Of a stretch of DNA of 64,000 nucleotides, positions 1 through 64,000 are shown piece by piece; the stretch's first letter is position 1; each line of letters begins with the position of its first letter. Both the position numbers and the translations under genes were made by a program. Location: positions 1 through 64,000 of the forward strand of contig CAMDNQ010000017.1 of the NCBI GenBank assembly GCA_945903265.1, written 5' to 3'. This DNA is from Candidatus Sulfopaludibacter sp. SbA3 (GTDB lineage: Bacteria; Acidobacteriota; Vicinamibacteria; Vicinamibacterales; UBA2999). The notes below the pieces were generated by a model. That model saw only the letters and a list, made by a program, of their open reading frames with translations. It made no database searches and was not told where the DNA came from.

Positions 1-172
1 GCGCGTGCCGCACCCAGTTACCCAGGGCTGACGGCGTCAGATCCAACTCGCGGGCGACCGCCCCGATCGTCTTGCCTTCGTCCAAGACCAGCCGGACGGC
101 GCCGGCGATGAACTCTTCGGTGAACTGCCGCCTGGCTCGCCGTCCACGCTTGTCTGATCCCATTCTGGCCAT
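1..172 (-). CDS. IS3-family transposase OrfA, N-terminal fragment (runs off the window)
   Basis: The complement from ATG at 172 reads MARMGSDKRGRRARRQFTEE and continues, without a stop to the window edge, through a helix-turn-helix-like stretch ending VARELDLTPSALGNWVRHA. This is the usual N-terminus of IS3/IS911-type OrfA, which binds the element's ends before OrfB cuts the DNA. Only 57 residues are visible; the rest of OrfA and all of OrfB would lie to the left. The terminal DNA of the element appears to extend to about 211. Whether the element is intact cannot be seen. Confidence 0.8.
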   Translation of the reverse strand, partial: MARMGSDKRGRRARRQFTEEFIAGAVRLVLDEGKTIGAVARELDLTPSALGNWVRHA

Positions 173-211
173 CGTATCCGCCCTTCGGAAGATGTCCACG
201 GAATCGGATCA
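1..211 (-). mobile_element. Right end of an IS3-type insertion sequence
   Basis: The element contains the start of the transposase at 172 and about 40 bp of terminal DNA. Read on the minus strand from 211 inward, the end is TGATCCGATTCCGTGGACAT, which has the TG terminal dinucleotide and GTGGACA-type end typical of IS3 relatives. The exact boundary (211 or 217, both ending CA on the plus strand) is inferred, because the other inverted repeat and the target duplication are outside the window. Confidence 0.6.
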
Positions 212-761
212 AGCTCAGTCCGGGCTGGCCTTCTACCCGAATTTATTTGAAGCCGGTTTCCTGTCCGGCAGGTCCTTTCACACCCATCAAGGCCGGGCAG
301 AACTTCTCAAGGTGATCGGAACGCTGAAGCGGCGCCCGACCACTGATACGGCGCCGCACACAGCGTCCACGTGGGAGATTGTTCATCCCCAAATCGTCTC
401 GGCCTCAAAGGATCGGTTTGACGCTCATCAGTACGCGGACGCGGCGGAGGCCGCAATGAAGGTGGTCAATGGACGCGTCAAGCGGCTCTGGACGGCGAGC
501 GGCCGCGCGGAGAAGGACGGTAAGACCTTGATGCTCTCGGCCTTCAGCGTGAATGATCCCGTCATTCGCCTGGGTGACTTGTCGACGGAGTCCGGCCGGA
601 ACATTCAGGAAGGGTACATGCACCTCTTTGCGGGTTCGATGCAGGGTGTCCGCAATCCGAAGGCCCACGACCTTGTCACGATTTCGGCTGAGCGGTCCCT
701 TCACTTCCTTGTGCTGGCCAGTCTTCTGATGTTCACTCTCGACAACGCAGGTGCTGCCTAA
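192..761 (+). pseudogene. TIGR02391/Ymh-family cassette protein, 5' end replaced by the insertion sequence
   Basis: The C-terminal 130 residues match the TIGR02391 (Hypoth_Ymh) family: IVHPQIVSASKDRF, a helical middle, DGKTLMLSAFS, then the family signature EGYMHLFAGSMQGVRNPKAH followed by a leucine-rich helix. The family has no proven biochemical role; members turn up in integron cassettes, prophages and defence-rich regions. The reading frame is open leftward, but everything before about 212 is antisense insertion-sequence DNA. The ATG at 192 is therefore inside the element and the native start is lost. It is probably a 5'-truncated gene, although a fusion protein starting at 192 remains possible. 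The stop codon sits in the inverse core of the following attC site, as is usual for cassette genes. Confidence 0.65.
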
Positions 762-839
762 CATCCAAATGGAGCCGACGCGCCCGATGTCCGTCGTTAT
801 CAGATCACTTCGGCGCGCAGCTTATTTGGCACGTTAGGC
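756..839 (+). other. attC recombination site 1
   Basis: The inverse core GCCTAAC (756-762) overlaps the stop codon of the preceding gene and the core GTTAGGC is at 833-839. Between them the arms CCAAATGGAGC and GCTTATTTGG pair with extrahelical bases, followed by a GC-rich inner stem. This is the bulged-hairpin geometry that integron integrases recognise. The site is 84 bp long, within the normal attC range. Confidence 0.8.
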
Positions 840-855
840 GCCTCGATTGCGTTAA

Positions 856-1962
856 ATGGGACGATTGCTAGATCAGTTGCAGCTCCGCGCCCCTTCCGGA
901 TCGCTCGCCCGAACACTGGTTGAGTCGGTAGAGCAACTGCCTGGTTTGACCGAATGGTCGCTACCAGAGCCGGTCGGCGCGCGCTTTCTCGAAATCTTCA
1001 AGTGGGGCCTAGCGATCACTTCAACACGTTCACTTCCAGGAATTGAGGAACTTCAAACCGCATTTGGACGACAGGTTGTCGCAACTGGAGCACCAACAGA
1101 AGAAACATTCGCCGAGCTATCTGCCGCCGCACTATGCGTGTCACTTGGTTCGATAGCCGCAGGGCACATCCCTACTGGACCGGGCCGAACGGCTGATTGG
1201 CGCATGGTGTGGCCCGAAGCAGCTGAAATTGATGTCGAGGTTACCGTCGCCAGGAGGAAGGAGCGGCACGTTCGGCGCCAGACCGAGGCCACAGAGTTGG
1301 CCGCAGAGCTTTTCGACTCCGCGCGGCGGTGTGACCTTGTAGTGAACCTAGTAGACCCGACGAATCCGAGAGACCGGACTGCTGTTGTTAAGGCAACGAA
1401 GGCCATCTCGTGCGGAGAATCGCAAAGTGTTCCCGGGCGCTGGTCGATTCAAGCCGAGCCCGCGAACCGCGAGGCCGGTACCGTTTGGACCAATGGTCAA
1501 GATTCTGCGCCCGATTGGTGGTCCCAGGACGGTGCGAGAAGTTGTGCCTTCGTTCAGCAAGTCGATGAGCGTGACACGGCCGTTGTCACATCTCAGGTCC
1601 GGGTGTGGTTTGGCGTTCCGTATGTTGCCTATGTCAATCCCGTTATGCGAAAGGCGGATAGCCCGCAAGGCACGGAGGGGCTCCCATTTCTTATCGCCGT
1701 GGACGTATCACAGTTGCCCGGAGCGTTCGCTGAAATCCCGCGTGTCGCACTGGGCTTCCTACCTTTTTGGACCGCCGTCGGGGGCATTTTGCTTTTCCGA
1801 AGTCTTGCTGATTTTGACCGGGTTGGGTGGAGTTGGCGTCTGGTGCGGAATCCCCACGCGGCAGTTCAATTGCCTGAGAGTCTGTGCGCGGGAAGGACAG
1901 GCCTGGTAGGAGTAACCGATTCCTACAGAATGCTTCTCGAAACCCTCGGCTCGAGCGCCTAA
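856..1962 (+). CDS. Uncharacterised cassette protein, 368 aa
   Basis: The gene starts 17 bp after core site 1 and its stop lies in the inverse core of attC site 2. I do not recognise the family with certainty. The protein is soluble, with no signal peptide. Around residues 115-135 it has an acidic/beta segment AAEIDVEVTVARRKERH that resembles the D-x-EVxxxK part of PD-(D/E)xK nuclease-like folds; this is a guess from pattern only. The C-terminal third has LPFLIAVDVSQLPG, a hydrophobic strand FWTAVGGILLF, and a closing RNPHAAVQLPESL motif. Codon use is less GC-biased than in the chromosome on the right, as expected for a captured cassette gene. ATG at 856 is the first start after the recombination site. 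Confidence 0.7.
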   Translation: MGRLLDQLQLRAPSGSLARTLVESVEQLPGLTEWSLPEPVGARFLEIFKWGLAITSTRSLPGIEELQTAFGRQVVATGAPTEETFAELSAAALCVSLGSIAAGHIPTGPGRTADWRMVWPEAAEIDVEVTVARRKERHVRRQTEATELAAELFDSARRCDLVVNLVDPTNPRDRTAVVKATKAISCGESQSVPGRWSIQAEPANREAGTVWTNGQDSAPDWWSQDGARSCAFVQQVDERDTAVVTSQVRVWFGVPYVAYVNPVMRKADSPQGTEGLPFLIAVDVSQLPGAFAEIPRVALGFLPFWTAVGGILLFRSLADFDRVGWSWRLVRNPHAAVQLPESLCAGRTGLVGVTDSYRMLLETLGSSA

Positions 1963-2031
1963 AAAAGGTTTGCAGCCGTCTGCGCGCGGCGAGATACTGA
2001 GCGCGCTGCGGCTGAAGCCCCGGCGTTAGGC
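1957..2031 (+). other. attC recombination site 2
   Basis: The inverse core is the imperfect GCCTAAA (1957-1963), overlapping the stop codon of the preceding gene; the core GTTAGGC is at 2025-2031. The arms CAGCCGTCTGCGCGC and GCGCGCTGCGGCTG form a long stem with one bulge. The core is canonical; the A in place of C in the inverse core weakens it slightly. Confidence 0.75.
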
Positions 2032-2060
2032 CTTCAGGCAGCCCAGTTCGAGGACGACCT

Positions 2061-2501
2061 ATGAATAGAGTGATTCCGTGGACGGCCTGTGTTCTTCTCT
2101 TGTTGGCGCTTGGCGGCGTCTACTTCAGCGACCGGCGGAATTACGACGCGAAGGTCGCGGAGCTCGCAATCGTGGAGCAACGATTGGCTACCGTCACGGC
2201 CGAGGCAGACGCACGGCTCCGGGCCGCGAGCTTGCCGGAAGCAACAGCGATCGTGGATTTTCGTAAGGCCCTGCTATCGAGCGGAAGCGTCGCGGTTATC
2301 CGCAACACCTCGGACGGCTCGTCGCCGTTCTCGCTCCAAGTAGAAAGACCAAGCACCTCGAAGCAGCAGCGCTTCGAAACGGTCATCGACGGCAGCGGCA
2401 GCAAGGAAGTCGGCGAAGGCCAAGGCTGGGCTTTCGTTCCGGGCGATCGAATCACGGTGGGCCAGCCCGGCCACAAACCTCTTACGTTCACGCTCAAGTA
2501 G
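2061..2501 (+). CDS. Single-pass membrane cassette protein, 146 aa
   Basis: This is the first gene of the third cassette, beginning 29 bp after core site 2 behind a GAGGA ribosome-binding site. Residues 5-22 form one transmembrane helix (IPWTACVLLLLALGGVYF). Residues 28-60 are charged and alanine-rich, probably a short coiled coil (VAELAIVEQRLATVTAEADA). The C-terminal half looks beta-rich and ends PLTFTLK. No catalytic motif or known domain is recognised. A membrane-anchored protein with an extracytoplasmic domain is the most that can be said. Confidence 0.65.
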   Translation: MNRVIPWTACVLLLLALGGVYFSDRRNYDAKVAELAIVEQRLATVTAEADARLRAASLPEATAIVDFRKALLSSGSVAVIRNTSDGSSPFSLQVERPSTSKQQRFETVIDGSGSKEVGEGQGWAFVPGDRITVGQPGHKPLTFTLK

Positions 2502-2556
2502 CAATCAGTGCGGCGTGATGCCTCCGTAGGCCGATCGAATAAGAGCGCGAGGCGGT

Positions 2557-3228
2557 GTGTCATCGGAGCTTCTTGCAGTCGTTGTAGGGGGGGCGATCGG
2601 GCTTGCGGGCTCAATCGGCGCGCTGGTTTTTGGCTGGCTTCAGGCGAAGTCGTCTAGGGCCTTTACCCTCCGCCAGACCATCTACGTGGACGCGGCGATC
2701 GCGATGGCCGACAGCCTGGATTTCTTCTCGAAGGTCTCTGATCTCACGATCGATGACGGCGATCTCGCCGCGATGGTTCGCCCGACATCGGGAGCGATGT
2801 TCAAGATTCACTTGGTTGGCACGCCAGGCACTATCGCTGCGCTGTCTGAGGCCAACTATGAAATGACGGTTGCTGCGGCTGATCTCGTCGGTCGTCGCGC
2901 CCAACTACGGTCGATGCTTGACGCGTCAGAAGCGGGAACCGGTATCGCCCCAGTGTTGGTCGCGCGTCTCAGGATCGAATTGTTCATCGAGGCCATGCGG
3001 GCGAGCCTCAACTATCAAAGGCGCTTGGCCGACGTAAACCTTGAGGCGAGGCGTGAGCTTGGGTTCCCCCTCGTTGACGCTGCATATCGGAGCGCCAACC
3101 TAAAGGCCGAGGCGCGAATAGTCGCGGTTATTGAGGGCGCATTGAAGCAGCTTAAGCAGCTGCAGCCTAACGGGCCGCTGCCGCCGACGAGCGGCGCGCC
3201 GAGCGCGGGGCAGCCGAGCGGGTCATGA
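2557..3228 (+). CDS. Membrane-anchored cassette protein, 223 aa
   Basis: This is the second gene of the third cassette, starting at GTG 55 bp after the preceding stop. A glycine-rich N-terminal helix (residues 5-29, VVVGGAIGLAGSIGALVFGW) should span the membrane, followed by a long, mostly helical cytoplasmic part with repeated Arg/Glu. The last about 20 residues (from PNGPLPPTSG) are low-complexity because they are encoded by the attC palindrome at 3165-3260: the gene runs into its own recombination site. No known family is recognised. Cassette proteins with this topology (one N-terminal helix plus a helical domain) are common but functionally unassigned. Confidence 0.65.
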   Translation: MSSELLAVVVGGAIGLAGSIGALVFGWLQAKSSRAFTLRQTIYVDAAIAMADSLDFFSKVSDLTIDDGDLAAMVRPTSGAMFKIHLVGTPGTIAALSEANYEMTVAAADLVGRRAQLRSMLDASEAGTGIAPVLVARLRIELFIEAMRASLNYQRRLADVNLEARRELGFPLVDAAYRSANLKAEARIVAVIEGALKQLKQLQPNGPLPPTSGAPSAGQPSGS

Positions 3229-3260
3229 ACGCCACTCGCGGCTGACGGCTCGCGTTAGGA
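3165..3260 (+). other. attC recombination site 3
   Basis: The inverse core GCCTAAC (3165-3171) and the core GTTAGGA (3254-3260, last base off consensus) bound a 96-bp imperfect palindrome. The arms after CCTAAC pair with the GCGGCTGACGGCTCG run before GTTAGG. It overlaps the last 64 bp of the preceding coding region. It marks the right end of the recognisable cassette array; the toxin gene beyond it is on the opposite strand. Confidence 0.7.
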
Positions 3261-3274
3261 CGATTCTCAAAGAC

Positions 3275-3610
3275 CTATCCGACTATTTCCAGAAGGCCGT
3301 CGAGCACTTTGGCCAGTTCCTCTTCAGATGCCCGGCCCAATCGCTTCCCAATTCGTTCGGTCGAGAGGGTGCGAATCTGGCTAATCTTCACCCACGACGG
3401 CTTGGGCAACTTCGCGGCGGTGAGTTCGAGCGTCAGTGGGTAGCCGGCTCGCGGCTCCTGGCTCGTGAGGGCCACTGCGATGACAGTGCCCGATCGCTCG
3501 TTGAACACATCGTGGCTCAGCACCAGGACCGGGCGTTCGCCAGACTGTTCGTGGCCGCGCACCGGGTTGAGATCGGCCCAGCGAATCTCGCCTCTCAGTA
3601 TTCGGGCCAT
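3275..3610 (-). CDS. MazF/PemK-family mRNA interferase toxin
   Basis: This 111-aa protein has the family hallmarks: RGEIRWADLNPVRGHEQSG near the N-terminus, RPVLVLS, and the ALTSQ strand. In MazF the loop arginine and the threonine of this last strand form the RNase site. Members cut single-stranded RNA at short sequence motifs. The start overlaps the 3' end of the antitoxin gene by 16 bp, the usual toxin-antitoxin coupling. It lies 15 bp from the last attC site but faces the array, and belongs with the operon to its right. Confidence 0.9.
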   Translation of the reverse strand: MARILRGEIRWADLNPVRGHEQSGERPVLVLSHDVFNERSGTVIAVALTSQEPRAGYPLTLELTAAKLPKPSWVKISQIRTLSTERIGKRLGRASEEELAKVLDGLLEIVG

Positions 3611-3837
3611 GACTCACCCGACGCGGCGAGGCCTTCGTCGGCCAGTTGCTGTTCCTCCGCAGGGTCGAGTTTGGCGCACTCCTCGGCAAGCCGTGTACGC
3701 GCCAGGCGTGCCAGCTTCTCGGCCAGCGCGGCTTCGATGGCCTGGCTCCGATTGCGGAAACGTTGGCGCGCGACCAGGTGGTCCACGCGGTCCAGCAAAT
3801 CAGCGTCAAGCGTGAGAGCGACTTTGGTCTTGGGCAT
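3595..3837 (-). CDS. Ribbon-helix-helix antitoxin of the MazEF-type pair
   Basis: The 80-aa protein starts at ATG 3837 (MPKTKVALTLDADLL), giving a ribbon-helix-helix N-terminus: beta strand KVALTLD, helix DLLDRVDHLVARQR, then NRSQAIEAAL. The C-terminal half is acidic and ends GESWPEY, a tail often seen in MazE-like antitoxins, where it occupies the toxin's RNA groove. A longer in-frame start exists upstream, but it would read through the operator-like palindrome. It should bind and neutralise the adjacent toxin and repress its own promoter. Confidence 0.85.
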   Translation of the reverse strand: MPKTKVALTLDADLLDRVDHLVARQRFRNRSQAIEAALAEKLARLARTRLAEECAKLDPAEEQQLADEGLAASGESWPEY

Positions 3838-3842
3838 GGCAG

Positions 3843-3859
3843 TATGACAAAACATCATA
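3843..3859. promoter_or_regulatory. Candidate operator of the toxin-antitoxin pair
   Basis: TATGACAAAACATCATA is an imperfect 7-bp inverted repeat (TATGACA / CATCATA) lying 5 bp upstream of the antitoxin start and overlapping the expected promoter region. Ribbon-helix-helix antitoxins typically bind such short palindromes to autorepress. This is inferred from position and symmetry only. Confidence 0.5.
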
Positions 3860-3878
3860 CCACGACGTCCGCGCAAGG

Positions 3879-4178
3879 CTAGTCGGCGTCGCGCAGCGCC
3901 ACCAGTTCCACGCGGCCAATTCCCAGGCGATCGCCCGGCGAGAGTCTTCCGCTCTGCACACGCGCGCCGTTCACGAACGTCCCATTGGTGCTCTCGAGGT
4001 CATGCACCTCGAGGGTGCCGTCCTCGAGCGCCGACAGGCGGCAATGGACGCGCGACACCAGCGGCGCATCCAGGATGAAATCGGCTCCCGTGGCGCGGCC
4101 GACGGTTTTGACTCCCCCCGGCAGGATGCGGAATGTCGTCTCTGGGCTTGTGTCATCGACCGTTCGCAAAATCCACAT
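3879..4178 (-). CDS. Stand-alone FHA-domain protein, 99 aa
   Basis: The whole protein is one forkhead-associated domain: VGRATGADFIL (Gly-Arg of the phosphothreonine loop), SRVHCRLS (Ser and His) and ESTNGTFVNG (Asn contact), all conserved. FHA domains bind phosphothreonine peptides made by Hanks-type kinases. It starts 10 bp after the stop of the fused E1 dehydrogenase and is probably co-transcribed with it, so a regulatory link to that enzyme is possible (in actinobacteria the FHA protein GarA regulates 2-oxoglutarate metabolism). No kinase lies in the window. Confidence 0.9.
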   Translation of the reverse strand: MWILRTVDDTSPETTFRILPGGVKTVGRATGADFILDAPLVSRVHCRLSALEDGTLEVHDLESTNGTFVNGARVQSGRLSPGDRLGIGRVELVALRDAD

Positions 4179-4188
4179 AAGTGATTCT

Positions 4189-6630
4189 CTAGTACTCCAT
4201 CAACAGACGCGCCGCACGGAAGACGAGGTCTTCCGATGGCAGAAAGTATTCCTCAAGCGGGGGGGAGTAGGGAACGGGCGTGTCCAAAGCCCCCAGGATT
4301 CTGACGGGAGCATCGAGCGACTCGAACGCCTCCTCCTGGATGATCGCCGCAAGGCTCTCGCCGATCCCACCGGTCCGTGAATCTTCATGGACGATGAGGA
4401 CCCGGCCGCAGTGACGGGCGACAGTGAGCACAGCGTTTCTATCGAGCGGCGCGAGCGTGCGCAGGTCGAGGACGCTCGCTTCGATCGATTCGTCGGCCAG
4501 CAGCTGCGCGACCCGCATCGCGACGTGTACGTAGGCGCCATACGAAATGATCGCCAGGTCGCTGCCGCTGCGCCTCAGAGCAGCGCGGCCGATCGGCATC
4601 GGCTCCGGCGCCTCGCGTTCGAGCCGCTGCTTGATCTGCGGGTCGCGATAGAGCGCGATGTGCTCGTAAAAGAGCACCGGGTCCGGATCGGCAACGGCCG
4701 CGGCCATGAGTGCGCGCGCGTCGGCCGGCGTTGACGGCACCACGATCTTGAGTCCCGGGGTCCGGTAGAACCAGGGCTCCGTGTTCTGGCTGTGGTACGG
4801 CCCCGCGTGGCGCAGCCCTCCCCACGGCATGCGGACGACCATCGGCACCGATCCGCCCCACCGGTAGCGGATCTTCGCCGCATTATTTACAAGCTGGTTG
4901 AAGCCGGTGGCGACGAAGTCGTTGAACTGCATCTCGCCGATTGGCCGCAGTCCGGCCAGCGCCGAGCCGACGCAGACGCCGAGAATGCCGCTTTCGGCGA
5001 GTGGCGCATTGACCAGGCGATCGCCAAACTCCTTGAGGAGCGGGCGCAGCATGAGGAACGCATTGCCGTAGCGTCCGCCGACGTCTTCGCCATAGACGAA
5101 CACGCGCGGGTCGGCTTCGAGCGTGTCGCGGATGCCGAGCATGATCGCGTCGAGGAAGGTATTCCCGGCCGGGTCGTGCGGTGGTCCCTCCTCGAGCGGC
5201 GGAAGGGCCGGCTCGAGATCGATGCCCAGACGAACATCGGGATCGAGCACCTCGATGCGGAGGCGCGGCGCCTCGTTGGCCCATACGCGTTCCGCCGCCG
5301 TCGCGGGTTGGGGCCATGGCGCGTCGATGACCGCCTGCGCCTCGCGCTCGACGAGGTCCGCCGCCTCGCCCTGCCATGTCTTCAGGTCGCCAGGCCTGAT
5401 GATGCGGTCCCTCTCGAGCTCGCGCGCATACGACTCGATCGGATCGCGTTTCTTCCAGAGGGCATATTGCGTGCGGTCCGCGTACCCCTGTGGGGCGAGG
5501 TCGGGATAGCTCCAGGAGGCGGGCGGCTCCTTGCCGAGATACAGCATGTCGTCGTGATGGGCGTGCCCGCACACCCGGAACGCGACCAGTTCGATGAGCG
5601 TCGGCCCCGCCCCGCCCCTGGCACGGTCGGCCGCCCATGTGAACGCGGCCGCGATTGCCTCGGGATCGGTGCCGTCGATCGTGATGCCGGGAATGCCGTA
5701 CCCGATCGCCTTGTCGGCGAACGTACGCACCGCCGACTGTTCGTGGACCGGCGTCGACAGCGCCGTCTGGTTGTTCTCGATGCAGAACACGGCCGGCAGG
5801 CGGCGGGCGGCGGCGAGGTTGATTGCCTCGTGCCACTCGCCCAGCGATGAGCCGCCTTCGCCAATGAAGGAGAACGCCACCCGGCCGGATCGCTGGCGGC
5901 TGAAGGCCATCGCCATGCCGGCAATCGTCACCGTGCTGATGGCCAGCGGGGCGGCTGCGGGAAGAATTCCCCATTCGAGGTCGCCGAAGTGGAGATCGCG
6001 GCCGTCCATCGGCGGACCGGCTTTGCCCATCTGTGCGTTGAGGACCGCGCGCACCATGGCGGGTTCGGGCCGCATGGCCAGCGCGACGCCGAGGTCGCGG
6101 ATGATCGGTCCGACGACATCACCCTGCCAGCCGAGCGCCGCGTCGCGATACGCAGGGCCTCGCCGGAGCCGAATCGCCGCGGCGTAGATCGCCTCCTGTC
6201 CGAGCGATCGAAAGCCTTTGCCCTGAAACGCGACCCCGTTGTACCGAACGTCGCTGCCCAGAAAGAACTGCTTGAGCCGATTGTCGACGGCTCGCGTCAG
6301 CACCATCCCGCGCAGGATTTCGCGGCGCTCGTCCGGCAACAGCGATGCGGCAATGGCTTCGCGCGCCAGGAACCCGTCGCACGCCTCGATCAGTCCGGCA
6401 CGGGCCTCGTCTTCAGCCGCTTCGCTTGCCGGTATCGTTCGGCGGAGCTCGGTTCGGAGCGCCACGCGGAGGGATTCGATTCTGGACGCGTCGCGATCGG
6501 GTATCCGCGAGGCGCCGCACGCCTCGAGGGCGTCGCCGACGCCCGGGCGGGCGAAAGGAAAGCGCTGGACGACGAAGCCGAGAAGCCGCGCGGCAACGTG
6601 CGCGGTCGTCGTAGCAGGCGCGGAGCCCAT
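4189..6630 (-). CDS. Fused alpha/beta E1 component of a 2-oxoacid dehydrogenase complex
   Basis: A single 813-aa chain joins an E1-alpha domain (about residues 95-430) to an E1-beta domain (about 490-813). It uses thiamine diphosphate to decarboxylate a 2-oxo acid and pass the acyl group to an E2 lipoyl domain. The cofactor motif reads GEGGSSLGEW with the following ENNQ, a variant of the usual GDG-N pattern. The beta part has FVYGEDVGG, NAPLAESGI and RMPWGG. The substrate, pyruvate or branched-chain oxo acid, cannot be fixed. No E2 or E3 gene is in the window. ATG 6630 is preferred over an upstream in-frame start at 6672, which would intrude on the divergent methyltransferase. A second fused E1 of different sequence lies at 40802-42946. 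Confidence 0.88.
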   Translation of the reverse strand: MGSAPATTTAHVAARLLGFVVQRFPFARPGVGDALEACGASRIPDRDASRIESLRVALRTELRRTIPASEAAEDEARAGLIEACDGFLAREAIAASLLPDERREILRGMVLTRAVDNRLKQFFLGSDVRYNGVAFQGKGFRSLGQEAIYAAAIRLRRGPAYRDAALGWQGDVVGPIIRDLGVALAMRPEPAMVRAVLNAQMGKAGPPMDGRDLHFGDLEWGILPAAAPLAISTVTIAGMAMAFSRQRSGRVAFSFIGEGGSSLGEWHEAINLAAARRLPAVFCIENNQTALSTPVHEQSAVRTFADKAIGYGIPGITIDGTDPEAIAAAFTWAADRARGGAGPTLIELVAFRVCGHAHHDDMLYLGKEPPASWSYPDLAPQGYADRTQYALWKKRDPIESYARELERDRIIRPGDLKTWQGEAADLVEREAQAVIDAPWPQPATAAERVWANEAPRLRIEVLDPDVRLGIDLEPALPPLEEGPPHDPAGNTFLDAIMLGIRDTLEADPRVFVYGEDVGGRYGNAFLMLRPLLKEFGDRLVNAPLAESGILGVCVGSALAGLRPIGEMQFNDFVATGFNQLVNNAAKIRYRWGGSVPMVVRMPWGGLRHAGPYHSQNTEPWFYRTPGLKIVVPSTPADARALMAAAVADPDPVLFYEHIALYRDPQIKQRLEREAPEPMPIGRAALRRSGSDLAIISYGAYVHVAMRVAQLLADESIEASVLDLRTLAPLDRNAVLTVARHCGRVLIVHEDSRTGGIGESLAAIIQEEAFESLDAPVRILGALDTPVPYSPPLEEYFLPSEDLVFRAARLLMEY

Positions 6631-6689
6631 TGGGCGATCATGGTAACTCTCTGCCTGTGACAACTCCCACACACTTCAAAGGCTGGGCG

Positions 6690-7493
6690 ATGCCGGGACC
6701 CGTTCCTCCCGGCGCGCTGTCGCCGCCAGACGTCGGTCCCGACCAGACGCTCGACGCGATCAGCGGCCACTTCCGTCTGTTTCAGCTGCGCGAGGGGCAT
6801 CGCTTCTCGACCGACGATCTGCTGACGGCGTGGTACGGCACGAGCTGGGCGCCTTCGGCGGGCGTCGTCCTCGACCTGGGCTCGGGGATCGGCTCGGTCG
6901 GGATGATCGCCGCGTGGCGGCTACAGGGCGCGCGATTCGTCACGGTCGAGGCTCAGGACGAGAGCGTCGCGCTCGCGCGGAAGTCCGCCGCGTACAACGG
7001 ACTCGACGATCGCTACGACATCCGGCACGGAGACTTTCGGGACGCCTCAGTCCTCCACGCCGACGAACGGTTCGATCTCATTCTCGGCAGCCCGCCGTAC
7101 TTCCCGCCCGGGACGGGCGCCGAAGGAGACCATCCGCAGAAAGTGGCGTGCCGGTTCGAGCTCCGCGGCGACGCCGCCGATTACGCCCGCGCGGCGTCGC
7201 GCCATCTCAGGACGGGAGGGCTGTTCGCGTGCGTGTACCCGGAGAGCCGCCGCGATTATCTCGAGCAGGCCGCGCGAGACTGCGGCCTGGCGCTCGTGCG
7301 CCGGCGGCCGGTGGTGTTCAGGGAAGGGGAGCCGCCGCTCGTCAGTCTGTATGGGTTTGCGCGCGCCATTGATCTGCCAGAAGGATTTCGCGAGCGGACG
7401 TTTGTCGAGCCACCGATCGTCATCAGGGCGGCGGACGGCTCGATCCATCCCGAATACGCCGCGTTGAAGCTCGCGATCGGATTCCCGCCTTAG
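6690..7493 (+). CDS. TrmN6-like tRNA (adenine-N6) methyltransferase
   Basis: A Rossmann-type methyltransferase of about 267 aa. FSTDDLLTAWY precedes the SAM-binding loop LDLGSGIGSVGM; an acidic residue at the end of strand 2 (TVEAQD) follows; and the catalytic loop LILGSPPYF matches the N/D/S-PPY motif of N6-adenine methyltransferases. It resembles YfiC/TrmN6, which modifies A37 of tRNA1(Val), though related enzymes act on other RNAs. The start is uncertain: ATG 6690 is chosen, with GTG 6657 as an alternative. It is divergent from the E1 gene, and its stop overlaps the stop of the convergent dehydrogenase by 4 bp. Confidence 0.8.
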   Translation: MPGPVPPGALSPPDVGPDQTLDAISGHFRLFQLREGHRFSTDDLLTAWYGTSWAPSAGVVLDLGSGIGSVGMIAAWRLQGARFVTVEAQDESVALARKSAAYNGLDDRYDIRHGDFRDASVLHADERFDLILGSPPYFPPGTGAEGDHPQKVACRFELRGDAADYARAASRHLRTGGLFACVYPESRRDYLEQAARDCGLALVRRRPVVFREGEPPLVSLYGFARAIDLPEGFRERTFVEPPIVIRAADGSIHPEYAALKLAIGFPP

Positions 7494-8557
7494 CGAGCAA
7501 CCATCGCGGCAGTGACGGCTTTGGTCATATCCGCGGTCTTCGCAGTGCCGCCAAGGTCGGGCGTCCTGACCTTGGCGTTCCCGATGACGCCCTCGATCGC
7601 CTTGAGAATGCCGTCGTGAGCGGCTCGCTCGCCGAAGTGATCGAGCATCATGGCTCCGGCCCAGATGGCCGCAATCGGGTTCGCGATGCCCTTGCCGGCG
7701 ATGTCCGGCGCGGAGCCGTGGATCGGCTCGAACATCGACGGCGTCGTTCGATCCGGATTGATGTTTCCGCTCGGCCCGACGCCGAGGCTGCCTGAAATCG
7801 CGGATCCGACATCCGTCAGGATGTCTCCGAAGAGATTCGACGCGACGATGACGTCGAGTGTCTGTGGCGCGGTAATCATCCGGGCGGCCAGCGCGTCCAC
7901 GTGGTACTTGCGGTACTCGATGTCGGGAAAGTCCTTCGCGACCTCGCCGACGACTTCATCCCACATCACCATCGCGTGCTGGAGCGCGTTCGATTTCGTC
8001 GCGCTGGCCAGCATCTTCCGGGGCCTCGTCCGGGCGAACGTAAACGCGTAGCGGGCGATCCGCTCGATCCCGCGGCGGGTGAAGATGCCCGTCTGCTCGG
8101 CGAGCTCGTCTGGCGTGCCGGCGTGCAGCCGTCCGCCGATGCCGCAGTATTCCCCCTCGGAGTTCTCGCGCACGCACACCATGTCGATGTCGGCGGCGGC
8201 GCGGCCCGCCAGCGGCGACGTGATGCCGGGGAGCAGCCGCATGGGCCGCAGGTTCACATACTGGCGGAGGCGCTGCCGCAGCGGCAGGATCAGCTCGCGG
8301 GCCGAGATGTGATCCGCCACCCGAGGGTCGCCGATGGCGCCGAGGTAAATTGCGTCGAACTTCATGAGCTGGTCGACCGCATCCGCGTCGAGCATCCGGC
8401 CGTTCTTCAGGTAGAACTCCGAGCCCCAGGGAAACTGGGTGAAGTCACACGTGAAGCCAGCCTGCGACGCCGCGATCTTCATCACGTCGATGCCTGCGGG
8501 AATGACTTCCTGTCCAATGCCGTCGCCGGCGATGACTGCAATTCGGTACGTTTTCAT
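7490..8557 (-). CDS. Tartrate/D-malate/3-isopropylmalate dehydrogenase family protein
   Basis: This 355-aa beta-decarboxylating dehydrogenase starts MKTYRIAVIAGDGIGQEVIP. It has the substrate-loop motif ENSEGEYCGIGG typical of the tartrate/D-malate branch (YeaU/DmlA, TtuC) rather than LeuB, the metal ligands in SNLFGDILTDVGSAISG, and FEPIHGSAPDIAGKGIANP. It should oxidise and decarboxylate a 2-hydroxydicarboxylate with NAD and Mg/Mn. It is the last gene of the minus-strand pan operon, 14 bp after the symporter. That position next to a solute transporter fits uptake and use of a hydroxy acid, but leucine synthesis cannot be excluded. Confidence 0.85.
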   Translation of the reverse strand: MKTYRIAVIAGDGIGQEVIPAGIDVMKIAASQAGFTCDFTQFPWGSEFYLKNGRMLDADAVDQLMKFDAIYLGAIGDPRVADHISARELILPLRQRLRQYVNLRPMRLLPGITSPLAGRAAADIDMVCVRENSEGEYCGIGGRLHAGTPDELAEQTGIFTRRGIERIARYAFTFARTRPRKMLASATKSNALQHAMVMWDEVVGEVAKDFPDIEYRKYHVDALAARMITAPQTLDVIVASNLFGDILTDVGSAISGSLGVGPSGNINPDRTTPSMFEPIHGSAPDIAGKGIANPIAAIWAGAMMLDHFGERAAHDGILKAIEGVIGNAKVRTPDLGGTAKTADMTKAVTAAMVAR

Positions 8558-8571
8558 GTCAGCTTTTAATG

Positions 8572-10038
8572 CTATTGCAGATTCCGCGCACGCTGAAGCG
8601 TGCGCTCTACGAACGCCACAGCGGTAAAGGCAAGTGCCGCGACCGCGAGGCCGGTAAGCGTAGGGTCGAGCCAGCGAGACGCTCCCGCCAAGCCGAAGCG
8701 CACCGTGAGCAGGGTGGCGACGCCGGCGACGATCGCCGCCAGTGCCGCAGCCGAGCCGGGCCGCTTGGTGAACAGCCCGGCAATCACCGGCACGAACAGG
8801 CTGACGCCGAGCAGGGAGTAGAAGATGGTCAGAGCGCCGATGACCGTCGCCAGATAAATCGACAGCAGCACCCCAAGGGCCCCGCCGACAAACGCCGCAA
8901 TACGTGCGACCCGCAGCAGGTCGGCGTCGGAGGCGTCCGGATGGATATGCCGTTTGTACAAGTCCTTCGATGCCGACGTCGAAATCATGAACAGAATCGC
9001 GTCGCAGGTGTCGACTTCGGTCGAAAACACCGCCGCCAGCGCCAGAGCGCCCAGCCATGCCGGCAGCTGTTCGCGAAGCAGCGTTGGCAGCACCAGGTTC
9101 GGGTCAGCGATGTCGGGCAGCGTGGTCCGCGCCACCATGCCGAGCAGAACAGGCAGGAACGCGAAGAGCATCAGCGCAACGGCATTCAGGGCTACCCCGA
9201 CCTTCACCGCCCGTGCGCTCGACGCACCGTACGCTTTCTGAAGCAGGCCAGGCGACACGATGAACGCCGGCCCGATGAGAAAGAGGAGCGTCCAGCCCGA
9301 TCCCGGCCCTGCTGAAAATCCAAAGTCGCTGAAATGCGCCGGCGAGGCGGCAAACAGGGGGCCGATGCCGCCGACGGTCCCCAGCACGAAGGGAAGCGCG
9401 AAGAGGAACCCCACGACCATGACGACGAGCTGCACCGTGTTGACCATCGCCGTGCCGAGCAGGCCGCCGGCCGCGAAGTAAATCGTCATGATGGAGCCAC
9501 CGATCAGCGATCCCACCCACCGGGGCGCGCCCGTCAGGACGTTCAGGATCGCGGCGCCGGCGATGATTTGTCCCGCGAGGATCGCCAGCGAGCCGATCAG
9601 CAACAGCACGGTGATCACCGCCCGCACCGCGGGCCCGTACCGGAATTCGAGAAAGTCGCCGGTTGTGAAGAAGTCGTGCTCCCGGGCCAGCGCCCAGATG
9701 CGCGGACCAACCCAGAAGGCAAGGACGAGCGACGCCAGTCCCGCCGAGCCACTCCACCACCACGCACTGATCCCGTCGCGATAGGCGAGGCCCGCCACGC
9801 CGACGGTGGCGCCGGACCCGATGTTGGCCGCGAGCATGGACGAGAAGATGAGGCCCGGCCCCAGCCGATGGCCGGCGACAAAAAAATCGCTGCTGGTGCG
9901 GATCAGGCGCGACGTCCAGAGTCCGAGGCCGACGACCGCGACGGAATAGACGACGAGGAGAGCGAGATGGAGGTTCAGCGGGTCACTTGAAGCGGGCAGG
10001 GATGGTACCGAGGTCGCGGGCCGCGGGCAGACCTCCAA
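8572..10038 (-). CDS. Sodium:solute symporter (SSS family)
   Basis: A polytopic membrane protein of up to 488 aa with about 13 hydrophobic helices. It has SSS features: an early GHRLGPGLIFSSMLAANIGSG segment whose unwound helix carries Na and substrate contacts, FTTGDFLEFRYG, and the Na2-site helix FSTEVDTCDAILFMISTSASKD. The substrate is unknown. The annotated start at 10038 is TTG and overlaps the 3' end of the peptidase gene by 56 bp; a CTG near 9978 right after that stop is a plausible alternative, since the first helix begins at residue 23. Its final codons contain a TGAA-loop palindrome (8586-8605), so the C-terminal tail is partly palindrome-encoded. Confidence 0.85.
   Translation of the reverse strand: MEVCPRPATSVPSLPASSDPLNLHLALLVVYSVAVVGLGLWTSRLIRTSSDFFVAGHRLGPGLIFSSMLAANIGSGATVGVAGLAYRDGISAWWWSGSAGLASLVLAFWVGPRIWALAREHDFFTTGDFLEFRYGPAVRAVITVLLLIGSLAILAGQIIAGAAILNVLTGAPRWVGSLIGGSIMTIYFAAGGLLGTAMVNTVQLVVMVVGFLFALPFVLGTVGGIGPLFAASPAHFSDFGFSAGPGSGWTLLFLIGPAFIVSPGLLQKAYGASSARAVKVGVALNAVALMLFAFLPVLLGMVARTTLPDIADPNLVLPTLLREQLPAWLGALALAAVFSTEVDTCDAILFMISTSASKDLYKRHIHPDASDADLLRVARIAAFVGGALGVLLSIYLATVIGALTIFYSLLGVSLFVPVIAGLFTKRPGSAAALAAIVAGVATLLTVRFGLAGASRWLDPTLTGLAVAALAFTAVAFVERTLQRARNLQ
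8586..8605. repeat. TGAA-loop palindrome, copy 1 (within the symporter 3' end)
   Basis: Perfect 8-bp arms GCGCACGC and GCGTGCGC flank the tetraloop TGAA and are followed directly by TCTAC. Copy 2 at 13615-13636 has the same TGAA loop and the same tail after a different stem. Both lie inside coding sequence. The shared plan suggests a REP-like dispersed element. Confidence 0.6.
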
Positions 10039-11050
10039 GCGCTGTCGCCTGGGTCGCGGCGCGGACGATCGCGTCGGAGAGCACTTCGGCGGCGAGCGCT
10101 CCGATCAGCGAGATATTCGCCTCGCCATTCCACCGTCCGGTCGCGAGCGCGAACACCGTGTCTCCGTCGCCAATCGTGTGCGACGGCACAATCGCGCGCG
10201 CGAGACCATCGTCGGCCATCAGCGCCATCCGATTGGCCTGCGCCTTCGTCAAACGCGCATTGGTGGCGACGACGGCGATGGTGGTGTTTTCGCCGGGACG
10301 AGGCTGTTCGGTGACGGCACCCGACCTAATCAGGCGGCGCAAGTCGGACAGCGAACCGTCCGGATTGCGCGCGCCGGCGACAACGCGGCCGGTTTCGGGA
10401 TCGATGATGTCTCCTACCGCGTTCACGGCGACGATCGCCGCGACGGTCATCCCATCAGGCAGCCTGATTGCGGCAGAGCCGATGCCCGCCTTCATCGGCA
10501 TGCGGCGACCCATCTTGCCGACGGTCGCGCCGGCGCCGGCGCCGACGTTGCCTTCCGAAACAGTGCCGTTCGTCGCGGTTGCAGCCGCCCTGTATCCGCA
10601 GTCCGCTGTCGGCCGGATCTTCGGATCGCCGCCGAAGCCGAGGTCGAACAGGATGGCGGCAGGAACGATTGGCACCACACCGGCGTTTGTCTTGTAGCCG
10701 ACGCCGCGCTCCTCGAGATATCGAACGACGCCCTGCGCGGTATCGAGGCCGAACGCGCTGCCGCCCGACAGCACCACGGCGTTCACCATGTCCACGAGGT
10801 TGCCGGGATCGAGCAGGTCGGTTTCGCGCGTGCCCGGAGCGCCGCCACGCTGCGAGACGCCACCCACCGCGCCCTCACCGTCGACGAGGATGACGGTGCA
10901 GCCGGTCGGGCGCTCCGCGAGCGTGTAATGCCCCACTCGCAGCCCGTCGACTTCCGTCAGTCCTTTGTTGCGCATGTTCGTGCCGCTTTGCCCGCCGGTG
11001 GAGACCTGCGCGGCCACCAGGCCGATCGCCGCCAGCCAGACTGTTCTCAT
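9983..11050 (-). CDS. P1-family (DmpA/NylC-type) peptidase, exported
   Basis: A 355-aa protein with an N-terminal signal peptide (RTVWLAAIGLVAAQVSTGG). The body matches P1/S58 N-terminal-nucleophile amidases: LRVGHYT, AVVLSGGSAFGLDTAQGV, EGNVGAGAGATVGKM. At the expected self-cleavage site it reads ENTTIAVVATNA, so processing should occur between Asn and Thr, leaving Thr as nucleophile as in nylon oligomer hydrolase NylC rather than Gly-Ser as in DmpA. Likely activity is hydrolysis of beta- or D-aminopeptides or other small amides in the periplasm. It overlaps panC by 4 bp. Confidence 0.85.
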   Translation of the reverse strand: MRTVWLAAIGLVAAQVSTGGQSGTNMRNKGLTEVDGLRVGHYTLAERPTGCTVILVDGEGAVGGVSQRGGAPGTRETDLLDPGNLVDMVNAVVLSGGSAFGLDTAQGVVRYLEERGVGYKTNAGVVPIVPAAILFDLGFGGDPKIRPTADCGYRAAATATNGTVSEGNVGAGAGATVGKMGRRMPMKAGIGSAAIRLPDGMTVAAIVAVNAVGDIIDPETGRVVAGARNPDGSLSDLRRLIRSGAVTEQPRPGENTTIAVVATNARLTKAQANRMALMADDGLARAIVPSHTIGDGDTVFALATGRWNGEANISLIGALAAEVLSDAIVRAATQATALGGLPAARDLGTIPARFK

Positions 11051-11910
11051 GGCAAAACTACTTTGTCACATCTCACGTTGTCGATCAGGCGCGTCGAGCC
11101 GACCCACAGCGCTCCCGCGACGATGACGCGTCCCGTAATGCGTTCGACGGGCTGCATGTTTTGGGCGTCGACGACTTCGAGATACTCGAGGCGTAGCGGC
11201 CGGGCGGCGCGGATCCGCGCCGCGGCGGCGGTCTTCACCACGTTTGCCCTCGTCTCGCCTCTGGCAATGAGCCGCGCCGCTTCGAGCAAGCCTGCGTAGA
11301 GCGCTGGCGCCAGGCGCCGCTCCTCCTGATCCAGCCTGGCATTGCGAGAGCTCAACGCCAGCCCGTCGGACTCCCGCACCGTCTTGACGCCCACGATATC
11401 GACCGGAAGATTGAAGTCCCGCACGAGATGCCTCACGACGGCGAGCTGCTGCGCGTCTTTCTCGCCGAAGTACGCCCGGTCCGGCGTCACGATCTGAAAC
11501 AGTTTCATGACGACGGTGGCGACGCCGTCGAAATGGCCGGGCCGGTACTGGCCGCACAGGTAGTTCGCCACCGCGCCTACGTGAACCGTGCACGTCGGCG
11601 TGTGGGGGTACATCTCACCGACGACTGGTGCGAATACGGCGTCCACGCCCAACGAGGCGCACATCTGGAGGTCGGACTCCATCGTGCGCGGGTATCGCTC
11701 GAGATCGTCCGGCCGGTCGAACTGCAGTGGATTGACGAAGATGCTGACGACGACGTATTGGCCGTCCTGACGGGCCCGCTCGATGAGACGGGCGTGTCCG
11801 GCATGGAGTGCGCCCATCGTCGGAACAAGGGCGATGCGGGAGCCCGCCTGACGCGCCGCGGAGACGGCGGCCCGGGTGTGCGCGATTGACTCGAGGACGT
11901 TCGGCGTCAT
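11047..11910 (-). CDS. panC: Pantothenate synthetase
   Basis: This 287-aa enzyme joins pantoate and beta-alanine with ATP, the last step of vitamin B5 synthesis. Visible motifs are PTMGALHAGH (ATP HIGH-like motif), SIFVNPLQF, the FGEKDAQQL loop and LSSRNARL (KMSKS-equivalent). ATG 11910 is chosen because it sits 1 bp after the panB stop; a longer frame upstream would overlap panB. The final 4 bp overlap the peptidase start. Confidence 0.95.
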   Translation of the reverse strand: MTPNVLESIAHTRAAVSAARQAGSRIALVPTMGALHAGHARLIERARQDGQYVVVSIFVNPLQFDRPDDLERYPRTMESDLQMCASLGVDAVFAPVVGEMYPHTPTCTVHVGAVANYLCGQYRPGHFDGVATVVMKLFQIVTPDRAYFGEKDAQQLAVVRHLVRDFNLPVDIVGVKTVRESDGLALSSRNARLDQEERRLAPALYAGLLEAARLIARGETRANVVKTAAAARIRAARPLRLEYLEVVDAQNMQPVERITGRVIVAGALWVGSTRLIDNVRCDKVVLP

Positions 11911-11911
11911 A

Positions 11912-12730
11912 TCAGGGCGTGCGCGTACCGGCAATTTCCTGACGGGACTTCGGGTAGCGCGCGGCGCGGACATCGTCCACGTAAGCACGGCCGGCGGCGA
12001 CGATCGTGTCAGCCAGCTTCGCGTATTGCTGGACGAATGGCGGGACCGGTCCGTCGAACAGACCCAGGATGTCGTGGCTCACGAGGATCTGGCCGTCGCA
12101 ATCCGGCCCGGCACCGATGCCGATTGTGGGGATCGCGACATGCGCCGTCGCGAGCCGGGCGACGTCATGCGGCACCGATTCGATCACGATGGCAAACGCG
12201 CCGGCTTCCTCGAGCGCGTGCGCATCGGCAATGAGTCTGTCGGCTTCCTCCGGCTGCGTGGCCTGCCGTCTGAAGCCGCCGGCCTTGTGGACCGACTGCG
12301 GGAGGAGGCCGAGATGCCCCATCACCGGAATCCCGACGTCGACCAGCCGTTTCACCACGTCGACGACCTCGCGGCCTCCCTCGAGCTTGACGGCGGCCGC
12401 GCCCCCTTCCTGGATCAGCCGCCCGGCGTTACGCACGGCCTCGCTCGCACTGATTTGGTACGTCAGGAAGGGCATGTCCGCGACGACGAGTGCGCGCTCG
12501 GTCCCGCGGCTCACGGCTTTGGTGTGATGCACCATGTCGTCAAGCGTGACGGGAATCGTCGTGTCGTGTCCGAGCATCACCATGCCGACGCTGTCGCCCA
12601 CGAGCAACGCGTCGACGCCAGCTCGATCGAGCAGCCGGGCCATCGTCGCGTCGTACGCCGTGAGCATGGCGATCTTCTCGCCACGGCGCTTTCGTTCCTT
12701 GAGATCGGGTACTCGGACGGGGGTCTGCAT
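11912..12730 (-). CDS. panB: 3-methyl-2-oxobutanoate hydroxymethyltransferase
   Basis: A 272-aa ketopantoate hydroxymethyltransferase that adds a hydroxymethyl group from methylenetetrahydrofolate to 2-oxoisovalerate. The motifs LTAYDATMARLLD, LLVGDSVGMVMLGHD (metal-binding Asp), VMGHLGLLPQSVH, the catalytic-Glu region VIESVP and IGIGAGPDCDGQILV are all present. ATG 12730 gives the normal family length; the frame upstream is antisense to nothing useful and only reads into the preceding hydrolase. It is followed immediately by panC. Confidence 0.95.
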   Translation of the reverse strand: MQTPVRVPDLKERKRRGEKIAMLTAYDATMARLLDRAGVDALLVGDSVGMVMLGHDTTIPVTLDDMVHHTKAVSRGTERALVVADMPFLTYQISASEAVRNAGRLIQEGGAAAVKLEGGREVVDVVKRLVDVGIPVMGHLGLLPQSVHKAGGFRRQATQPEEADRLIADAHALEEAGAFAIVIESVPHDVARLATAHVAIPTIGIGAGPDCDGQILVSHDILGLFDGPVPPFVQQYAKLADTIVAAGRAYVDDVRAARYPKSRQEIAGTRTP

Positions 12731-12747
12731 GGTGTTCTCGGACAGCG

Positions 12748-14430
12748 TCAGCGGGCGGGGGTGAGGGTCTTCGTCAGCCAGCCGGCGATCGCCGTGGCCG
12801 CTTCGGTGCTGACCTGGCGATCCTTGAGCACGGCGTACTCGCGGGGATCTCCGGTAATGGCGGGCACCAGGAGATGGTTCACTTCGCGGACCGTTACCAC
12901 GGCGACGGCGCGCGAGCGGCCCTTCTGTGCAAGTTCGGCGAAGCGATCGACGTGCGCGACGGGCACTTCCGCATCGAGGTCGCCATGGATGAAGAGCACC
13001 GGCTGGCGCACGTCCTGAATGACCCGCGCGGGGTCGAACGCGAGCATGCTCTGGAACCACGGTGTGTCGGCCTGCTTGCGCACGTCGGCCGGAAGCGCCT
13101 CCCATCCCTTGCCGCTCGCGACGGCGGCGTTGATGCGGCGCTGCTGCTCGATCCGCTCGACGCGTTCGGCGGGCGAGAGGTTCATCCTGTCGAGGACATG
13201 CCGCTGGCGCTCGAGGACGCGCTCGCCACCGGGCGTGGAAGGCCCCGCGATGCTGACGACGGCCGCGATCCGGCGCTCGCGGGTGGCGGCGAGGAGAGCC
13301 GTCCATGCCCCTTCGTTATGGCCGGCGATCGCGATGCGGTCGCGGTCGACGTCGCGTCGGGCCGACAGCCATCGAAAGACCGCCAGTGCGTCCTCCGCGT
13401 GATCGGTCAAGGTTGCCGACTCGGCCCGTCCGCCGCTCTGTCCGTGGCCGCGCTTGTCGTACCGCACGACAAGGAACCCCGCATCGGCCAGCTTTCCGGC
13501 GAGTTGACCGAGGACGGCGATGCCGCCGACCATTCCGTCGCGTTCGTTGGCCGCTTCGCTCGCGAGCAGGATCACGGCCGGCATTCGCACGGCAGCTGCT
13601 GACGGACCGTCTGCAGGCGGACCTGAAGGTCCGCCTCTACGGGGAAGGGTCAGCGTTGCGCCAAGGTTAAAGCCGGTCGCGGGAATGTTGACGGCTTCAT
13701 CTGTCGGGTTCGAGTGGGTGATCGTCCGGGACGTCGCGGCGGCCAGGTCGTCGCGCATGACTTCGACGCCCTGCCCAGGAATGCTGACCCGCACGAGCGA
13801 TCCGCTCTCATCCGCGTACACGCTCAGAGGGACGACGCCGCGCGGCGTGTTCAACGACAGGCCGTACCGGCGCACCGTAAATGCCGACGTGCCGACCTGC
13901 ACCCGCTCGCTGTCGGCGTTGATCAACCGTACTGTCCCCTGCGTACCGGCGCCGATGAAGGCAGGGAACTCCTGCCCGGGCTCCGCGCCCGCGAGGCGGC
14001 GCGTCAGGGCTTCGTACGAAGCGAAGAAGACATTGGGAAGGATGATGACCTGCGGCGGGACGGTATCGTTCTGCGTGACGCCCTGTCCGCCATCCACGCC
14101 CTTCGTGGAGGCCGTCGCGCCTGAAAACGTCGTCGACAGCGACGTGTTGTTGCCGTTGACCGATGCCTCCAGCTCGTACGCCTCGGCGGTTCCATCGGCG
14201 CGATAGCGCACCTCGGCGCGCTGGATGATGACATCCTGTGAACCGGTGAGCCGCCCTTTGCCCGTGATGGTGAGCGTGCCGCCGGTCGTCTGGACGGTGA
14301 CATCCTCACGACCGATGACCGTTCCGCCCGCGAAGACGGTGTATCCGCGCTGCTGTGCCGAGACCGGTGCCGCAAGGAGCAGCAGCACGGCGTCGATCAA
14401 CGCGGCGCAGATAAGATAGCGAGCAGGCAT
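12748..14430 (-). CDS. Exported alpha/beta hydrolase-fold protein with Asn at the nucleophile position
   Basis: A 560-aa protein with a signal peptide (start ATG 14430, MPARYLICAALIDAVLLLL, cleavage near VSAQQ), a beta-rich N-terminal half (about 25-270) and a C-terminal alpha/beta hydrolase domain (about 285-560). The hydrolase core has VVRYDKRGHGQSGG and FIHGDLDAEVPVAHVDRF, with REVNHLLV giving the His. The nucleophile elbow, however, reads AGHNEGAW, where family members have GHSEG; the codon is AAC. The protein may be non-catalytic. It contains a palindrome-encoded insert GGPSGPPADGPSA. It heads the pan operon, 17 bp before panB, and is divergent from ygfZ with a 22-bp gap. Confidence 0.8.
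   Translation of the reverse strand: MPARYLICAALIDAVLLLLAAPVSAQQRGYTVFAGGTVIGREDVTVQTTGGTLTITGKGRLTGSQDVIIQRAEVRYRADGTAEAYELEASVNGNNTSLSTTFSGATASTKGVDGGQGVTQNDTVPPQVIILPNVFFASYEALTRRLAGAEPGQEFPAFIGAGTQGTVRLINADSERVQVGTSAFTVRRYGLSLNTPRGVVPLSVYADESGSLVRVSIPGQGVEVMRDDLAAATSRTITHSNPTDEAVNIPATGFNLGATLTLPRRGGPSGPPADGPSAAAVRMPAVILLASEAANERDGMVGGIAVLGQLAGKLADAGFLVVRYDKRGHGQSGGRAESATLTDHAEDALAVFRWLSARRDVDRDRIAIAGHNEGAWTALLAATRERRIAAVVSIAGPSTPGGERVLERQRHVLDRMNLSPAERVERIEQQRRINAAVASGKGWEALPADVRKQADTPWFQSMLAFDPARVIQDVRQPVLFIHGDLDAEVPVAHVDRFAELAQKGRSRAVAVVTVREVNHLLVPAITGDPREYAVLKDRQVSTEAATAIAGWLTKTLTPAR
13615..13636. repeat. TGAA-loop palindrome, copy 2 (inside the hydrolase gene)
   Basis: The perfect 9-bp arms AGGCGGACC and GGTCCGCCT flank the loop TGAA. 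The last arm base begins a TCTAC tail, as in copy 1 at 8586-8605. It lies in a low-complexity stretch between the N-terminal domain and the hydrolase core, where an insertion would be tolerated. Confidence 0.65.
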
Positions 14431-14452
14431 TAGCCGGATCGTATCAATCTTC

Positions 14453-15457
14453 GTGACCACCAACGAACAGTATCGCGCCCTGACTGAACAGGCCGGAATC
14501 GGCGCTGTCGCTGCCCGTCATCCGTTGTCTGTAGCGGGCAAGGATCGCGCGTCATTCCTGCACGGGCTGCTGTCGAATGAAGTCCGGACGCTGACGGCCG
14601 GCACCGGCTGTTACGCGGCGTGGCTGACGCCGCAGGGCCGGATGATCACCGACGTGCATGTCTTCGAGACCGGGGACAGCATGCTGCTCGACGTGCCTGC
14701 GGACGTTGCCGCGGCAGCGCTTCAGCGTCTCGATCAGTCGCTGTTCAGCGAGGACGTCCAGCTCGCGGACCTCGGACCACGCGTCACATCGGTCTGGATC
14801 CACGGCCCGCGCGCGGCGCAGATGATCGGCACCGCAGTTTCGGATGCGCAGGGTCTTGACGAATGGACCGAGTACACCCACGGTGCTTTCCCGTTCGCGG
14901 GAACATCCCTCCGCATCGCGCGCGTCAGCCAACTCGCCGTGCCGGGGTTCTGCCTCTACGTGGAGCATGACGCCGCGTCGCCGTTGCGCGATGCGCTCGC
15001 GGGCGCCGGCGCCATCACGGTGGACGCTGCCGCAATCGACGCCGCTCGAATCGAAGCCGGTTATCCGGTGTTTGGCGTCGACATGACGACCGACACCATT
15101 CCGCTCGAAGCGGGGATCGAGGATCGCGCGATCTCATTCACCAAAGGCTGCTACGTCGGCCAGGAAGTCATTGTGCGTGTCATGCACCGCGGCGGTGGCC
15201 GTGTTGCGCGCAGGCTGATGGGATTGCGATTCGAAGAGGGTCCTCCGACGCCTGGCGACAGATTATTCGGCGCCGGCGCCACCGCCGAGAAGGACATGGG
15301 ATGGGTGACGAGCGCTGCACGGTCGCCCCGAACCGGTGCCATCGGCCTCGGCTACGTTCAGCGGGATTCGGCGGTGGCCGGCACGCGGCTGACTGTCGGC
15401 GCCTCAGGCGCGGGCGTCCTCGTCAGCGAACGTCCGATTTCACCAGACGGTCGATAA
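14453..15457 (+). CDS. ygfZ: YgfZ/GcvT-like folate-binding protein of iron-sulfur cluster assembly
   Basis: A 334-aa aminomethyltransferase-fold protein starting at GTG. The diagnostic motif FTKGCYVGQEVIVR contains the KGCYxGQE signature whose cysteine defines the YgfZ/COG0354 group. YgfZ/IBA57 proteins use tetrahydrofolate in maintenance of [4Fe-4S] enzymes such as MiaB. HPLSVAGKDRASFLHGLLSN near the start is the folate-domain beginning. It is divergent from the hydrolase gene and its last 35 bp overlap the convergent mutT gene tail to tail. Confidence 0.9.
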   Translation: MTTNEQYRALTEQAGIGAVAARHPLSVAGKDRASFLHGLLSNEVRTLTAGTGCYAAWLTPQGRMITDVHVFETGDSMLLDVPADVAAAALQRLDQSLFSEDVQLADLGPRVTSVWIHGPRAAQMIGTAVSDAQGLDEWTEYTHGAFPFAGTSLRIARVSQLAVPGFCLYVEHDAASPLRDALAGAGAITVDAAAIDAARIEAGYPVFGVDMTTDTIPLEAGIEDRAISFTKGCYVGQEVIVRVMHRGGGRVARRLMGLRFEEGPPTPGDRLFGAGATAEKDMGWVTSAARSPRTGAIGLGYVQRDSAVAGTRLTVGASGAGVLVSERPISPDGR

Positions 15458-15821
15458 GCTCCGTGTCCGCTGGCGGAAATCCCAGCTGCGGCAGTTCCTG
15501 CCGCGCGACCCAGCGCATGTCCTGTCCGAGCTGCGGTCGCGGAACACCCCTCAGCGCACAGCGGTAGAAGAACAACGCCACGGTCCGCTCTGGATACGCA
15601 TGAATGGTCTGATGGACGAGCTCGCCAACGGTGACGTCCACCCCGAGCTCTTCGCGCAGCTCCCGGCGAAGCGCGCTGTCGTGCTCCTCGGCTGGATCGA
15701 GCTTTCCGCCTGGAAATTCCCACAGGCCGCCGAGATGAACCCCGGGGAGCCGGCGCGTCACGAGGAACTGTCCGTCCTGTTCGATCACCGCGGCGACGAC
15801 CGACAGGACGGTGGCTGTCAC
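15423..15821 (-). CDS. mutT: NUDIX hydrolase, MutT-type 8-oxo-dGTP diphosphatase
   Basis: A 132-aa NUDIX protein. The NUDIX box is complete (residues 37-59: GGKLDPAEEHD, then RRELREELGV). The N-terminal VVAAVIEQDGQFLVTRR and the WEFPGGK strand match MutT/YtkD-like enzymes that hydrolyse oxidised nucleotides. Its start overlaps the kinase stop by 4 bp, so it is translated with the upstream REC-HK-REC gene, and a MutY homologue is the next gene upstream. It overlaps the 3' end of ygfZ. Confidence 0.85.
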   Translation of the reverse strand: MTATVLSVVAAVIEQDGQFLVTRRLPGVHLGGLWEFPGGKLDPAEEHDSALRRELREELGVDVTVGELVHQTIHAYPERTVALFFYRCALRGVPRPQLGQDMRWVARQELPQLGFPPADTELIDRLVKSDVR

Positions 15822-17452
15822 GAACGGCCGGCGGGAAGATCCAGTGCGAACCGGACGCGATCCGCGAGTTGTCCGGGCGTGAACGGCTTCTGCAGCAGCG
15901 GAATCGTGCCCCAGAAATTTCCCTGCACCGACGCCGCATCGTCGGTGAATCCGGACATGTAGAGGACCCGGAGCTCAGGAGTCTTTTCCAGCAGGAACGC
16001 CGCGAGCTGCGGGCCGCTCATCCCAGGCATGACGACGTCCGTGACGAGCAGCTGCGCGGCTGTCGATTCCCGGTTCGCCAGCTGGATCGCTTCGTCGGCA
16101 TTGCGCGCCTCGTGCACCGTGTACCCACGGCGGCGCAGCGATTCCGCCGAGACCTGGCGGACCGAGTCATTGTCCTCGACGAGCAGCACCCGTTCGGTGC
16201 CCGCGCCAGACAGCGCCGGCCTGGTCTCGGGACGATCGGCACGGCCGGTGAGCGTTGAGGTTACGGGAAGATAAATACGAATCGACGTTCCCCGTCCCGG
16301 CGCCGAGTCGAGCGTGATTGCGCCGCTGCTCTGATCGACGATGCCGTAGACGGTCGCCAGTCCGAGGCCCGTCCCCTTGCCGAGCGGCTTTGTCGTGAAA
16401 AACGGCTCGAACGCGCGCGCGCGCACCGCCGCCTCCATGCCGACCCCCGTGTCGGCGATCGCCAGCATCGCGTAGCGCCCTGGTTCGAGGGTGACCCCCT
16501 CCGAGCGTGCCTGCTCCTCGTCCAGCACGACGTTCGCCGTCTCGATCGTCAGCCGGCCGCCACTGGGCATGGCGTCCCGCGCGTTGAGGACGAGATTCAC
16601 CAGAATCTGGTCCATCTGGCTCTGGTCCGCCCAGATGCGGCCCAGATGCGGCGCCAGCCGCGTGCTTGTTTCGATGTGCTCGCCAATGAGCCGCGGCAGC
16701 ATCCGGATCAGCCCTGTCACGATCTCGTTCAGGTCGAGTACCCGCGGCTCGAGGAACTGGCGGCGGCTGAATGCGAGAAGCTGCCGCGTCAGCGCCGCCG
16801 CCTGATCCGCCGCCTTCCGGATCTCGCGCACGTCGTCGGCAACGGCGTCGAGCGGATCGATGCGCTCGATGATGAGATCGGTGAATCCGATGATGGCGGT
16901 GAGCAGATTGTTGAAATCGTGCGCCACGCCGCCGGCCAGGCGGCCGATGCCTTCCATCTTCTGCGCGTGGCGCAGCTGTTCCTCGCGATCGAGCAGGTCG
17001 CGGTGCGTCTGCCAGTTCCGGATCGCGTAACGGATGGCGCGCTCCAGGTGGGTGCTGAGCAGATGCTTTTCGACGTAATCGGCGGCGCCCTCGTTGAGCG
17101 CCGCTTCATCGAGCGAGCTGCTTCCGAAGCCGGTGATGAGGATGAACGGCTTGTCGATCTCCGCCGCGTGCGCTTCGTGTATCAGCGAGATTCCGGTTCC
17201 GTCAGGCAGACGGTGATCGACGATGTACACGTCGTGCTCGTCGGCTTTGATTCGCTTCAGGCCGATCGTCGCGGTCGGCGTCACTTCGATCGTGCGCTTG
17301 AAATGCGCGTCCGCCAGCGCCATTTCCACAAGCGCGAGCGCCTGCGGATCGTCGTCAATCACCAGGACGCGGACGTGCCGTGGATCGTTCCGCGTGACGC
17401 GGCGTGGCGTGCGTGTGGTCGTCGGAGCGTTCAGCGCCGCTGATTTGTGCAT
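15818..17452 (-). CDS. Hybrid histidine kinase with receiver domains at both ends
   Basis: A soluble 544-aa protein. A receiver domain (28-145) has [11 protein letters not shown] and phosphoacceptor Asp79 in [11 protein letters not shown]. HisKA has His178 in GGVAHDFNN, followed by an HATPase with [40 protein letters not shown]-terminal receiver (about 420-540) has LLVEDNDSV and [10 protein letters not shown]. No sensor domain or membrane helix is present, so the input is probably phosphorylation of the first receiver by another kinase. No partner DNA-binding regulator is adjacent. A second kinase of the same core type is at 22352-23887. Confidence 0.92.
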
Positions 17453-17528
17453 ACGTGATCCACTTCCGCGCGACTGCGCGGCGGCTCTCGCAGGGGGGAG
17501 TCGTACGCTAACACACGCGGTCTGCGGT

Positions 17529-17554
17529 GAAGCTCAACGGCGAAGCTCAACAGC
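17529..17554. repeat. Two-copy 13-bp direct repeat
   Basis: GAAGCTCAACGGC is followed directly by GAAGCTCAACAGC in the 116-bp gap between mutY and the kinase gene. Nothing else is recognised in this gap. The significance is unknown; it may be simple slippage. Confidence 0.5.
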
Positions 17555-17568
17555 GTCGTCAAACGACT

Positions 17569-18237
17569 TTAGTCAACACGGCGGGAGCGGCAGATGCGCG
17601 CCATCGGGCAGACTGCGCACTGAGGCGAGCGGGCGCTGCAGACCGTCGCGCCGAGGTCCATCAACGCCTGATTGAAATCGAAGACGCGCTTGCGGGGCAG
17701 CACGATGTCCGAGATGGCCCAGAGCTGCTTCCGCATCGCGTGCGCCTTCGGGTCGCCGTGTCCGACGAATACGCGGAACAGGACGCGCGCGACATTCGTG
17801 TCGAGAATCGCCGCCCGCTGGCCGAACGCGAAGCTGCGAATCGCTCCCGCGGTATACGCGCCGATGCCTTTGAACGACAGGAGCGTCTCCTGGTCCGACG
17901 GTAGCTGGCCGTCGTATCGTGCGACCGCCTCCCGCGCGATGGCGTGCAGGCGTCGCGGGCGGATGTTGTATCCCAGCGGCCGCCACGTCGACGTCACATC
18001 CGAGATGCGCGCGGACGCGAGCGCCTCGAACGACGGGTACTTCTTCAGCCATTCCGCGTACTTCGGAAGCACCCGGTCGACCTGGGTCTGCTGCAGCATG
18101 ATCTCGGAGACCAGGATGTGGTACGGATCCGAGGTCTTCCGCCAGGGGAGATCGCGGCCGTGCACGTCGTACCAGGCCAGGAGTGCGTGTCGAAACCGGC
18201 GCCGGGCGCCGGGAGCCGGTAGGGAAGCCGCGGACAT
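17569..18237 (-). CDS. mutY: Short MutY-type A/G-specific adenine glycosylase
   Basis: The 222-aa catalytic core removes adenine mispaired with 8-oxoguanine. The motifs are GRDLPWR, SEIMLQQTQV (catalytic Glu), the HhH loop FKGIGAYTAGAI, and ILDTNVARV (catalytic Asp). The iron-sulfur cluster loop has four cysteines spaced C-x6-C-x2-C-x5-C (CSARSPQCAVCPMARIC). It ends right after this loop, so the C-terminal NUDIX-like 8-oxoG-recognition domain of canonical about 350-aa MutY is absent. ATG 18237 is chosen; a GTG two codons upstream is possible. The start is divergent from the adenosyltransferase, 23 bp away. Confidence 0.88.
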   Translation of the reverse strand: MSAASLPAPGARRRFRHALLAWYDVHGRDLPWRKTSDPYHILVSEIMLQQTQVDRVLPKYAEWLKKYPSFEALASARISDVTSTWRPLGYNIRPRRLHAIAREAVARYDGQLPSDQETLLSFKGIGAYTAGAIRSFAFGQRAAILDTNVARVLFRVFVGHGDPKAHAMRKQLWAISDIVLPRKRVFDFNQALMDLGATVCSARSPQCAVCPMARICRSRRVD

Positions 18238-18244
18238 CCGCACC

Positions 18245-18250
18245 TATAAT
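18245..18250 (+). promoter_or_regulatory. TATAAT -10 box just upstream of the adenosyltransferase
   Basis: A perfect TATAAT ends 10 bp before the ATG at 18261. Transcription would begin at about 18257-18261, leaving almost no leader and no ribosome-binding site. No good -35 box is visible at 16-18 bp spacing. Confidence 0.5.
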
Positions 18251-18260
18251 TTCACGCGGG

Positions 18261-18800
18261 ATGAAGATCTACACAAAGACCGGCGATGGCGGCGAGACGT
18301 CGCTCTTCGACAACACCCGCGTGTCGAAGGCCGACCCGCGGGTGGACGCCTACGGCGAAGTCGACGAGCTGAACGCCTGTCTGGGCGCGGCGCTGGCGGC
18401 CGGCATCCCCGAGGATCTCTCGGCGGAGCTCCGCACGATTCAACAGGACCTGTTCGCGCTCGGTGCCAGGCTGGCCGATCCATCCGAGCGGATTTCCGGC
18501 CGCGTCACGAAAACCACCATCAATGACGACGCGATCGCACGGCTCGAGCGGTGCATCGACCGTCTCGACGGGGAGATGCCGGCGCTGCGGAAGTTCATCC
18601 TGCCGGGCGGTTCGCCGGCCGGCGCGCTCCTGCACCTTGCGCGGACCATCTGCCGCCGTGCGGAGCGCCGGGTGATCGGCCTGGGTCCGGACGCCGTCGC
18701 GCCGATTGTCGTCATCTATCTGAACCGGCTCTCGGACCTGCTGTTCACGATGGCGCGCGCGGTCAATCATCGTACCGGGATGGCCGAAATCGAGTGGTAG
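18261..18800 (+). CDS. PduO-type ATP:cob(I)alamin adenosyltransferase
   Basis: A 179-aa enzyme that transfers adenosyl from ATP to reduced cobalamin, making coenzyme B12. The N-terminal ATP-binding signature MKIYTKTGDGGETSLFDNTRV is present, along with KADPRVDAYGEVDELNA, the cobalamin-side motif FILPGGSPAGALLHLART, RRAERRV and YLNRLSDLLFTMAR. The start is fixed by the signature, which begins at the ATG. A TATAAT lies immediately upstream. It is followed by thiI after 14 bp and is probably the first gene of a five-gene run to 22351. Confidence 0.93.
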   Translation: MKIYTKTGDGGETSLFDNTRVSKADPRVDAYGEVDELNACLGAALAAGIPEDLSAELRTIQQDLFALGARLADPSERISGRVTKTTINDDAIARLERCIDRLDGEMPALRKFILPGGSPAGALLHLARTICRRAERRVIGLGPDAVAPIVVIYLNRLSDLLFTMARAVNHRTGMAEIEW

Positions 18801-18814
18801 ATCAGCATCGGAAC

Positions 18815-20007
18815 ATGCCGTCGATCATCGTCCACTACCAGGAAATCGCGCTGAAGGGGAAGAACCGGTCCTGGTTTATGGGCCGGCTGGTGAGAAACCT
18901 GCGCCAGGCGGTTGCGGGACTGGACGTTCGCGCCGTCCGTTCGCTGATGGGCCGGATCGAACTCGTGCTCGGGCCCGGCGCCACGCGCGAGCAGGTGGGC
19001 GATCGCATCCGGCGCACGTTTGGCGTGGCGAACTTCTCGTATGCCGCACGGACGCCGCTCGACCTGGACGCGCTGACGGCGGCGATTCTGCGGGATCTCG
19101 AGGGTCGTACCCCCAGCAGCTTTCGCGTCTCCGTCAAGCGGGCCGATAAACGTTTCCCGATGACGTCGCCGCAGATAGAGCGAGAGGTCGGCGGCCGGAT
19201 CCAGGAAGCGCGTGGGTGGCGCGTCGATCTGGAGAATGCAGAACTGGCGATCCACGTCGAGCTGCTGACGACCGAGGCCTTTTATTTTTTCGGCAAGGAG
19301 CGTGGGCCCGGAGGCCTTCCGACGGGCACGGCCGGCCGCGTCCTCTGCCTTCTGTCCGGCGGCATCGATTCTCCGGTGGCGGCCCATCGGATGATGAAAC
19401 GTGGATGCGCGGTCACGTTCGTCCACTTTCACAGCTACCCGATTCTGTCGCGCGCGTCGATCGAGAAGGCCCGCCAGCTGGTCACGCTGTTGACGGAGTG
19501 GCAGCACCGTTCACGCCTGTACCTCGTGCCCTTCGGTGACATCCAGCAACAGGTCCTGCTCACAGTACCTGGCCCGATGCGGGTGATTGTCTACCGCCGG
19601 CTCATGCTGCGCATTGCGGAAGCGATCGCGCAGACGCGGCGCGCGCAGGCGATCGTCACCGGTGACGTCGTGGGGCAAGTCGCCTCCCAGACGCTGGAAA
19701 ATCTGGCGGTCGTCGGCCACGTCGCCACGCTTCCGCTGTTCCGTCCGCTCATCGGGATGGACAAGGAAGAGATCACGGCTGAGGCCATTCGGCTCGGCAC
19801 CTTTCCAATTTCCATCATTCCGGATCAGGACTGCTGCACGCTGTTCACGCCGCGCAATCCTCAAACACGTGCGCGGCTGGCCGACATCGAGGCGGCGGAG
19901 GCGGCGCTGCCGATTGATGCCCTCGTCGACGCCGCCGTACGGGACGCCGCGCTCGAGGAATTCGAGTTCCCGGTCGCGATGATAGGATTGAAAGCCGAGG
20001 TGAAAGC

Positions 20008-20011
<4 letters not shown>
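18815..20011 (+). CDS. thiI: tRNA 4-thiouridine synthetase
   Basis: This 398-aa protein begins [20 protein letters not shown]. It has a ferredoxin-like/THUMP region (to about residue 165, with [13 protein letters not shown]) and a PP-loop ATP pyrophosphatase domain with [13 protein letters not shown]. It activates U8 of tRNA for sulfur insertion and may donate sulfur to thiamine synthesis. The C-terminal rhodanese domain of E. coli ThiI is absent, as in many bacteria that use a partner desulfurase. The TGA overlaps the GTG start of the aldolase gene. Confidence 0.9.
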
Positions 20012-21051
<1,040 letters not shown>

Positions 21052-21062
21052 GAACTCTTTCC

Positions 21063-21593
21063 ATGTCGATCCTGAAAGTCGCGCGCATGGGGCACCCCGT
21101 GCTCCGGCAGCGGGGACAACCGCTCGAAAAAGCCGATCTGAAGAGCCCCCGCATCCAGAAGCTGATCGACGACATGCTCGATACGATGAGCGAATACAGC
21201 GGCGTCGGCCTGGCGGCCCCGCAGGTTCACGAAGGCCTGCGGCTTTTCGTCGGCCTGCTGCACGACGAGGATCCGGACGAGCGCTCCGGCGCCTCCGTCA
21301 TCGTCAATCCCGAGATCGTGCCGAACACGCCTGCGCGCGCCGACGGGTGGGAGGGCTGCCTGAGCATTCCAGACATCCGTGGCCTCGTGCCGCGCTTTAC
21401 CGACATCACCGTGCGGGCCCTCGATCGTGACGGACGCCCGATCGAGCTGCGGCTGAAGGATTTTTCCGCAAGAGTCGCGCAGCACGAAACCGATCATCTG
21501 GACGGCGTGCTGTTCTTCGATCGCATGACGTCGTTCGCCTCGCTGACCTATCTCGAGGAGTACTCGCGGTACCACGCGGACGAGGGCGATTGA
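21063..21593 (+). CDS. def: Peptide deformylase
   Basis: A 176-aa metalloenzyme that removes the formyl group from new proteins. All three motifs are intact: GVGLAAPQ (motif I), EGCLSIP (motif II, Cys ligand) and QHETDHLDG (motif III, the HExxH zinc site as HETDH). It begins [18 protein letters not shown] at ATG 21063. Its TGA overlaps the ATG of the following SDR gene by one base (TGATG), implying coupled translation. Confidence 0.95.
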
Positions 21594-22351
21594 TGCGCGT
21601 GGCGCTCGTCACCGGAGGCGGCCGCGGCATCGGGCGCGCGATTGCACGAGCGCTCGGAGGGCCGGACACGCTTGTCGCGGTGGCGGCGCGCACACAGGGC
21701 GACGTCGATACCGCGGTGAGCGAGCTGAAGGCGCTCGGCGGCTCCGCCCTCGCCATTCAGATGGACGTGGCCGACGAACGATCTGTCGCCGCGGGCATGC
21801 GGACGCTTCGCGAGGCCAGTGCGCATCTCGATCTGCTCGTCAACAATGCGGGTGTGGGGGGCGGGGAGCCGATCGAGGGCTCTGATGTCGCGCGCTGGCG
21901 CCGGACGATTGATGTCAACCTCACCGGCATGTATCTCGTCACCAGAGAGGCACTTCCGCTGATGCGCGAGGGTGGGCGCATCGTGAATCAGTCGTCGGTG
22001 CTGGGGCGCTTCGGCGTGCCGGGTTATACCGCCTACTGCGCCTCGAAGCATGGCGTCATCGGCTTTACGCGGGCGCTGGCGCTGGAGCTGGCGCCGCGCC
22101 GGATCACGGCGAACGCGGTCTGTCCGGGATGGGTGGATACGGAGATGGCGGCGGAAGGGATGCGACAGGGGGCCGATGCCACCGGCTCGACGTTCGAGGA
22201 GTTCCGCGAGCGCGCGTTAGGAGCCGTCCCCCTCAAACGCATCATCCAGCCTGAAGAAGTGGCAGAGCTCGTGCGCTTTCTGACGTCGCCCGCCGCGGCG
22301 GCGATTACGGGTCAGACCTATAACATCTGCGGCGGCCAGACGATGGACTGA
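21593..22351 (+). CDS. Short-chain dehydrogenase/reductase, FabG-like
   Basis: A 252-aa classical SDR: VTGGGRGIG cofactor loop, NNAGVGGG, catalytic Ser in QSSVLG, YTAYCASKHG (YxxxK), and a C-terminal ITGQTYNICGG typical of FabG/PhaB-like oxidoreductases. It reduces a ketone or oxidises an alcohol with NAD(P)H; the substrate is not deducible. It is last in the adenosyltransferase-thiI-aldolase-deformylase run, and its stop abuts the convergent kinase stop with no gap. Confidence 0.88.
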   Translation: MRVALVTGGGRGIGRAIARALGGPDTLVAVAARTQGDVDTAVSELKALGGSALAIQMDVADERSVAAGMRTLREASAHLDLLVNNAGVGGGEPIEGSDVARWRRTIDVNLTGMYLVTREALPLMREGGRIVNQSSVLGRFGVPGYTAYCASKHGVIGFTRALALELAPRRITANAVCPGWVDTEMAAEGMRQGADATGSTFEEFRERALGAVPLKRIIQPEEVAELVRFLTSPAAAAITGQTYNICGGQTMD

Positions 22352-23887
22352 CTAGGTCCGCACACCAAGCGCTTCCTGAACTCTCTCGATTAACTGCATC
22401 ATCGTGAACGGCTTCGACAGGAGCCGTACTGATGGCGGAATCGCGCGTCCGGGCAACAGGAGGTTCGAAGGATATCCGGACATATAGAGCACCGGCAGCC
22501 CTGGCCGCATCTCCTGCAGCCGATGCGCGAGCTCGGGCCCGCTCATGCGGGGCATGACGACGTCGGTCAGCAGGAGGGAGATGTCCTCCTGAGCGGCCGC
22601 GAACGCAAGCGCGTCCTCCGGGGTCGCGGCCTCGAGTACCCGGAAGCCGCTGCTGTGAAGCGCGCGGCGGACGAAGCGGCGTACTGTGTCTTCGTCCTCG
22701 ACCAGAAGGATTGCCTGGTGCGATCCCCTCACACTGACGGGACGGCCGTCTGGTTCCACCGTTTCCAGCGCCACGCCTTCTGCCGCGGCGGGAAGGTACA
22801 CGTGGAATGCGCTCCCCTGGCCGATCTCGCTGTCCACCCAGATGAATCCGTTCAACTGCTTCACGATGCCGTAGACGGCCGAGAGCCCGAGGCCTGTGCC
22901 TTTGCCTGGCGGCTTGGTGGTGAAGAACGGCTCGAAGACGTGCTGCCGCACGTGCGCCGACATGCCTTCCCCGGTGTCGCTGATCCGCATCACGACGAAC
23001 TGTCCATCGCCCATCGGCACCTGCTGATCGCGCGTTGGGACCGCGTTCTCGGTTGTGATCGTCAACGTTCCCCCGCTCGGCATCGCGTCGCGTGCGTTGA
23101 GGGCCAGATTGATGATCACCTGCTCGAGCTCGCTGGCGTCGGCGGTCACCGGCTGCACGTCTGGACCCGCCTTCACGTCTACACGAATGTGTTCGCCGAG
23201 GAGCCGCTCGAGCATCGGCCGAACGCCGGCCACGATTGCCTGCAGGTCCAGGCTCCGCGGCTGGAGCACCTGGCGCCGGCCGAACGCGAGCAGCCGGCGG
23301 ACGAGCCCCGCCGAACGCTCCGCCGCGCGGCGCACTTCGCCCAGATCGCGGGCGATCGGCTCTTCGGGGTGCACCTGGTCGATCATCATGTCGACGTAGC
23401 CGAGGATGGCGGTGAGGTTGTTGTTGAAGTCGTGCGCGATGCCGCCGGCGAGCCGTCCCAGCGCTTCGAGCTTCTGCGCGTTCCGCAGTTCCTCTTCCGC
23501 GCGCTTGCGATCGGTCAGATCGCGCGAGACGCCGAGAACCGCTTTCACGCCGCCGTTCGGGTCTGCAATTGGCGCGAGCCACGTGCTCAGCCAGACTTCC
23601 CGGCCGCGGTACATCGTTCGGGCCTCGACGTAGAGGGGCTTTCCCGTCTCGAAGACCTGCGTCAGGTTCTCGCCCTGGCGCTCCGACACGTCTGGGGGAA
23701 AGATGTCCATCCGCTTCCGGCCAACGAGCTCCGCCGGCGTGCGCCCAAGCTGCCGCGCGGCTGCGGTGTTGACAAATTCAATGGTGTCGTCGAGCGCGAT
23801 AACGAAGATGTGGTCTTCCGCCGTTTCGGCCAGAACACGGTAGTAATCGCCGAAATTCTGTTCGGCTGGGTTTGCCACGGGCGACAT
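22352..23887 (-). CDS. PAS-domain hybrid histidine kinase with C-terminal receiver
   Basis: A soluble 511-aa protein. A PAS domain (about 14-128; [21 protein letters not shown], with PAC-like [17 protein letters not shown]) is followed by HisKA with His152 in GGIAHDFNN, HATPase motifs [20 protein letters not shown] and [18 protein letters not shown], and a receiver with [10 protein letters not shown] and [12 protein letters not shown]. It closely parallels the kinase at 15818-17452 in its core but has a PAS input instead of a first receiver. No output regulator is adjacent. Confidence 0.93.
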
Positions 23888-23904
23888 TCTGGCACGATTT
23901 GCGA

Positions 23905-24267
23905 ATGCCGCCGGGCATGGGACTCAGGCGACATCTGATCGTCGTGCTCGCGGTCATTTCTGTAAGCCACCCGGTTTTTGCGCAGAGTGGCCGCTTGAAT
24001 CTCGCTGTCGCTCCCGAGCTGCTCGTTCCGCCGGCGCTGCAGCAGTCTGGCGGCAGCGGGATGCATCCCGTTGCGAAGGGGGCGCTCATCGGAGGGGCCG
24101 TCGGCGCCGCGTTCGTCGGCGCGGTCGGTCTCTGGTACTGCACCATCGGACCGAACGAAGTGGGCGAGTGCGACAGTCCGCGATGGTTATGGAAAGGCCT
24201 CGCGATTTACGGAGGCGCCGGCGCGGGAATTGGCGCGTTGATCGGCGCCATGGTGGATAGACGATGA
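23905..24267 (+). CDS. Small exported glycine-zipper protein
   Basis: About 120 aa. A signal peptide (RRHLIVVLAVISVSHPVFAQ) is followed by a short linker and two glycine-zipper helices (GALIGGAVGAAFVGAVGLW and GGAGAGIGALIGAMVDRR) separated by a loop with two cysteines (YCTIG ... GECD). Such proteins sit in envelope membranes. No family is recognised. ATG 23905 gives a 17-bp divergent gap to the kinase; ATG 23917 is also possible. A TATAAT for thyX begins 3 bp after its stop. Confidence 0.7.
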   Translation: MPPGMGLRRHLIVVLAVISVSHPVFAQSGRLNLAVAPELLVPPALQQSGGSGMHPVAKGALIGGAVGAAFVGAVGLWYCTIGPNEVGECDSPRWLWKGLAIYGGAGAGIGALIGAMVDRR

Positions 24268-24270
24268 CGA

Positions 24271-24276
24271 TATAAT
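24271..24276 (+). promoter_or_regulatory. TATAAT -10 box just upstream of thyX
   Basis: A perfect TATAAT ends 11 bp before the GTG at 24288, predicting a leader of only a few bases. It parallels the box at 18245-18250. No convincing -35 element is seen. Confidence 0.5.
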
Positions 24277-24287
24277 TCGTCCTGCTC

Positions 24288-25829
24288 GTGCTCTCCACCG
24301 CACAACCGAACGTCACACTCCGAAGCGCGCCTGCAACACCGTTCGACGGAGCTATTGCGGCCGCGCGCACGTGTTACTCGCCGCGCGTCATCGGCGCGTC
24401 CGAGGTCACCGACAAACAGCGCGACACGATCGGCGTCCTGACGTTCGACGCGGGCCACCACACGGTCTATCAGCACGCGCATTTCGAGTTCGGGCTCGAG
24501 GGCGTGTCCCGGCAGTTCGTCTGGGCGTTTCTGCATTCCTATCCGTTCTACAACTCCGAGCAGTCGAGCCAGCGTTACGTGAAGCTGAAAGAGCCGCGCG
24601 CGTTTGTGCCGCCGCTCTCCGGCGAGGCGCTCCAGGTGTACGAGTCGGCGATCGTGCGTGCGTGGGATCGCTACGCGGAGCTCTCGGCGCTCCTCAAAGA
24701 CGACGCGCTGACGATCCTGCACGACCTTCGGTACGTGCGTTCGACCACCAGCCCCGAGCGGTTGAAGCAGATCGAGCGCGACGCCGAGAAACGCGCGATC
24801 GAGACTGCGCGGTACGTCATCCCGATCGCCGCGTTCACCTCGATGGTGCACACGGTGTCGGGCATCGTGCTGCACCGCCTGTGGCGCATGGTCAACACCA
24901 GCGATACGCCCTACGAGGCGCGCGTGGTGATTGGCGAGATGGTGCGGCTGGTCCGCGAATGGGACCCCCTCTTCTTCGAAAAAGTGGGCCTCGGACCCAT
25001 CGAAGAGGAACACGTTCCGGAGACCCGCTTTCCGAAGCCGCAGGGGAGCGGGTCGGGCGATCGGTTCGCCGCCGCGTTCGACGCCCGGCTGAACGGGCGC
25101 TGGTCGCGCCTTCGCGACACCTCGATGGAAGCGGAGGCGATCGTTGCCGATGCCGTGCGCTCGGTGTTCGGTCTCAGTGCGGACGACATGAGCGACGCGG
25201 AGGCGCTGGATCGGGTGTTGAACCCCGCGCAGAACCGGTACCGCCTCGACATCCTGAACGTGTCGTATCACTCGCCGCTCATGCGTGCGCTCCATCACGC
25301 GAACTATGTCTTCGAGAAGCGGCTCAGTCACACCGCCGATTCGCAGGATCAGCGCCATCGCATGGTGCCCGCCTCCCGGCCGCTCATGACGTTTGCCGAT
25401 ACGTCGGAGCCCGACTACATCACGCCCCGGCTGATTGCCGCGAACCCGAAGGCGAAGGCCGTGTACGAGAGTGCGATGCGGGAGGCATGGACCGCCAAGA
25501 ACCGCCTGCTGCAGCTCGATGTGCCGCTCGAGTTCGCGCTGTACGTACTGCCGAACGCGAAGACGCTGCGCTTCATCGAGTCGGGATCGCTCCTCGCCCT
25601 GCTGCACAAGTGGACGCTGCGGACCTGCTTCAACGCGCAGGAGGAGATTTACCTCGCGTCGATGGACGAAATCACCCAGGTCAAGGCCGTGCATCCGACG
25701 ATCGGCCGCTACATCGGACCTCCGTGCGTGATCAGGAACGGCCTGATCTCGCCACGGTGTACCGAGGGAACGCACTTCTGTGGCGTGCCGGTCTGGCGGG
25801 ATTTTCCGGCCGCCGTTCGCCGCCTGTAA
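24288..25829 (+). CDS. thyX: Double-length FAD-dependent thymidylate synthase (ThyX)
   Basis: At 513 aa it is twice the usual ThyX length and looks like two ThyX-like halves. The first half (about 20-240) has the substrate-loop region EGVSRQF and SEQSSQRYVKLKEPRAFVPP but reads LHS where the RHR of the RHRx7S motif is expected. The second half (about 290-500) has DQRHRMVPASRP, with the RHR but without the Ser at the motif end, then the C-terminal FIESGSLLALLHKWTLRTCFNAQEEI. One active site could combine parts of both halves. It would make dTMP from dUMP with methylene-THF and FADH2. No thyA is in the window. Confidence 0.82.
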   Translation: MLSTAQPNVTLRSAPATPFDGAIAAARTCYSPRVIGASEVTDKQRDTIGVLTFDAGHHTVYQHAHFEFGLEGVSRQFVWAFLHSYPFYNSEQSSQRYVKLKEPRAFVPPLSGEALQVYESAIVRAWDRYAELSALLKDDALTILHDLRYVRSTTSPERLKQIERDAEKRAIETARYVIPIAAFTSMVHTVSGIVLHRLWRMVNTSDTPYEARVVIGEMVRLVREWDPLFFEKVGLGPIEEEHVPETRFPKPQGSGSGDRFAAAFDARLNGRWSRLRDTSMEAEAIVADAVRSVFGLSADDMSDAEALDRVLNPAQNRYRLDILNVSYHSPLMRALHHANYVFEKRLSHTADSQDQRHRMVPASRPLMTFADTSEPDYITPRLIAANPKAKAVYESAMREAWTAKNRLLQLDVPLEFALYVLPNAKTLRFIESGSLLALLHKWTLRTCFNAQEEIYLASMDEITQVKAVHPTIGRYIGPPCVIRNGLISPRCTEGTHFCGVPVWRDFPAAVRRL

Positions 25830-25848
25830 AAAGCAGCTCGGAGCTCAT

Positions 25849-26538
25849 TTGATTGGCGCCTGGCTCGTCCATCTCTACACCGCCAGCGGCGCATGCTTCG
25901 GCTTCCTTGCGCTGACGCGGGTGTTCTACAACCAGTATCGGGAGGCGTTCTTCTGGCTTGGCGTCGCGATCGTCGTCGATGCGACCGACGGCCTCCTCGC
26001 CAGGCGCGCTGACGTCTCGCGGCGGCTCCCGCACTTCAATGGCGCCAAACTCGACGACATCGTCGACTACCTCACCTACGTCGTGGTCCCGGCATGCATC
26101 GTCTGGAATGCGCTCCTCGTGCCGGATCGATGGGGGCTGCCGGTGGTGGCCGCCATGCTGCTGTCGAGCGCGTACGGGTTCAATCGAGAGGACGCGAAGA
26201 CGGCTGACCATTTCTTCACGGGCTTCCCGTCGTACTGGAACATCGTCGTCTTCTACCTGTATCTGGCGGGCTGGCCGTTGATGATCAATGCCGTCATCCT
26301 CCTGGGGCTGGCAGCGCTCGTCTTCGTGCCGATCCGTTTCATCTATCCATCGCGCACACCCGCGTTCCAGACGCCTACGAACATCCTCGGCGTCCTGTGG
26401 GGACTCCAGATGATCGCGATGCTGTGGCTGATGCCCGAGGTGCCGCCGCTCCTGTTCTGGAGCTCGCTGATCTTTCCGCTCTATTACGTGGCGCTCTCAT
26501 TCGTCCTCGACCGCCGTCGGCGCGCGGTCGCCGTTTAA
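25849..26538 (+). CDS. pcs: Phosphatidylcholine synthase-like CDP-alcohol phosphatidyltransferase
   Basis: A 229-aa polytopic membrane enzyme. The CDP-alcohol motif is complete, D-G-x2-A-R ... G-x3-D-x3-D (DGLLARR, then GAKLDDIVDY), and the N-terminus IGAWLVHLYTASGA resembles bacterial Pcs, which condenses CDP-diacylglycerol with choline. Phosphatidylserine synthase is the main alternative. TTG 25849 is chosen because GGAG precedes it by 7 bases and it avoids overlap with thyX; longer in-frame starts overlap thyX. It is followed after 3 bp by the metallo-beta-lactamase fold gene. Confidence 0.8.
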   Translation: MIGAWLVHLYTASGACFGFLALTRVFYNQYREAFFWLGVAIVVDATDGLLARRADVSRRLPHFNGAKLDDIVDYLTYVVVPACIVWNALLVPDRWGLPVVAAMLLSSAYGFNREDAKTADHFFTGFPSYWNIVVFYLYLAGWPLMINAVILLGLAALVFVPIRFIYPSRTPAFQTPTNILGVLWGLQMIAMLWLMPEVPPLLFWSSLIFPLYYVALSFVLDRRRRAVAV

Positions 26539-26541
26539 CCT

Positions 26542-27339
26542 GTGAATCCAATCGCGCTCAACGCACGCAACCCTGGTCCGATGACCGGAGGCGGCAACTG
26601 GACCTGGCTCCTGACTGGCCGTATCCCGACTCTCATCGATGCCGGTACGGGGCACCCGCGCCACATCGACTCGATCGCGGAGGCCTTGAAGGGTCAGCCA
26701 CTGGCACAGGTGCTCGTCACGCATGCGCACTCGGACCACATGTCTGGTGCTCCGGCGCTCGCCGAGCGGATGCCGGGCGCACGATTCTTCAAGATGCCGT
26801 GGCCGGAGCGCGACGACCGATGGCCCGCGCCGTGGGAGCCGCTCGCCGAGGGCGATCGGGTCGACGTGGGCGACACATCACTCACGGTGGTCCACACACC
26901 GGGCCATGCTCCCGACCACCTCTGCTTCTGGCACGACGAGTCCCGGACGCTGTTCGGCGGCGATCTCGCGATCAAGGGGTCCACGGTGTACATTCCGGCG
27001 GCGTATCACGGCGACCTTGCCGCCTACATCGCGTCGATCGAGAAGGTCATCGCTCTCGAGCCCGTTCGAATCCTGCCCGCGCATGGCACTGTCATACATG
27101 ACCCCGTCCCCGTTCTTCGCCGGTATCTCCTGCACCGTCACGAGCGCGAGGAGCAGATTCTCGATCTCGTGAAGCAGGGCGTCGAGACGCCGGACGCGAT
27201 TGCCGCCGTCCTGTATCACGGGCTGAGCGACGCGCTCATGATCCGCGCGAGGGAAATGGTCGGCGCGCATCTCATCAAGCTCGAACGCGACAGCAGGGTG
27301 ATTCGGCGCGACGAGGCGTGGCATATGATCAAGCCATGA
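26542..27339 (+). CDS. Metallo-beta-lactamase fold hydrolase, LACTB2/glyoxalase II-like
   Basis: A 265-aa two-metal hydrolase with THAHSDHMSGAP (HxHxDH), VVHTPGHAPDHLC, FGGDLAIKG and LPAHG giving the remaining metal ligands, plus a C-terminal winged-helix-like tail (about 200-265) as in LACTB2-type proteins. The substrate is unknown; LACTB2 relatives cut RNA or thioesters. It starts at GTG 3 bp after the phosphatidyltransferase stop and its stop overlaps the M20 peptidase start by 4 bp. Confidence 0.85.
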   Translation: MNPIALNARNPGPMTGGGNWTWLLTGRIPTLIDAGTGHPRHIDSIAEALKGQPLAQVLVTHAHSDHMSGAPALAERMPGARFFKMPWPERDDRWPAPWEPLAEGDRVDVGDTSLTVVHTPGHAPDHLCFWHDESRTLFGGDLAIKGSTVYIPAAYHGDLAAYIASIEKVIALEPVRILPAHGTVIHDPVPVLRRYLLHRHEREEQILDLVKQGVETPDAIAAVLYHGLSDALMIRAREMVGAHLIKLERDSRVIRRDEAWHMIKP

Positions 27340-28706
27340 ACGACGTCGTCGACTTCATCAACATCAACCGCGACCGCTACCTCGACGAGTTGAAGGAATA
27401 TCTCGCGATCCCGAGCGTGAGCGCGCTGCCGCAGCACGCCGGCGACGTGAGACGCGCAGGCGAATGGACCGCGGATGCCTTGCGGACCGCTGGGATGAAT
27501 AACGTGCAGCTCATCGACACGCCAGGCCATCCCGTCGTCTACGGCGAGTGGCTCGGCGCGCCCGGTAAGCCGACGATTCTGTTTTATGGGCACTACGACG
27601 TGCAGCCGGTCGACCCGCTTGAACTATGGACGACCCCTCCATTCGAGGCGACGGTGCGTGACGGCGAGATCTATGCGCGCGGCGCCGCCGACGACAAGGG
27701 CCAGGTCTTCATGCACATCAAGGCTGTCGAGGCCTACCTGAAAAAGGGCGGCGGTCTTCCCGTCAACACGAAGTTCTTCATCGAGGGCGAGGAAGAGGTC
27801 GGCAGCGTGCACCTGGACGAGTTCATCCGCACGCACAAGGAGCAGCTCGCCGCCGATGTCGTCGTCATTTCGGATTCACCGATGTTCGATCGGGATATTC
27901 CGTCGATCTGTTACGGCCTTCGCGGGCTTGCCTACTTCCAGCTCGACATGCGAGGCACGAAGAGCGATCTGCACTCCGGGTCCTTCGGCGGCGCGGTTGC
28001 CAATCCGGCCTTTGTACTTGCTCAGGTACTGGCGCAGATGAAGGACAAGAGCGGCCGCATCAAGATTCCCGGATTCTATGACGACGTCCGGGCGTTGAGC
28101 GAGGAGGAGCGCGCGGAGTGGAAGAAGCTGCCGTTCAAGGAGGCCAAGTACCGGAAGGAGCTCGGCGCGCCGAAGCTGTTTGGCGAGACAGGCTACTCGA
28201 CGCTCGAGCGCGTCTGGGCGCGCCCGACGTTTGAAGTAAACGGGCTGCTGTCTGGATTCACCGGCGAAGGCGCCAAGACCGTGCTGCCGGCGGTGGCGAT
28301 GGCCAAGGTGAGCATGCGGCTGGTGCCCGATCAGACGCCCGACAAGATCGCCGAGATCTTCGAAGCGCACGTCCGGAAGATCACGCCGCCGACCGTCGAA
28401 CTGAAGGTCACGCGCATGCACGGCGGCAAGCCGTGGATGACGGAGTTCGACAACAAGTACGTGCGCGCCGCGGGCCGCGCGATCGAGAAGGGGTTCGGAC
28501 GGGCGCCGGTCTTCAACCGCGAAGGCGGCTCAATCCCGGTCGTCTCGACGTTTCAGGAGGAACTCGGGTTGCCGAGCGTTCTGTTCGGGGTAGGCCTTCC
28601 GGACGAGAACGCCCACGCCCCGAACGAGAAGCTCGATCTCGGAAACTTTCACAACGGGATCATCGCGTCGGCGTATCTCTATGAAGAGATCGCCGGCCTC
28701 ACCTAG
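27336..28706 (+). CDS. M20-family dipeptidase
   Basis: A 456-aa cytosolic metallopeptidase of the carnosinase/CNDP2 type. The metal ligands lie in FYGHYDVQPVDP and YARGAADDKGQ; EGEEEVGS carries the catalytic Glu and next ligand; a lid domain occupies about 200-330; and PDENAHAPNEKLDL holds the last His. It cleaves dipeptides or related small amides. ATG 27336 overlaps the preceding stop as ATGA. The stop abuts the convergent small-protein gene (TAG|CTA). Confidence 0.92.
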   Translation: MNDVVDFININRDRYLDELKEYLAIPSVSALPQHAGDVRRAGEWTADALRTAGMNNVQLIDTPGHPVVYGEWLGAPGKPTILFYGHYDVQPVDPLELWTTPPFEATVRDGEIYARGAADDKGQVFMHIKAVEAYLKKGGGLPVNTKFFIEGEEEVGSVHLDEFIRTHKEQLAADVVVISDSPMFDRDIPSICYGLRGLAYFQLDMRGTKSDLHSGSFGGAVANPAFVLAQVLAQMKDKSGRIKIPGFYDDVRALSEEERAEWKKLPFKEAKYRKELGAPKLFGETGYSTLERVWARPTFEVNGLLSGFTGEGAKTVLPAVAMAKVSMRLVPDQTPDKIAEIFEAHVRKITPPTVELKVTRMHGGKPWMTEFDNKYVRAAGRAIEKGFGRAPVFNREGGSIPVVSTFQEELGLPSVLFGVGLPDENAHAPNEKLDLGNFHNGIIASAYLYEEIAGLT

Positions 28707-29177
28707 CTACAGTCGGATACCCCCGCCGGGCTGGTTCTGCTCGCGCTCGCGCTCACGGCGTGGCCCCGGCTCGCGGGGACCCGGCGCAGGAACAGGCGGT
28801 GCGACGCCGTCCGTCTTGGTCAGTGTTTCCTTATAGACCGCGCCTTCAATCCCGCCCATCGTCCACTCGCCGACGAGATTCGTCCCATCAAGTTTGTAGA
28901 CGGCCACGGCAGGTGCGCCGCCGAAATAACTGACCGCGAAAATGCCGTTGCTGTAGATACCCACGCCGATGATCGAGCCGTCGTCCATGGTCCAGCGGAC
29001 GCGGAACGTGTTTCGGAGTTTCGAGATCTCGACGACGCCCTGATACGCCGTTCCGTCTGGATTCATCCCGTTGCACCGGTACACGCCGCTCAATTCCGGT
29101 TGCGGACCCTGGGCGGCCATGCGGCTGAACGCACAGACCGCAATGACGACGATACCTAACAGGACAATACGGCGCAT
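28707..29177 (-). CDS. Exported protein of unknown function with charged tail
   Basis: The 156-aa protein starts at ATG 29177, preceded by a strong AGGAGG. A signal peptide (RRIVLLGIVVIAVCAFSRMAAQ) is followed by a beta-rich domain with repeated short strands (SGVYRCNGMNPDG, VRWTMDDGSIIGVG, LVGEWTMGGIEGAVYKETL). The C-terminal 30 residues are Pro/Arg/Glu-rich. No family is recognised with confidence; the repeat pattern suggests a small beta-barrel or sandwich. A TATATT box on the minus strand at 29236-29241 could be its -10 element. Confidence 0.75.
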   Translation of the reverse strand: MRRIVLLGIVVIAVCAFSRMAAQGPQPELSGVYRCNGMNPDGTAYQGVVEISKLRNTFRVRWTMDDGSIIGVGIYSNGIFAVSYFGGAPAVAVYKLDGTNLVGEWTMGGIEGAVYKETLTKTDGVAPPVPAPGPREPGPRREREREQNQPGGGIRL

Positions 29178-29244
29178 GAGGCCTCCTGAAGCCGGTTCGG
29201 ACAGCAAAGAAAGGGCCGAGCACGGCCAGGGCCCGAATATATCG

Positions 29245-30123
29245 TCAATTGAGGGCCGCCACACGGCGGCGAAGGGTCTTTACGTGCTCCCAGATCTGCT
29301 GCCGCTCGTCGCGGGTTTCTTTGTCGACTTCACCGAGGCCGGTCAGCTTCAGATACGTCTGCAGGTCGCGCAGCGCGCTCGAGACGTCATTCAGGTGGAA
29401 CGCCAGCAGCCCGCGATCGCGCAGCTCGCTGAGTGCGGACGGCGTCATCGCGAGCAGCAGTTCCGTCGCGTCGCGGGCCTGTGGAAAGGACCGCATGTGC
29501 ACGTACAGCCGTTTCAGGTTCAGCAGCATGCGGACGATCACCTGGTTGCGCGTCGCCGGCGCCAGGAGCGACTTGCTGAAGGCGACTTCGGACCCGACGT
29601 GCTTCTGGAGGAGACGCCGGCAGTCCTGTTCCGACAGCAGTGCGCCGTTGTGGAACGCGTCCACGATCACCTTGCCGCGTGCGGTCTCGTCCTCCAGGAC
29701 GTGCACGAGGAAGTGTCCTGGAAAGTTCACGCCTTCCACGTTCAATCCCGCGCGACGCCCGACTTCCATGTAGACGAGCGACAGCGTGATGGGAATGCCG
29801 GTGCGGCGATCGATGACCTCGTTCAGGCAGCTGTTGCGCGGATCTTCGTAGCGCTCACGGTTGCCGACGAAGTGCTCCGATTCGAAGAGGAACTCGTTGA
29901 GGGCGCGGATACGCGCATGCGGAGAGGCGGCGCCCGCGGCAGAGTCCTGCTCGACGTGGCGGCGCGCCGCTTCACCCAGCTCGGCGAGACGTTCGAGGTA
30001 GGGCGCGGGTTCCAGGCGCGGATACTCGAGCCGCGCAATGACGAGCGCCGCCGGCGCAAGGTCGGCGCCCGGTGCATTCGAGGCCGCCAACAGCGCGTCG
30101 ACGAGGCCCTTCTGCATCGCCAT
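29245..30123 (-). CDS. SirB1-type transglutaminase-like protein with TPR-like tail
   Basis: A 292-aa protein of the SirB1/COG2912 family. The transglutaminase-like core has NSCLNEVIDRRTGIPITLS with the conserved Cys, VYMEVGRRAGL, and GVNFPGHFLVHV with the His. The C-terminal part (about 190-285) is helical like tetratricopeptide repeats. The molecular role of the family is unknown. Its ATG overlaps the HAD phosphatase stop (TGATG), so the pair is translationally coupled. Confidence 0.88.
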   Translation of the reverse strand: MAMQKGLVDALLAASNAPGADLAPAALVIARLEYPRLEPAPYLERLAELGEAARRHVEQDSAAGAASPHARIRALNEFLFESEHFVGNRERYEDPRNSCLNEVIDRRTGIPITLSLVYMEVGRRAGLNVEGVNFPGHFLVHVLEDETARGKVIVDAFHNGALLSEQDCRRLLQKHVGSEVAFSKSLLAPATRNQVIVRMLLNLKRLYVHMRSFPQARDATELLLAMTPSALSELRDRGLLAFHLNDVSSALRDLQTYLKLTGLGEVDKETRDERQQIWEHVKTLRRRVAALN

Positions 30124-30833
30124 CAGCCTGCGGCTGGTCGCGGCGCCGTCGCGCAGAGGCCGTCGAGCGCGGCGATCGTCAAATCCTTCAGGCTCCCGGC
30201 GACCAGTTCCGCACCCGCCAGTTCCGTTGCCGGATAGCTCGTGGTCACTCCCACACAGCGTAACCCGGCGCCGCGGGCCGATTCGAGACCCCATCGGGAA
30301 TCTTCGATGGCGACGCAGCGCGAGGGATCGAGGTCCGCGCCGGACGACTCACGCAGCCGCTCGAACGCCAGGAGATACGGAGCGGGCGATGGCTTGCTCT
30401 GCGGCGTATCGCCGGCCGCGACAACGACCGGAAACAGATGCTGGAGGCCCGCGTTTCCGATGATCTCGACGATCTCGTGGCGCAGTGCGCCGGATGCGAT
30501 CGCAATCGGCACGTGGCGTGCCGCCGTTTCGATGAATTCTGCCGCGCCAGGGAACAGGACGTGGCCGTCATGCAGCATTCCCTGGAGGATGGCACCCTTG
30601 CGCGCGACGAGCGCCGTCATCTGACCGTCGCTCATCGGAGTCCCTCGGTCGCGCGCCAGTGCCTGCAGCAGGCCCACGTCGTCATAGCCGAGGTACCGCG
30701 CGTAATAGTCCGCGGACGTTAGATCGAAGCCGGCCTCGCGGAGCATCTGCTGGAACGCCTTGAGATGCAGCGGCTCGCTGTCGGCGATGACGCCGTCGAA
30801 GTCGAACACGATGGCCTGAAGGGACCCGGTCAC
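30123..30833 (-). CDS. HAD-family sugar-phosphate phosphatase, beta-phosphoglucomutase-like
   Basis: A 236-aa HAD hydrolase with motif I FDFDGVIADSEPLH (nucleophile and acid Asp), motif II IASGAL, motif III Lys in QSKPSPAPY and motif IV AIEDSRWG. A cap of type C1 (about 20-95) places it with beta-phosphoglucomutase/phosphoglycolate phosphatase relatives; the exact substrate is unknown. GTG 30833 overlaps the DUF1684 stop by 4 bp (GTGA); the longer frame upstream would lie inside that gene. Confidence 0.87.
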   Translation of the reverse strand: MTGSLQAIVFDFDGVIADSEPLHLKAFQQMLREAGFDLTSADYYARYLGYDDVGLLQALARDRGTPMSDGQMTALVARKGAILQGMLHDGHVLFPGAAEFIETAARHVPIAIASGALRHEIVEIIGNAGLQHLFPVVVAAGDTPQSKPSPAPYLLAFERLRESSGADLDPSRCVAIEDSRWGLESARGAGLRCVGVTTSYPATELAGAELVAGSLKDLTIAALDGLCATAPRPAAG

Positions 30834-31441
30834 GCGCCTGGAACCTTCTCGCCGGCGGCGACGGCAACGTCCAGGCGGTTCGACGGCGGGGGATAGGGGC
30901 ACTCATACGACGCGTTGTACGCGCAGTAGGGGTTGTACGCGCGGTTGAAATCGATCGTGTAGTAGCCGGTGGTCGTCGGCTGGATATCGAGATAGCGGCC
31001 CGCGGAATACGTGTCCTTGCCGGTGGTCAGGTCAGCGAACGGCACAAACAGGCGGTCGATCTGCTGCGTGCCCTCCTCGACGAACGCGCCCAGGCTTCTC
31101 GTCTGGCCCTGCAGCGTGAACTGAAGCTGTCCTACGAGCTGCATGCGGCGAAGCGCGCCTGTGGATGTGGGCATCTCGAAGACGGGGCGATCCTCGGACA
31201 GTTTCAGCGCCGCGGGCACCGCGAAATTCGGATCAACGGGGAAATACCTGAGTGGAAGAACGGCGTCTCGCTTGTCCGCCGGCACCGGCGAGTCGGTGCC
31301 GGCCTTGAAGGCCGCATCCTTCTCGCTCCTGGCCGCGTTGAGCTCAGTCGTGTACGCCGCATCGTCGGGAGCAGACGGTCCAGACGAGCAGGCGTATCCG
31401 CAGCTCAGGATCAATACCGCGGCGACCGAGCGGAGATGCAT
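30830..31441 (-). CDS. DUF1684 lipoprotein
   Basis: The 203-aa protein starts at ATG 31441. A lipoprotein-type signal (SVAAVLILSCGYACSS) gives two candidate lipid-modified cysteines. The DUF1684 signatures are LPLRYFPVDPNFAVPA, YYTIDFNRAYNPYCAYN and CPYPPPSNRLDVAVAAGEK near the C-terminus. The function of this family is not known. It is embedded between the fatty-acid genes and the HAD/SirB1 pair by 1-4 bp overlaps, so it is part of the same transcript. Confidence 0.85.
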   Translation of the reverse strand: MHLRSVAAVLILSCGYACSSGPSAPDDAAYTTELNAARSEKDAAFKAGTDSPVPADKRDAVLPLRYFPVDPNFAVPAALKLSEDRPVFEMPTSTGALRRMQLVGQLQFTLQGQTRSLGAFVEEGTQQIDRLFVPFADLTTGKDTYSAGRYLDIQPTTTGYYTIDFNRAYNPYCAYNASYECPYPPPSNRLDVAVAAGEKVPGA

Positions 31442-33237
31442 CAACCAAGGATATACCGTTGCTTTTCGACGGTGGCCTCGGCCAGCTCGCGTCGTAATGC
31501 GACGGTATTGACGGGCGAGGTCTTCAGGAATCGACGCAGGGCTGCGAGCAGCGTCCGCAGCGTGTCGCCTTCAGCCATGGCGGCCAGAGCGTTCCGCGCG
31601 GCCTGTTCGATGCGCAGCGCGGCATCGTTGGTGAACAGCCGCGCGGCCGCCTGGTGGAGGGCGGCGCGACTGGCACCCGAGGCCGACGCCGCACGCGCGC
31701 GGAGCACCGCACTCTCGGCGGCGTATGTATCCATCAGGATGTCGGCGGCGTACCCGAGCACCTCCTGCTCATCGGTCAGTTTGTCTGTATAGGTCTGCAT
31801 CGCGGTGCCCAGCACCATCAGCCCGACTTTCTTGAACGCGGCCGTCAGCTGCAATTCGTAGTCGAGAACGCCATCGGACGGAGCGGCGGCCATTGACGGC
31901 GTGAGGAGCTCATCCTGCAGCCGTTTTGCGGCCGCGATGAGCGGGAGTTCTCCCTTCACCGCCCGGCGGACCAGCATGCCGGGGATCAGCAGCCGGTTGA
32001 TTTCGTTTGTACCTTCGAAGATGCGGTTGACTCGCGCATCGCGGTAATAGCGTTCGGCGGTGTAGTCGCTGACGAAACCGTTTCCGCCGTGGATCTGGAC
32101 GTTCTCGTCGAGCACGTAATCGAGGGTTTCGGTCCCCGCGACCTTGGCGATCGACGACTCGACCGCGTATTCCTCGAACGCGCGCGCGGTGGAGGGACCG
32201 TCGTGTGACGACTCTTCGAGCAACGATTCGATGAGTCCGCCAGTCCTGTAGACCAGGCTCTCCATCGCGTAGGTCCGCGCGGTCATCTCTCCGAGCTTGT
32301 GCTTGATGGCGCCGAACGAGGCGATCGAGTGGCCGAACTGCTTGCGCTGGACGGCATACCGGACCGCATCGCCAATGGCGGCGCGGCACCCGCCGACCGA
32401 CATTGCTCCCAGCTTGAACCGGCCGAAGTTCAGCGTGTTGAGGGCGACCTTATGACCCTTGCCGACCTCGCCGAGCACATTGCCGGCAGGCACCTGCGCG
32501 TCCTGCAGGAGGATCGGCGTCGTGGACGAGCCGTGGAGGCCCATCTTGTGCTCTTCCTTGCCCGCGGTCACGCCGGGGAACGTCTTCTCGACGATGAACG
32601 CCGTGAATTGATCGCCGTCGACCTGGGCGAACACGATGATCACGTCGGCGAAGCCGCCGTTCGTGATCCACATCTTTTCGCCCGACAGCCTCCAGTTGCC
32701 GTCCGGTGCGCGCGTCGCACGGGTTTTCGCGGCCAGCGCGTCCGATCCGGAGCCCGACTCGCTCAGCGCGTAGGCGCCGACACGCTCGCCGGCTACAAGC
32801 GTCGGGAGGTAGCGCTGCTTCTGGTCCGTGGTGCCGAACAGGACGAGCGGGAGGATGCACAGGTTCGCCTGCGCGCCGTATGTCGTGGCGAATGACGACG
32901 CCCGCGCGATCCGCTCGGCGACGATCAGCGAGGAGATCTTGTCGAGGGCGAGGCCGCCGTACTCCTCCGGAACGTTGACGCCCAGCAGTCCGAGCTCTCC
33001 CGCGCGGCGTACCAGCGTGCGCGCGAACGCCCAATCCTTCGCTTCGAGACGGGAGACATTGGGGAGCACTTCCTTGTCGATGAACTCGTCGGTCGTCTGC
33101 GCCATCAGGCGATGCTCATCGCTGAGCCGCTCAGGCGTGAAGACGTCTTCGGCGGCGGTGGCGTCGAGGAGCCATGCCCCGCCCCTTCTCGCTGCCGTCG
33201 CCGCCGCCGCTTTGGTCGACCCTGTCCCCGTTGTCAT
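31441..33237 (-). CDS. fadE: Acyl-CoA dehydrogenase with C-terminal extension
   Basis: At 598 aa it is a long-form acyl-CoA dehydrogenase. It has [11 protein letters not shown], the FAD/substrate loop [32 protein letters not shown] and the FAD signature [20 protein letters not shown]; the catalytic Glu lies in IFEGTNEIN. An extra C-terminal helical domain (about 440-598) as in VLCAD/ACAD9 and B. subtilis FadE suggests long-chain substrates. It performs the first step of beta-oxidation. The ATG overlaps the thiolase stop by 4 bp. Together with fadA and fadN it matches the Bacillus fadNAE gene order. Confidence 0.92.
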
Positions 33238-34415
33238 AGGCGCTCGAAGATGCCCGCGGCGCCCATGCCGCCGCCGATGCACATGGTGACCATGCCGTAG
33301 CGCACCTGCCTTCGCCGCATTTCGTTGAGGATGGTCGCCGTCAGCTTCGCGCCCGTGCAGCCGAGCGGATGGCCGAGCGCGATGGCGCCGCCATTCACGT
33401 TCAGGCGGTCGGGATCGATGGGGATCTCGCGAAGGCACGCCAGCACCTGCGCCGCGAAGGCTTCGTTCAGTTCAACCAGGCCGATGTCATCGAGCGAAAG
33501 GCCCGTCATCTTCAGAACCTTCCGGATCGCCGGGACGGGGCCGATGCCAAAGAGTTCGGGCTCCACTCCTGCCGTGGCAAAGCCGACGAATCGCGCCAGC
33601 GGCTTCAGGCCGCGCTCCTTCGCAAAGGCGGCGGACGTCACCACGACTGCGGCCGCCCCGTCGCTCGTCTGCGAGGAGTTCCCTGCGGTGACCGTCCCGC
33701 TCGTATGAAAAGCCGGGCGGAGTTTTCCGAGTGCTTCTGCGGACGTATCTCTGCGCGGTCCTTCGTCCCGATCGAACGTCACCTTTTTCATCTCGCGGCT
33801 TCCCGGTCCATTGGTCTGGACCGCGACGCGGAACGTGACCGGCGTGATTTCGTCCGCAAACCTGCCTTCGTCGAGCGCCGCGAGCGCCCGCTGGTGACTG
33901 CGCAGGGCGAACGCATCCTGTTCGTCGCGGCTGATGCGGCTCTCTCGCGCGTGGTTTTCCGCCACGAGGCCGGTGCTCAGGTACACGTCAGGGTAGCTGT
34001 CGACGAGTGAAGGATTCGGCGACACCTTGTTCCCGCCCATCGGCACCATGCTCATGGATTCGGTACCACCCGCGACGACCACGTGGGCGAAGCCGCACAT
34101 GATGCGCTCCGCCGCGAACGCGATGGACTGCAGGCCGGAGGAACAGAAGCGGTTGATGGTGGCTGCGGACGCCGTGACGGGAATGCCTGCGCGAAGGCTG
34201 GCAATCCGAGCCACGTTCAGGCCCTGTTCGGCCTCAGGCATCGCGCACCCGAGGATGACGTCGTCGACATCCGCCGGCTCGATGCCCGGCGCCCGGCGGA
34301 GGACGTCGCTGATGACCGCGGCCGCCATTTCATCGGGCCGCACGGTCTTCATCGTGCCGTTCGGCGCCTTGCCGACGGCGGTGCGCGCAGCGGACACGAT
34401 TACGGCGTCCTGCAC
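33234..34415 (-). CDS. fadA: Acetyl-CoA C-acyltransferase (3-ketoacyl-CoA thiolase)
   Basis: A 393-aa thiolase with nucleophile Cys in [10 protein letters not shown], the [11 protein letters not shown] loop, [23 protein letters not shown] (His) and the second active-site Cys in [11 protein letters not shown]. It cleaves 3-ketoacyl-CoA to acetyl-CoA and a shortened acyl-CoA. Its position directly before the acyl-CoA dehydrogenase supports a degradative role rather than acetoacetyl-CoA synthesis. The start overlaps the upstream hydrolase end by 16 bp. Confidence 0.94.
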
Positions 34416-35041
34416 GTGAAGTCCTCCAGAAGATTCGCCAGCGCGTCGCCCACTTCGCCGGCCTGTCCGTCAAACAAATGGTTCGCGCTATCGATCTCGA
34501 CCATCTCCTTTGGTTCCGGGAGCTGCGCGTAGAAGTGACGCACCGCTTTCAGCGAGATCAGCTCGTCGTGTTCGCCGTGCACGATGAATTTCGGCTTCGC
34601 CGACAGTTTCACCGACGCGAACTCATACTTGTGCACCGGCGGCGCGATCGCAATCAGCGCGCAGACCCGGTCGTCGTCCGCGCCGACGGTGGTGGCGATA
34701 TACGACCCGAAGGAGAACCCGCCAGCCCAGAGCTCCAGGCCCGGGTGCTGCGCGGCCATGAAGTCGATCGCCGCTCTGTAGTCATCCAGCTCGCCGCGGC
34801 CATCGTCCCACGTTCCCGCGCTCAGCCCGACGCCGCGGAAGTTGAACCGCAGGACCGCGCATCCGATGCGCGCGAGCCCCTTGGTCGCCTGATACACGAC
34901 CTTCGTGTGCATGGTGCCGCCCTGCGTCGGCAGCGGGTGGGCAAAGACGACAGCCGCTCGCGGCGTGCCCTGCGGCATCTCGAGAAGACTTTCGAGAACG
35001 CCGGCCGGGCCGGGAATCTCCCGCACGCGATCAGCCTTCAC
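34400..35041 (-). CDS. Alpha/beta hydrolase, COG2945-like
   Basis: A small 213-aa hydrolase: [26 protein letters not shown], nucleophile elbow [19 protein letters not shown] (acid) and SANHLFDG (His), so the triad is intact. COG2945 proteins are predicted esterases or thioesterases. It starts at GTG 35041, overlapping the upstream hydrolase by 11 bp, and lies between fadN and fadA, suggesting a role in acyl-CoA or acyl-ester turnover. Confidence 0.82.
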
Positions 35042-35840
35042 GGCGTCTCCCCCGGGCGTCGTGGATCGCCTGCTCCGCGAAGGGGACCACGAGGCTCGCA
35101 AATGCGTCGGGCCTCGTGATCAATCCCAGGTGGCCGGTTCTCGGCATTTCGGCCACCCGCGCGTGCGGCCACATCCGCGCGTACTCAAGCGTGGCCGAGA
35201 CCGGAACGATTCGATCGAGCGTCGCTTCGCCGGTGATGATCAGCGCGGGCGCTCGCACGCGCGCAATCTCAGTGGACAGCGCCCTGTCAGGCAGAAACGA
35301 AACCCGCCGGGCCATGCGGCCCGGGGAGAACATGTGCGAGAGGGCGCGGCCGGCGTGGCGCACGCCAGGCGCAAGTCCACGCGCAAGCCCGCGATTGGCC
35401 GCGGCGATTTCGCGATACATCCGCAGCGAGGCGATGAGGAAGAGCGGCATGAGCGCGCGAGGCGCACGCAGGTAAAAACGCACGCGTCGATCGGGGGTCC
35501 AGGACGGGGGCATGGCCGACACCAGGACCACCGACGCCGTCCGGTCCGGGTACCGGGCCGCGAACGCGGCGGCGATCACGCCACCGTACGACATCCCGCA
35601 AATGGCGGCTCGCTCGATCCCGGCAGCGTCGAGCGCGTCGCGAACCTGGTCGACATAACAGTCGAAGCCTCGCTGCGCGTCAAAGTTCGCGTGACAGGAC
35701 GGCTCGTCGGCCAGCGAGAACGTCACGACGCGTGCGCGCTGCGCCAGCGCCTCGATGCCCGGTTTCATCCATTCCCAGCGCCCCTGAATGCCGGGAATGA
35801 CGACGATCGGCGTTCCGCCCCCCCGATCAACAATTTTCAT
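35031..35840 (-). CDS. Alpha/beta hydrolase, fold-family esterase/lipase-like
   Basis: A 269-aa hydrolase with VVIPGIQGRWEW (oxyanion-side HG-like loop), nucleophile elbow ICGMSYGGV, IITGEATLDRIVP (acid) and PRTGHLGLI (His). Start ATG 35840 is chosen over a GTG four codons upstream. It sits 41 bp after fadN and overlaps the next hydrolase. The substrate is unknown, probably an ester or thioester related to the fatty-acid genes around it. Confidence 0.82.
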   Translation of the reverse strand: MKIVDRGGGTPIVVIPGIQGRWEWMKPGIEALAQRARVVTFSLADEPSCHANFDAQRGFDCYVDQVRDALDAAGIERAAICGMSYGGVIAAAFAARYPDRTASVVLVSAMPPSWTPDRRVRFYLRAPRALMPLFLIASLRMYREIAAANRGLARGLAPGVRHAGRALSHMFSPGRMARRVSFLPDRALSTEIARVRAPALIITGEATLDRIVPVSATLEYARMWPHARVAEMPRTGHLGLITRPDAFASLVVPFAEQAIHDARGRRREG

Positions 35841-35881
35841 CCTTCGCACCACCGCACTATCTGCACAGTCGCACCGCCCCC

Positions 35882-38050
35882 TCAGTTCCTCAGCGTTTTT
35901 CCCGTCTTCAACGTGTGCTGAATCCGCTCGAGCGTCTTGGGCTCACCGAGCAGGCTGAGAAACGCCTCACGTTCCAGGTCCAGCAGCTCCTGCTCGGTCA
36001 CGGTCGCCGGATGGGGAAGTTCCGCACCGCCCGCCATCACCGTCGCCAGCTTTCGGCCGATCACCGCGTCGTAGTCGCTGATACGTCCGGCGCGCCACGC
36101 CAGGTGGATGCCGAGTTTGAGCGCGGCCAGCACGGTTTCACCGCCGACACGAATCGCGGTGCGCGGGGCGGGCGGCTGGTATCCATCGCTCACTCGCTGC
36201 AGGGCTCGTGCCTTGGCGTCGTCCAGCAGACGCTCGCGATTCATCGTGATGGAATCGGTCGGCCGGAGATAGCCCAGCCGCTGAGCGTCCGGAGCGGATG
36301 ACGATACCTTCCCGAACCCGACGGTTTCGAACGCGCGCTGAATCGACGGCAGATAATCGGTTTCGCCTGGCGCCATGGCTTCGGCGGCGCGCGCCACCAT
36401 TTCCTTCGTCCCGCCGGCAGCCGGAATCACGCCGACCCCCACTTCGACGAGCCCCATGTACGTCTCGGCCGCCGCCTGGATGCGATCGGCGTGCATCGCA
36501 ATCTCGCAGCCTCCGCCGAGCGTCAGCCCCGCCGGCGCCGCAATCACAGGCACAGCGGCGTATCGCAGCGCCAGGTTGGCCTGCTGAAAGGCGCGGATCG
36601 TCGCCTCGATGTCTTCCCAGTTCTCGTTCTGGGCCTCGAGCAATACCAGCATCAGGTTCGCGCCGGCGCTGAAATTGGGCGCTTCGTTGCCGATGACCAG
36701 GGCCGCGAACCCTTTGGATGCCTCGCGAACACCCGTCTGCAGCATTTCGATGGTGTCGCTGCCGACGATGTTCATCTTCGAATGGAACTCGACGCACAGG
36801 ACACCGTCGCCGAGATCCACGAGGCTTGCCCCCGCGTTGCGGCGCACGACGGTTCCGCGCACCTTGTCCCGTACATGCGGAGCGCCCTCCCCTTTGAGCG
36901 CTTCCATCAGCTCGAACGGCCCGAGCTCCCAGCCGAACCCCCATCGCATGACGCGATCGACGTCGTCCGGGGAATGGGCGATCGACGGCGTTACCGACCT
37001 CGTGTACTCGAGCGTTGGAAGCAGCGTGTCGCGAAGAAACCGGCCGGCCTTGTCGTCAGCGTTGACGATTGTCCGTACGCGCTCGCGAACATCAGTCACG
37101 CCCGCCGTCTTGTCGAGCGAGGGAATCCGCGGCTGCTCTCGCGGGCGGTACTCGAGGGTTGCTGGGTCGAGCGTCAGGATCTGCGATTCACCGCCAGCCT
37201 GCTTCTCCCGCTTGTAGAAGCCTCGTCCGGCTTTCTCGCCAATCGCGCCCGTCTCGAGCATCCTGGTGACGAACGCGGGAAGTTCCCACGCGTCACCGGC
37301 GAACTTCTCCCGCATGTTGGCGACGACGTGCGCGAGGATGTCGAGGCCGGCAATATCCATCGTCCGGAACGTGGCGCTCTTGGGGCGCCCGAGTGCCGGA
37401 CCGGTGATGGCATCCACTTCTTCGACGGTGTACTCGCCGGACGCCACCTTCGGAAGAATCCGGAGAAACGCGTACAGTCCGATGTGGTTGCCGATAAAGC
37501 TCGGGGAATCCTTCGCGACCACCACGCCCTTACCGAGGCGGTGATCGGCGAAGTGGCTCACGGCCTGAACGACGGCCGGCAGCGTGTGGGACGTGGGGAT
37601 GACTTCGAGCAGATGCAGGTAGCGCGGCGGATTGAAGAAATGCGTGCCGAGCCAGTGCTTCCGGAAGTCGTCGCTGCGGCCTTCTGCAAGCGCCGCGATT
37701 GAAATACCCGACGTGTTGGTGGTGACGATCGATCCCGGCCGCCTCGCCGCGTCCACTTTCTCGAGCAGCGATCGCTTGACGTCGAGCCGTTCCACGACCG
37801 CCTCGATGATCCAGTCTGATTCCGCGATCCGCTTCAGATCGTCGTCGAATGAGCCGGTCGCAATCAGCTTCCATGTCTCGGACGTGAACGAGGGGTCGGG
37901 CTTCAGCTTGCGCGCGCGCTCGAGGCCCTGGCGGGCAGCGTCAGCGGTGACGTCGAGGAGTAGCGCCGGCACACCGGCGTTGGCGAAGTGCGCCGCAATC
38001 TGGGCGCCCATGGTGCCGGCTCCCAGCACCGCGACCGAGCGGATGACCAT
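35882..38050 (-). CDS. fadN: 3-hydroxyacyl-CoA dehydrogenase/enoyl-CoA hydratase, FadN type
   Basis: A 722-aa bifunctional beta-oxidation enzyme. Unlike FadB/FadJ, the NAD-binding dehydrogenase comes first (VAVLGAGTMGAQIAAHFA, residues 5-22; GTHFFNPPRYLHLLEVIP; second helical domain to about 400). The hydratase/crotonase fold is C-terminal (APNFSAGANLML oxyanion strand; GLTLGGGCEIAMHADR; ETYMGLVEVGVGVIPAAGG with the catalytic Glu region). This order is that of B. subtilis FadN. It is the first gene of a fadN-hydrolase-hydrolase-fadA-fadE run. Confidence 0.92.
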   Translation of the reverse strand: MVIRSVAVLGAGTMGAQIAAHFANAGVPALLLDVTADAARQGLERARKLKPDPSFTSETWKLIATGSFDDDLKRIAESDWIIEAVVERLDVKRSLLEKVDAARRPGSIVTTNTSGISIAALAEGRSDDFRKHWLGTHFFNPPRYLHLLEVIPTSHTLPAVVQAVSHFADHRLGKGVVVAKDSPSFIGNHIGLYAFLRILPKVASGEYTVEEVDAITGPALGRPKSATFRTMDIAGLDILAHVVANMREKFAGDAWELPAFVTRMLETGAIGEKAGRGFYKREKQAGGESQILTLDPATLEYRPREQPRIPSLDKTAGVTDVRERVRTIVNADDKAGRFLRDTLLPTLEYTRSVTPSIAHSPDDVDRVMRWGFGWELGPFELMEALKGEGAPHVRDKVRGTVVRRNAGASLVDLGDGVLCVEFHSKMNIVGSDTIEMLQTGVREASKGFAALVIGNEAPNFSAGANLMLVLLEAQNENWEDIEATIRAFQQANLALRYAAVPVIAAPAGLTLGGGCEIAMHADRIQAAAETYMGLVEVGVGVIPAAGGTKEMVARAAEAMAPGETDYLPSIQRAFETVGFGKVSSSAPDAQRLGYLRPTDSITMNRERLLDDAKARALQRVSDGYQPPAPRTAIRVGGETVLAALKLGIHLAWRAGRISDYDAVIGRKLATVMAGGAELPHPATVTEQELLDLEREAFLSLLGEPKTLERIQHTLKTGKTLRN

Positions 38051-38060
38051 CGGATCGATG

Positions 38061-38864
38061 TTACTTCCAGCGCGTCAGAATTGATTCCCGATCGAAGAGC
38101 GCGATGCCAACCATCATGAGGATGGCGTTGAGAATGCCAAGCGCCGCTGTCAGCAGCGCAATGACCGGGACGGTCAGCCGGAACGACCCTGTCAACTGCA
38201 TGACGAGCAGCCCTGCAATAGGAAGGACCACCAGGGCGCCGATCTGCTGTGCGCTCCGGACATCGTTGACGCGCGCCGACACGCAGACGGCGAGCTGCAG
38301 CGCCACGAGCGCCGCCAGCGGTCCGAGCACAAAGACCACGGCCAGCGACGAGGGTGTCAGGAGCGCCCGATAGACGCCAGGTTCGGCAAAGACAGAGACG
38401 CCCGCCAGATACAGGGCAAAGCAGGCAGCCGTTAGTGACACCGCGGGAACCAACGCACCGAGAACTTTTGCTCCCAGCAGCTCGAACGTCGTCAGCGGGG
38501 TGGCGAGAAGAGGCTCCAGCGTTCGCGCCTGCTTTTCGCCGATCACGCTGTACGCCGCAATGGACATGGAGGCGGCCACCGGCGTCAACACCAGCAGCAC
38601 GAGGAACTGCTGAAAGATCCACGCCTGGATCGCGCCCTCGGCCGTCAGATCGCGCAGGCCCGGCTGATCGCGATAGAACTCGACGGCAATCTGGAAATCA
38701 CTCGAGTCCGAAAGCCGCTCGCCGGCCAACGCCGGCACGATGATGGCGACGAAAAACGGAAGCAGCAGCGAGACGAACCCGGTGAGCGCGGCCGGCATGA
38801 AGAGCGCCGGATTCAGTCTGAGGTCCGCCAGTTCCTTGCCAAGCAGCGCGGCGACGCGCGTCAT
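38061..38864 (-). CDS. ABC-2 type transporter permease
   Basis: A 267-aa membrane protein with six predicted helices. After the first helix comes a periplasmic loop (about 45-80), then SIAAYSVIGEKQARTLEPLLATPLTTFELLGAK, the conserved ABC-2 'GEKExGTLE' coupling segment that contacts the ATPase. The ATG overlaps the stop of the ATPase gene by 4 bp, so the pair makes one exporter. The cargo is unknown; relatives of the NatAB type export ions or lipids. Confidence 0.88.
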   Translation of the reverse strand: MTRVAALLGKELADLRLNPALFMPAALTGFVSLLLPFFVAIIVPALAGERLSDSSDFQIAVEFYRDQPGLRDLTAEGAIQAWIFQQFLVLLVLTPVAASMSIAAYSVIGEKQARTLEPLLATPLTTFELLGAKVLGALVPAVSLTAACFALYLAGVSVFAEPGVYRALLTPSSLAVVFVLGPLAALVALQLAVCVSARVNDVRSAQQIGALVVLPIAGLLVMQLTGSFRLTVPVIALLTAALGILNAILMMVGIALFDRESILTRWK

Positions 38865-39775
38865 GGACGCACCTCCTGCAGGAGTCGAAGGTATACATCC
38901 TCGAGGGATGGCTGCTCGGCGGCCACCGACACGATCTGCGCTCCTGCGTCGACAAGGCGCCTGACGATTACCGGCGCACTCGACCGGGAATCCTCGACTC
39001 CAACCGACAGACCGTCAGCAGTGGTCCTCACATCCGCGAACCCGGCGGCACTCAACACCAGGGCGAAACGCTCGTCAGGGACGGCAAGGGCAATCTGGAC
39101 GCGCGCTCCAAACAGGCGGGCCCGGAGGCCCGAGGGCGTATCCAGCGCGATCAGCCGGCCGCGTATGACGGCAACCCGATCGGCAATGCGATCGACTTCG
39201 TCAAGGTTGTGTGTGGACAGAACGACCGATCGCTGTTCGTCGCGGAGTCGCAGTACCAGGTCTCTCACCGTGCGGGCGCTCTCCGGATCGAGGCCCGAGG
39301 TCGGTTCGTCCAGGAGCACGGCATCCGGCCGATGCAGCAATGTGCGCGCGAGCGCGACGCGCTGCTTCAACCCCTTCGACAGCTGGGCCGCCGGATCGCC
39401 GGCGCGGTCACGGAGACCGAAAATATCAAGCGCCTCGTCGACCGCCCGTCCCGGGTGATTGATGCCGTACAGCCGCGCGTAGACGTCGAGGTTCTTCCGA
39501 ACCGTCAGCCGGTCCCACAGCCCTGGCGCCTCCGTGAGCAGACCGATGCGCCGTCTCAAACGTGGCGCGTTACGGCGCGTCAGCGTCTCGCCGCTCACAT
39601 GGACTTCGCCGGATGACGGCGCGATCAACCCCGCGAGCATCCGGAGCGTGGTTGTCTTGCCCGCGCCATTTGGCCCTAGCAGCGCGAGAATCTCGCCCCG
39701 CTCGAGGGTGAAGGAGATGTCCTCGACGGCCACACGCTCGCCGAAGCGCCGCGTCAGATGTGATGCGGTGAGCAC
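38861..39775 (-). CDS. ABC transporter ATPase
   Basis: A 304-aa nucleotide-binding subunit with Walker A GPNGAGKTT, signature LSKGLKQR (LSGGQ variant), Walker B AVLLDEPTSGLDP and H-loop LSTHNLDEVD. The C-terminal about 80 residues form an extra domain (VQIALAVPDERF...), common in CcmA/NatA/DrrA-type ATPases. It works with the permease encoded directly downstream and starts 5 bp after the stop of the propeller-like protein gene. Confidence 0.93.
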   Translation of the reverse strand: MLTASHLTRRFGERVAVEDISFTLERGEILALLGPNGAGKTTTLRMLAGLIAPSSGEVHVSGETLTRRNAPRLRRRIGLLTEAPGLWDRLTVRKNLDVYARLYGINHPGRAVDEALDIFGLRDRAGDPAAQLSKGLKQRVALARTLLHRPDAVLLDEPTSGLDPESARTVRDLVLRLRDEQRSVVLSTHNLDEVDRIADRVAVIRGRLIALDTPSGLRARLFGARVQIALAVPDERFALVLSAAGFADVRTTADGLSVGVEDSRSSAPVIVRRLVDAGAQIVSVAAEQPSLEDVYLRLLQEVRP

Positions 39776-39780
39776 GGAGG

Positions 39781-40800
39781 CTACGGCCTGAACTCGTAGC
39801 AGCCTGGCGTGACGAGCAGCCGGCCGTCGGTCGTGAAGAACAGGCTGGTGGGGCTGATTGGCCCCGCGGCGCGAAACTGGATCGTGCGGATCTTGTCGCC
39901 CTGCGGATCGTAGACGTAGGTGTACGGCTCAACGAGCGACACCCACAGGCGGCCACGCGGATCCACGGCGGCAGCACGCACGGCGGGGTGCACGAGCGGT
40001 ATTTCGCGATCCTCGACGCGTCGCGTCGGCCAGCGGGTCGGAAGAACGGCGAGATACGGGTCGACCTCGGGTCCCTCGATATGACGTTCGTAGAGAAGGC
40101 GCCCGTCCGCGTCGTATTTGTGAAACATCGGCCGGCCGCCGGCGAACACGTAGAAGTAGCCGCCGGTCGGGTCCGGCAGCGGAAGCCCGACGTTCAGGGC
40201 GAGATGGACGTCGCGATCCGCTTCGTGTCCCGTCGCACGCAGCCGTCCGAAGCTGCGCTGCGCGTAGCCGCCTGGGGAGTACTCGGTGAAGAGCGTGCCG
40301 CTCTCCGGATGGCTGATGAGCAGGTTTGTGCCCGAATACTGAATCGCGGCAATCCCGCTCAGGACCTGTGACCCGAACTCGATTGCGGTGCGGTTCCGGC
40401 GAGCGGGCAGTGTAAAGCCGCCTGTCCTCAGGCCGCCGCCTCCGAACATCTGCACGCGATCGACGGTTCGCGGCGCGTCCGCCACCACAAACGATCCCGT
40501 CGCGGAGGTATCGAAGCCGCGTGGCTGCAGGATGCGTCCGAGTTCGGGCCCGATCTCGACGAGCTTGAACGCCTTTTTTGTTTCCGAGTCCACCGCATAC
40601 ACGGTGTGCCCGCGCCGGTCGAACACGTAATAGGGACCGCCCGCCGTCTGCTGAAAGGCCAGCGGCTCCTCGAACAGGCCGACGACGTGCGGGGGCAGGC
40701 CGCCGGTCGATTTGAGAATTTCGACGGTCAGCGCCGCATGCGGCGCCGCTGATATCAGGAATGAAGCGACGGCGGTCCCGCACAGGAGCGCGCGGGACAT
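39781..40800 (-). CDS. Exported propeller-like protein of unknown function
   Basis: A 339-aa protein with signal peptide (RALLCGTAVASFLISAAPHAA). The rest is built of recurring beta strands with motifs such as YYVFDRRGHTVYAVD, GSFVVADAPRTVDRVQMFG, GYFYVFAGG and LWVSLVEPYTYVYDPQGDKI, suggesting a six-bladed NHL/SMP-30-like propeller. No catalytic residues can be assigned. It lies 1 bp after the second fused E1 gene and just before the ABC exporter genes, so all four probably share a transcript. Confidence 0.75.
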   Translation of the reverse strand: MSRALLCGTAVASFLISAAPHAALTVEILKSTGGLPPHVVGLFEEPLAFQQTAGGPYYVFDRRGHTVYAVDSETKKAFKLVEIGPELGRILQPRGFDTSATGSFVVADAPRTVDRVQMFGGGGLRTGGFTLPARRNRTAIEFGSQVLSGIAAIQYSGTNLLISHPESGTLFTEYSPGGYAQRSFGRLRATGHEADRDVHLALNVGLPLPDPTGGYFYVFAGGRPMFHKYDADGRLLYERHIEGPEVDPYLAVLPTRWPTRRVEDREIPLVHPAVRAAAVDPRGRLWVSLVEPYTYVYDPQGDKIRTIQFRAAGPISPTSLFFTTDGRLLVTPGCYEFRP

Positions 40801-40801
40801 C

Positions 40802-42946
40802 TCAGTACTTGGCGAGTGCGCGAATCGCTTCGAGGACGTCGGCCGTGGTGGGAAGAATAGCTTCCTCGAGAACGGGCGCATACGCCACCGGACAGTCGAG
40901 GGCCGCCACGCGCCTGACCGGTGCGTCCAGGTGCTCGAAGAGCTCCTCTGAAATGCGGGCCGCAATCTCGGCGCCGAATCCGCACGTCAGCTGATCTTCG
41001 TGCACGACGAGCACCCGATTCGTCTTCTGCGTGTAGGCGGCAATCGTGTCCCAGTCGTACGGGATGATCGTCCGCAGGTCGATCACCGCGACGCTCACTC
41101 CATCGCGCTCGGCCTGCGTGGCGGCGAGCAGCGTCCGGTGCACCAGCGCACCCCAGGTGAAGACGACGACGTCGGTACCCTCGCGCGCGACGGCGGCCTT
41201 GCCGAACGGCACCATGTACTCACGCCCGGGGTACTGCCCCTTGTTGTACGGCTGCCGGTACAGGTGCTTGTGCTCGAGGAAGAGCACCGGGTCGTCGCAG
41301 CGGATCGCAGTCCTGAGGAGCCCCGCCGCGTCGACCGCGTTCGAGGGGAACGCGATCCTGATGCCCGGCGTGTGCGCGAAGATCGAGACGCCGGACTGGC
41401 TGTGATACGGCGCTCCGCCGCGGAGATAGCCGCCAATCGGCACACGGATCACCATGGGGCACGACCAGTTGTTGCCTGACCGGTACCGCATCATCGCCAT
41501 CTCGTCCCGCATCTGCATGAAGGCGGGCCAGATGTAGTCGAAGAACTGGATTTCAACGACGGGCTTCAGTCCGCGAAGCGCCATCCCCACCGCACGGCCG
41601 ATGATGTTCGCTTCGGCGAGCGGCGAATTGAACACGCGGTCGCCGCCAAACAGCCGCTGCAGACCGTGCGTCACCTTGAAGACGCCGCCCTTCCCGGCAA
41701 CACTCGCCAGGATTTCCTCCCGGCTCGCGTCAGCCACGTCCTCGCCGAAGATGACGATGCGCGGCTCGCGCGCCATTTCGTCCTTCAGCGTCATGTTGAT
41801 CGCGCCGACCAGCGTCTGCGCGGCGCCATCGGGCTGAGGCTCGGTGGCGAACGCCGGTGACGTGGGATCGACGTCAGGCGAAAACACGTACCAGCTGGCG
41901 GTCGCGGGGTCTGGCTTCGGAGCAGCGAGGGCCTGCTCGGCGGCGGCGTTCACCTCCCGGTCGAGCGACGCGGAGAGCTCGGCCAGCTCGTCGTCGGTCG
42001 CCAGCCCTTCGGACGTGAGCAGGTGGCGCATTCGCAGCAGCGGGTCGCGGCGGGCTTCGGCTTCCCGCTCGGCCGCCGTTTTGTACAGCTTCTCGTCATC
42101 CGAGAGCGAATGGGAGTACGGCCGCACGACCGTCGCATGTACGAACGCCGGCCCCTTGCGGCTGCGGACATGCGCGACCGCCTCGCCAAGCGTGCGATAG
42201 CTCGCCAGGTAATCGGTCCCGTCGCAGCGGAAGGTCCGCAGGCCAGGAAAATGCTCGACGATGCGGGAGATGTCGCCGCCGGGCGTCTGGACTTCCACGG
42301 GCACCGAGATCGCGTAGCCGTTGTCTTCGCAGAGGTACAGGATGGGGAGCCGCTGCGTGCACGACGTGTTCAGCGACTCCCAGAACTCACCCTCGCTCGT
42401 GGAGCCGTCACCGATCGACACGTACGTGACCTGATCCTCGTGGAACCGCGACTCGCGATCCGGAATATCGGTCAGCCGCTGATACAGCGTGGTGGCCTCG
42501 GCGCACCCGACGGCGTGGAGGCACTGCGTGCCGGTGGCGCTGCTCTGCGAGGGAATGTTGATCCGGCGATGGCCCCAGTGCGAGGGCATCTGGCGGCCGC
42601 CAGACGCCGGGTCGTCTTTCGCGCCGACCGACGCCAGGAACATCTCGAGCGGCGTGAACCCGAGGGTCAGGCAGAGCGCGCGGTCGCGGTAGTACGGGAA
42701 GAACCAGTCATAGCCGGCTCGCAGATGGGTGCCCGCCGCCACCAGGACGGCTTCGTGCCCGGCTCCGCTGATCTGGAAGAATGCCTGGCTCTGATTTTTG
42801 AGCTGAATCTCCTTGTCGTCGACCTTCCGGGACAGGAGCATGAGACGGTAGGCGGTGAGGAGCTCGTCACGCGTCAGACCCTCGAGCTCGCTGCCCCGGG
42901 TTCGTCGACCGGCGGCCCGCGCGTCCGCCAGGGCTGACCCCTTCAT
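40802..42946 (-). CDS. Second fused alpha/beta E1 component of a 2-oxoacid dehydrogenase complex
   Basis: A 714-aa fusion. The E1-alpha part (about 20-350) has [26 protein letters not shown] and the canonical TPP motif [12 protein letters not shown] with EDNGYA; the E1-beta part (about 385-714) has [21 protein letters not shown] and [18 protein letters not shown]. The resemblance is to branched-chain or pyruvate/acetoin-type E1; substrate choice is uncertain. Unlike the fusion at 4189-6630 it has the standard GDG motif and lacks a long N-terminal extension. No E2 or E3 is adjacent. Confidence 0.9.
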
Positions 42947-42978
42947 ACGCCGGGAATTATGGCACTATCGGGAAGCCA

Positions 42979-43320
42979 ATGACCACCGTGCGGCTGCACC
43001 GCTGGGACGAGATTGCGCTCGAGAAGATCACCGAGATGATCTCGCAGAAGGTCATTGCGGGCGAGCGGGAGATGCTCGCGCAGATTTATCTGAAGCGGGG
43101 CGCGCTCGTACCTGTGCACGCGCACGAGAGCGAGCAGATGACCTACATCCTGCAGGGCGCGCTGAAGGTGTTCGTCGGCGGCAGCGAGATCACCGTGCGC
43201 GAGGGCGAAGTGCTGCATATTCCCTCGGGTGTCCCGCATCAGGCGGAGGCGCTCGAGGACACCTTCGAGCTCGACGTGTTCAGTCCCGTGCGGCAGGACT
43301 GGCTTCCGAGCGAACCGTAA
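42979..43320 (+). CDS. Small cupin-domain protein
   Basis: A 113-aa single-domain cupin. Motif 1 has VPVHAHESEQMTYILQGALKV with two His, one Glu metal ligands and G; motif 2 has VLHIPSGVPHQAEAL with the third His, so a divalent metal site should form. These small cupins act as isomerases, dioxygenases or sensor proteins; the reaction is unknown. It is divergent from the E1 fusion (32 bp apart) and followed after 2 bp by the DoxX gene. Confidence 0.87.
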   Translation: MTTVRLHRWDEIALEKITEMISQKVIAGEREMLAQIYLKRGALVPVHAHESEQMTYILQGALKVFVGGSEITVREGEVLHIPSGVPHQAEALEDTFELDVFSPVRQDWLPSEP

Positions 43321-43322
43321 CG

Positions 43323-43793
43323 ATGGCCAGTAGCGGCGTTCAAAGCGCCAAGGGTGGATCGACGGGGGGCGCGAGCGCCTATGCGCTCCGTATCCTTGCG
43401 CTGATGCTCGGCGCGTTCCTGGTCTTCAACGGCATCGACAAGCTGTCGTGGTTTCTCGACAGCAGCATCCTGGCGGGGCGGCTCGAGGGATGGCTCGCAT
43501 CGGCGGCGCCCGAGAGCCGGTGGTACATCGAGACGGTGGCGATGCCCGGCGTTCCGATCTTCGCTCGTGTCGTCCCGATTGCGGAGCTCGCGGCTGGCGC
43601 AGCGCTCATCGTCGGATTCTGGACGCGCCTGGCCGCCTTCATGGCGCTCGCGATGGTGGCCAACTTCCACTTCGCGCGCGGTTTGTTTTTCAGCGGGGAA
43701 TTTCTGACGGACGGGGTCGGGTTTCCAGTGCTCGGCGCGCTGCTGGCGCTGGCGATCGCCGGCGCACGGCTGCCATTCAGCGTCAGTAAGTAA
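43323..43793 (+). CDS. DoxX-family membrane protein
   Basis: A 156-aa protein with four predicted helices in the DoxX pattern: ILALMLGAFLVFNGIDKLSW, IAELAAGAALIVGFWTRLAAF, MVANFHFARGLFFSGEF and LLALAIAGARL. The family is linked to redox and membrane quality control, but its exact role is unclear. ATG 43323 begins right after the cupin stop, forming a two-gene unit. It is convergent with the rhomboid gene, with no gap. Confidence 0.85.
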   Translation: MASSGVQSAKGGSTGGASAYALRILALMLGAFLVFNGIDKLSWFLDSSILAGRLEGWLASAAPESRWYIETVAMPGVPIFARVVPIAELAAGAALIVGFWTRLAAFMALAMVANFHFARGLFFSGEFLTDGVGFPVLGALLALAIAGARLPFSVSK

Positions 43794-44543
43794 TCAGTGC
43801 ACTCGCCGATCGACGTCGTTCGCGCGTCCGCCTGAGTAGACGTCGAACCGCCGCCGCATCTTGTTGATGCGCCATTTCAGGTAGCGGTACTTGATCTCCG
43901 AGACGATGTGCGTGCGGCCGCCGCCTTTGATGTAGAGATACGCCGCGACGAGCCCGCCCAGATGCGTGGTGTGCGCGATCCCGCCCCCCGACGCGCCCAT
44001 CGACGAGAGCAGCGAGATGGCGCCGATGATCATGACGAAATACTTCGCCGGAATCGGGAAGACGAAATACATGTAGATGGGCCGGTCGGGAAAATATCTC
44101 GCGTAACCGAGCAGGATCCCGTACACCGCACCCGACGCGCCGATCGTCAGCGAGTAATACAGCTCATTCCCAAACGACCAGGGCAGGAACGACAGCAACA
44201 GCGTCGTGACGGCGGCGCCTGCACCTGCGATGAAATAGAACTTCAGGAAGTACCGGGTGCCCCACATCCGTTCGAGCTCGACGCCGAACATCCAGAGCGC
44301 GAGCATGTTGAACAGGATGTGAAAGATCCCGCCGTGCAGGAACATGTACGTGAGCGGCTGCCAGATGGCGAAGCGCTCGAGGACATCCGCCGGACGGAGC
44401 CCCAGCTGCAGCGTGAGGGCTGGCAGCGCGAGCGACGCCAGAAATGCGGCGACGTTCACCGCGATCAGCGCCTTGACCGCGGGTGTCAGCGGACCTGGTC
44501 CGAAGGAATATGAGAACGATGACGTGGCTGGCGGGCGTCGCAT
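43794..44543 (-). CDS. Rhomboid intramembrane serine protease
   Basis: A 249-aa protein with six or seven helices. It has FLHGGIFHILFNMLALWMFG with the conserved HxxxN pair, the catalytic Ser in IGASGAVYGIL and the catalytic His in HTTHLGGLVAAYLY. It cleaves transmembrane substrates within the bilayer. The cytoplasmic C-terminal tail is strongly basic (KYRYLKWRINKMRRRF). It is 41 bp from the upstream MFS gene. Confidence 0.92.
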   Translation of the reverse strand: MRRPPATSSFSYSFGPGPLTPAVKALIAVNVAAFLASLALPALTLQLGLRPADVLERFAIWQPLTYMFLHGGIFHILFNMLALWMFGVELERMWGTRYFLKFYFIAGAGAAVTTLLLSFLPWSFGNELYYSLTIGASGAVYGILLGYARYFPDRPIYMYFVFPIPAKYFVMIIGAISLLSSMGASGGGIAHTTHLGGLVAAYLYIKGGGRTHIVSEIKYRYLKWRINKMRRRFDVYSGGRANDVDRRVH

Positions 44544-44584
44544 GAACTGGTAAGTCTTTCTCGATCAGTCTGTTCCAAAAGAGC

Positions 44585-45808
44585 TCAACGAGCAACATCC
44601 GTACCCGTAGGTTCCACGTTCCCGACGTCTGCGGCGCGCGGCGGCGTGTGTACGAGTTTTCCTGACGGCAACGGAGCGGCGCACACCGCGGCTGCGATGG
44701 GCATGAACGCCATGATGACGAGTGTGCGTTCGATTCCAATGCGATCCGCGAGCAGGCCGACAAACGGCACGACCATGCCGCCGACACCCCAGGCGAAGCC
44801 CATCATCAGTGATGAGACGGTTGCGGCGCTGACAGGGGCGATCATCTGGCCAAAGGTGACGTTGACGGGCAGCGTCGACTGAAGCATGAACCCGCCGATG
44901 GACACGAGGACGACAAATGTCCATCCCGATTGCAGCGGCGCCGCCACCAGAAACGGTACCGATAGGAGGAGCGAACAGATGATGACGTTCCTCGCGCCCC
45001 ATCTATCGGCGATGGGGCCTCCCAGAAAGCCGCCGACGCTGCTCATGAACAAATACGTGGCGCTCGCCAGCCCCGCTTCAGTAATCGACATGCCGCGGCG
45101 AGTCAGCATCACGGGCATGAACGTGGCAAAACTGAGCGCCGCGAGCGTCCGCAGGACGACGACGAGGTAGAGGAGCGTGAGCGGTTTGCGATAGGGCCGC
45201 AACGCCTGGAAGCCCTTGGACCCCACGTGCTCCTCGCGCGGCATTGGCGGAATGCGCGGCAGCACGATCGCGAGTATCGCCAGCGCCGGAAAAATCAGCA
45301 GCGCGATCCATGGAAGTCCGAAGCGCTCTGCTACCGGCGCGAACACCAGGGGGCCGAGCGAGAAGCCAATCGAGCCGCCCGTGATGTGAAACGACATCGC
45401 GAGGCCCTTGCGCGTGCCGCCGAGCTTGTGCGCGAGCGCCGCCGCCGGCGGATGAAAGGCCGACGCGCCGAGCCCGCCCACCACGAGCACGGCGGCGAGC
45501 GCGAGAGGCGTCGTTGCAAATCCGAGCAGTGGCAGGATGAGCACGGTGGCCAGCGGACCGGCGATGAGGAGCACCCGCGGGCGCCATTTGTCGGCGAGAT
45601 AGCCGAATCCAAGCTGCGCGACAGAGTTGGCAGTCAGGAAACACATCTGCAGCGTGCCCGCGGCAAACAGCGACAGATTCAGATGCGGAATGAGCAGCGG
45701 GAGCAGCGGCGCGTAGATGTTACTGAATCCGTCCACCAGAAAATGCGTGCCGGCGAGGAGCAGGACGGTCGGGTGCAGACCGAACGGCGTCTTCATGGAC
45801 GTCGTCAT
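44585..45808 (-). CDS. MFS transporter, fosmidomycin-resistance (Fsr)-like
   Basis: A 407-aa protein with 12 predicted helices. It begins LLLAGTHFLVDGFSNIYAPLLPLL, close to the N-terminus of Fsr-type exporters (THFxxDxxxxxxPxLLP), with FGYLADKWRPR (motif A), ASAFHPPAAALAHKLGG and PIADRWGARNVI in the second half. Fsr exports fosmidomycin; here the drug or metabolite is unknown. Its ATG overlaps the murJ stop by 4 bp, which ties it to the envelope gene. Confidence 0.88.
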   Translation of the reverse strand: MTTSMKTPFGLHPTVLLLAGTHFLVDGFSNIYAPLLPLLIPHLNLSLFAAGTLQMCFLTANSVAQLGFGYLADKWRPRVLLIAGPLATVLILPLLGFATTPLALAAVLVVGGLGASAFHPPAAALAHKLGGTRKGLAMSFHITGGSIGFSLGPLVFAPVAERFGLPWIALLIFPALAILAIVLPRIPPMPREEHVGSKGFQALRPYRKPLTLLYLVVVLRTLAALSFATFMPVMLTRRGMSITEAGLASATYLFMSSVGGFLGGPIADRWGARNVIICSLLLSVPFLVAAPLQSGWTFVVLVSIGGFMLQSTLPVNVTFGQMIAPVSAATVSSLMMGFAWGVGGMVVPFVGLLADRIGIERTLVIMAFMPIAAAVCAAPLPSGKLVHTPPRAADVGNVEPTGTDVAR

Positions 45809-47412
45809 GGAGCCGATCGTCGAAACCGTCTCGAGACGAGTGCGACACTTTCGCGGAACTCACGGATGCGCAGCGCGTGCGCCGCGGCAGCCAGCGACAG
45901 CAGCGATGCCCCGATCGTGAGGGTGAGACGGACGATTTGCGGGCCGATTCCCTGGCCTGGCAGCCATCGCATCGCCGCCGCATCCACACCGATGCACACG
46001 AGTCCCATGACCAGCGACGCGACGGCGATCTTGCCGAGCGAACCGATAATACGCGCGCCTTCGATGCCGCCGAGACTCCGGCGAAGGAGCACGATGAGCA
46101 CGACGGCATTGAAGAGAGCCGCGATCGACGTGCCGAGCGCGAGGCCGCGATAGCCCATCACGCGGACGAGCGCCAGATTGAGGATGGCGTTCACCGCCAC
46201 CGTCGCCACACTGACCAGGACGGGGGTCCGGTTCTGTTGCAGCGCGTAGAACACCGGCGACGAAATACGCACGATCGAATATCCGACGAGTCCGAGCGCA
46301 TAGAGTTGCAGCGCTCCCGCGGTGGCCAGCGTATCGCTGGCGGTGAACGCGCTGCGCTCGAAGATGACGCGCACGATCGGCTCCGCGAGCAGCATCAATC
46401 CGACCGTCGCCGGCACGTTCAGCATCAACATGAGCGACAGTCCGTCCGCCACAGTCTTGCGGACGCCGGGTCCGTCATCCTGTGCGGCATACCGCGAGAC
46501 GGCCGGCAGCGTGGCTGTGGCAATGGAGATGCCGAACAGGCCGATCGGGAGATACATCAGCCTGAACGCGTAGTTGAGCCACGACACGGCGCCCGTGCCC
46601 TGTCCGGTCGCCAGCACGGTGTTGACGAAGACATTGACCTGCGTGGCGGCGAGGCCAAGCGTCCCGGGGCCCATCAGGATCAGCACGCGGCGCAGGTTCT
46701 CGTCGCGCCAGTCGAGCATCGGCTTGTAGGAGTAGCCCTCGCGCCTGAGGACCGGCCACTGCAGCGCGAGCTGGGCCGCGCCGCCAATCAGCGATCCGAT
46801 GGCAATGCCGGCGATGGGAGGAAAGCCGAGGGCCGGCATCAGCGGTACCAGCAGCACCGCGCACGCAATGGTCGCCACGTTGTACATGGCGGGCGACAGC
46901 GCCGGAATGAAAAAGCGGTGCAGCGAGTTCAGCATCCCCATGCACGCGGCCGCAATCGCCACGAACGTGAGGAACGGAAGCATCAGGCGGGTGAGAAAGA
47001 CGGTCAGTTCCAGCTTACCCGGCACCGCGCGGTACGCGCCGGCGAACAGTCCCACCAGGGGTTCGGCAAACACCATCCCGATCACGACCAGGATTCCCGT
47101 GATCACGATGAGCCCGTTGATGACGTTGTTCGCGAGCCGCCACGCCGACGGCTTTCCGGCCTGTGTCAGGTGGCGCGTGAACGTCGGCACGAAGGCGCTG
47201 CTCATGGCCCCCTCGGCGAACAGGTCCCGCACGAGATTCGGGATTCTGTACGCGACGTTGTACGCGTCCATGGCGTTGCCGGCGCCGAACAGCGCGGCCA
47301 GCACCTGTTCGCGGACGACGCCGAGAATCCGGCTCGTCATCGTCGCCGCTCCGGCGGACGCGGCGGACCGCGCGAGTGTGGAGGTTGAAGAGGACGGAGA
47401 GCTAGGCGCCAA
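45805..47412 (-). CDS. murJ: Lipid II flippase MurJ
   Basis: A 535-aa MATE/MOP-fold membrane protein with about 14 helices. The N-terminal LARSAASAGAATMTSRILG is typical of MurJ/MviN, followed by RIPNLVRDLFAEGAMSSAFVPTFTR, which includes conserved Arg residues that line the lipid II cavity. It moves lipid II across the inner membrane for peptidoglycan assembly. The start at 47412 is TTG, overlapping yqeY by 11 bp; the later ATG at 47340 would cut into the conserved N-terminus. Confidence 0.93.
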   Translation of the reverse strand: MAPSSPSSSTSTLARSAASAGAATMTSRILGVVREQVLAALFGAGNAMDAYNVAYRIPNLVRDLFAEGAMSSAFVPTFTRHLTQAGKPSAWRLANNVINGLIVITGILVVIGMVFAEPLVGLFAGAYRAVPGKLELTVFLTRLMLPFLTFVAIAAACMGMLNSLHRFFIPALSPAMYNVATIACAVLLVPLMPALGFPPIAGIAIGSLIGGAAQLALQWPVLRREGYSYKPMLDWRDENLRRVLILMGPGTLGLAATQVNVFVNTVLATGQGTGAVSWLNYAFRLMYLPIGLFGISIATATLPAVSRYAAQDDGPGVRKTVADGLSLMLMLNVPATVGLMLLAEPIVRVIFERSAFTASDTLATAGALQLYALGLVGYSIVRISSPVFYALQQNRTPVLVSVATVAVNAILNLALVRVMGYRGLALGTSIAALFNAVVLIVLLRRSLGGIEGARIIGSLGKIAVASLVMGLVCIGVDAAAMRWLPGQGIGPQIVRLTLTIGASLLSLAAAAHALRIREFRESVALVSRRFRRSAP

Positions 47413-47851
47413 GCGTGCGGCGAACCGCTTCGTTGATCGTTTTGCCGTCCGCGTTCTTGCCCGCGAGCCGGGGCATGACGGCCTTCATGACCTTGCCGAT
47501 GTCCTTCGCGGACGCCGCGCCGGTCTCGGCGATAGCCGCGGCCACCGCAGCCTCGATCTCCTCGACGCTCGCGGCTGGCGGCAGGTACTCCTCGAGCACG
47601 CGGATCTCGGCGGTCTCCTTGTCTACCAGATCCGCGCGGCCCGCTTTCGAGAACTGTTCGATCGAGTCGCGGCGCTGTTTCACCAGCGAGCCCAGCACCT
47701 GCAGCACCTCGGCATCCTCGAGGCTGCGGCTCTTCTCGACCTCTTTGTTCATGATGGCCGCCTTGACCATGCGCAGCGCGGAGAGACGGGGCGCGTCTTT
47801 CGCCTTCATCGCCGCGGAAATCTCCGCGTTCACCTTTTCAGTCAGCGTCAT
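47402..47851 (-). CDS. yqeY: GatB/YqeY-domain protein
   Basis: A 149-aa, all-helical protein of the YqeY family: MKAKDAPRLSALRMVKAAI, a central EEYLPPAAS turn and DIGKVMKAVMPRLAGKNADGK at the C-terminus. The fold matches the tail domain of GatB, which binds tRNA, but the stand-alone role is unknown. It is followed directly by murJ and the MFS gene in one operon. Confidence 0.92.
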   Translation of the reverse strand: MTLTEKVNAEISAAMKAKDAPRLSALRMVKAAIMNKEVEKSRSLEDAEVLQVLGSLVKQRRDSIEQFSKAGRADLVDKETAEIRVLEEYLPPAASVEEIEAAVAAAIAETGAASAKDIGKVMKAVMPRLAGKNADGKTINEAVRRTLGA

Positions 47852-47952
47852 GTCTCAATGGCCCTGGTTGGAATTGCCGTACATGCCAAACCGATCGATT
47901 TCTGACATGGGAGAACGGAACCAGATCCCAACGCAGGAGCTGGAAGTTCTCG

Positions 47953-48693
47953 TTATTGTACGCGGTTCGGTTGTGCTGGCTGCTGACGCGGCACGGGTGA
48001 AATGACGCCCGGCATCGTCGATGATCCCGCGGGAATGCCGAACGGATTCGTCGGGGTGCCGACGACCGTGATACCGGGCTGGTCCTCGGTTGCCTCTTCG
48101 GCATCCTGGGTTCCGCCCGCGACAGGCACGGGGCCCCGAATCAGCGGCTGCGGCATCACTCCGGGGAACTGCGGCGGGATGGTCTGATTCGCTGCGTCGT
48201 CGGCCGAGACATCGTCTGGAACGCCGTCGACTTGATCCTGCGGCTGCTGTGGCCGCGCCAGTACGGGACGCGGCAGCACCGGCCGTGGGCCCGGGGCGGC
48301 CGCGGCGGCAGTGGGCGGCGCATTTCTGGGCGCGACACTCGTCGGCAGGATCATGATGCGGTCGTACGCGGACGCGCCGGCGGTACCGGTACGGCGCGGC
48401 CCCAGCATGTAGCCGGCGACATTGCGCAACACGATGTCGAGCGCCTGACCTTCAGGAACGTTCGTCAGTTCCAGCGTCACCGGCGCACCGGCCACGCGGT
48501 CCCCGTTGACGATCGTCGCGCCGCCCAGACGCGCCCATTCGGCCAGGATGGCGCGGACCGGCGCGTTCTGCGCGCGCAGCGAGACGAGGCCGTTGGAAAA
48601 CTGGAGGTTGACGGCCTGCTGCCCGTACGCTGGCCAGGCGCCGACGACCGAAGCAACGAACAGGGCCCCCACGGCCAAAAACCTGATTGTCAT
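47953..48693 (-). CDS. Exported protein with secretin/TonB short N-terminal-like domain and Pro-rich tail
   Basis: A 246-aa protein with ATG at 48693 and signal peptide (RFLAVGALFVASVVGAWPAYG). Residues 28-105 look like an STN/secretin N0 domain: LQFSNGLVSLRAQNAPVRA, then TLELTNVPEGQALDIVLRNV. The remainder is low-complexity, Pro/Ala/Gln-rich. No secretin pore domain or other pilus gene is adjacent, so it may be an accessory or pilotin-like protein. The 101 bp between it and yqeY hold nothing else convincing. Confidence 0.75.
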   Translation of the reverse strand: MTIRFLAVGALFVASVVGAWPAYGQQAVNLQFSNGLVSLRAQNAPVRAILAEWARLGGATIVNGDRVAGAPVTLELTNVPEGQALDIVLRNVAGYMLGPRRTGTAGASAYDRIMILPTSVAPRNAPPTAAAAAPGPRPVLPRPVLARPQQPQDQVDGVPDDVSADDAANQTIPPQFPGVMPQPLIRGPVPVAGGTQDAEEATEDQPGITVVGTPTNPFGIPAGSSTMPGVISPVPRQQPAQPNRVQ

Positions 48694-48748
48694 GTGAGTC
48701 TTCAGTATACGACGCCGAATGACCCCCGCCGGCCGGGTGTTCGAGCGG

Positions 48749-49714
48749 TTACGGACGCGTCCGGAAGTATTCGATGACGCGTTCGATAATCTCGTCGAGG
48801 CCGACTTCGGGCTCGTAGCCAATGAGGTTTCGCAGTTTCGACAGGTCCGGCAGGCGCCGGGGCATGTCCTCGAATCCTTCCTCATAGGCCTGATCGTAGG
48901 GAATCAGCTGGATTGGCGACCGGCTGCCGGTCGCTGCCTTCACACGGTCGGCCAGGTCACGCATCGATATCTCACCGGTGTTGCCGATGTTGAACACCTC
49001 GCCGACGGCGCGGGGTTCCGACGCCAGCGTGACCAGCGCCCGGACGACGTCGCTGACATCCGTGAAGCTCCGAGACTGGGTGCCATCGCCGAACACGGTG
49101 ATGGGACTTCCCGCCAGGGCCTGGCGGACAAACGTGGGCAGCACCATGCCGTACTGGCCCGTCTGCCGCGGGCCGACGGTATTGAACAGCCGCACGACTA
49201 CCACGGGCAGCTTCTTTTCCTTCCAGTATGCGAGCGCGAGGAACTCGTCGATCATCTTGCTGCACGCGTACGCCCATCGGTTCTTGGAGGACGGCCCGAG
49301 CACCACGTCGGCGCTCTCCCGGAACGGCACCTCCGTGCTCTTGCCGTACACCTCGGACGTGGAGGCGATGAAGACCAGCTTCTTCTTCTTGTTGGCGTGC
49401 TTCAGGACGACCTCCGTCCCGTGGACGTTGGTCTCGATGGTATGGACCGGCTGCTCGACGATCAGTTTCACCCCGACTGCCGCGGCGAGGTGGAACACTA
49501 CGTCGCTCCGATCGATCATCTCGGCGAGCAGCGGCTCGTTGGTGACCGTATCGACGACGTACGAAAAGCCGGCCTGGCCCTTGAGATGCGCGATGTTGTC
49601 GATGGAGCCGGTGGAGAGATTGTCGAGAACGCTGACCTCGTGTCCGAGTGCGAGCAGACGCTCGGCGAGGTGGGAGCCGACGAACCCGGCTCCGCCGGTG
49701 ATGAGTGTTCTCAC
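48749..49714 (-). CDS. NAD-dependent sugar-nucleotide epimerase/dehydratase (1)
   Basis: A 321-aa extended [18 protein letters not shown], then [25 protein letters not shown] (YxxxK), [15 protein letters not shown] and [10 protein letters not shown]. It is closest in pattern to UDP-glucuronate decarboxylase or UDP-glucose 4-epimerase; the substrate is uncertain. GTG 49714 overlaps the stop of the second epimerase (GTGA). It is the last gene of the surface-sugar cluster. Confidence 0.88.
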
Positions 49715-50745
49715 AGGGTGACTGGCGATTCCGCGGCCGTGACGTAGTGGTTCATGTGGGTCCGGTAGTAGGGAATGGTGCGCTCGAAGCCCTCGCGCAG
49801 TGTCGTCGTGGGCTTCCAGCCGAGTGTGCGGGCGATACGCGATGAATCCGCGTAGAAGTCGCCGATATCGATGGCCTTCTTTTCCGGAGGCCATTCGACA
49901 AATCTGAAACGTCCCGTGCCCGCGACCGTGATCAGCAGCTCCACGAGGTCGCGGTGCGCGATCGGCGCCGTGCCGCCGACATTGAACACCTGCCCGTTCG
50001 ACAGGTCGCTCGCGCCCGCCCGCAGGAAGGCGTCGGCCGCATCCTCGACGAAGACGAAGTCCCGCAGCTGCGAGCCGTCTCCGTAGATCTGGATCTCCCG
50101 GTCTTCGATCGCCAGTCGAATAAACCACGCGATGAAGCCCTGGCGGTTGTGCTTGATCAGGTGCCGCGGTCCGAACACGTTCGTAAGCCGCAGCGAGCAG
50201 GCGCGTACTCCGAAGACGTCGTTGTACATCAGGTGGTAGTACTCGCCCGCCGCCTTGTTGATGCCATTGACGTCGATCGGCTTCACCAGATGCTGCTCGG
50301 TGACGGGCAGCAGGTCGGGGCGGCCGTAGACCTGCCGGGTGCCGGCGTACACCACCTTGGTTCCCGCGTTGTAGCGCCGGCATGCCTCGAGGATGAAGAG
50401 CTGGCTCTTGCAGTTGATCTCCAGGTCGGTGACCGGATCCTCCATGCTGTCGATGTGGCTGACCTGCCCGGCCAGGTTGAAGATCACGTCCTGCTCGCGC
50501 ACGAGATAGTTCATCGTGCTCTGCTGGCGGACATCCGCGATGTTGACGTGGACCCGATCTTCGATGCCGTGAATGTTGAACAGGTTGCCGCCGTAATCGG
50601 GAATCAGCGAATCCACGATCAGGACCCTGGCGCCGAGGTCCACGAGCTGGCGGGCGAGGGTGCTGCCGATGAACCCCAGGCCGCCGGTGATCATCACGCG
50701 TCGGTCGCGGTAAAACGACCTGTGGTCGCCGGCCGGCACGCTCAT
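49711..50745 (-). CDS. NAD-dependent sugar-nucleotide epimerase/dehydratase (2)
   Basis: A 344-aa extended [67 protein letters not shown] and [13 protein letters not shown]. At the YxxxK position the neighbourhood reads [12 protein letters not shown]: Asn-rich with K but no Tyr four before it (N in its place), so catalytic competence in the usual way is uncertain. It overlaps the first glycosyltransferase stop by 4 bp (ATGA) and probably makes the sugar donor for this cluster. Confidence 0.82.
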
Positions 50746-51539
50746 CGCTTGATCGATTCCGGCGGGGGCGTGCTCCGAATCGTCGGATTGCGGAGAAGCA
50801 CGTGCGCCGATTGCCGACCCCCGCCGAGCACCACCAGGTGGATCCACAGTTTCAGCACGTCGACGATGGTCGAGAACACGCGCCGGAAGTTGAAGAACTG
50901 CGACTGGCCGTGTGTGCGGTGATAGTGGTGGACCGGCACTTCGACAATGCGGAAGCCCGCGTCCTGGATCTTCCGCATCATCTCGAGACAGATGACGCCC
51001 GTGTCGCGCTCGAGCCTGACGCGATTGAAGATCTCGCGACGCATCAGACGGAAGTCGCAATCGACGTCGCGGACCCGGAGCCTGAACAGCAGCTTGACGG
51101 CATGGTGATACACACGGCCGATGACGATCCGGTGGATCGGGTCCGATCGGCTGATCTTGTAGCCGTTGACGACGTCCACATCCGGCGTGAGCCGCTGCCA
51201 CAGCGCTTCGAGCTCCGTCGGGTCGTACTGGGCGTCGCCATCCGTGTACGCGATCAGATCCTTCGTGGCCGCGGCGAAGCCGGTGCGCAGCGCGCCGCCG
51301 TAACCCCGGTTCTTCGGGTGATGAATGGCGCGCACCTGCGGGTACGTGCGCGTGAGCTCGTCGGCGATCTCGCGCGTGGTGTCGCTGCTGCCGTCGTTGA
51401 CGACGATCACTTCGAAGTCGGGCGTAAGGCGTGACGCGACCTGCACCGCGCGGATCACGAGGCTCTCGATCGTCCCGCTGTCGTTGTAGGCGGGAAAAAA
51501 GACGGTGAGGCTGGGTGTGCGCGGGACGTCTGCCGCCAT
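50742..51539 (-). CDS. GT2-family glycosyltransferase (1)
   Basis: A 265-aa inverting transferase: LTVFFPAYNDSGTIESL, VIVVNDGSSDTT, NRGYGGALRTGF, TDGDAQYDPTE (DxD-like metal site), CDFRLMRREIF, then an amphipathic C-terminal region ending near FFNFRRVFSTIVDVLKLW. It resembles dolichyl-phosphate glucose/mannose synthase-like enzymes acting on polyprenyl phosphate. ATG 51539 is favoured; an in-frame GTG at 51584 exists. It is followed by the epimerase with a 4-bp overlap. Confidence 0.88.
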   Translation of the reverse strand: MAADVPRTPSLTVFFPAYNDSGTIESLVIRAVQVASRLTPDFEVIVVNDGSSDTTREIADELTRTYPQVRAIHHPKNRGYGGALRTGFAAATKDLIAYTDGDAQYDPTELEALWQRLTPDVDVVNGYKISRSDPIHRIVIGRVYHHAVKLLFRLRVRDVDCDFRLMRREIFNRVRLERDTGVICLEMMRKIQDAGFRIVEVPVHHYHRTHGQSQFFNFRRVFSTIVDVLKLWIHLVVLGGGRQSAHVLLRNPTIRSTPPPESIKR

Positions 51540-51591
51540 GGAGGAATTGCCACGCGCATCGTAGCGCGGAAGGAACCCCGTCACAAGGCGA

Positions 51592-52296
51592 TCACGGCCG
51601 TCCCCGGCCTTTCAATCGCCACGGCAGCAGGGCGGATTCGACGATGACGCCGCCCGACAGCTTCGACGCGCCGGCGCGCCGTTCCGTGAACGTGATCGGC
51701 ACCTCGGCGATGCGGCATCCGGCGCGCGCGGCCAGCCAGGCCATTTCGACGAGGAACGCATATCCGTTCGACGTGATTCCGCGCAGCGCGATGCGCTGCA
51801 GCGCCTCGCGCCGCCAGCAGCGGAAGCCGCTCGTACAGTCGCGCGCGTCGAGACCCGTAATCGCGCGCACGTAGCGGTTGGCGAAGGCACTCAACAGCAC
51901 CCGCCGCCGCGCCCAGTTCTTGATTCTTCCGCCGGGAACGTAACGCGACCCGATGACGAGATCGGCTGCCTCCGCCCGGGCCATCAGCCGCGGAAGGTCG
52001 GCAGGATCGTGCGACAGGTCGGCGTCCATCTGGCAGATCAGCGCGGCATCCGTCTCGAGGGCCCGCAGCATGCCATCGACATACGAGCGGCCAAGACCGC
52101 GCGGTCCGCTGCGGTGCATTACCTCGATGCGATCGGGCCGCGCCTGCGCGAGTGTGTCCGCGACGGCGCCCGTGCCGTCGGGCGACCCGTCGTCCACGAC
52201 GAGGATCGTGACGTCCGGCAGCGCGAGAAGCGCCCCGACGAGGACCGGAAGATTGTCCTGCTCGTTGTAGGTCGGCAGGATGACGAGTGTCTTCAT
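51592..52296 (-). CDS. GT2-family polyprenol-phosphate mannosyltransferase-like (2)
   Basis: A 234-aa enzyme very like Dpm1/Ppm1: ILPTYNEQDNLPVLV, VVDDGSPDGTG, HRSGPRGLGRSYVDG, QMDADLSHDPADL (DxD), GSRYVPGGRIKNW, DCTSGFRCWRREAL and ITFTERRAGASKLSGG. It should load mannose, or another sugar, on polyprenyl phosphate. It lacks the C-terminal membrane helices that the neighbour at 52293 has. Its ATG overlaps that gene's stop. Confidence 0.9.
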   Translation of the reverse strand: MKTLVILPTYNEQDNLPVLVGALLALPDVTILVVDDGSPDGTGAVADTLAQARPDRIEVMHRSGPRGLGRSYVDGMLRALETDAALICQMDADLSHDPADLPRLMARAEAADLVIGSRYVPGGRIKNWARRRVLLSAFANRYVRAITGLDARDCTSGFRCWRREALQRIALRGITSNGYAFLVEMAWLAARAGCRIAEVPITFTERRAGASKLSGGVIVESALLPWRLKGRGRP

Positions 52297-53162
52297 GCCT
52301 CTGTCGAGTGCCGCGAGTATCGCAGCGCCGCGATCTGCTCGGAGACGAGGCCCACCAGGAAGACCAGCGCCGCGAAGAGGATCAGGATCACCGCGCCGTT
52401 CGGAATGCGTCCGTTGAAGGCGACGTTCCAGACGCCGTACCCCGTCCCCGCCAGCAGCGGAACGACGCTGAGCGGGCCGAAGACGCGGAGCGGGCTGAAG
52501 AGCGTCGCAAGCTTCAGGAGGATCACGAAGAACCGCGCACCGTCGCGGGCGAAGTGAATCTTGGAGTGGCCGGCGCGACGTCCCGCCGCAATCGGATGAA
52601 ACGTCACGTTGTAGCCGGCGCGGACGAAGGCGAGCGTCGTGGTCGTCGGCGTCGAGAAGCCGTTCGGCAGCAGGTGCAGGAATTCCTGCAGGCAGTCGCG
52701 GCGCGCGGCGCGGAATCCCGACGTCAGATCCGGAATCGGCCGCGCCGTGATGTATCCCGCCAGCCAGTTCAGGACGGCATTGCCGGCGCGCCGTGACCGC
52801 GTCGCCTGTGTCGCCGGCGTGCGGGCGGCGATCACGAGGTCGTAGTCGCCCAGCCGCTCGACGATCGCGACGGCGAGGTCGGGTGCATGCTGGCCGTCGC
52901 CGTCGAGAATCAGCACGTACGGCGCCGACGCGCCGCGTATTCCGCTCTTCACCGCGGCGCCGTTGCCCTTGTTGTACGGATGACGGATGACCCGCGCGCC
53001 CGCCGTGCGCGCTGCCTCTCCCGTGCCATCCGTCGACCCGTCGTCGATGACGATGATCTCGTGCCAGCTCGCGCAGGCGCGGAGACCGGACACGATCGCC
53101 CCGATCGTGTCCGCTTCGTCGAGAGCGGGGATGACGACCGAAACGGTTGAAGGATCAGCCAC
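52293..53162 (-). CDS. Membrane-anchored GT2-family glycosyltransferase (3)
   Basis: A 289-aa protein. The GT2 domain (1-215) has SVVIPALDEADTIG, IVIDDGSTDGTG, YNKGNGAAVKSG and LDGDGQHAPDL (DxD); two C-terminal transmembrane helices (about 222-245 and 252-275) follow, as in ArnC/GtrB-type polyprenyl-phosphate glycosyltransferases. It would transfer a hexose from a nucleotide sugar to the lipid carrier at the inner face. It is 12 bp after ychF, and the first transferase of the cluster to be transcribed. Confidence 0.9.
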   Translation of the reverse strand: MADPSTVSVVIPALDEADTIGAIVSGLRACASWHEIIVIDDGSTDGTGEAARTAGARVIRHPYNKGNGAAVKSGIRGASAPYVLILDGDGQHAPDLAVAIVERLGDYDLVIAARTPATQATRSRRAGNAVLNWLAGYITARPIPDLTSGFRAARRDCLQEFLHLLPNGFSTPTTTTLAFVRAGYNVTFHPIAAGRRAGHSKIHFARDGARFFVILLKLATLFSPLRVFGPLSVVPLLAGTGYGVWNVAFNGRIPNGAVILILFAALVFLVGLVSEQIAALRYSRHSTEA

Positions 53163-53174
53163 GCAGGCCGGCCG

Positions 53175-54263
53175 CTACGTGGCGTGCCGGAAATTGATGA
53201 TATCGCCGTCCTGCACGACGTACTCCTTGCCTTCAAGGCGCACTTCGCCATGTTCGCGGCACGCGGCGTAGGAACCTCTCGTGGTGAGGGCGTCGTAGGC
53301 GACCACTTCGGCACGGATGAATCCGCGCTCGATGTCGCTGTGGATTTCACCCGCCGCGGCCTGGGCGGGGGTGTTGCGTGCAATCGACCACGCGCGGCAC
53401 TCGTCCTCGCCGACCGTGAAGAAGGACATGTACCCGAGCAGGTCGTAGCTGGCGCGAATGACGCGATCGAGACCCGACTCCGTCAGCCCGAGATCCGCCA
53501 GAAACGCCGTCGCGTCATCCGGCTCGAGCCGTGAGATCTCGAGCTCGATCGTCGCGCAGAGCGCCACCGCGCGGGTCGCGGCGCGCGCGAGAAACGCGGT
53601 CAGTCCGGTATGCGCCGCGGCTTTGTCGATGCTCGCGCCGATCTGCGGCACGTCGGCTTCGTCCAGGTTGATGACGAGGAGGAGCGGCTTGGCGGAGAGG
53701 AACTGAAAGCCGCGCAGCCGCTTGCGGTCCTCGCCGCTGAGTTCGAGGGCGCGCAGGGGCGTACCTTCCTCGAGGGCCGTCTGGCAGCGCTGGAGCAGAT
53801 CCTTTTCCTTCTCCAGCTCTGTTGACTTTCCTTTCTTCAGGTCTTTCTCGATACGTTCGAGGCGACGCTCCGCGACACCGAGGTCGGCGAGGAGGAGTTC
53901 GTCTTCCATCGCCTGCGCGTCGCGCGCCGGATCGATCGAGCCCGCGGGATGCGGTACGGCGGGATCGCGAAACGCGCGCACGACGTGGACGAGGGCGTCG
54001 GCGTTCTTGTAGCCCGCGACATCCACAAGCGCTTGAGCGCCGGGCCGGGCGGCCGCGATCAGATCGGTGAATTCCACCGTCGCCGGGACGCGCTTCTTCG
54101 GGTTGTACATCGCCGACAGTGTGTCGAGACGGGCATCAGGGACCTTCGAGATCCCGATGGCGACGTCTCCTTTCCCGCGCGGGGCGTCGGCAACGCTCGT
54201 CATGAGCTGAAACAGCGTGGACTTGCCGGTGGAAGAGGAGCCGATGAGTGCCGCCCGAAGCAT
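53175..54263 (-). CDS. ychF: YchF/OLA1-family GTPase/ATPase
   Basis: A 362-aa protein. The P-loop is GSSSTGKSTLF in place of the usual GLPNVGKST. It has the G3-like VDVAGYKNADALVHVVRAF, a long coiled coil (about 120-180), NLDEAD at the G4 position (NxxE, giving adenine preference), and the C-terminal TGS domain with YMSFFTVGEDECRAW, IHSDIERGFIRAEVV and EYVVQDGDIINFRH. It binds the ribosome and influences translation under stress. It is divergent from mraZ and first in the glycan operon. Confidence 0.9.
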   Translation of the reverse strand: MLRAALIGSSSTGKSTLFQLMTSVADAPRGKGDVAIGISKVPDARLDTLSAMYNPKKRVPATVEFTDLIAAARPGAQALVDVAGYKNADALVHVVRAFRDPAVPHPAGSIDPARDAQAMEDELLLADLGVAERRLERIEKDLKKGKSTELEKEKDLLQRCQTALEEGTPLRALELSGEDRKRLRGFQFLSAKPLLLVINLDEADVPQIGASIDKAAAHTGLTAFLARAATRAVALCATIELEISRLEPDDATAFLADLGLTESGLDRVIRASYDLLGYMSFFTVGEDECRAWSIARNTPAQAAAGEIHSDIERGFIRAEVVAYDALTTRGSYAACREHGEVRLEGKEYVVQDGDIINFRHAT

Positions 54264-54345
54264 GGAGGCATCAGCCTAGCACTGCACCCGTATCGAAAGA
54301 TGGGCGAAGCTAAGGCGTAACTCCAATCGAGTAAGCAGGTTAGGG

Positions 54346-54374
54346 TTGACATCGCCTGTCACCACCCTTACTAT
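54346..54374 (+). promoter_or_regulatory. Sigma-70 promoter of the division cluster
   Basis: A consensus -35 box TTGACA (54346-54351) is separated by exactly 17 bp from TACTAT (54369-54374). Transcription should start near 54381, giving a leader of only about 12 bases before the mraZ ATG at 54393. It is the best promoter match in the window. Confidence 0.8.
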
Positions 54375-54378
54375 CCGA

Positions 54379-54403
54379 GTGGATTTTTGTGGATGAAAGT
54401 GGA
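54379..54403 (+). promoter_or_regulatory. Three-repeat MraZ operator overlapping the mraZ start
   Basis: GTGGA occurs three times at exact 10-bp spacing (54379-54383, 54389-54393, 54399-54403). MraZ binds direct repeats of a TGG-containing pentamer at about 10-bp spacing, one helical turn, via its ring-shaped oligomer. Here the repeats cover the predicted start of transcription and the ATG itself, well placed for autorepression of the cluster. Confidence 0.7.
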
Positions 54404-54851
54404 GCAAAAGGGCCTCAGAGGCAGCTCCGCCGCCCGGATCGACGACAAGGGGCGGCTGAAGGTGCCGACGGTTTTTCGCGGGGTGATCCGCGACCAGCAG
54501 GGCGACGACGTCTTCGTGACGAGCGTGACGGGGGAGTCCGTGCGCATCTATCCGCTCGCGACCTGGCTGGAGATCGAACGGAAGCTGCTCCAGATGCCCG
54601 GCAATCATCCCGCGCGGCTCAAGTTCCTCGATCGCGTCAATTACTACGGCCTGGCCGCCGAGCTCGATACGCAGGGCCGCGTCGTGGTGCCGCCGCACCT
54701 GCGCGAGAGCGCGTCGATCGTGGGCGACGTTCGCGTCTTCGGCCGGATCGACTACCTGGAAGTGTGGAACGAAGAGCGGTTCCTGCAGAAGCTGCATCGC
54801 GAGCCGTGGACCGACGACGACGGCATGGGTCTCGCGGAACACGGAATTTAA
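54393..54851 (+). CDS. mraZ: Transcriptional regulator MraZ
   Basis: A 152-aa protein with two SpoVT/AbrB-like MraZ repeats: SSAARIDDKGRLKVPTVFR (about 10-28) and AAELDTQGRVVVPPHLRES (about 86-104), each with the DxxGR signature; the spacing is normal. It represses the division and wall cluster by binding repeats at its own promoter. ATG 54393 is chosen; GTG 54387 is the alternative. There is no clear ribosome-binding site, because the operator occupies that position. Confidence 0.95.
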   Translation: MKVEQKGLRGSSAARIDDKGRLKVPTVFRGVIRDQQGDDVFVTSVTGESVRIYPLATWLEIERKLLQMPGNHPARLKFLDRVNYYGLAAELDTQGRVVVPPHLRESASIVGDVRVFGRIDYLEVWNEERFLQKLHREPWTDDDGMGLAEHGI

Positions 54852-54863
54852 GCCGGGTGACGC

Positions 54864-55751
54864 ATGCACGAACCGGTCATGGTCGCAGAGGCGCTCGAGC
54901 ATCTCGCCCCGGCGCGCGGCGGGCTGTTCGTGGACTGCACAGTGGGCTATGGCGGGCATACGCACGCGCTGCTCGACGCGGGCGCGACGCGCGTCATCGG
55001 CTTCGATCGGGATCAGGACGCGCTGGCGCACGCAGGCCGGACGCTGGCCGAGCACGAGTCGCGTGTTGATCTCGTGCACTCGGATTACCGCCGGCTGAAC
55101 GAGGTCCTCGACGCCCGGGGCGTCACGGCGGTGGACGGGCTGCTGGCGGACCTGGGCGTCTCGTCGATGCAGCTCGACGAGCCGGGGCGCGGGTTCAGTT
55201 TCCGGCGGGACGATCCACTGGACATGCGTATGGACCGCACCAGCGGTCCCACGGCGGCCGAGGCGATTCGGGACGCGGACGAACGGACGCTCGCCGACGT
55301 GATTTACGAGTTCGGAGAGGAGCGCCACTCGCGGAGGGTGGCGCGGGCGCTCGTCGACGCCCGCACACGCGGTGCGGTCGAGACGACGGGGCAGCTTGCC
55401 GACATCGTGCGGCGGGCGATCCCACGCAAGGGGTACTCACGCATCGATCCGGCGACGCGCACGTTTCAGGCGCTGCGGATCTGGGTCAACCGGGAGCTCG
55501 AGGGCCTCGACGCGTTTCTGCACGGCGCGGCCAGCCGTCTCGCGCCAGGCGGCCGGATGGTGGTGATCACGTTTCACTCGCTGGAGGACCGCATCGTGAA
55601 GCACACGCTGCGGGCCATTCAGTCAGAGGGCACGTCCGGCCTGACGGTCCGCACGAAGCGGCCGATGGTGCCGACCGAGGCGGAAGTCGATCGCAACCCG
55701 CGCGCACGCAGCGCCAAGCTGCGCGCCGCGGAGAGACACACAGCGGAGTGA
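54864..55751 (+). CDS. rsmH: 16S rRNA (cytosine1402-N4)-methyltransferase
   Basis: A 295-aa enzyme of the MraW family: begins MHEPVMVAEALEHL, then FVDCTVGYGGHTHALL (SAM loop), IGFDRDQDAL, VDGLLADLGVSSMQLDEPGRGFSF, RTFQALRIWVNRELEGL and FHSLEDRIVKH. It methylates C1402 of 16S rRNA in the P site. It lies 12 bp after mraZ in the standard division-cluster order. Confidence 0.95.
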   Translation: MHEPVMVAEALEHLAPARGGLFVDCTVGYGGHTHALLDAGATRVIGFDRDQDALAHAGRTLAEHESRVDLVHSDYRRLNEVLDARGVTAVDGLLADLGVSSMQLDEPGRGFSFRRDDPLDMRMDRTSGPTAAEAIRDADERTLADVIYEFGEERHSRRVARALVDARTRGAVETTGQLADIVRRAIPRKGYSRIDPATRTFQALRIWVNRELEGLDAFLHGAASRLAPGGRMVVITFHSLEDRIVKHTLRAIQSEGTSGLTVRTKRPMVPTEAEVDRNPRARSAKLRAAERHTAE

Positions 55752-55758
55752 GGTGGCC

Positions 55759-56151
55759 ATGACAGGCGAGACATTCGAATACGCCATCAAGAAAGACATC
55801 CGCAACAACCCGATTGTCCGCGAGGTCGATCGCGATCGCCATCGCGACATGTGGCGGACCGCAACGCTGAGCGTGTTCCTGGTCGGCGTCTTGCTGTTCT
55901 GGGCCTGGCAGCACTTCGAGCTGCTGCGGCACGGCTACCGCGTGGAACAGATGCAGCGGGAGCGCGCGGCCGAAACGGAAGTCAACCGCCACCTGCGGCT
56001 GGAGCTCGACACGCTGCGGTCGCCGGTCCGCATCGAGCGGCTGGCTACGGAGCGCCTGCACATGGTGGCGCCCGCCAAGAACGAGTCCGCGGTGATCGAG
56101 CGGGTCATGCCGGCGCCGGCGCCGCCCAGTTCCGCTGTCGCGCGCAGGTAG
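55759..56151 (+). CDS. ftsL: FtsL-like cell division protein
   Basis: A 130-aa bitopic protein: a charged cytoplasmic tail (1-34), one membrane helix (TATLSVFLVGVLLFWAW, about 35-52), then a coiled coil (LRHGYRVEQMQRERAAETEV) ending with SPVRIERLATERLHMVAP, the FtsL/DivIC-like 'xIxxxAxxxLxM' end. The sequence is poorly conserved between phyla; the identification rests on topology and position between rsmH and ftsI. ATG 55759 follows an AGG at good spacing; GTG 55753 is the alternative. Confidence 0.85.
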   Translation: MTGETFEYAIKKDIRNNPIVREVDRDRHRDMWRTATLSVFLVGVLLFWAWQHFELLRHGYRVEQMQRERAAETEVNRHLRLELDTLRSPVRIERLATERLHMVAPAKNESAVIERVMPAPAPPSSAVARR

Positions 56152-56167
56152 CCCCGACCGCGCCACC

Positions 56168-58198
56168 GTGACGCCCGTGGAACAGACCCCCGCCCCCGAC
56201 TGGCGCAGAACCATGCAGCGCCGGCTGATCGTTGCCGCGGCGGCGCTTGCCTGCTGGTCCGTCGGCATCGAAGCGCGCCTCATCTACCTGCAGGTCGTTC
56301 GTCACGACGATCTCGCCTCCCGCGCGGAGCGGCAGCAGTCCCGCACCATCGAGAGCGCAGCCAAACGCGGCGACATCCTGGATCGGAACGGGCGGGTGCT
56401 GGCCTACAGCGTCGACGCGGAGTCGGTCTATGCCGTCCCGACCGAGATCGCGGATCCGGATGCTGCGGCGCGCGCGCTCTGTGGCGTGCTCGACAACTGC
56501 AAAGCGCGCGAACGGGACGCGCTGGCCGAGCGGATCCGCCGGGGCCGTGCGTTCGCCTATGTCCAGCGCCAGGTGACGCCGGACGAAGCACGGCGTGTCG
56601 CGAATCTGAAGCTCGATGGCATCGGCTTCATGAAGGAGAGCCGCCGGTTCTATCCGAACAAGGACCTGGGCGCCCACGTGCTCGGCTACGTCGGCATCGA
56701 CAACAAGGGCCTGAACGGCATCGAAGCCTCCTACGATGCGCTGATCAAGGGCCGTCCCGGCACGGTCCTCATTCAAACGGACGCGAGGCGGCAGGCGTTC
56801 AGCCGGGTGGAACGTCCGGCCACCGCGGGCGCGGCTCTCGAGCTCACCGTCGACCAGACGCTCCAGCACATCGTCGAACGGGAACTGCGAATCGGAGTCG
56901 AGGAGAACCGGGCGGCCGGCGGCACGGCGGTGGTCATGGATCCCCGGACCGGCGAGATCCTGGCGCTTGCGAACTGGCCCACGTTCAACCCGAACGCCTA
57001 CCGCGACGCCGCGAAGGGCGCGCAGCGCAACAGGGCCGTGCAGGACATTTACGAACCCGGGTCGACGTTCAAAATCGTCACCGCATCGGCTGCGATCGAA
57101 GAAGAGATCGTCAAGCCTGAGGATCTCATCGACGTCAGCGCGGGCCGCATCCGATTCGGATCGCGGGTCATCAACGATGACCATCGCGAGGGCGTGCTGT
57201 CGTTTGCGGACGTGATCGTGAAGTCGAGCAACGTCGGCGCGATCAAGGTGGGTCTCAGGCTGGGGCCGGAGCGTCTGGGTGCGTATACAAGCCGGTTCGG
57301 TTTCGGCCGGCGCATGTCGCCTGACTTCCCTGGCGAGAACGCCGGCATCGTGTGGGATCCCTCCAAGCTGAACGACAGCGCGCTCGCCTCGGTGTCGATG
57401 GGATACCAGGTGGGCGTGACGCCGCTGCAGATGGCCGCCGCGATGAGCTCCATTGCCAACGGCGGCGAACTTGTCGAGCCACGAATCGTCCGCGCCGTGA
57501 TCGACGAAACCGGACGGAAGCCGGTGCCCCGCAAGGTGCTCCGGCGCACGGTCTCCGCGCGGACGTCTGCGGTGCTGACCGACATCATGGAGCAGGTCAT
57601 CGAGCGCGGCACCGGCAGCCGCGCGCGAGTCGACGGCTTCACGGTCGCTGGAAAGACGGGGACCGCTCAGAAGGTCGTGGACGGCAAGTACTCGAGGTCC
57701 GAGTACAACGCGTCATTCGTCGGCTTCATCCCATCGCGACAGCCGGTGTTTGCGATCGTCGTCGTCATCGACTCGCCTCACGGCAAGAACCTGTACTACG
57801 GCGGCTCTGTGGCGGCGCCGATCTGGCAGCGGATTGCCGCATCCGGTCTGCGTCTCTACGGGGTTCCACCGTCGATCAATCCTGCGCCGCCCGTGCTGAT
57901 CGCGCGCCGCGAGGAACCGCGTGAGCGGCCGACATCCGGCCCGGCCACGCTGCCGGCGATCGTGACGCTGCAGAACGGCGCCGCCGGCTCCGCATCGCTC
58001 TTCCCGGATCTCCGCGGCCTCGGCGCGCGCGATGCATTGCGCGTCCTCGCGCGTCTGGGCATGACGGCCCGCCTGCGTGGCGACGGCGTCGTGCTCGATC
58101 AGGATCCGCTGCCAGGCACACCGATCGAGCGCGGATCTGTATCCACGCTGAGACTCGGGCGCGAGATGTCGACGGGGACGTCTGGCGGAGGGTCATGA
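56168..58198 (+). CDS. ftsI: Septal peptidoglycan transpeptidase FtsI/PBP with PASTA domain
   Basis: A 676-aa class B penicillin-binding protein. An N-terminal membrane helix (LIVAAAALACWSVGIEARLIYL) precedes the pedestal domain with RGDILDRNGRVLA, and the transpeptidase has SxxK in EPGSTFKIV, SxN in VKSSNVGA and KTG in VAGKTGTAQK. A single C-terminal PASTA domain (about 610-665, LFPDLRGLGARDALRVLARLG) follows, unlike E. coli FtsI. The GTG start is 16 bp after ftsL. The TGA overlaps the murE ATG. Confidence 0.95.
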   Translation: MTPVEQTPAPDWRRTMQRRLIVAAAALACWSVGIEARLIYLQVVRHDDLASRAERQQSRTIESAAKRGDILDRNGRVLAYSVDAESVYAVPTEIADPDAAARALCGVLDNCKARERDALAERIRRGRAFAYVQRQVTPDEARRVANLKLDGIGFMKESRRFYPNKDLGAHVLGYVGIDNKGLNGIEASYDALIKGRPGTVLIQTDARRQAFSRVERPATAGAALELTVDQTLQHIVERELRIGVEENRAAGGTAVVMDPRTGEILALANWPTFNPNAYRDAAKGAQRNRAVQDIYEPGSTFKIVTASAAIEEEIVKPEDLIDVSAGRIRFGSRVINDDHREGVLSFADVIVKSSNVGAIKVGLRLGPERLGAYTSRFGFGRRMSPDFPGENAGIVWDPSKLNDSALASVSMGYQVGVTPLQMAAAMSSIANGGELVEPRIVRAVIDETGRKPVPRKVLRRTVSARTSAVLTDIMEQVIERGTGSRARVDGFTVAGKTGTAQKVVDGKYSRSEYNASFVGFIPSRQPVFAIVVVIDSPHGKNLYYGGSVAAPIWQRIAASGLRLYGVPPSINPAPPVLIARREEPRERPTSGPATLPAIVTLQNGAAGSASLFPDLRGLGARDALRVLARLGMTARLRGDGVVLDQDPLPGTPIERGSVSTLRLGREMSTGTSGGGS

Positions 58199-59745
58199 CG
58201 GTTGGGGATCTGGTGCAGCAGGCGATCGCGCATGGCGGATCCCCGTCACGTCCAGCGGCCATGGCCCCAGCGGACACGGCCCCAGGGGACACGGCCCGGT
58301 GGGAACGCGCGCTTCAGATCGAATGCCGCGGCGTGACGCATGACTCGCGCCGTGCCGCGCGAGGATGGATCTTCGTTGCGTTGCGCGGGTTGAAAGCCGA
58401 CGGCGCGGACTTCGCTCCCGCGGCCGTCGCATCCGGCGCCGCCGCCATCGTCGCCGAGCGCGAACCGGCGACGCCGCTGTCCGTGCCGTGGATCGTCGTG
58501 AAGGACGCGCGGATGGCGCTCGCGTGGATGGCGGCCGAATTCTTCGGCCATCCGAGCCGCCAGATGCAGGTCATCGGGATCACCGGGACCAACGGAAAGA
58601 CGACAACAAGCTACCTCGTGAGCTCGATTTTCGAAGCCGCGGGCATCCGGTGCGGGTTGATGGGAACGGTGCTCTACCGAACCGGCGAGCGGGAATTTGC
58701 GGCGACGCGGACCACCCCCGAAGCGCCCGAGCTGCAGGAAATGCTCCGCGAGATGGTCGACGCCGGCTGCCGCGCCTGCGCGATGGAGGTGTCATCGCAC
58801 GCGCTGGCACTCCGCCGCGCCGACGCGATTCAGTTCGCCGGGGGCGTGTTCACCAACCTGACGCGCGATCACCTCGATTTCCATGCGGACATGGAGGATT
58901 ACTTCTCGGCGAAGCGGCGGCTGTTCGAGCTATTGCCGGACGACGCGCCTGCCGCCGTCAACGTGGACGATCCCCGCGGTCAGGCGATCGTGGACCTCGT
59001 CAAGCGACCGGTGACATACGCCGTCAACCGCGCGGCCGACGTGACGCCGGGGCCGCTCACCCTCTCGCTCGACGGTGTCGATTTCGAAGCGCGAACGCCG
59101 CAGGGCACAGTGCACGTGCAGTCGCCTCTTGTGGGACGTCCCAACGTCTACAACATTCTCGCGGCCATCAGCGTGACGGTTGCCGCCGGCGCACCGCTCG
59201 AGGCCGTCGAGCGCGGCCTGTCGCGGCTCGCGGGCGTGCCAGGCCGTTTTCAGCGCGCATCGTCGTCCGCAGACGACATCGGCGTCATGGTGGATTACGC
59301 CCATACCGACGACGCGCTTCGCAACCTTCTGGAAACCGCGAGGCCTCTCGCACGGCGGAAGCTGATCACGGTGTTCGGCGCGGGCGGCGATCGCGACCGC
59401 GCGAAGCGGCCGCTCATGGGCATGGTGGCGGCCCGGTTGAGCGACGTCGTCGTCCTGACATCGGACAACCCGCGCAGCGAAGACCCGCAGCGCATCATCG
59501 ACGAACTGAATCTCGGCGCCCAGCCCGAGACGCGCCAGCGCGATGTCGACGTGCTCACCGTGGTGGACCGCCGTGAGGCGATCCTGCGCGCGGTCAGTCT
59601 TGCCGGCCCCGGCGATCTGGTCCTCATCGCCGGCAAGGGGCACGAGAAATACCAGGAGGCGGGCGGCACAACGACGCCGTTCGACGACGTGGCGGTGGCG
59701 CAGGAGGCGTTGGAGGCGCGACGCAACAGGGTCAGGGTTGGGTGA
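58195..59745 (+). CDS. murE: UDP-MurNAc-tripeptide synthetase (meso-diaminopimelate-adding)
   Basis: A 516-aa Mur ligase: GITGTNGKTTTSYLV (ATP loop), AMEVSSHALAL, TNLTRDHLDFHADMEDY, VMVDYAHTDDALRN, and TSDNPRSEDP, where DNPR is the signature for meso-A2pm addition. It extends UDP-MurNAc-dipeptide. The N-terminus (about 18-38) has an extra Ala/Pro-rich loop made by a 15-bp tandem repeat at 58263-58292. The start overlaps ftsI by 4 bp. Confidence 0.95.
   Translation: MTVGDLVQQAIAHGGSPSRPAAMAPADTAPGDTARWERALQIECRGVTHDSRRAARGWIFVALRGLKADGADFAPAAVASGAAAIVAEREPATPLSVPWIVVKDARMALAWMAAEFFGHPSRQMQVIGITGTNGKTTTSYLVSSIFEAAGIRCGLMGTVLYRTGEREFAATRTTPEAPELQEMLREMVDAGCRACAMEVSSHALALRRADAIQFAGGVFTNLTRDHLDFHADMEDYFSAKRRLFELLPDDAPAAVNVDDPRGQAIVDLVKRPVTYAVNRAADVTPGPLTLSLDGVDFEARTPQGTVHVQSPLVGRPNVYNILAAISVTVAAGAPLEAVERGLSRLAGVPGRFQRASSSADDIGVMVDYAHTDDALRNLLETARPLARRKLITVFGAGGDRDRAKRPLMGMVAARLSDVVVLTSDNPRSEDPQRIIDELNLGAQPETRQRDVDVLTVVDRREAILRAVSLAGPGDLVLIAGKGHEKYQEAGGTTTPFDDVAVAQEALEARRNRVRVG
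58263..58292 (+). repeat. 15-bp tandem repeat in murE
   Basis: GGCCCCAGCGGACAC is followed directly by GGCCCCAGGGGACAC and a partial third copy beginning GGCCCGG. It encodes the in-frame, low-complexity APADTAPGDTA in the N-terminal loop of MurE. Confidence 0.7.
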
Positions 59746-61141
59746 CGAACTCCGTCTCACATTGCAGTCATTGGCCGACGCGGTCGGCGGGCAGATTCAG
59801 TCAGGGGATCCGGACGGCGAGATTGGCAACATCGTGATCGACACACGCACGCTCCAGCCGGGCGACTTCTTTGTCGCGCTTCGAGGCGAGCGCTTTGACG
59901 GACACGCGTTCGTCGGCGATGCGTTGACGAGGGGCGCGGCGGGCGCGTTGGTCGATCGTCCTGTGCAGGGAACGAATGTCGGGTCCGCCGCGGTCGTGCA
60001 GGTCGGCGACACCACGCGTGCCCTGCAGGATCTTGCGCACGCCGTGCGTGCGGCCAGCGGCACCAGGGTTGTCGCGATTACCGGCAGCGCCGGCAAAACC
60101 ACGACCAAGGAAGCGATTGCCGAGTTTCTATCGCTGCGGTGTCGCGTCGTGAAGAACAAGGGGAACCTGAACAACCACATCGGACTGCCGCTGTCGCTGC
60201 TCCAGCTGCGCGAGCGGCCGCAAGTCGCCGTGATGGAGCTGGGCATGAACCACGCCGGCGAGATCCGCACGCTGGCGGCGGTCGCCGCGCCGGACGTTCG
60301 CGTGTGGACCAACGTCGGCGATGCGCACATCGGGTTCTTCGGATCGCCCGACGCGATTGCGGACGCGAAGGCGGAGATCCTGGAGGGCGCACGCCCCGAC
60401 GATCTGCTCGTCTGCAACGCCGACGACGCGCGCATCACTGCGAGGACCGGGGCGTTCGCCGGGCGCATCGTTACATTCGGCACGTCGGTGCATGCGACCG
60501 TTCGTGCCAGCGACATCGAGGATCTGGGCGTCGACGGCATGCGCGCGCGCGTGACGACGCCCAATGGCGAGCGTGTCATCGCCACCCCGCTCCTCGGTCG
60601 TGGAAACCTCGACAACGTGCTGGCGGCCACGGCCGTCGCGCTGGAGTTCGGGATTCCGCTCGACGAGATCGCCGCCGCCGCGATGCGGCTGAAGCCGGCC
60701 GACCGGCGCGGCGCCGTGCGGCGTCTTCGTGGCGGCATCGTCCTCATCGACGATTCCTACAACTCGAGTCCGGAAGCGCTGCGGCTGGCCCTCGACGTGC
60801 TGGCGCGCGAGACGCGCATTGCCAGGAAAGTCGCCGTCCTCGGAGAGATGCTCGAGCTCGGCGATCGGTCGACCGCGCTTCATGCAGAGTCTGGCCGCCG
60901 CGCCGCGGCGGCGGGCCTGCGGATGCTGATCGCGATCGGCGGCGGCGGCGCGCGCGCGCTTGCGGACGCTGCGGTGGCCGCCGGCATGCCGGCCGCATCC
61001 GTCAGTTACTTCGAGAAGAGCGAGCTGGCTGCGCCCGCGGCGGCGGCGGCCGTCAAAGCTGGTGACCTCGTGCTCGTGAAGGGTTCGCGCGGCACGCGGA
61101 CGGATATCGTTGCCGACCGTCTTGCGGCGGAGTTCAGCTGA
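59738..61141 (+). CDS. murF: UDP-MurNAc-tripeptide:D-Ala-D-Ala ligase
   Basis: A 467-aa Mur ligase: IDTRTLQPGDFFVALRGERFDGHAFV at the N-terminus, ITGSAGKTTTKEAIAEFL (ATP loop), NKGNLNNHIGLPLSLL, ELGMNHAGEIRTLA, NVGDAHIGFFGS and IDDSYNSSPEALRLAL. It adds D-Ala-D-Ala. No ATG is available: TTG 59738, overlapping murE by 8 bp, fits best; TTG 59762 is the alternative. The TGA shares one base with the mraY ATG. Confidence 0.93.
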   Translation: MGDELRLTLQSLADAVGGQIQSGDPDGEIGNIVIDTRTLQPGDFFVALRGERFDGHAFVGDALTRGAAGALVDRPVQGTNVGSAAVVQVGDTTRALQDLAHAVRAASGTRVVAITGSAGKTTTKEAIAEFLSLRCRVVKNKGNLNNHIGLPLSLLQLRERPQVAVMELGMNHAGEIRTLAAVAAPDVRVWTNVGDAHIGFFGSPDAIADAKAEILEGARPDDLLVCNADDARITARTGAFAGRIVTFGTSVHATVRASDIEDLGVDGMRARVTTPNGERVIATPLLGRGNLDNVLAATAVALEFGIPLDEIAAAAMRLKPADRRGAVRRLRGGIVLIDDSYNSSPEALRLALDVLARETRIARKVAVLGEMLELGDRSTALHAESGRRAAAAGLRMLIAIGGGGARALADAAVAAGMPAASVSYFEKSELAAPAAAAAVKAGDLVLVKGSRGTRTDIVADRLAAEFS

Positions 61142-62226
61142 TGCTGTTTGAACTGCTGCCGCCGCTCGAGCCGTTCTTCGGTCCGTTGAACGTCGTGCGC
61201 TACATCACGTTCCGGACCGCGGCCGCGAGTCTCACGGCACTGCTCATCAGCCTCGTGCTCGGGCCCTGGATGATCCGGAAGCTTCGCGACTTCCAGATCG
61301 GGCAGGTGATCCGGCAGGAGGGGCCGCAGTCGCATCGCGCCAAGGCCGGGACGCCGACCATGGGCGGGCTGCTCATCCTCACGGCGGCGGTCGTGCCGAC
61401 GCTGTTCTGGGCCGACCTCGCGAACCCGTACATCTGGATCGCGGTGCTCGCGACGTGCGCGTTCGGCGCGGTCGGTTTCGCCGATGACTACCTGAAGATC
61501 GTGCGACGCACGCACCACGGTCTGCGCCCGCGCTACAAGATGGGACTGCAGATCGCGATCGCGCTCGTCATCGGCGTGATCCTGATGCTGCTCGCCGACA
61601 ATAACCTGTACAACACGCGGCTCATCTTTCCGTTTTTCAAGAACCTGATTCCCGATCTCGGCTGGTTCTACGTGGCGTTCGCCGTCCTCGTGCTGGTCGG
61701 CGCGACGAACGCCGTCAATCTCACCGATGGCCTCGATGGCCTCGCCATCAGCACCTTCGGCGTCTCGGCGGCGGCGTTCACGGCGCTCGCGTACGTGACG
61801 GGCCACGCGGTGCTCGCCGACTATCTTTTCCTCGTGCGATTCGAGCCCGCCGGCGAGCTGACGATCTTCTGTGGCGCGCTCGTCGGCGCGAGCCTCGGGT
61901 TCCTCTGGTACAACTCGTACCCCGCCGAAATCTTCATGGGCGACGTCGGCTCCCTCGCGCTCGGCGGCGCACTGGGCACGGTCGCCATTCTCATCAAGCA
62001 GGAACTGCTGCTGCCGATCGTCGGCGGCATCTTCGTCATCGAGGCCCTGTCGGTGATCGTCCAGGTCGGGTCCTTCAAGCTGACCGGGCAGCGCGTCTTC
62101 AAGATGGCGCCCATTCACCATCATTTCGAGCTGATCGGCTGGAGCGAGCCCAAAGTCATTACGCGCTTTCTCATCGTCGCCGTGATCTTCGCGCTCTTCA
62201 GCCTGACGACGTTGAAGCTGCGGTGA
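61141..62226 (+). CDS. mraY: Phospho-MurNAc-pentapeptide transferase
   Basis: A 361-aa polytopic enzyme with about ten helices: HRAKAGTPTMGGLLIL, GFADDYLK, TNAVNLTDGLDGLA (catalytic Asp pair region), YPAEIFMGDVGSLALGG and MAPIHHHFELIG with the HHH motif. It makes lipid I from UDP-MurNAc-pentapeptide and undecaprenyl phosphate. The ATG overlaps the murF stop (TGATG). Confidence 0.97.
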   Translation: MLFELLPPLEPFFGPLNVVRYITFRTAAASLTALLISLVLGPWMIRKLRDFQIGQVIRQEGPQSHRAKAGTPTMGGLLILTAAVVPTLFWADLANPYIWIAVLATCAFGAVGFADDYLKIVRRTHHGLRPRYKMGLQIAIALVIGVILMLLADNNLYNTRLIFPFFKNLIPDLGWFYVAFAVLVLVGATNAVNLTDGLDGLAISTFGVSAAAFTALAYVTGHAVLADYLFLVRFEPAGELTIFCGALVGASLGFLWYNSYPAEIFMGDVGSLALGGALGTVAILIKQELLLPIVGGIFVIEALSVIVQVGSFKLTGQRVFKMAPIHHHFELIGWSEPKVITRFLIVAVIFALFSLTTLKLR

Positions 62227-62230
62227 TGGT

Positions 62231-63610
62231 GTGGGCAGTGTTGTGGGAAAACCGTTCGACGTGCGGAACCGGCGGGTGGTGGTGGTGGGCGCGGCCCGCA
62301 GCGGAATCGCGGCGGCACAGCTGCTCGCCGCGCGAGGGGCGCGCGTGACGCTGACCGATCTGCGGCCGACCATCGACGCCGCACCCGCGCTGCAGGCGGC
62401 AGGCGTCGAGATTGAAACCGGCGGGCATCAGGCCGGCACGCTTGCGCGCGCGGAGCTCGTCGTCGTCAGTCCCGGTGTGCCGGTGGAACAGACGGTGTTC
62501 GATCCGGTGCGCGATCGCGGCATCGAGATCATCGGCGAGCTGGAGCTGGCGTCGCGGTGGCTTCGCGGGCGCGTGATTGCGATCACCGGCACGAAGGGGA
62601 AGTCGACGACCACCACGCTTGTCGGCAGGATGCTCGAGGCGGCGGGGAAGACGGTGCTCGTCGGCGGGAACATCGGCGTCCCGCTTACTTCGCAGGTGGA
62701 CCAGTCGACGGCCGACACGCTTCACGTCGTCGAGACGAGCAGTTTTCAGCTCGAGACCACGTCGACGTTCCGGCCGTGGATCGCCGTGTGGCTGAATCTG
62801 GCCGATGACCATCTGGACCGTCATCCGAGCATCGAAGCCTATGTCGATGCGAAGGCGCGGATATTCGCGAACCAGACGGCCGACGACTGGGCGGTCATCA
62901 ATGCCGACGACCCGCTGGTCGTTCGCCGCAGTCTCGACGCGTCGTCGCGCACCGTTCCGTTCGCGCTGTCGGGGCGAATCGCTGACGGCTTTGTCGTGGA
63001 TGGCAACTGGATCGTCAAGCGGACGACGACAGGAGTGGAAAAGCTGTTTCTCCGGACGGCCGTCGAGCTGACGGGACTCCACATGTTGAACAACGTGCTC
63101 GCCGCGACGGCAGTCGCCTCGCTCGCCGGGTGCGATCCGCCGGCGATGCAGCGCGCGCTGCGCGGCTTCCGCGGGCTGCCCCACGTGATGGAGCCGGTGG
63201 CGACGGTCGGCGGCGTCCGGTTCGTCAACGACTCGAAGGCCACCAACGTCGAGGCGGCGCGGCGGTCCATCGAGAGCTTCGAAGGCGGGGTTGTCGCGAT
63301 CATCGGCGGCCGGTTCAAGGGCGGCGACTTCAACGAGCTCCGGGACGCGTTGACATCGCGAGGCCGCGCCGTCGTGGCCATCGGCGAAGCGGCGCCGCTC
63401 GTGCGCGATGCGCTCAGGGATGTCGTGCCGATCGTCGCGGCGGGGTCAATGTCCGAAGCGGTCACACGGGCCTACGCCGCGGCAGCGCCGGACGGTGTCG
63501 TCCTGCTGGCGCCGGCCTGTTCGAGCTTCGACTGGTTTACGGATTACGCGGAGCGCGGAGAGCGTTTCAAATCCGCGGTGCGGCAGCTGGAGGAAGAACA
63601 GCGAGGGTGA
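62231..63610 (+). CDS. murD: UDP-MurNAc-L-alanine:D-glutamate ligase
   Basis: A 459-aa Mur ligase: VVVVGAARSGIAAAQLL (N-domain), ITGTKGKSTTTTLVGRML (ATP loop), VGGNIGVPLTS, VVETSSFQLETT, LNLADDHLDRHPSIEAY and FVNDSKATNVEAARRSI. It adds D-Glu to UDP-MurNAc-L-Ala. GTG 62231 is used, 4 bp after mraY; a second GTG four codons on (62243) is possible. Confidence 0.95.
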   Translation: MGSVVGKPFDVRNRRVVVVGAARSGIAAAQLLAARGARVTLTDLRPTIDAAPALQAAGVEIETGGHQAGTLARAELVVVSPGVPVEQTVFDPVRDRGIEIIGELELASRWLRGRVIAITGTKGKSTTTTLVGRMLEAAGKTVLVGGNIGVPLTSQVDQSTADTLHVVETSSFQLETTSTFRPWIAVWLNLADDHLDRHPSIEAYVDAKARIFANQTADDWAVINADDPLVVRRSLDASSRTVPFALSGRIADGFVVDGNWIVKRTTTGVEKLFLRTAVELTGLHMLNNVLAATAVASLAGCDPPAMQRALRGFRGLPHVMEPVATVGGVRFVNDSKATNVEAARRSIESFEGGVVAIIGGRFKGGDFNELRDALTSRGRAVVAIGEAAPLVRDALRDVVPIVAAGSMSEAVTRAYAAAAPDGVVLLAPACSSFDWFTDYAERGERFKSAVRQLEEEQRG

Positions 63611-63627
63611 GACAGATGCGGTGCCCG

Positions 63628-63658
63628 CACGCCGAAGCAGCGTAGCTGCGAAGGCGTG
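63628..63658. repeat. Hairpin after murD
   Basis: CACGCC and GGCGTG enclose a mismatched triplet and an inner stem GCAGC/GCTGC around the loop GTA. It starts 17 bp after the murD stop. There is no T-run, so it is more likely a repeat element or a processing/attenuation hairpin than a Rho-independent terminator. Confidence 0.55.
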
Positions 63659-63778
63659 AGCGGTGAGCAGTCATCAGTCGGTTCGGCGCGTAGAGGAGCC
63701 AGCCGCTGGGAACGCAGGCTACCCCGGTCTGCGAGGTCGGTGTCCCTTCCACGGGCCGGCTGATGACTGCTGACCGCT
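63659..63778. repeat. Long inverted repeat between murD and ftsW
   Basis: Left arm 63659-63681 (AGCGGTGAGCAGTCATCAGT plus CGG) and right arm 63756-63778 are reverse complements at 21 of 23 positions, with 74 bp between. The 269-bp gap 63611-63879 holds only this, the hairpin before it, and a purine-rich run (63845-63870) leading to the ftsW ribosome-binding site. The arms' GTGAGCAGTCATCAG-type sequence looks like a dispersed element rather than a gene part. Confidence 0.65.
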
Positions 63779-63879
63779 TAGGGATCGGCATCTTAGCCGA
63801 TCGCGGCCGCAACCCTAGTGTCGGATGGGGTGGGAAAAAGCTGTAGGGCAAAGGGCAAAGGGAAAAGGGAATACGAAAC

Positions 63880-64000
63880 TTGGCGAGAAAGCTCAAAGCC
63901 GACCGTGTGTTGTTCAGTGCCACCCTCCTGCTGGTGTGCACGAGCATCGTCATGGTCTACAGCGCCTCGGCCCTGGTGGCGCTCGAACGATTCGACCAGC
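63880..64000 (+). CDS. ftsW: Septal peptidoglycan polymerase FtsW, N-terminal fragment
   Basis: The open frame from TTG 63880, behind AAGGGA at good spacing, reads a basic start ARKLKADRVLFSATLLLV, a first membrane helix and then IVMVYSASALVALERFD. The VMVYSASA motif is diagnostic of SEDS proteins (FtsW/RodA), and the position after murD makes it FtsW. Only 40 residues lie in the window. A GTG ten codons later is a less likely start. Confidence 0.85.
   Translation, partial: MARKLKADRVLFSATLLLVCTSIVMVYSASALVALERFDQ

Follow-up and report, generated by a model that had tools for sequence, protein, structure and literature searches.

A predicted MraZ operator that probably encloses the mraZ translation start at the head of an acidobacterial dcw cluster

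We consider it very likely that positions 54379-54403 of the 64,000-nt stretch of DNA analyzed here (the window) form the autoregulatory MraZ operator of the dcw operon, a repressing site bound by MraZ within which mraZ translation would also start. This reading draws on the sequence of the site, its single exact occurrence in the assembly, how well it is conserved and how it is placed relative to the promoter and the reading frames.

Results

Three boxes behind a promoter at the head of the dcw cluster

The site consists of TTGACA, 17 bp, TACTAT, CCGA and then the operator, whose letters GTGGA-TTTTT-GTGGA-TGAAA-GTGGA run on into mraZ. The features, all on the plus strand, are as follows.

54346-54351 (+): -35 hexamer TTGACA, in register in the order alignment, each letter at 75-91%
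54369-54374 (+): -10 hexamer TACTAT, letters at 57-90% in the order alignment
54379-54383 (+): predicted MraZ box 1, GTGGA, TGG at 98-100% in 126 aligned sequences
54384-54388 (+): T-rich linker between boxes 1 and 2, last four positions T in 68-80%
54389-54393 (+): predicted MraZ box 2, GTGGA, from sequence and order alignment
54394-54398 (+): linker ending in AAA between boxes 2 and 3, last three positions A in 56-87%
54399-54403 (+): predicted MraZ box 3, GTGGA, its GTG the most likely mraZ start codon by clade comparison
54387-54389 and 54393-54395 (+): TTG and ATG, extra in-frame start candidates in the operator, from sequence
54399-54851 (+): mraZ coding sequence (PF02381), start as argued below
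54864-55751 (+): rsmH (mraW), PF01795, E 1.7e-100
55753-63610 (+): remaining dcw cluster, with a short ORF in the ftsL place, a PBP, two Mur ligases, mraY and a murD-like gene

The three GTGGA repeats at an exact 10-bp period, which had been noted in an earlier sequence-only reading, are present at 54379, 54389 and 54399. That reading called the promoter near-perfect, which is slightly generous: the -35 hexamer is perfect, but the -10 hexamer matches at four of six positions, making 10 of 12 matches to the consensus with a spacer of 17. TTGACA-N17-TACTAT is the only promoter-like site in 53000-56000 (shuffled sequences, 0.2 ± 0.6). A divergent gene with a YchF C-terminal domain occupies 53175-54263 on the minus strand, its start about 115 bp from box 1.

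Since mraZ, rsmH, the PBP, the Mur ligases, mraY and the murD-like gene lie behind the operator, the site is the head of the mraZ-rsmH operon and of the dcw cluster; the short ORF in the ftsL place had no Pfam match. The identification of the first gene as mraZ was borne out by its product, which matched PF02381 with 61.1 bits (cut-off 23). Six NCBIfam MraZ models also matched, with E values of 1.3e-20 to 4.2e-4, but all scored below the curated cut-offs (TIGR00242, 67.9 bits against 98.35). An AlphaFold2 monomer model of the protein (pLDDT 92.1) resembled five solved MraZ entries with Z scores of 17.8-19.5 (1n0f, 19.5; 9qlg, 19.2; 9r4j, 17.8), two of them titled as complexes with the Mycoplasma genitalium mraZ promoter, and the next unrelated entry scored 5.2. 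As modeled, the window protein has the double MraZ fold. The DxxxR motif of both MraZ halves is represented by D15-R19 and D90-R94, invariant among 27 aligned proteins. Four additional residues precede the usual L/F-R-G in the window protein, in the least confident part of the model.

The exact motif is nearly private to mraZ

The exact GTGGA triple at period 10 has a single copy in the window and no second one anywhere in the 3,523,819-base assembly. Allowing up to three mismatches gave four matches in the window (1.68 expected), and up to two mismatches gave eight in the assembly, compared with two for a reversed-pattern control. The 162 genomes of the window's order, probably Vicinamibacterales, hold 48 exact occurrences in 46 genomes. 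When coordinates were compared with the places of mraZ, 46 of the 48 were at mraZ; 45 are no more than about 60 nt from the mraZ match, and for the one in G125 the mraZ domain match is on the same contig at a distance of 258 nt. Both remaining occurrences are purine-rich tandem repeats of a single genome (G028). Thus, the exact motif is close to private to mraZ within the order.

We also considered a wider MraZ regulon and rejected it. The seven near matches in the assembly, with one or two mismatches, all lie inside open frames of 159 aa or longer. By eye a comparable promoter is absent from them, and in GC-rich DNA this is weak evidence. Because these matches are covered by frames and lack such a promoter, we do not propose further MraZ targets.

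The array is conserved across the order in register with the promoter

We located mraZ in 155 of the 162 genomes and assembled 221 loci, from 130 genomes of the order plus 30 and 61 further loci, all anchored on the conserved DxKGR region. One locus with too little upstream DNA (L159) was left out and duplicates were merged, leaving 193 sequences, 131 of the order and 62 others; setting aside L087 as Terriglobia-like (MFRGNHPTRVDEKGR) gave 130 order sequences. In 126 of the 130, the 95 nt nearest the anchor contain three GTGGA boxes at period 10 with a score of 12 of 15 or better, which 0.31% of shuffled sequences reach; the array was perfect in 40 of these 126. The exceptions were L178 and L208, which are degenerate (11 of 15), L200, where the array lies farther upstream and whose genome (G206) has an exact copy, and L048, where it is absent within 95 nt of the mraZ anchor. 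L048 (genome G369) is a close relative of the window; upstream of mraZ it carries CCGACTCCG-like repeats, the frame is open for 939 codons, and the cause is either a rearrangement or an assembly error.

In a gapless alignment of the 126 sequences on box 1, the -35 and -10 hexamers lined up with a spacing of 17 bp, and 4 bp separated the -10 hexamer from box 1. Within every box each letter of TGG was 98-100% conserved and the fifth letter was A in 83-90%, and the promoter spacer from -27 to -13 held only 0.01-0.40 bits per position. The sequence-only reading had staked itself on the repeats recurring in relatives, and they do: the three-box array is conserved in the order with its unit, its period and its distance from the -10 hexamer, a design common to the relatives and not peculiar to the window's genome. 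The linkers, first T-rich and then A-rich, are phased with the helix throughout the order and could aid bending of the DNA round an MraZ ring; similar linkers also occur at the E. coli mraZ boxes.

The last box appears to serve translation

In-frame ATG, GTG and TTG codons were collected from the 126 order sequences up to the position of residue 11 of the window protein. A start codon exists behind box 3 in 96 sequences (group A); in 28, there is none behind box 3 and box 3 itself is an in-frame start (group B); two sequences fit neither group. These labels are mechanical; L152/L262, placed in A by a TTG at the leucine codon, is probably B. In group A the most upstream start behind box 3 is GTG in 89 sequences, TTG in four and ATG in three, and its distance from the start of box 1 is 32-35 nt in 68 of the 96. 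An in-frame stop inside or behind the operator in 57 of the 96 means that the boxes are untranslated there; box 3 is additionally an in-frame start in seven. The box-3 codon of group B is GTG in 25 sequences, ATG in two and TTG in one. No other start exists from box 1 on in 16 of the 28, and an in-frame stop precedes box 3 in three. Group B comprises 21 members of the window's family, five of family f8 and one each of f84 and f85. The mraZ start is therefore mostly GTG in both groups, although in group A it stands outside the boxes, where GTG may be retained for a reason of its own.

In group A, where the nearest start is 29-38 nt from box 1, 68 of 79 sequences had GGAG at box 3. Where the start is farther away, 7 of 17 did (Fisher p 2.5e-4), and at box 2 GGAG was present in 40 of the same 79 (p 2.5e-6); neither p value is corrected for kinship. 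The gap from GGAG to the start was 6-9 nt in 64 of the 68. Given this enrichment near a start and this spacing, box 3 seems to be the Shine-Dalgarno sequence in most of the order. For group B, box 2 is a weak candidate for that role; it carries GGAG in 11 of the 28, only 4 nt from the start. On these sequence patterns, we think it rather probable that the order repeatedly lets the last box double as start codon (28 of 126) or as Shine-Dalgarno sequence (GTGGAG). The MraZ box form A/G/T-TGGA inherently carries a start codon.

In a tree built from MraZ without its first residues together with RsmH (56 rows, 53 labeled), the window belongs to a clade with full support and 19 members, of which 18 are group B and one is L048. 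The A and B states changed at least five times over the tree, the well-supported branches alone forcing five, with gain and loss indistinguishable. The box-3 codon of the 18 clade members is GTG in 16 and ATG in two, in a frame open in all 18.

All three candidate starts of the window (TTG 54387, ATG 54393 and GTG 54399) lie inside the 25-bp operator. Conceivably, the operator is real but translation begins at ATG 54393 or TTG 54387 and box 3 is early coding sequence, a version to which we give a modest but appreciable chance. The ATG, in frame 6 nt upstream of the GTG, is the stronger codon, and the TTG has an open-frame counterpart in 12 of the 18 clade members. However, the ATG has such a counterpart in just 3 of the 18; a stop stands immediately before box 3 in L042 and L044 and at the TTG position in L047; and the TTG is a by-product of the T-rich linker and box 2, both conserved in any case. 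Because the box-3 codon is conserved in the clade, the alternatives are less so and these three relatives carry stops, GTG 54399 is most likely the mraZ start in the window. Even the ATG or the TTG would be a start within the operator. The choice decides the fate of one earlier statement, that the repeats reach the second codon: it is correct for a start at GTG 54399, where box 3 makes up codon 1 plus two bases of codon 2, but not for one at ATG 54393, where box 3 would be codon 3 and part of codon 4.

Other explanations for the repeats

The enrichment of GGAG at box 3 near a start could be taken to mean that the boxes are kept mainly as ribosome-binding sequence (GTGGAG) and not as a protein-binding operator. 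We regard this as very improbable, as TGG and the 10-bp period are kept no less strictly at boxes 1 and 2 than at box 3, and Terriglobia-like loci keep the array far from the start (see below). No more credible is a G-quadruplex formed by the G-rich repeats: the available text of PMC11796246 describes one at the Staphylococcus aureus mraZ promoter and conserved motifs in other bacteria, but the G-runs in the boxes are just two letters long and separated by 8 nt, and A as the fifth letter in most sequences is unlike selection for G-runs. A chance repeat, or a coding constraint on the MraZ N-terminus (two of the window boxes do lie in the open frame), can practically be dismissed, as conservation in the order is far above that in shuffles and the boxes are conserved in the untranslated DNA of 57 of the 96 group A sequences.

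Arrays beyond the order

By the strict GTGGA test, one of the 62 other Acidobacteriota sequences reached a score of 12. A looser test, for three exact TGG at period 10 within 300 nt, found an array in 43 of the 62, compared with 0.06% of shuffles; these loci are a non-random sample, L001-L030 being best Pfam matches and L090-L121 having been found with peptide patterns from the window protein. Among the Terriglobia-like loci (L091-L121), 27 of 31 have an array, with boxes mostly GTGGT or GTGGA and with box 1 roughly 120-226 nt upstream of the ATG. Starts within MraZ boxes may, by sequence, also occur elsewhere in the phylum: in L022, one of the 43, box 3 holds the sole start, and L009, L015 and L029 have an ATG in a fourth box plus a downstream GTG. 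Outside the phylum, 9 of 16 records (Pseudomonadota, Bacillota, Actinomycetota and Bacteroidota) showed three or more TGG at period 10, with the boxes clear of the annotated or aligned start.

Proposed mode of action

Transcription is expected to begin at the usual distance downstream of a -10 hexamer. Box 1 begins 4 bp behind it in the window, and the position of the -10 hexamer suggests that the transcription start should fall at about 54380-54383, in or just behind box 1, and that the untranslated leader would have shrunk to about 20 nt or less in the window's lineage. The operator would then cover the expected transcription start and every candidate start codon, in agreement with the sequence-only reading.

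We infer that MraZ binds here and represses, and we likewise infer where transcription and translation begin. MraZ would contact the three boxes on one face of the DNA, one helical turn apart, and would cover about +1 to +25, thereby competing with RNA polymerase and preventing it from opening the promoter or escaping from it. At low MraZ levels the operon would be transcribed, and translation would initiate inside the operator, most likely at the box-3 GTG. An additional action of MraZ on the short leader, which had also been suggested, found no support: the predicted folding of the first 60 nt is no better than that of shuffled versions (z 0.40), 129 of 200 of which equal or surpass it, and nothing in our analysis pointed to RNA binding by MraZ at the leader.

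Discussion

The E. coli mraZ promoter reportedly carries MraZ repeats, as Eraso and co-workers are said to have described in 2014. In the E. coli genome (NZ_AP023206.1), as in the window, a TTGACA promoter is followed behind the -10 hexamer by three TGG boxes at a 10-bp period, and the E. coli linkers, AAATT and GCAAA, resemble those of the window. The E. coli boxes, however, are GTGGG and, as we read the sequence, begin 7 bp behind the -10 hexamer, instead of GTGGA at 4 bp. Between the end of the E. coli box 3 and the ATG there are 19 nt, whereas box 3 of the window contains the putative start codon. According to the available part of PMC7761207, the MraZ repeats of Burkholderia also lie behind the -10 hexamer, as in E. 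coli, and overlap the transcription start, an overlap that in the window is only expected. In Burkholderia cenocepacia, the same source reports binding of MraZ to this promoter, PmraBc, by EMSA, and four 7-nt repeats with 3-nt spacers where the window has three GTGGA; the portion available to us makes no mention of overlap with the start codon. Direct repeats are likewise found in M. genitalium, for which MraZ-promoter complexes have been solved (PDB 9r4j and 9sz7, by title), one titled "4 box promoter", compared with the three boxes of the window. The accessible text of PMC8475190 states that MraZ represses its own cluster in E. coli and M. genitalium and that the M. genitalium repeat motif occurs only at the mraZ promoter; in Mycoplasma gallisepticum, by contrast with simple repression, MraZ overexpression was accompanied by more FtsZ.

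Since arrays behind the -10 hexamer are already known from E. coli and Burkholderia, the operator is of a known kind; what differs is how it relates to translation. The parts of PMC5138195, PMC8475190, PMC7761207 and PMC11796246 available to us describe no MraZ operator merged with a translation start, and the titles and abstract beginnings of the literature matches listed mention none lying over a start codon. In the fused arrangement, operator, transcription start and ribosome start would be the same nucleotides. Mutations in the boxes would then alter repression and translation jointly, which is a testable constraint. The arrays form a graded series, in which the operator lies far upstream (Terriglobia-like loci), just ahead of the start (most of the order) or, as we read it, on the start (the window's lineage). 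The dcw master operator is hereby defined by sequence in an order with few cultured members, and gene callers may assign mraZ a wrong start in this lineage.

RsmH modifies the ribosome. Loss of RsmH (MraW) alters non-AUG initiation in E. coli, as reported for an mraW mutant in the available text of PMC8475190, and the mraZ start is mostly the weak GTG; for these reasons mraZ translation could be tuned by RsmH. That the boxes double as translation start or Shine-Dalgarno sequence and that RsmH in addition exerts such a second feedback is, in our estimate, unlikely. If true, it would fit the reported antagonism of MraZ and MraW; MraW loss raises MraZ expression, according to the same part of PMC8475190. 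As a control for GTG use, we inspected the rsmH start at 54 loci. The control was unclean: 14 loci had the start at the aligned position (10 ATG, 4 GTG), and the other 40 needed a shift (19 ATG, 18 GTG, 3 TTG). Because of this, we put the idea forward as conjecture. The many GTG starts beside rsmH would make an effect of RsmH on MraZ synthesis directly testable. Six Terriglobia-like MraZ proteins start with ATG.

The letter behind TGG depends on the clade, being A in the order, T or A in the Terriglobia-like loci and G in E. coli and several others, and it may track residues of MraZ.
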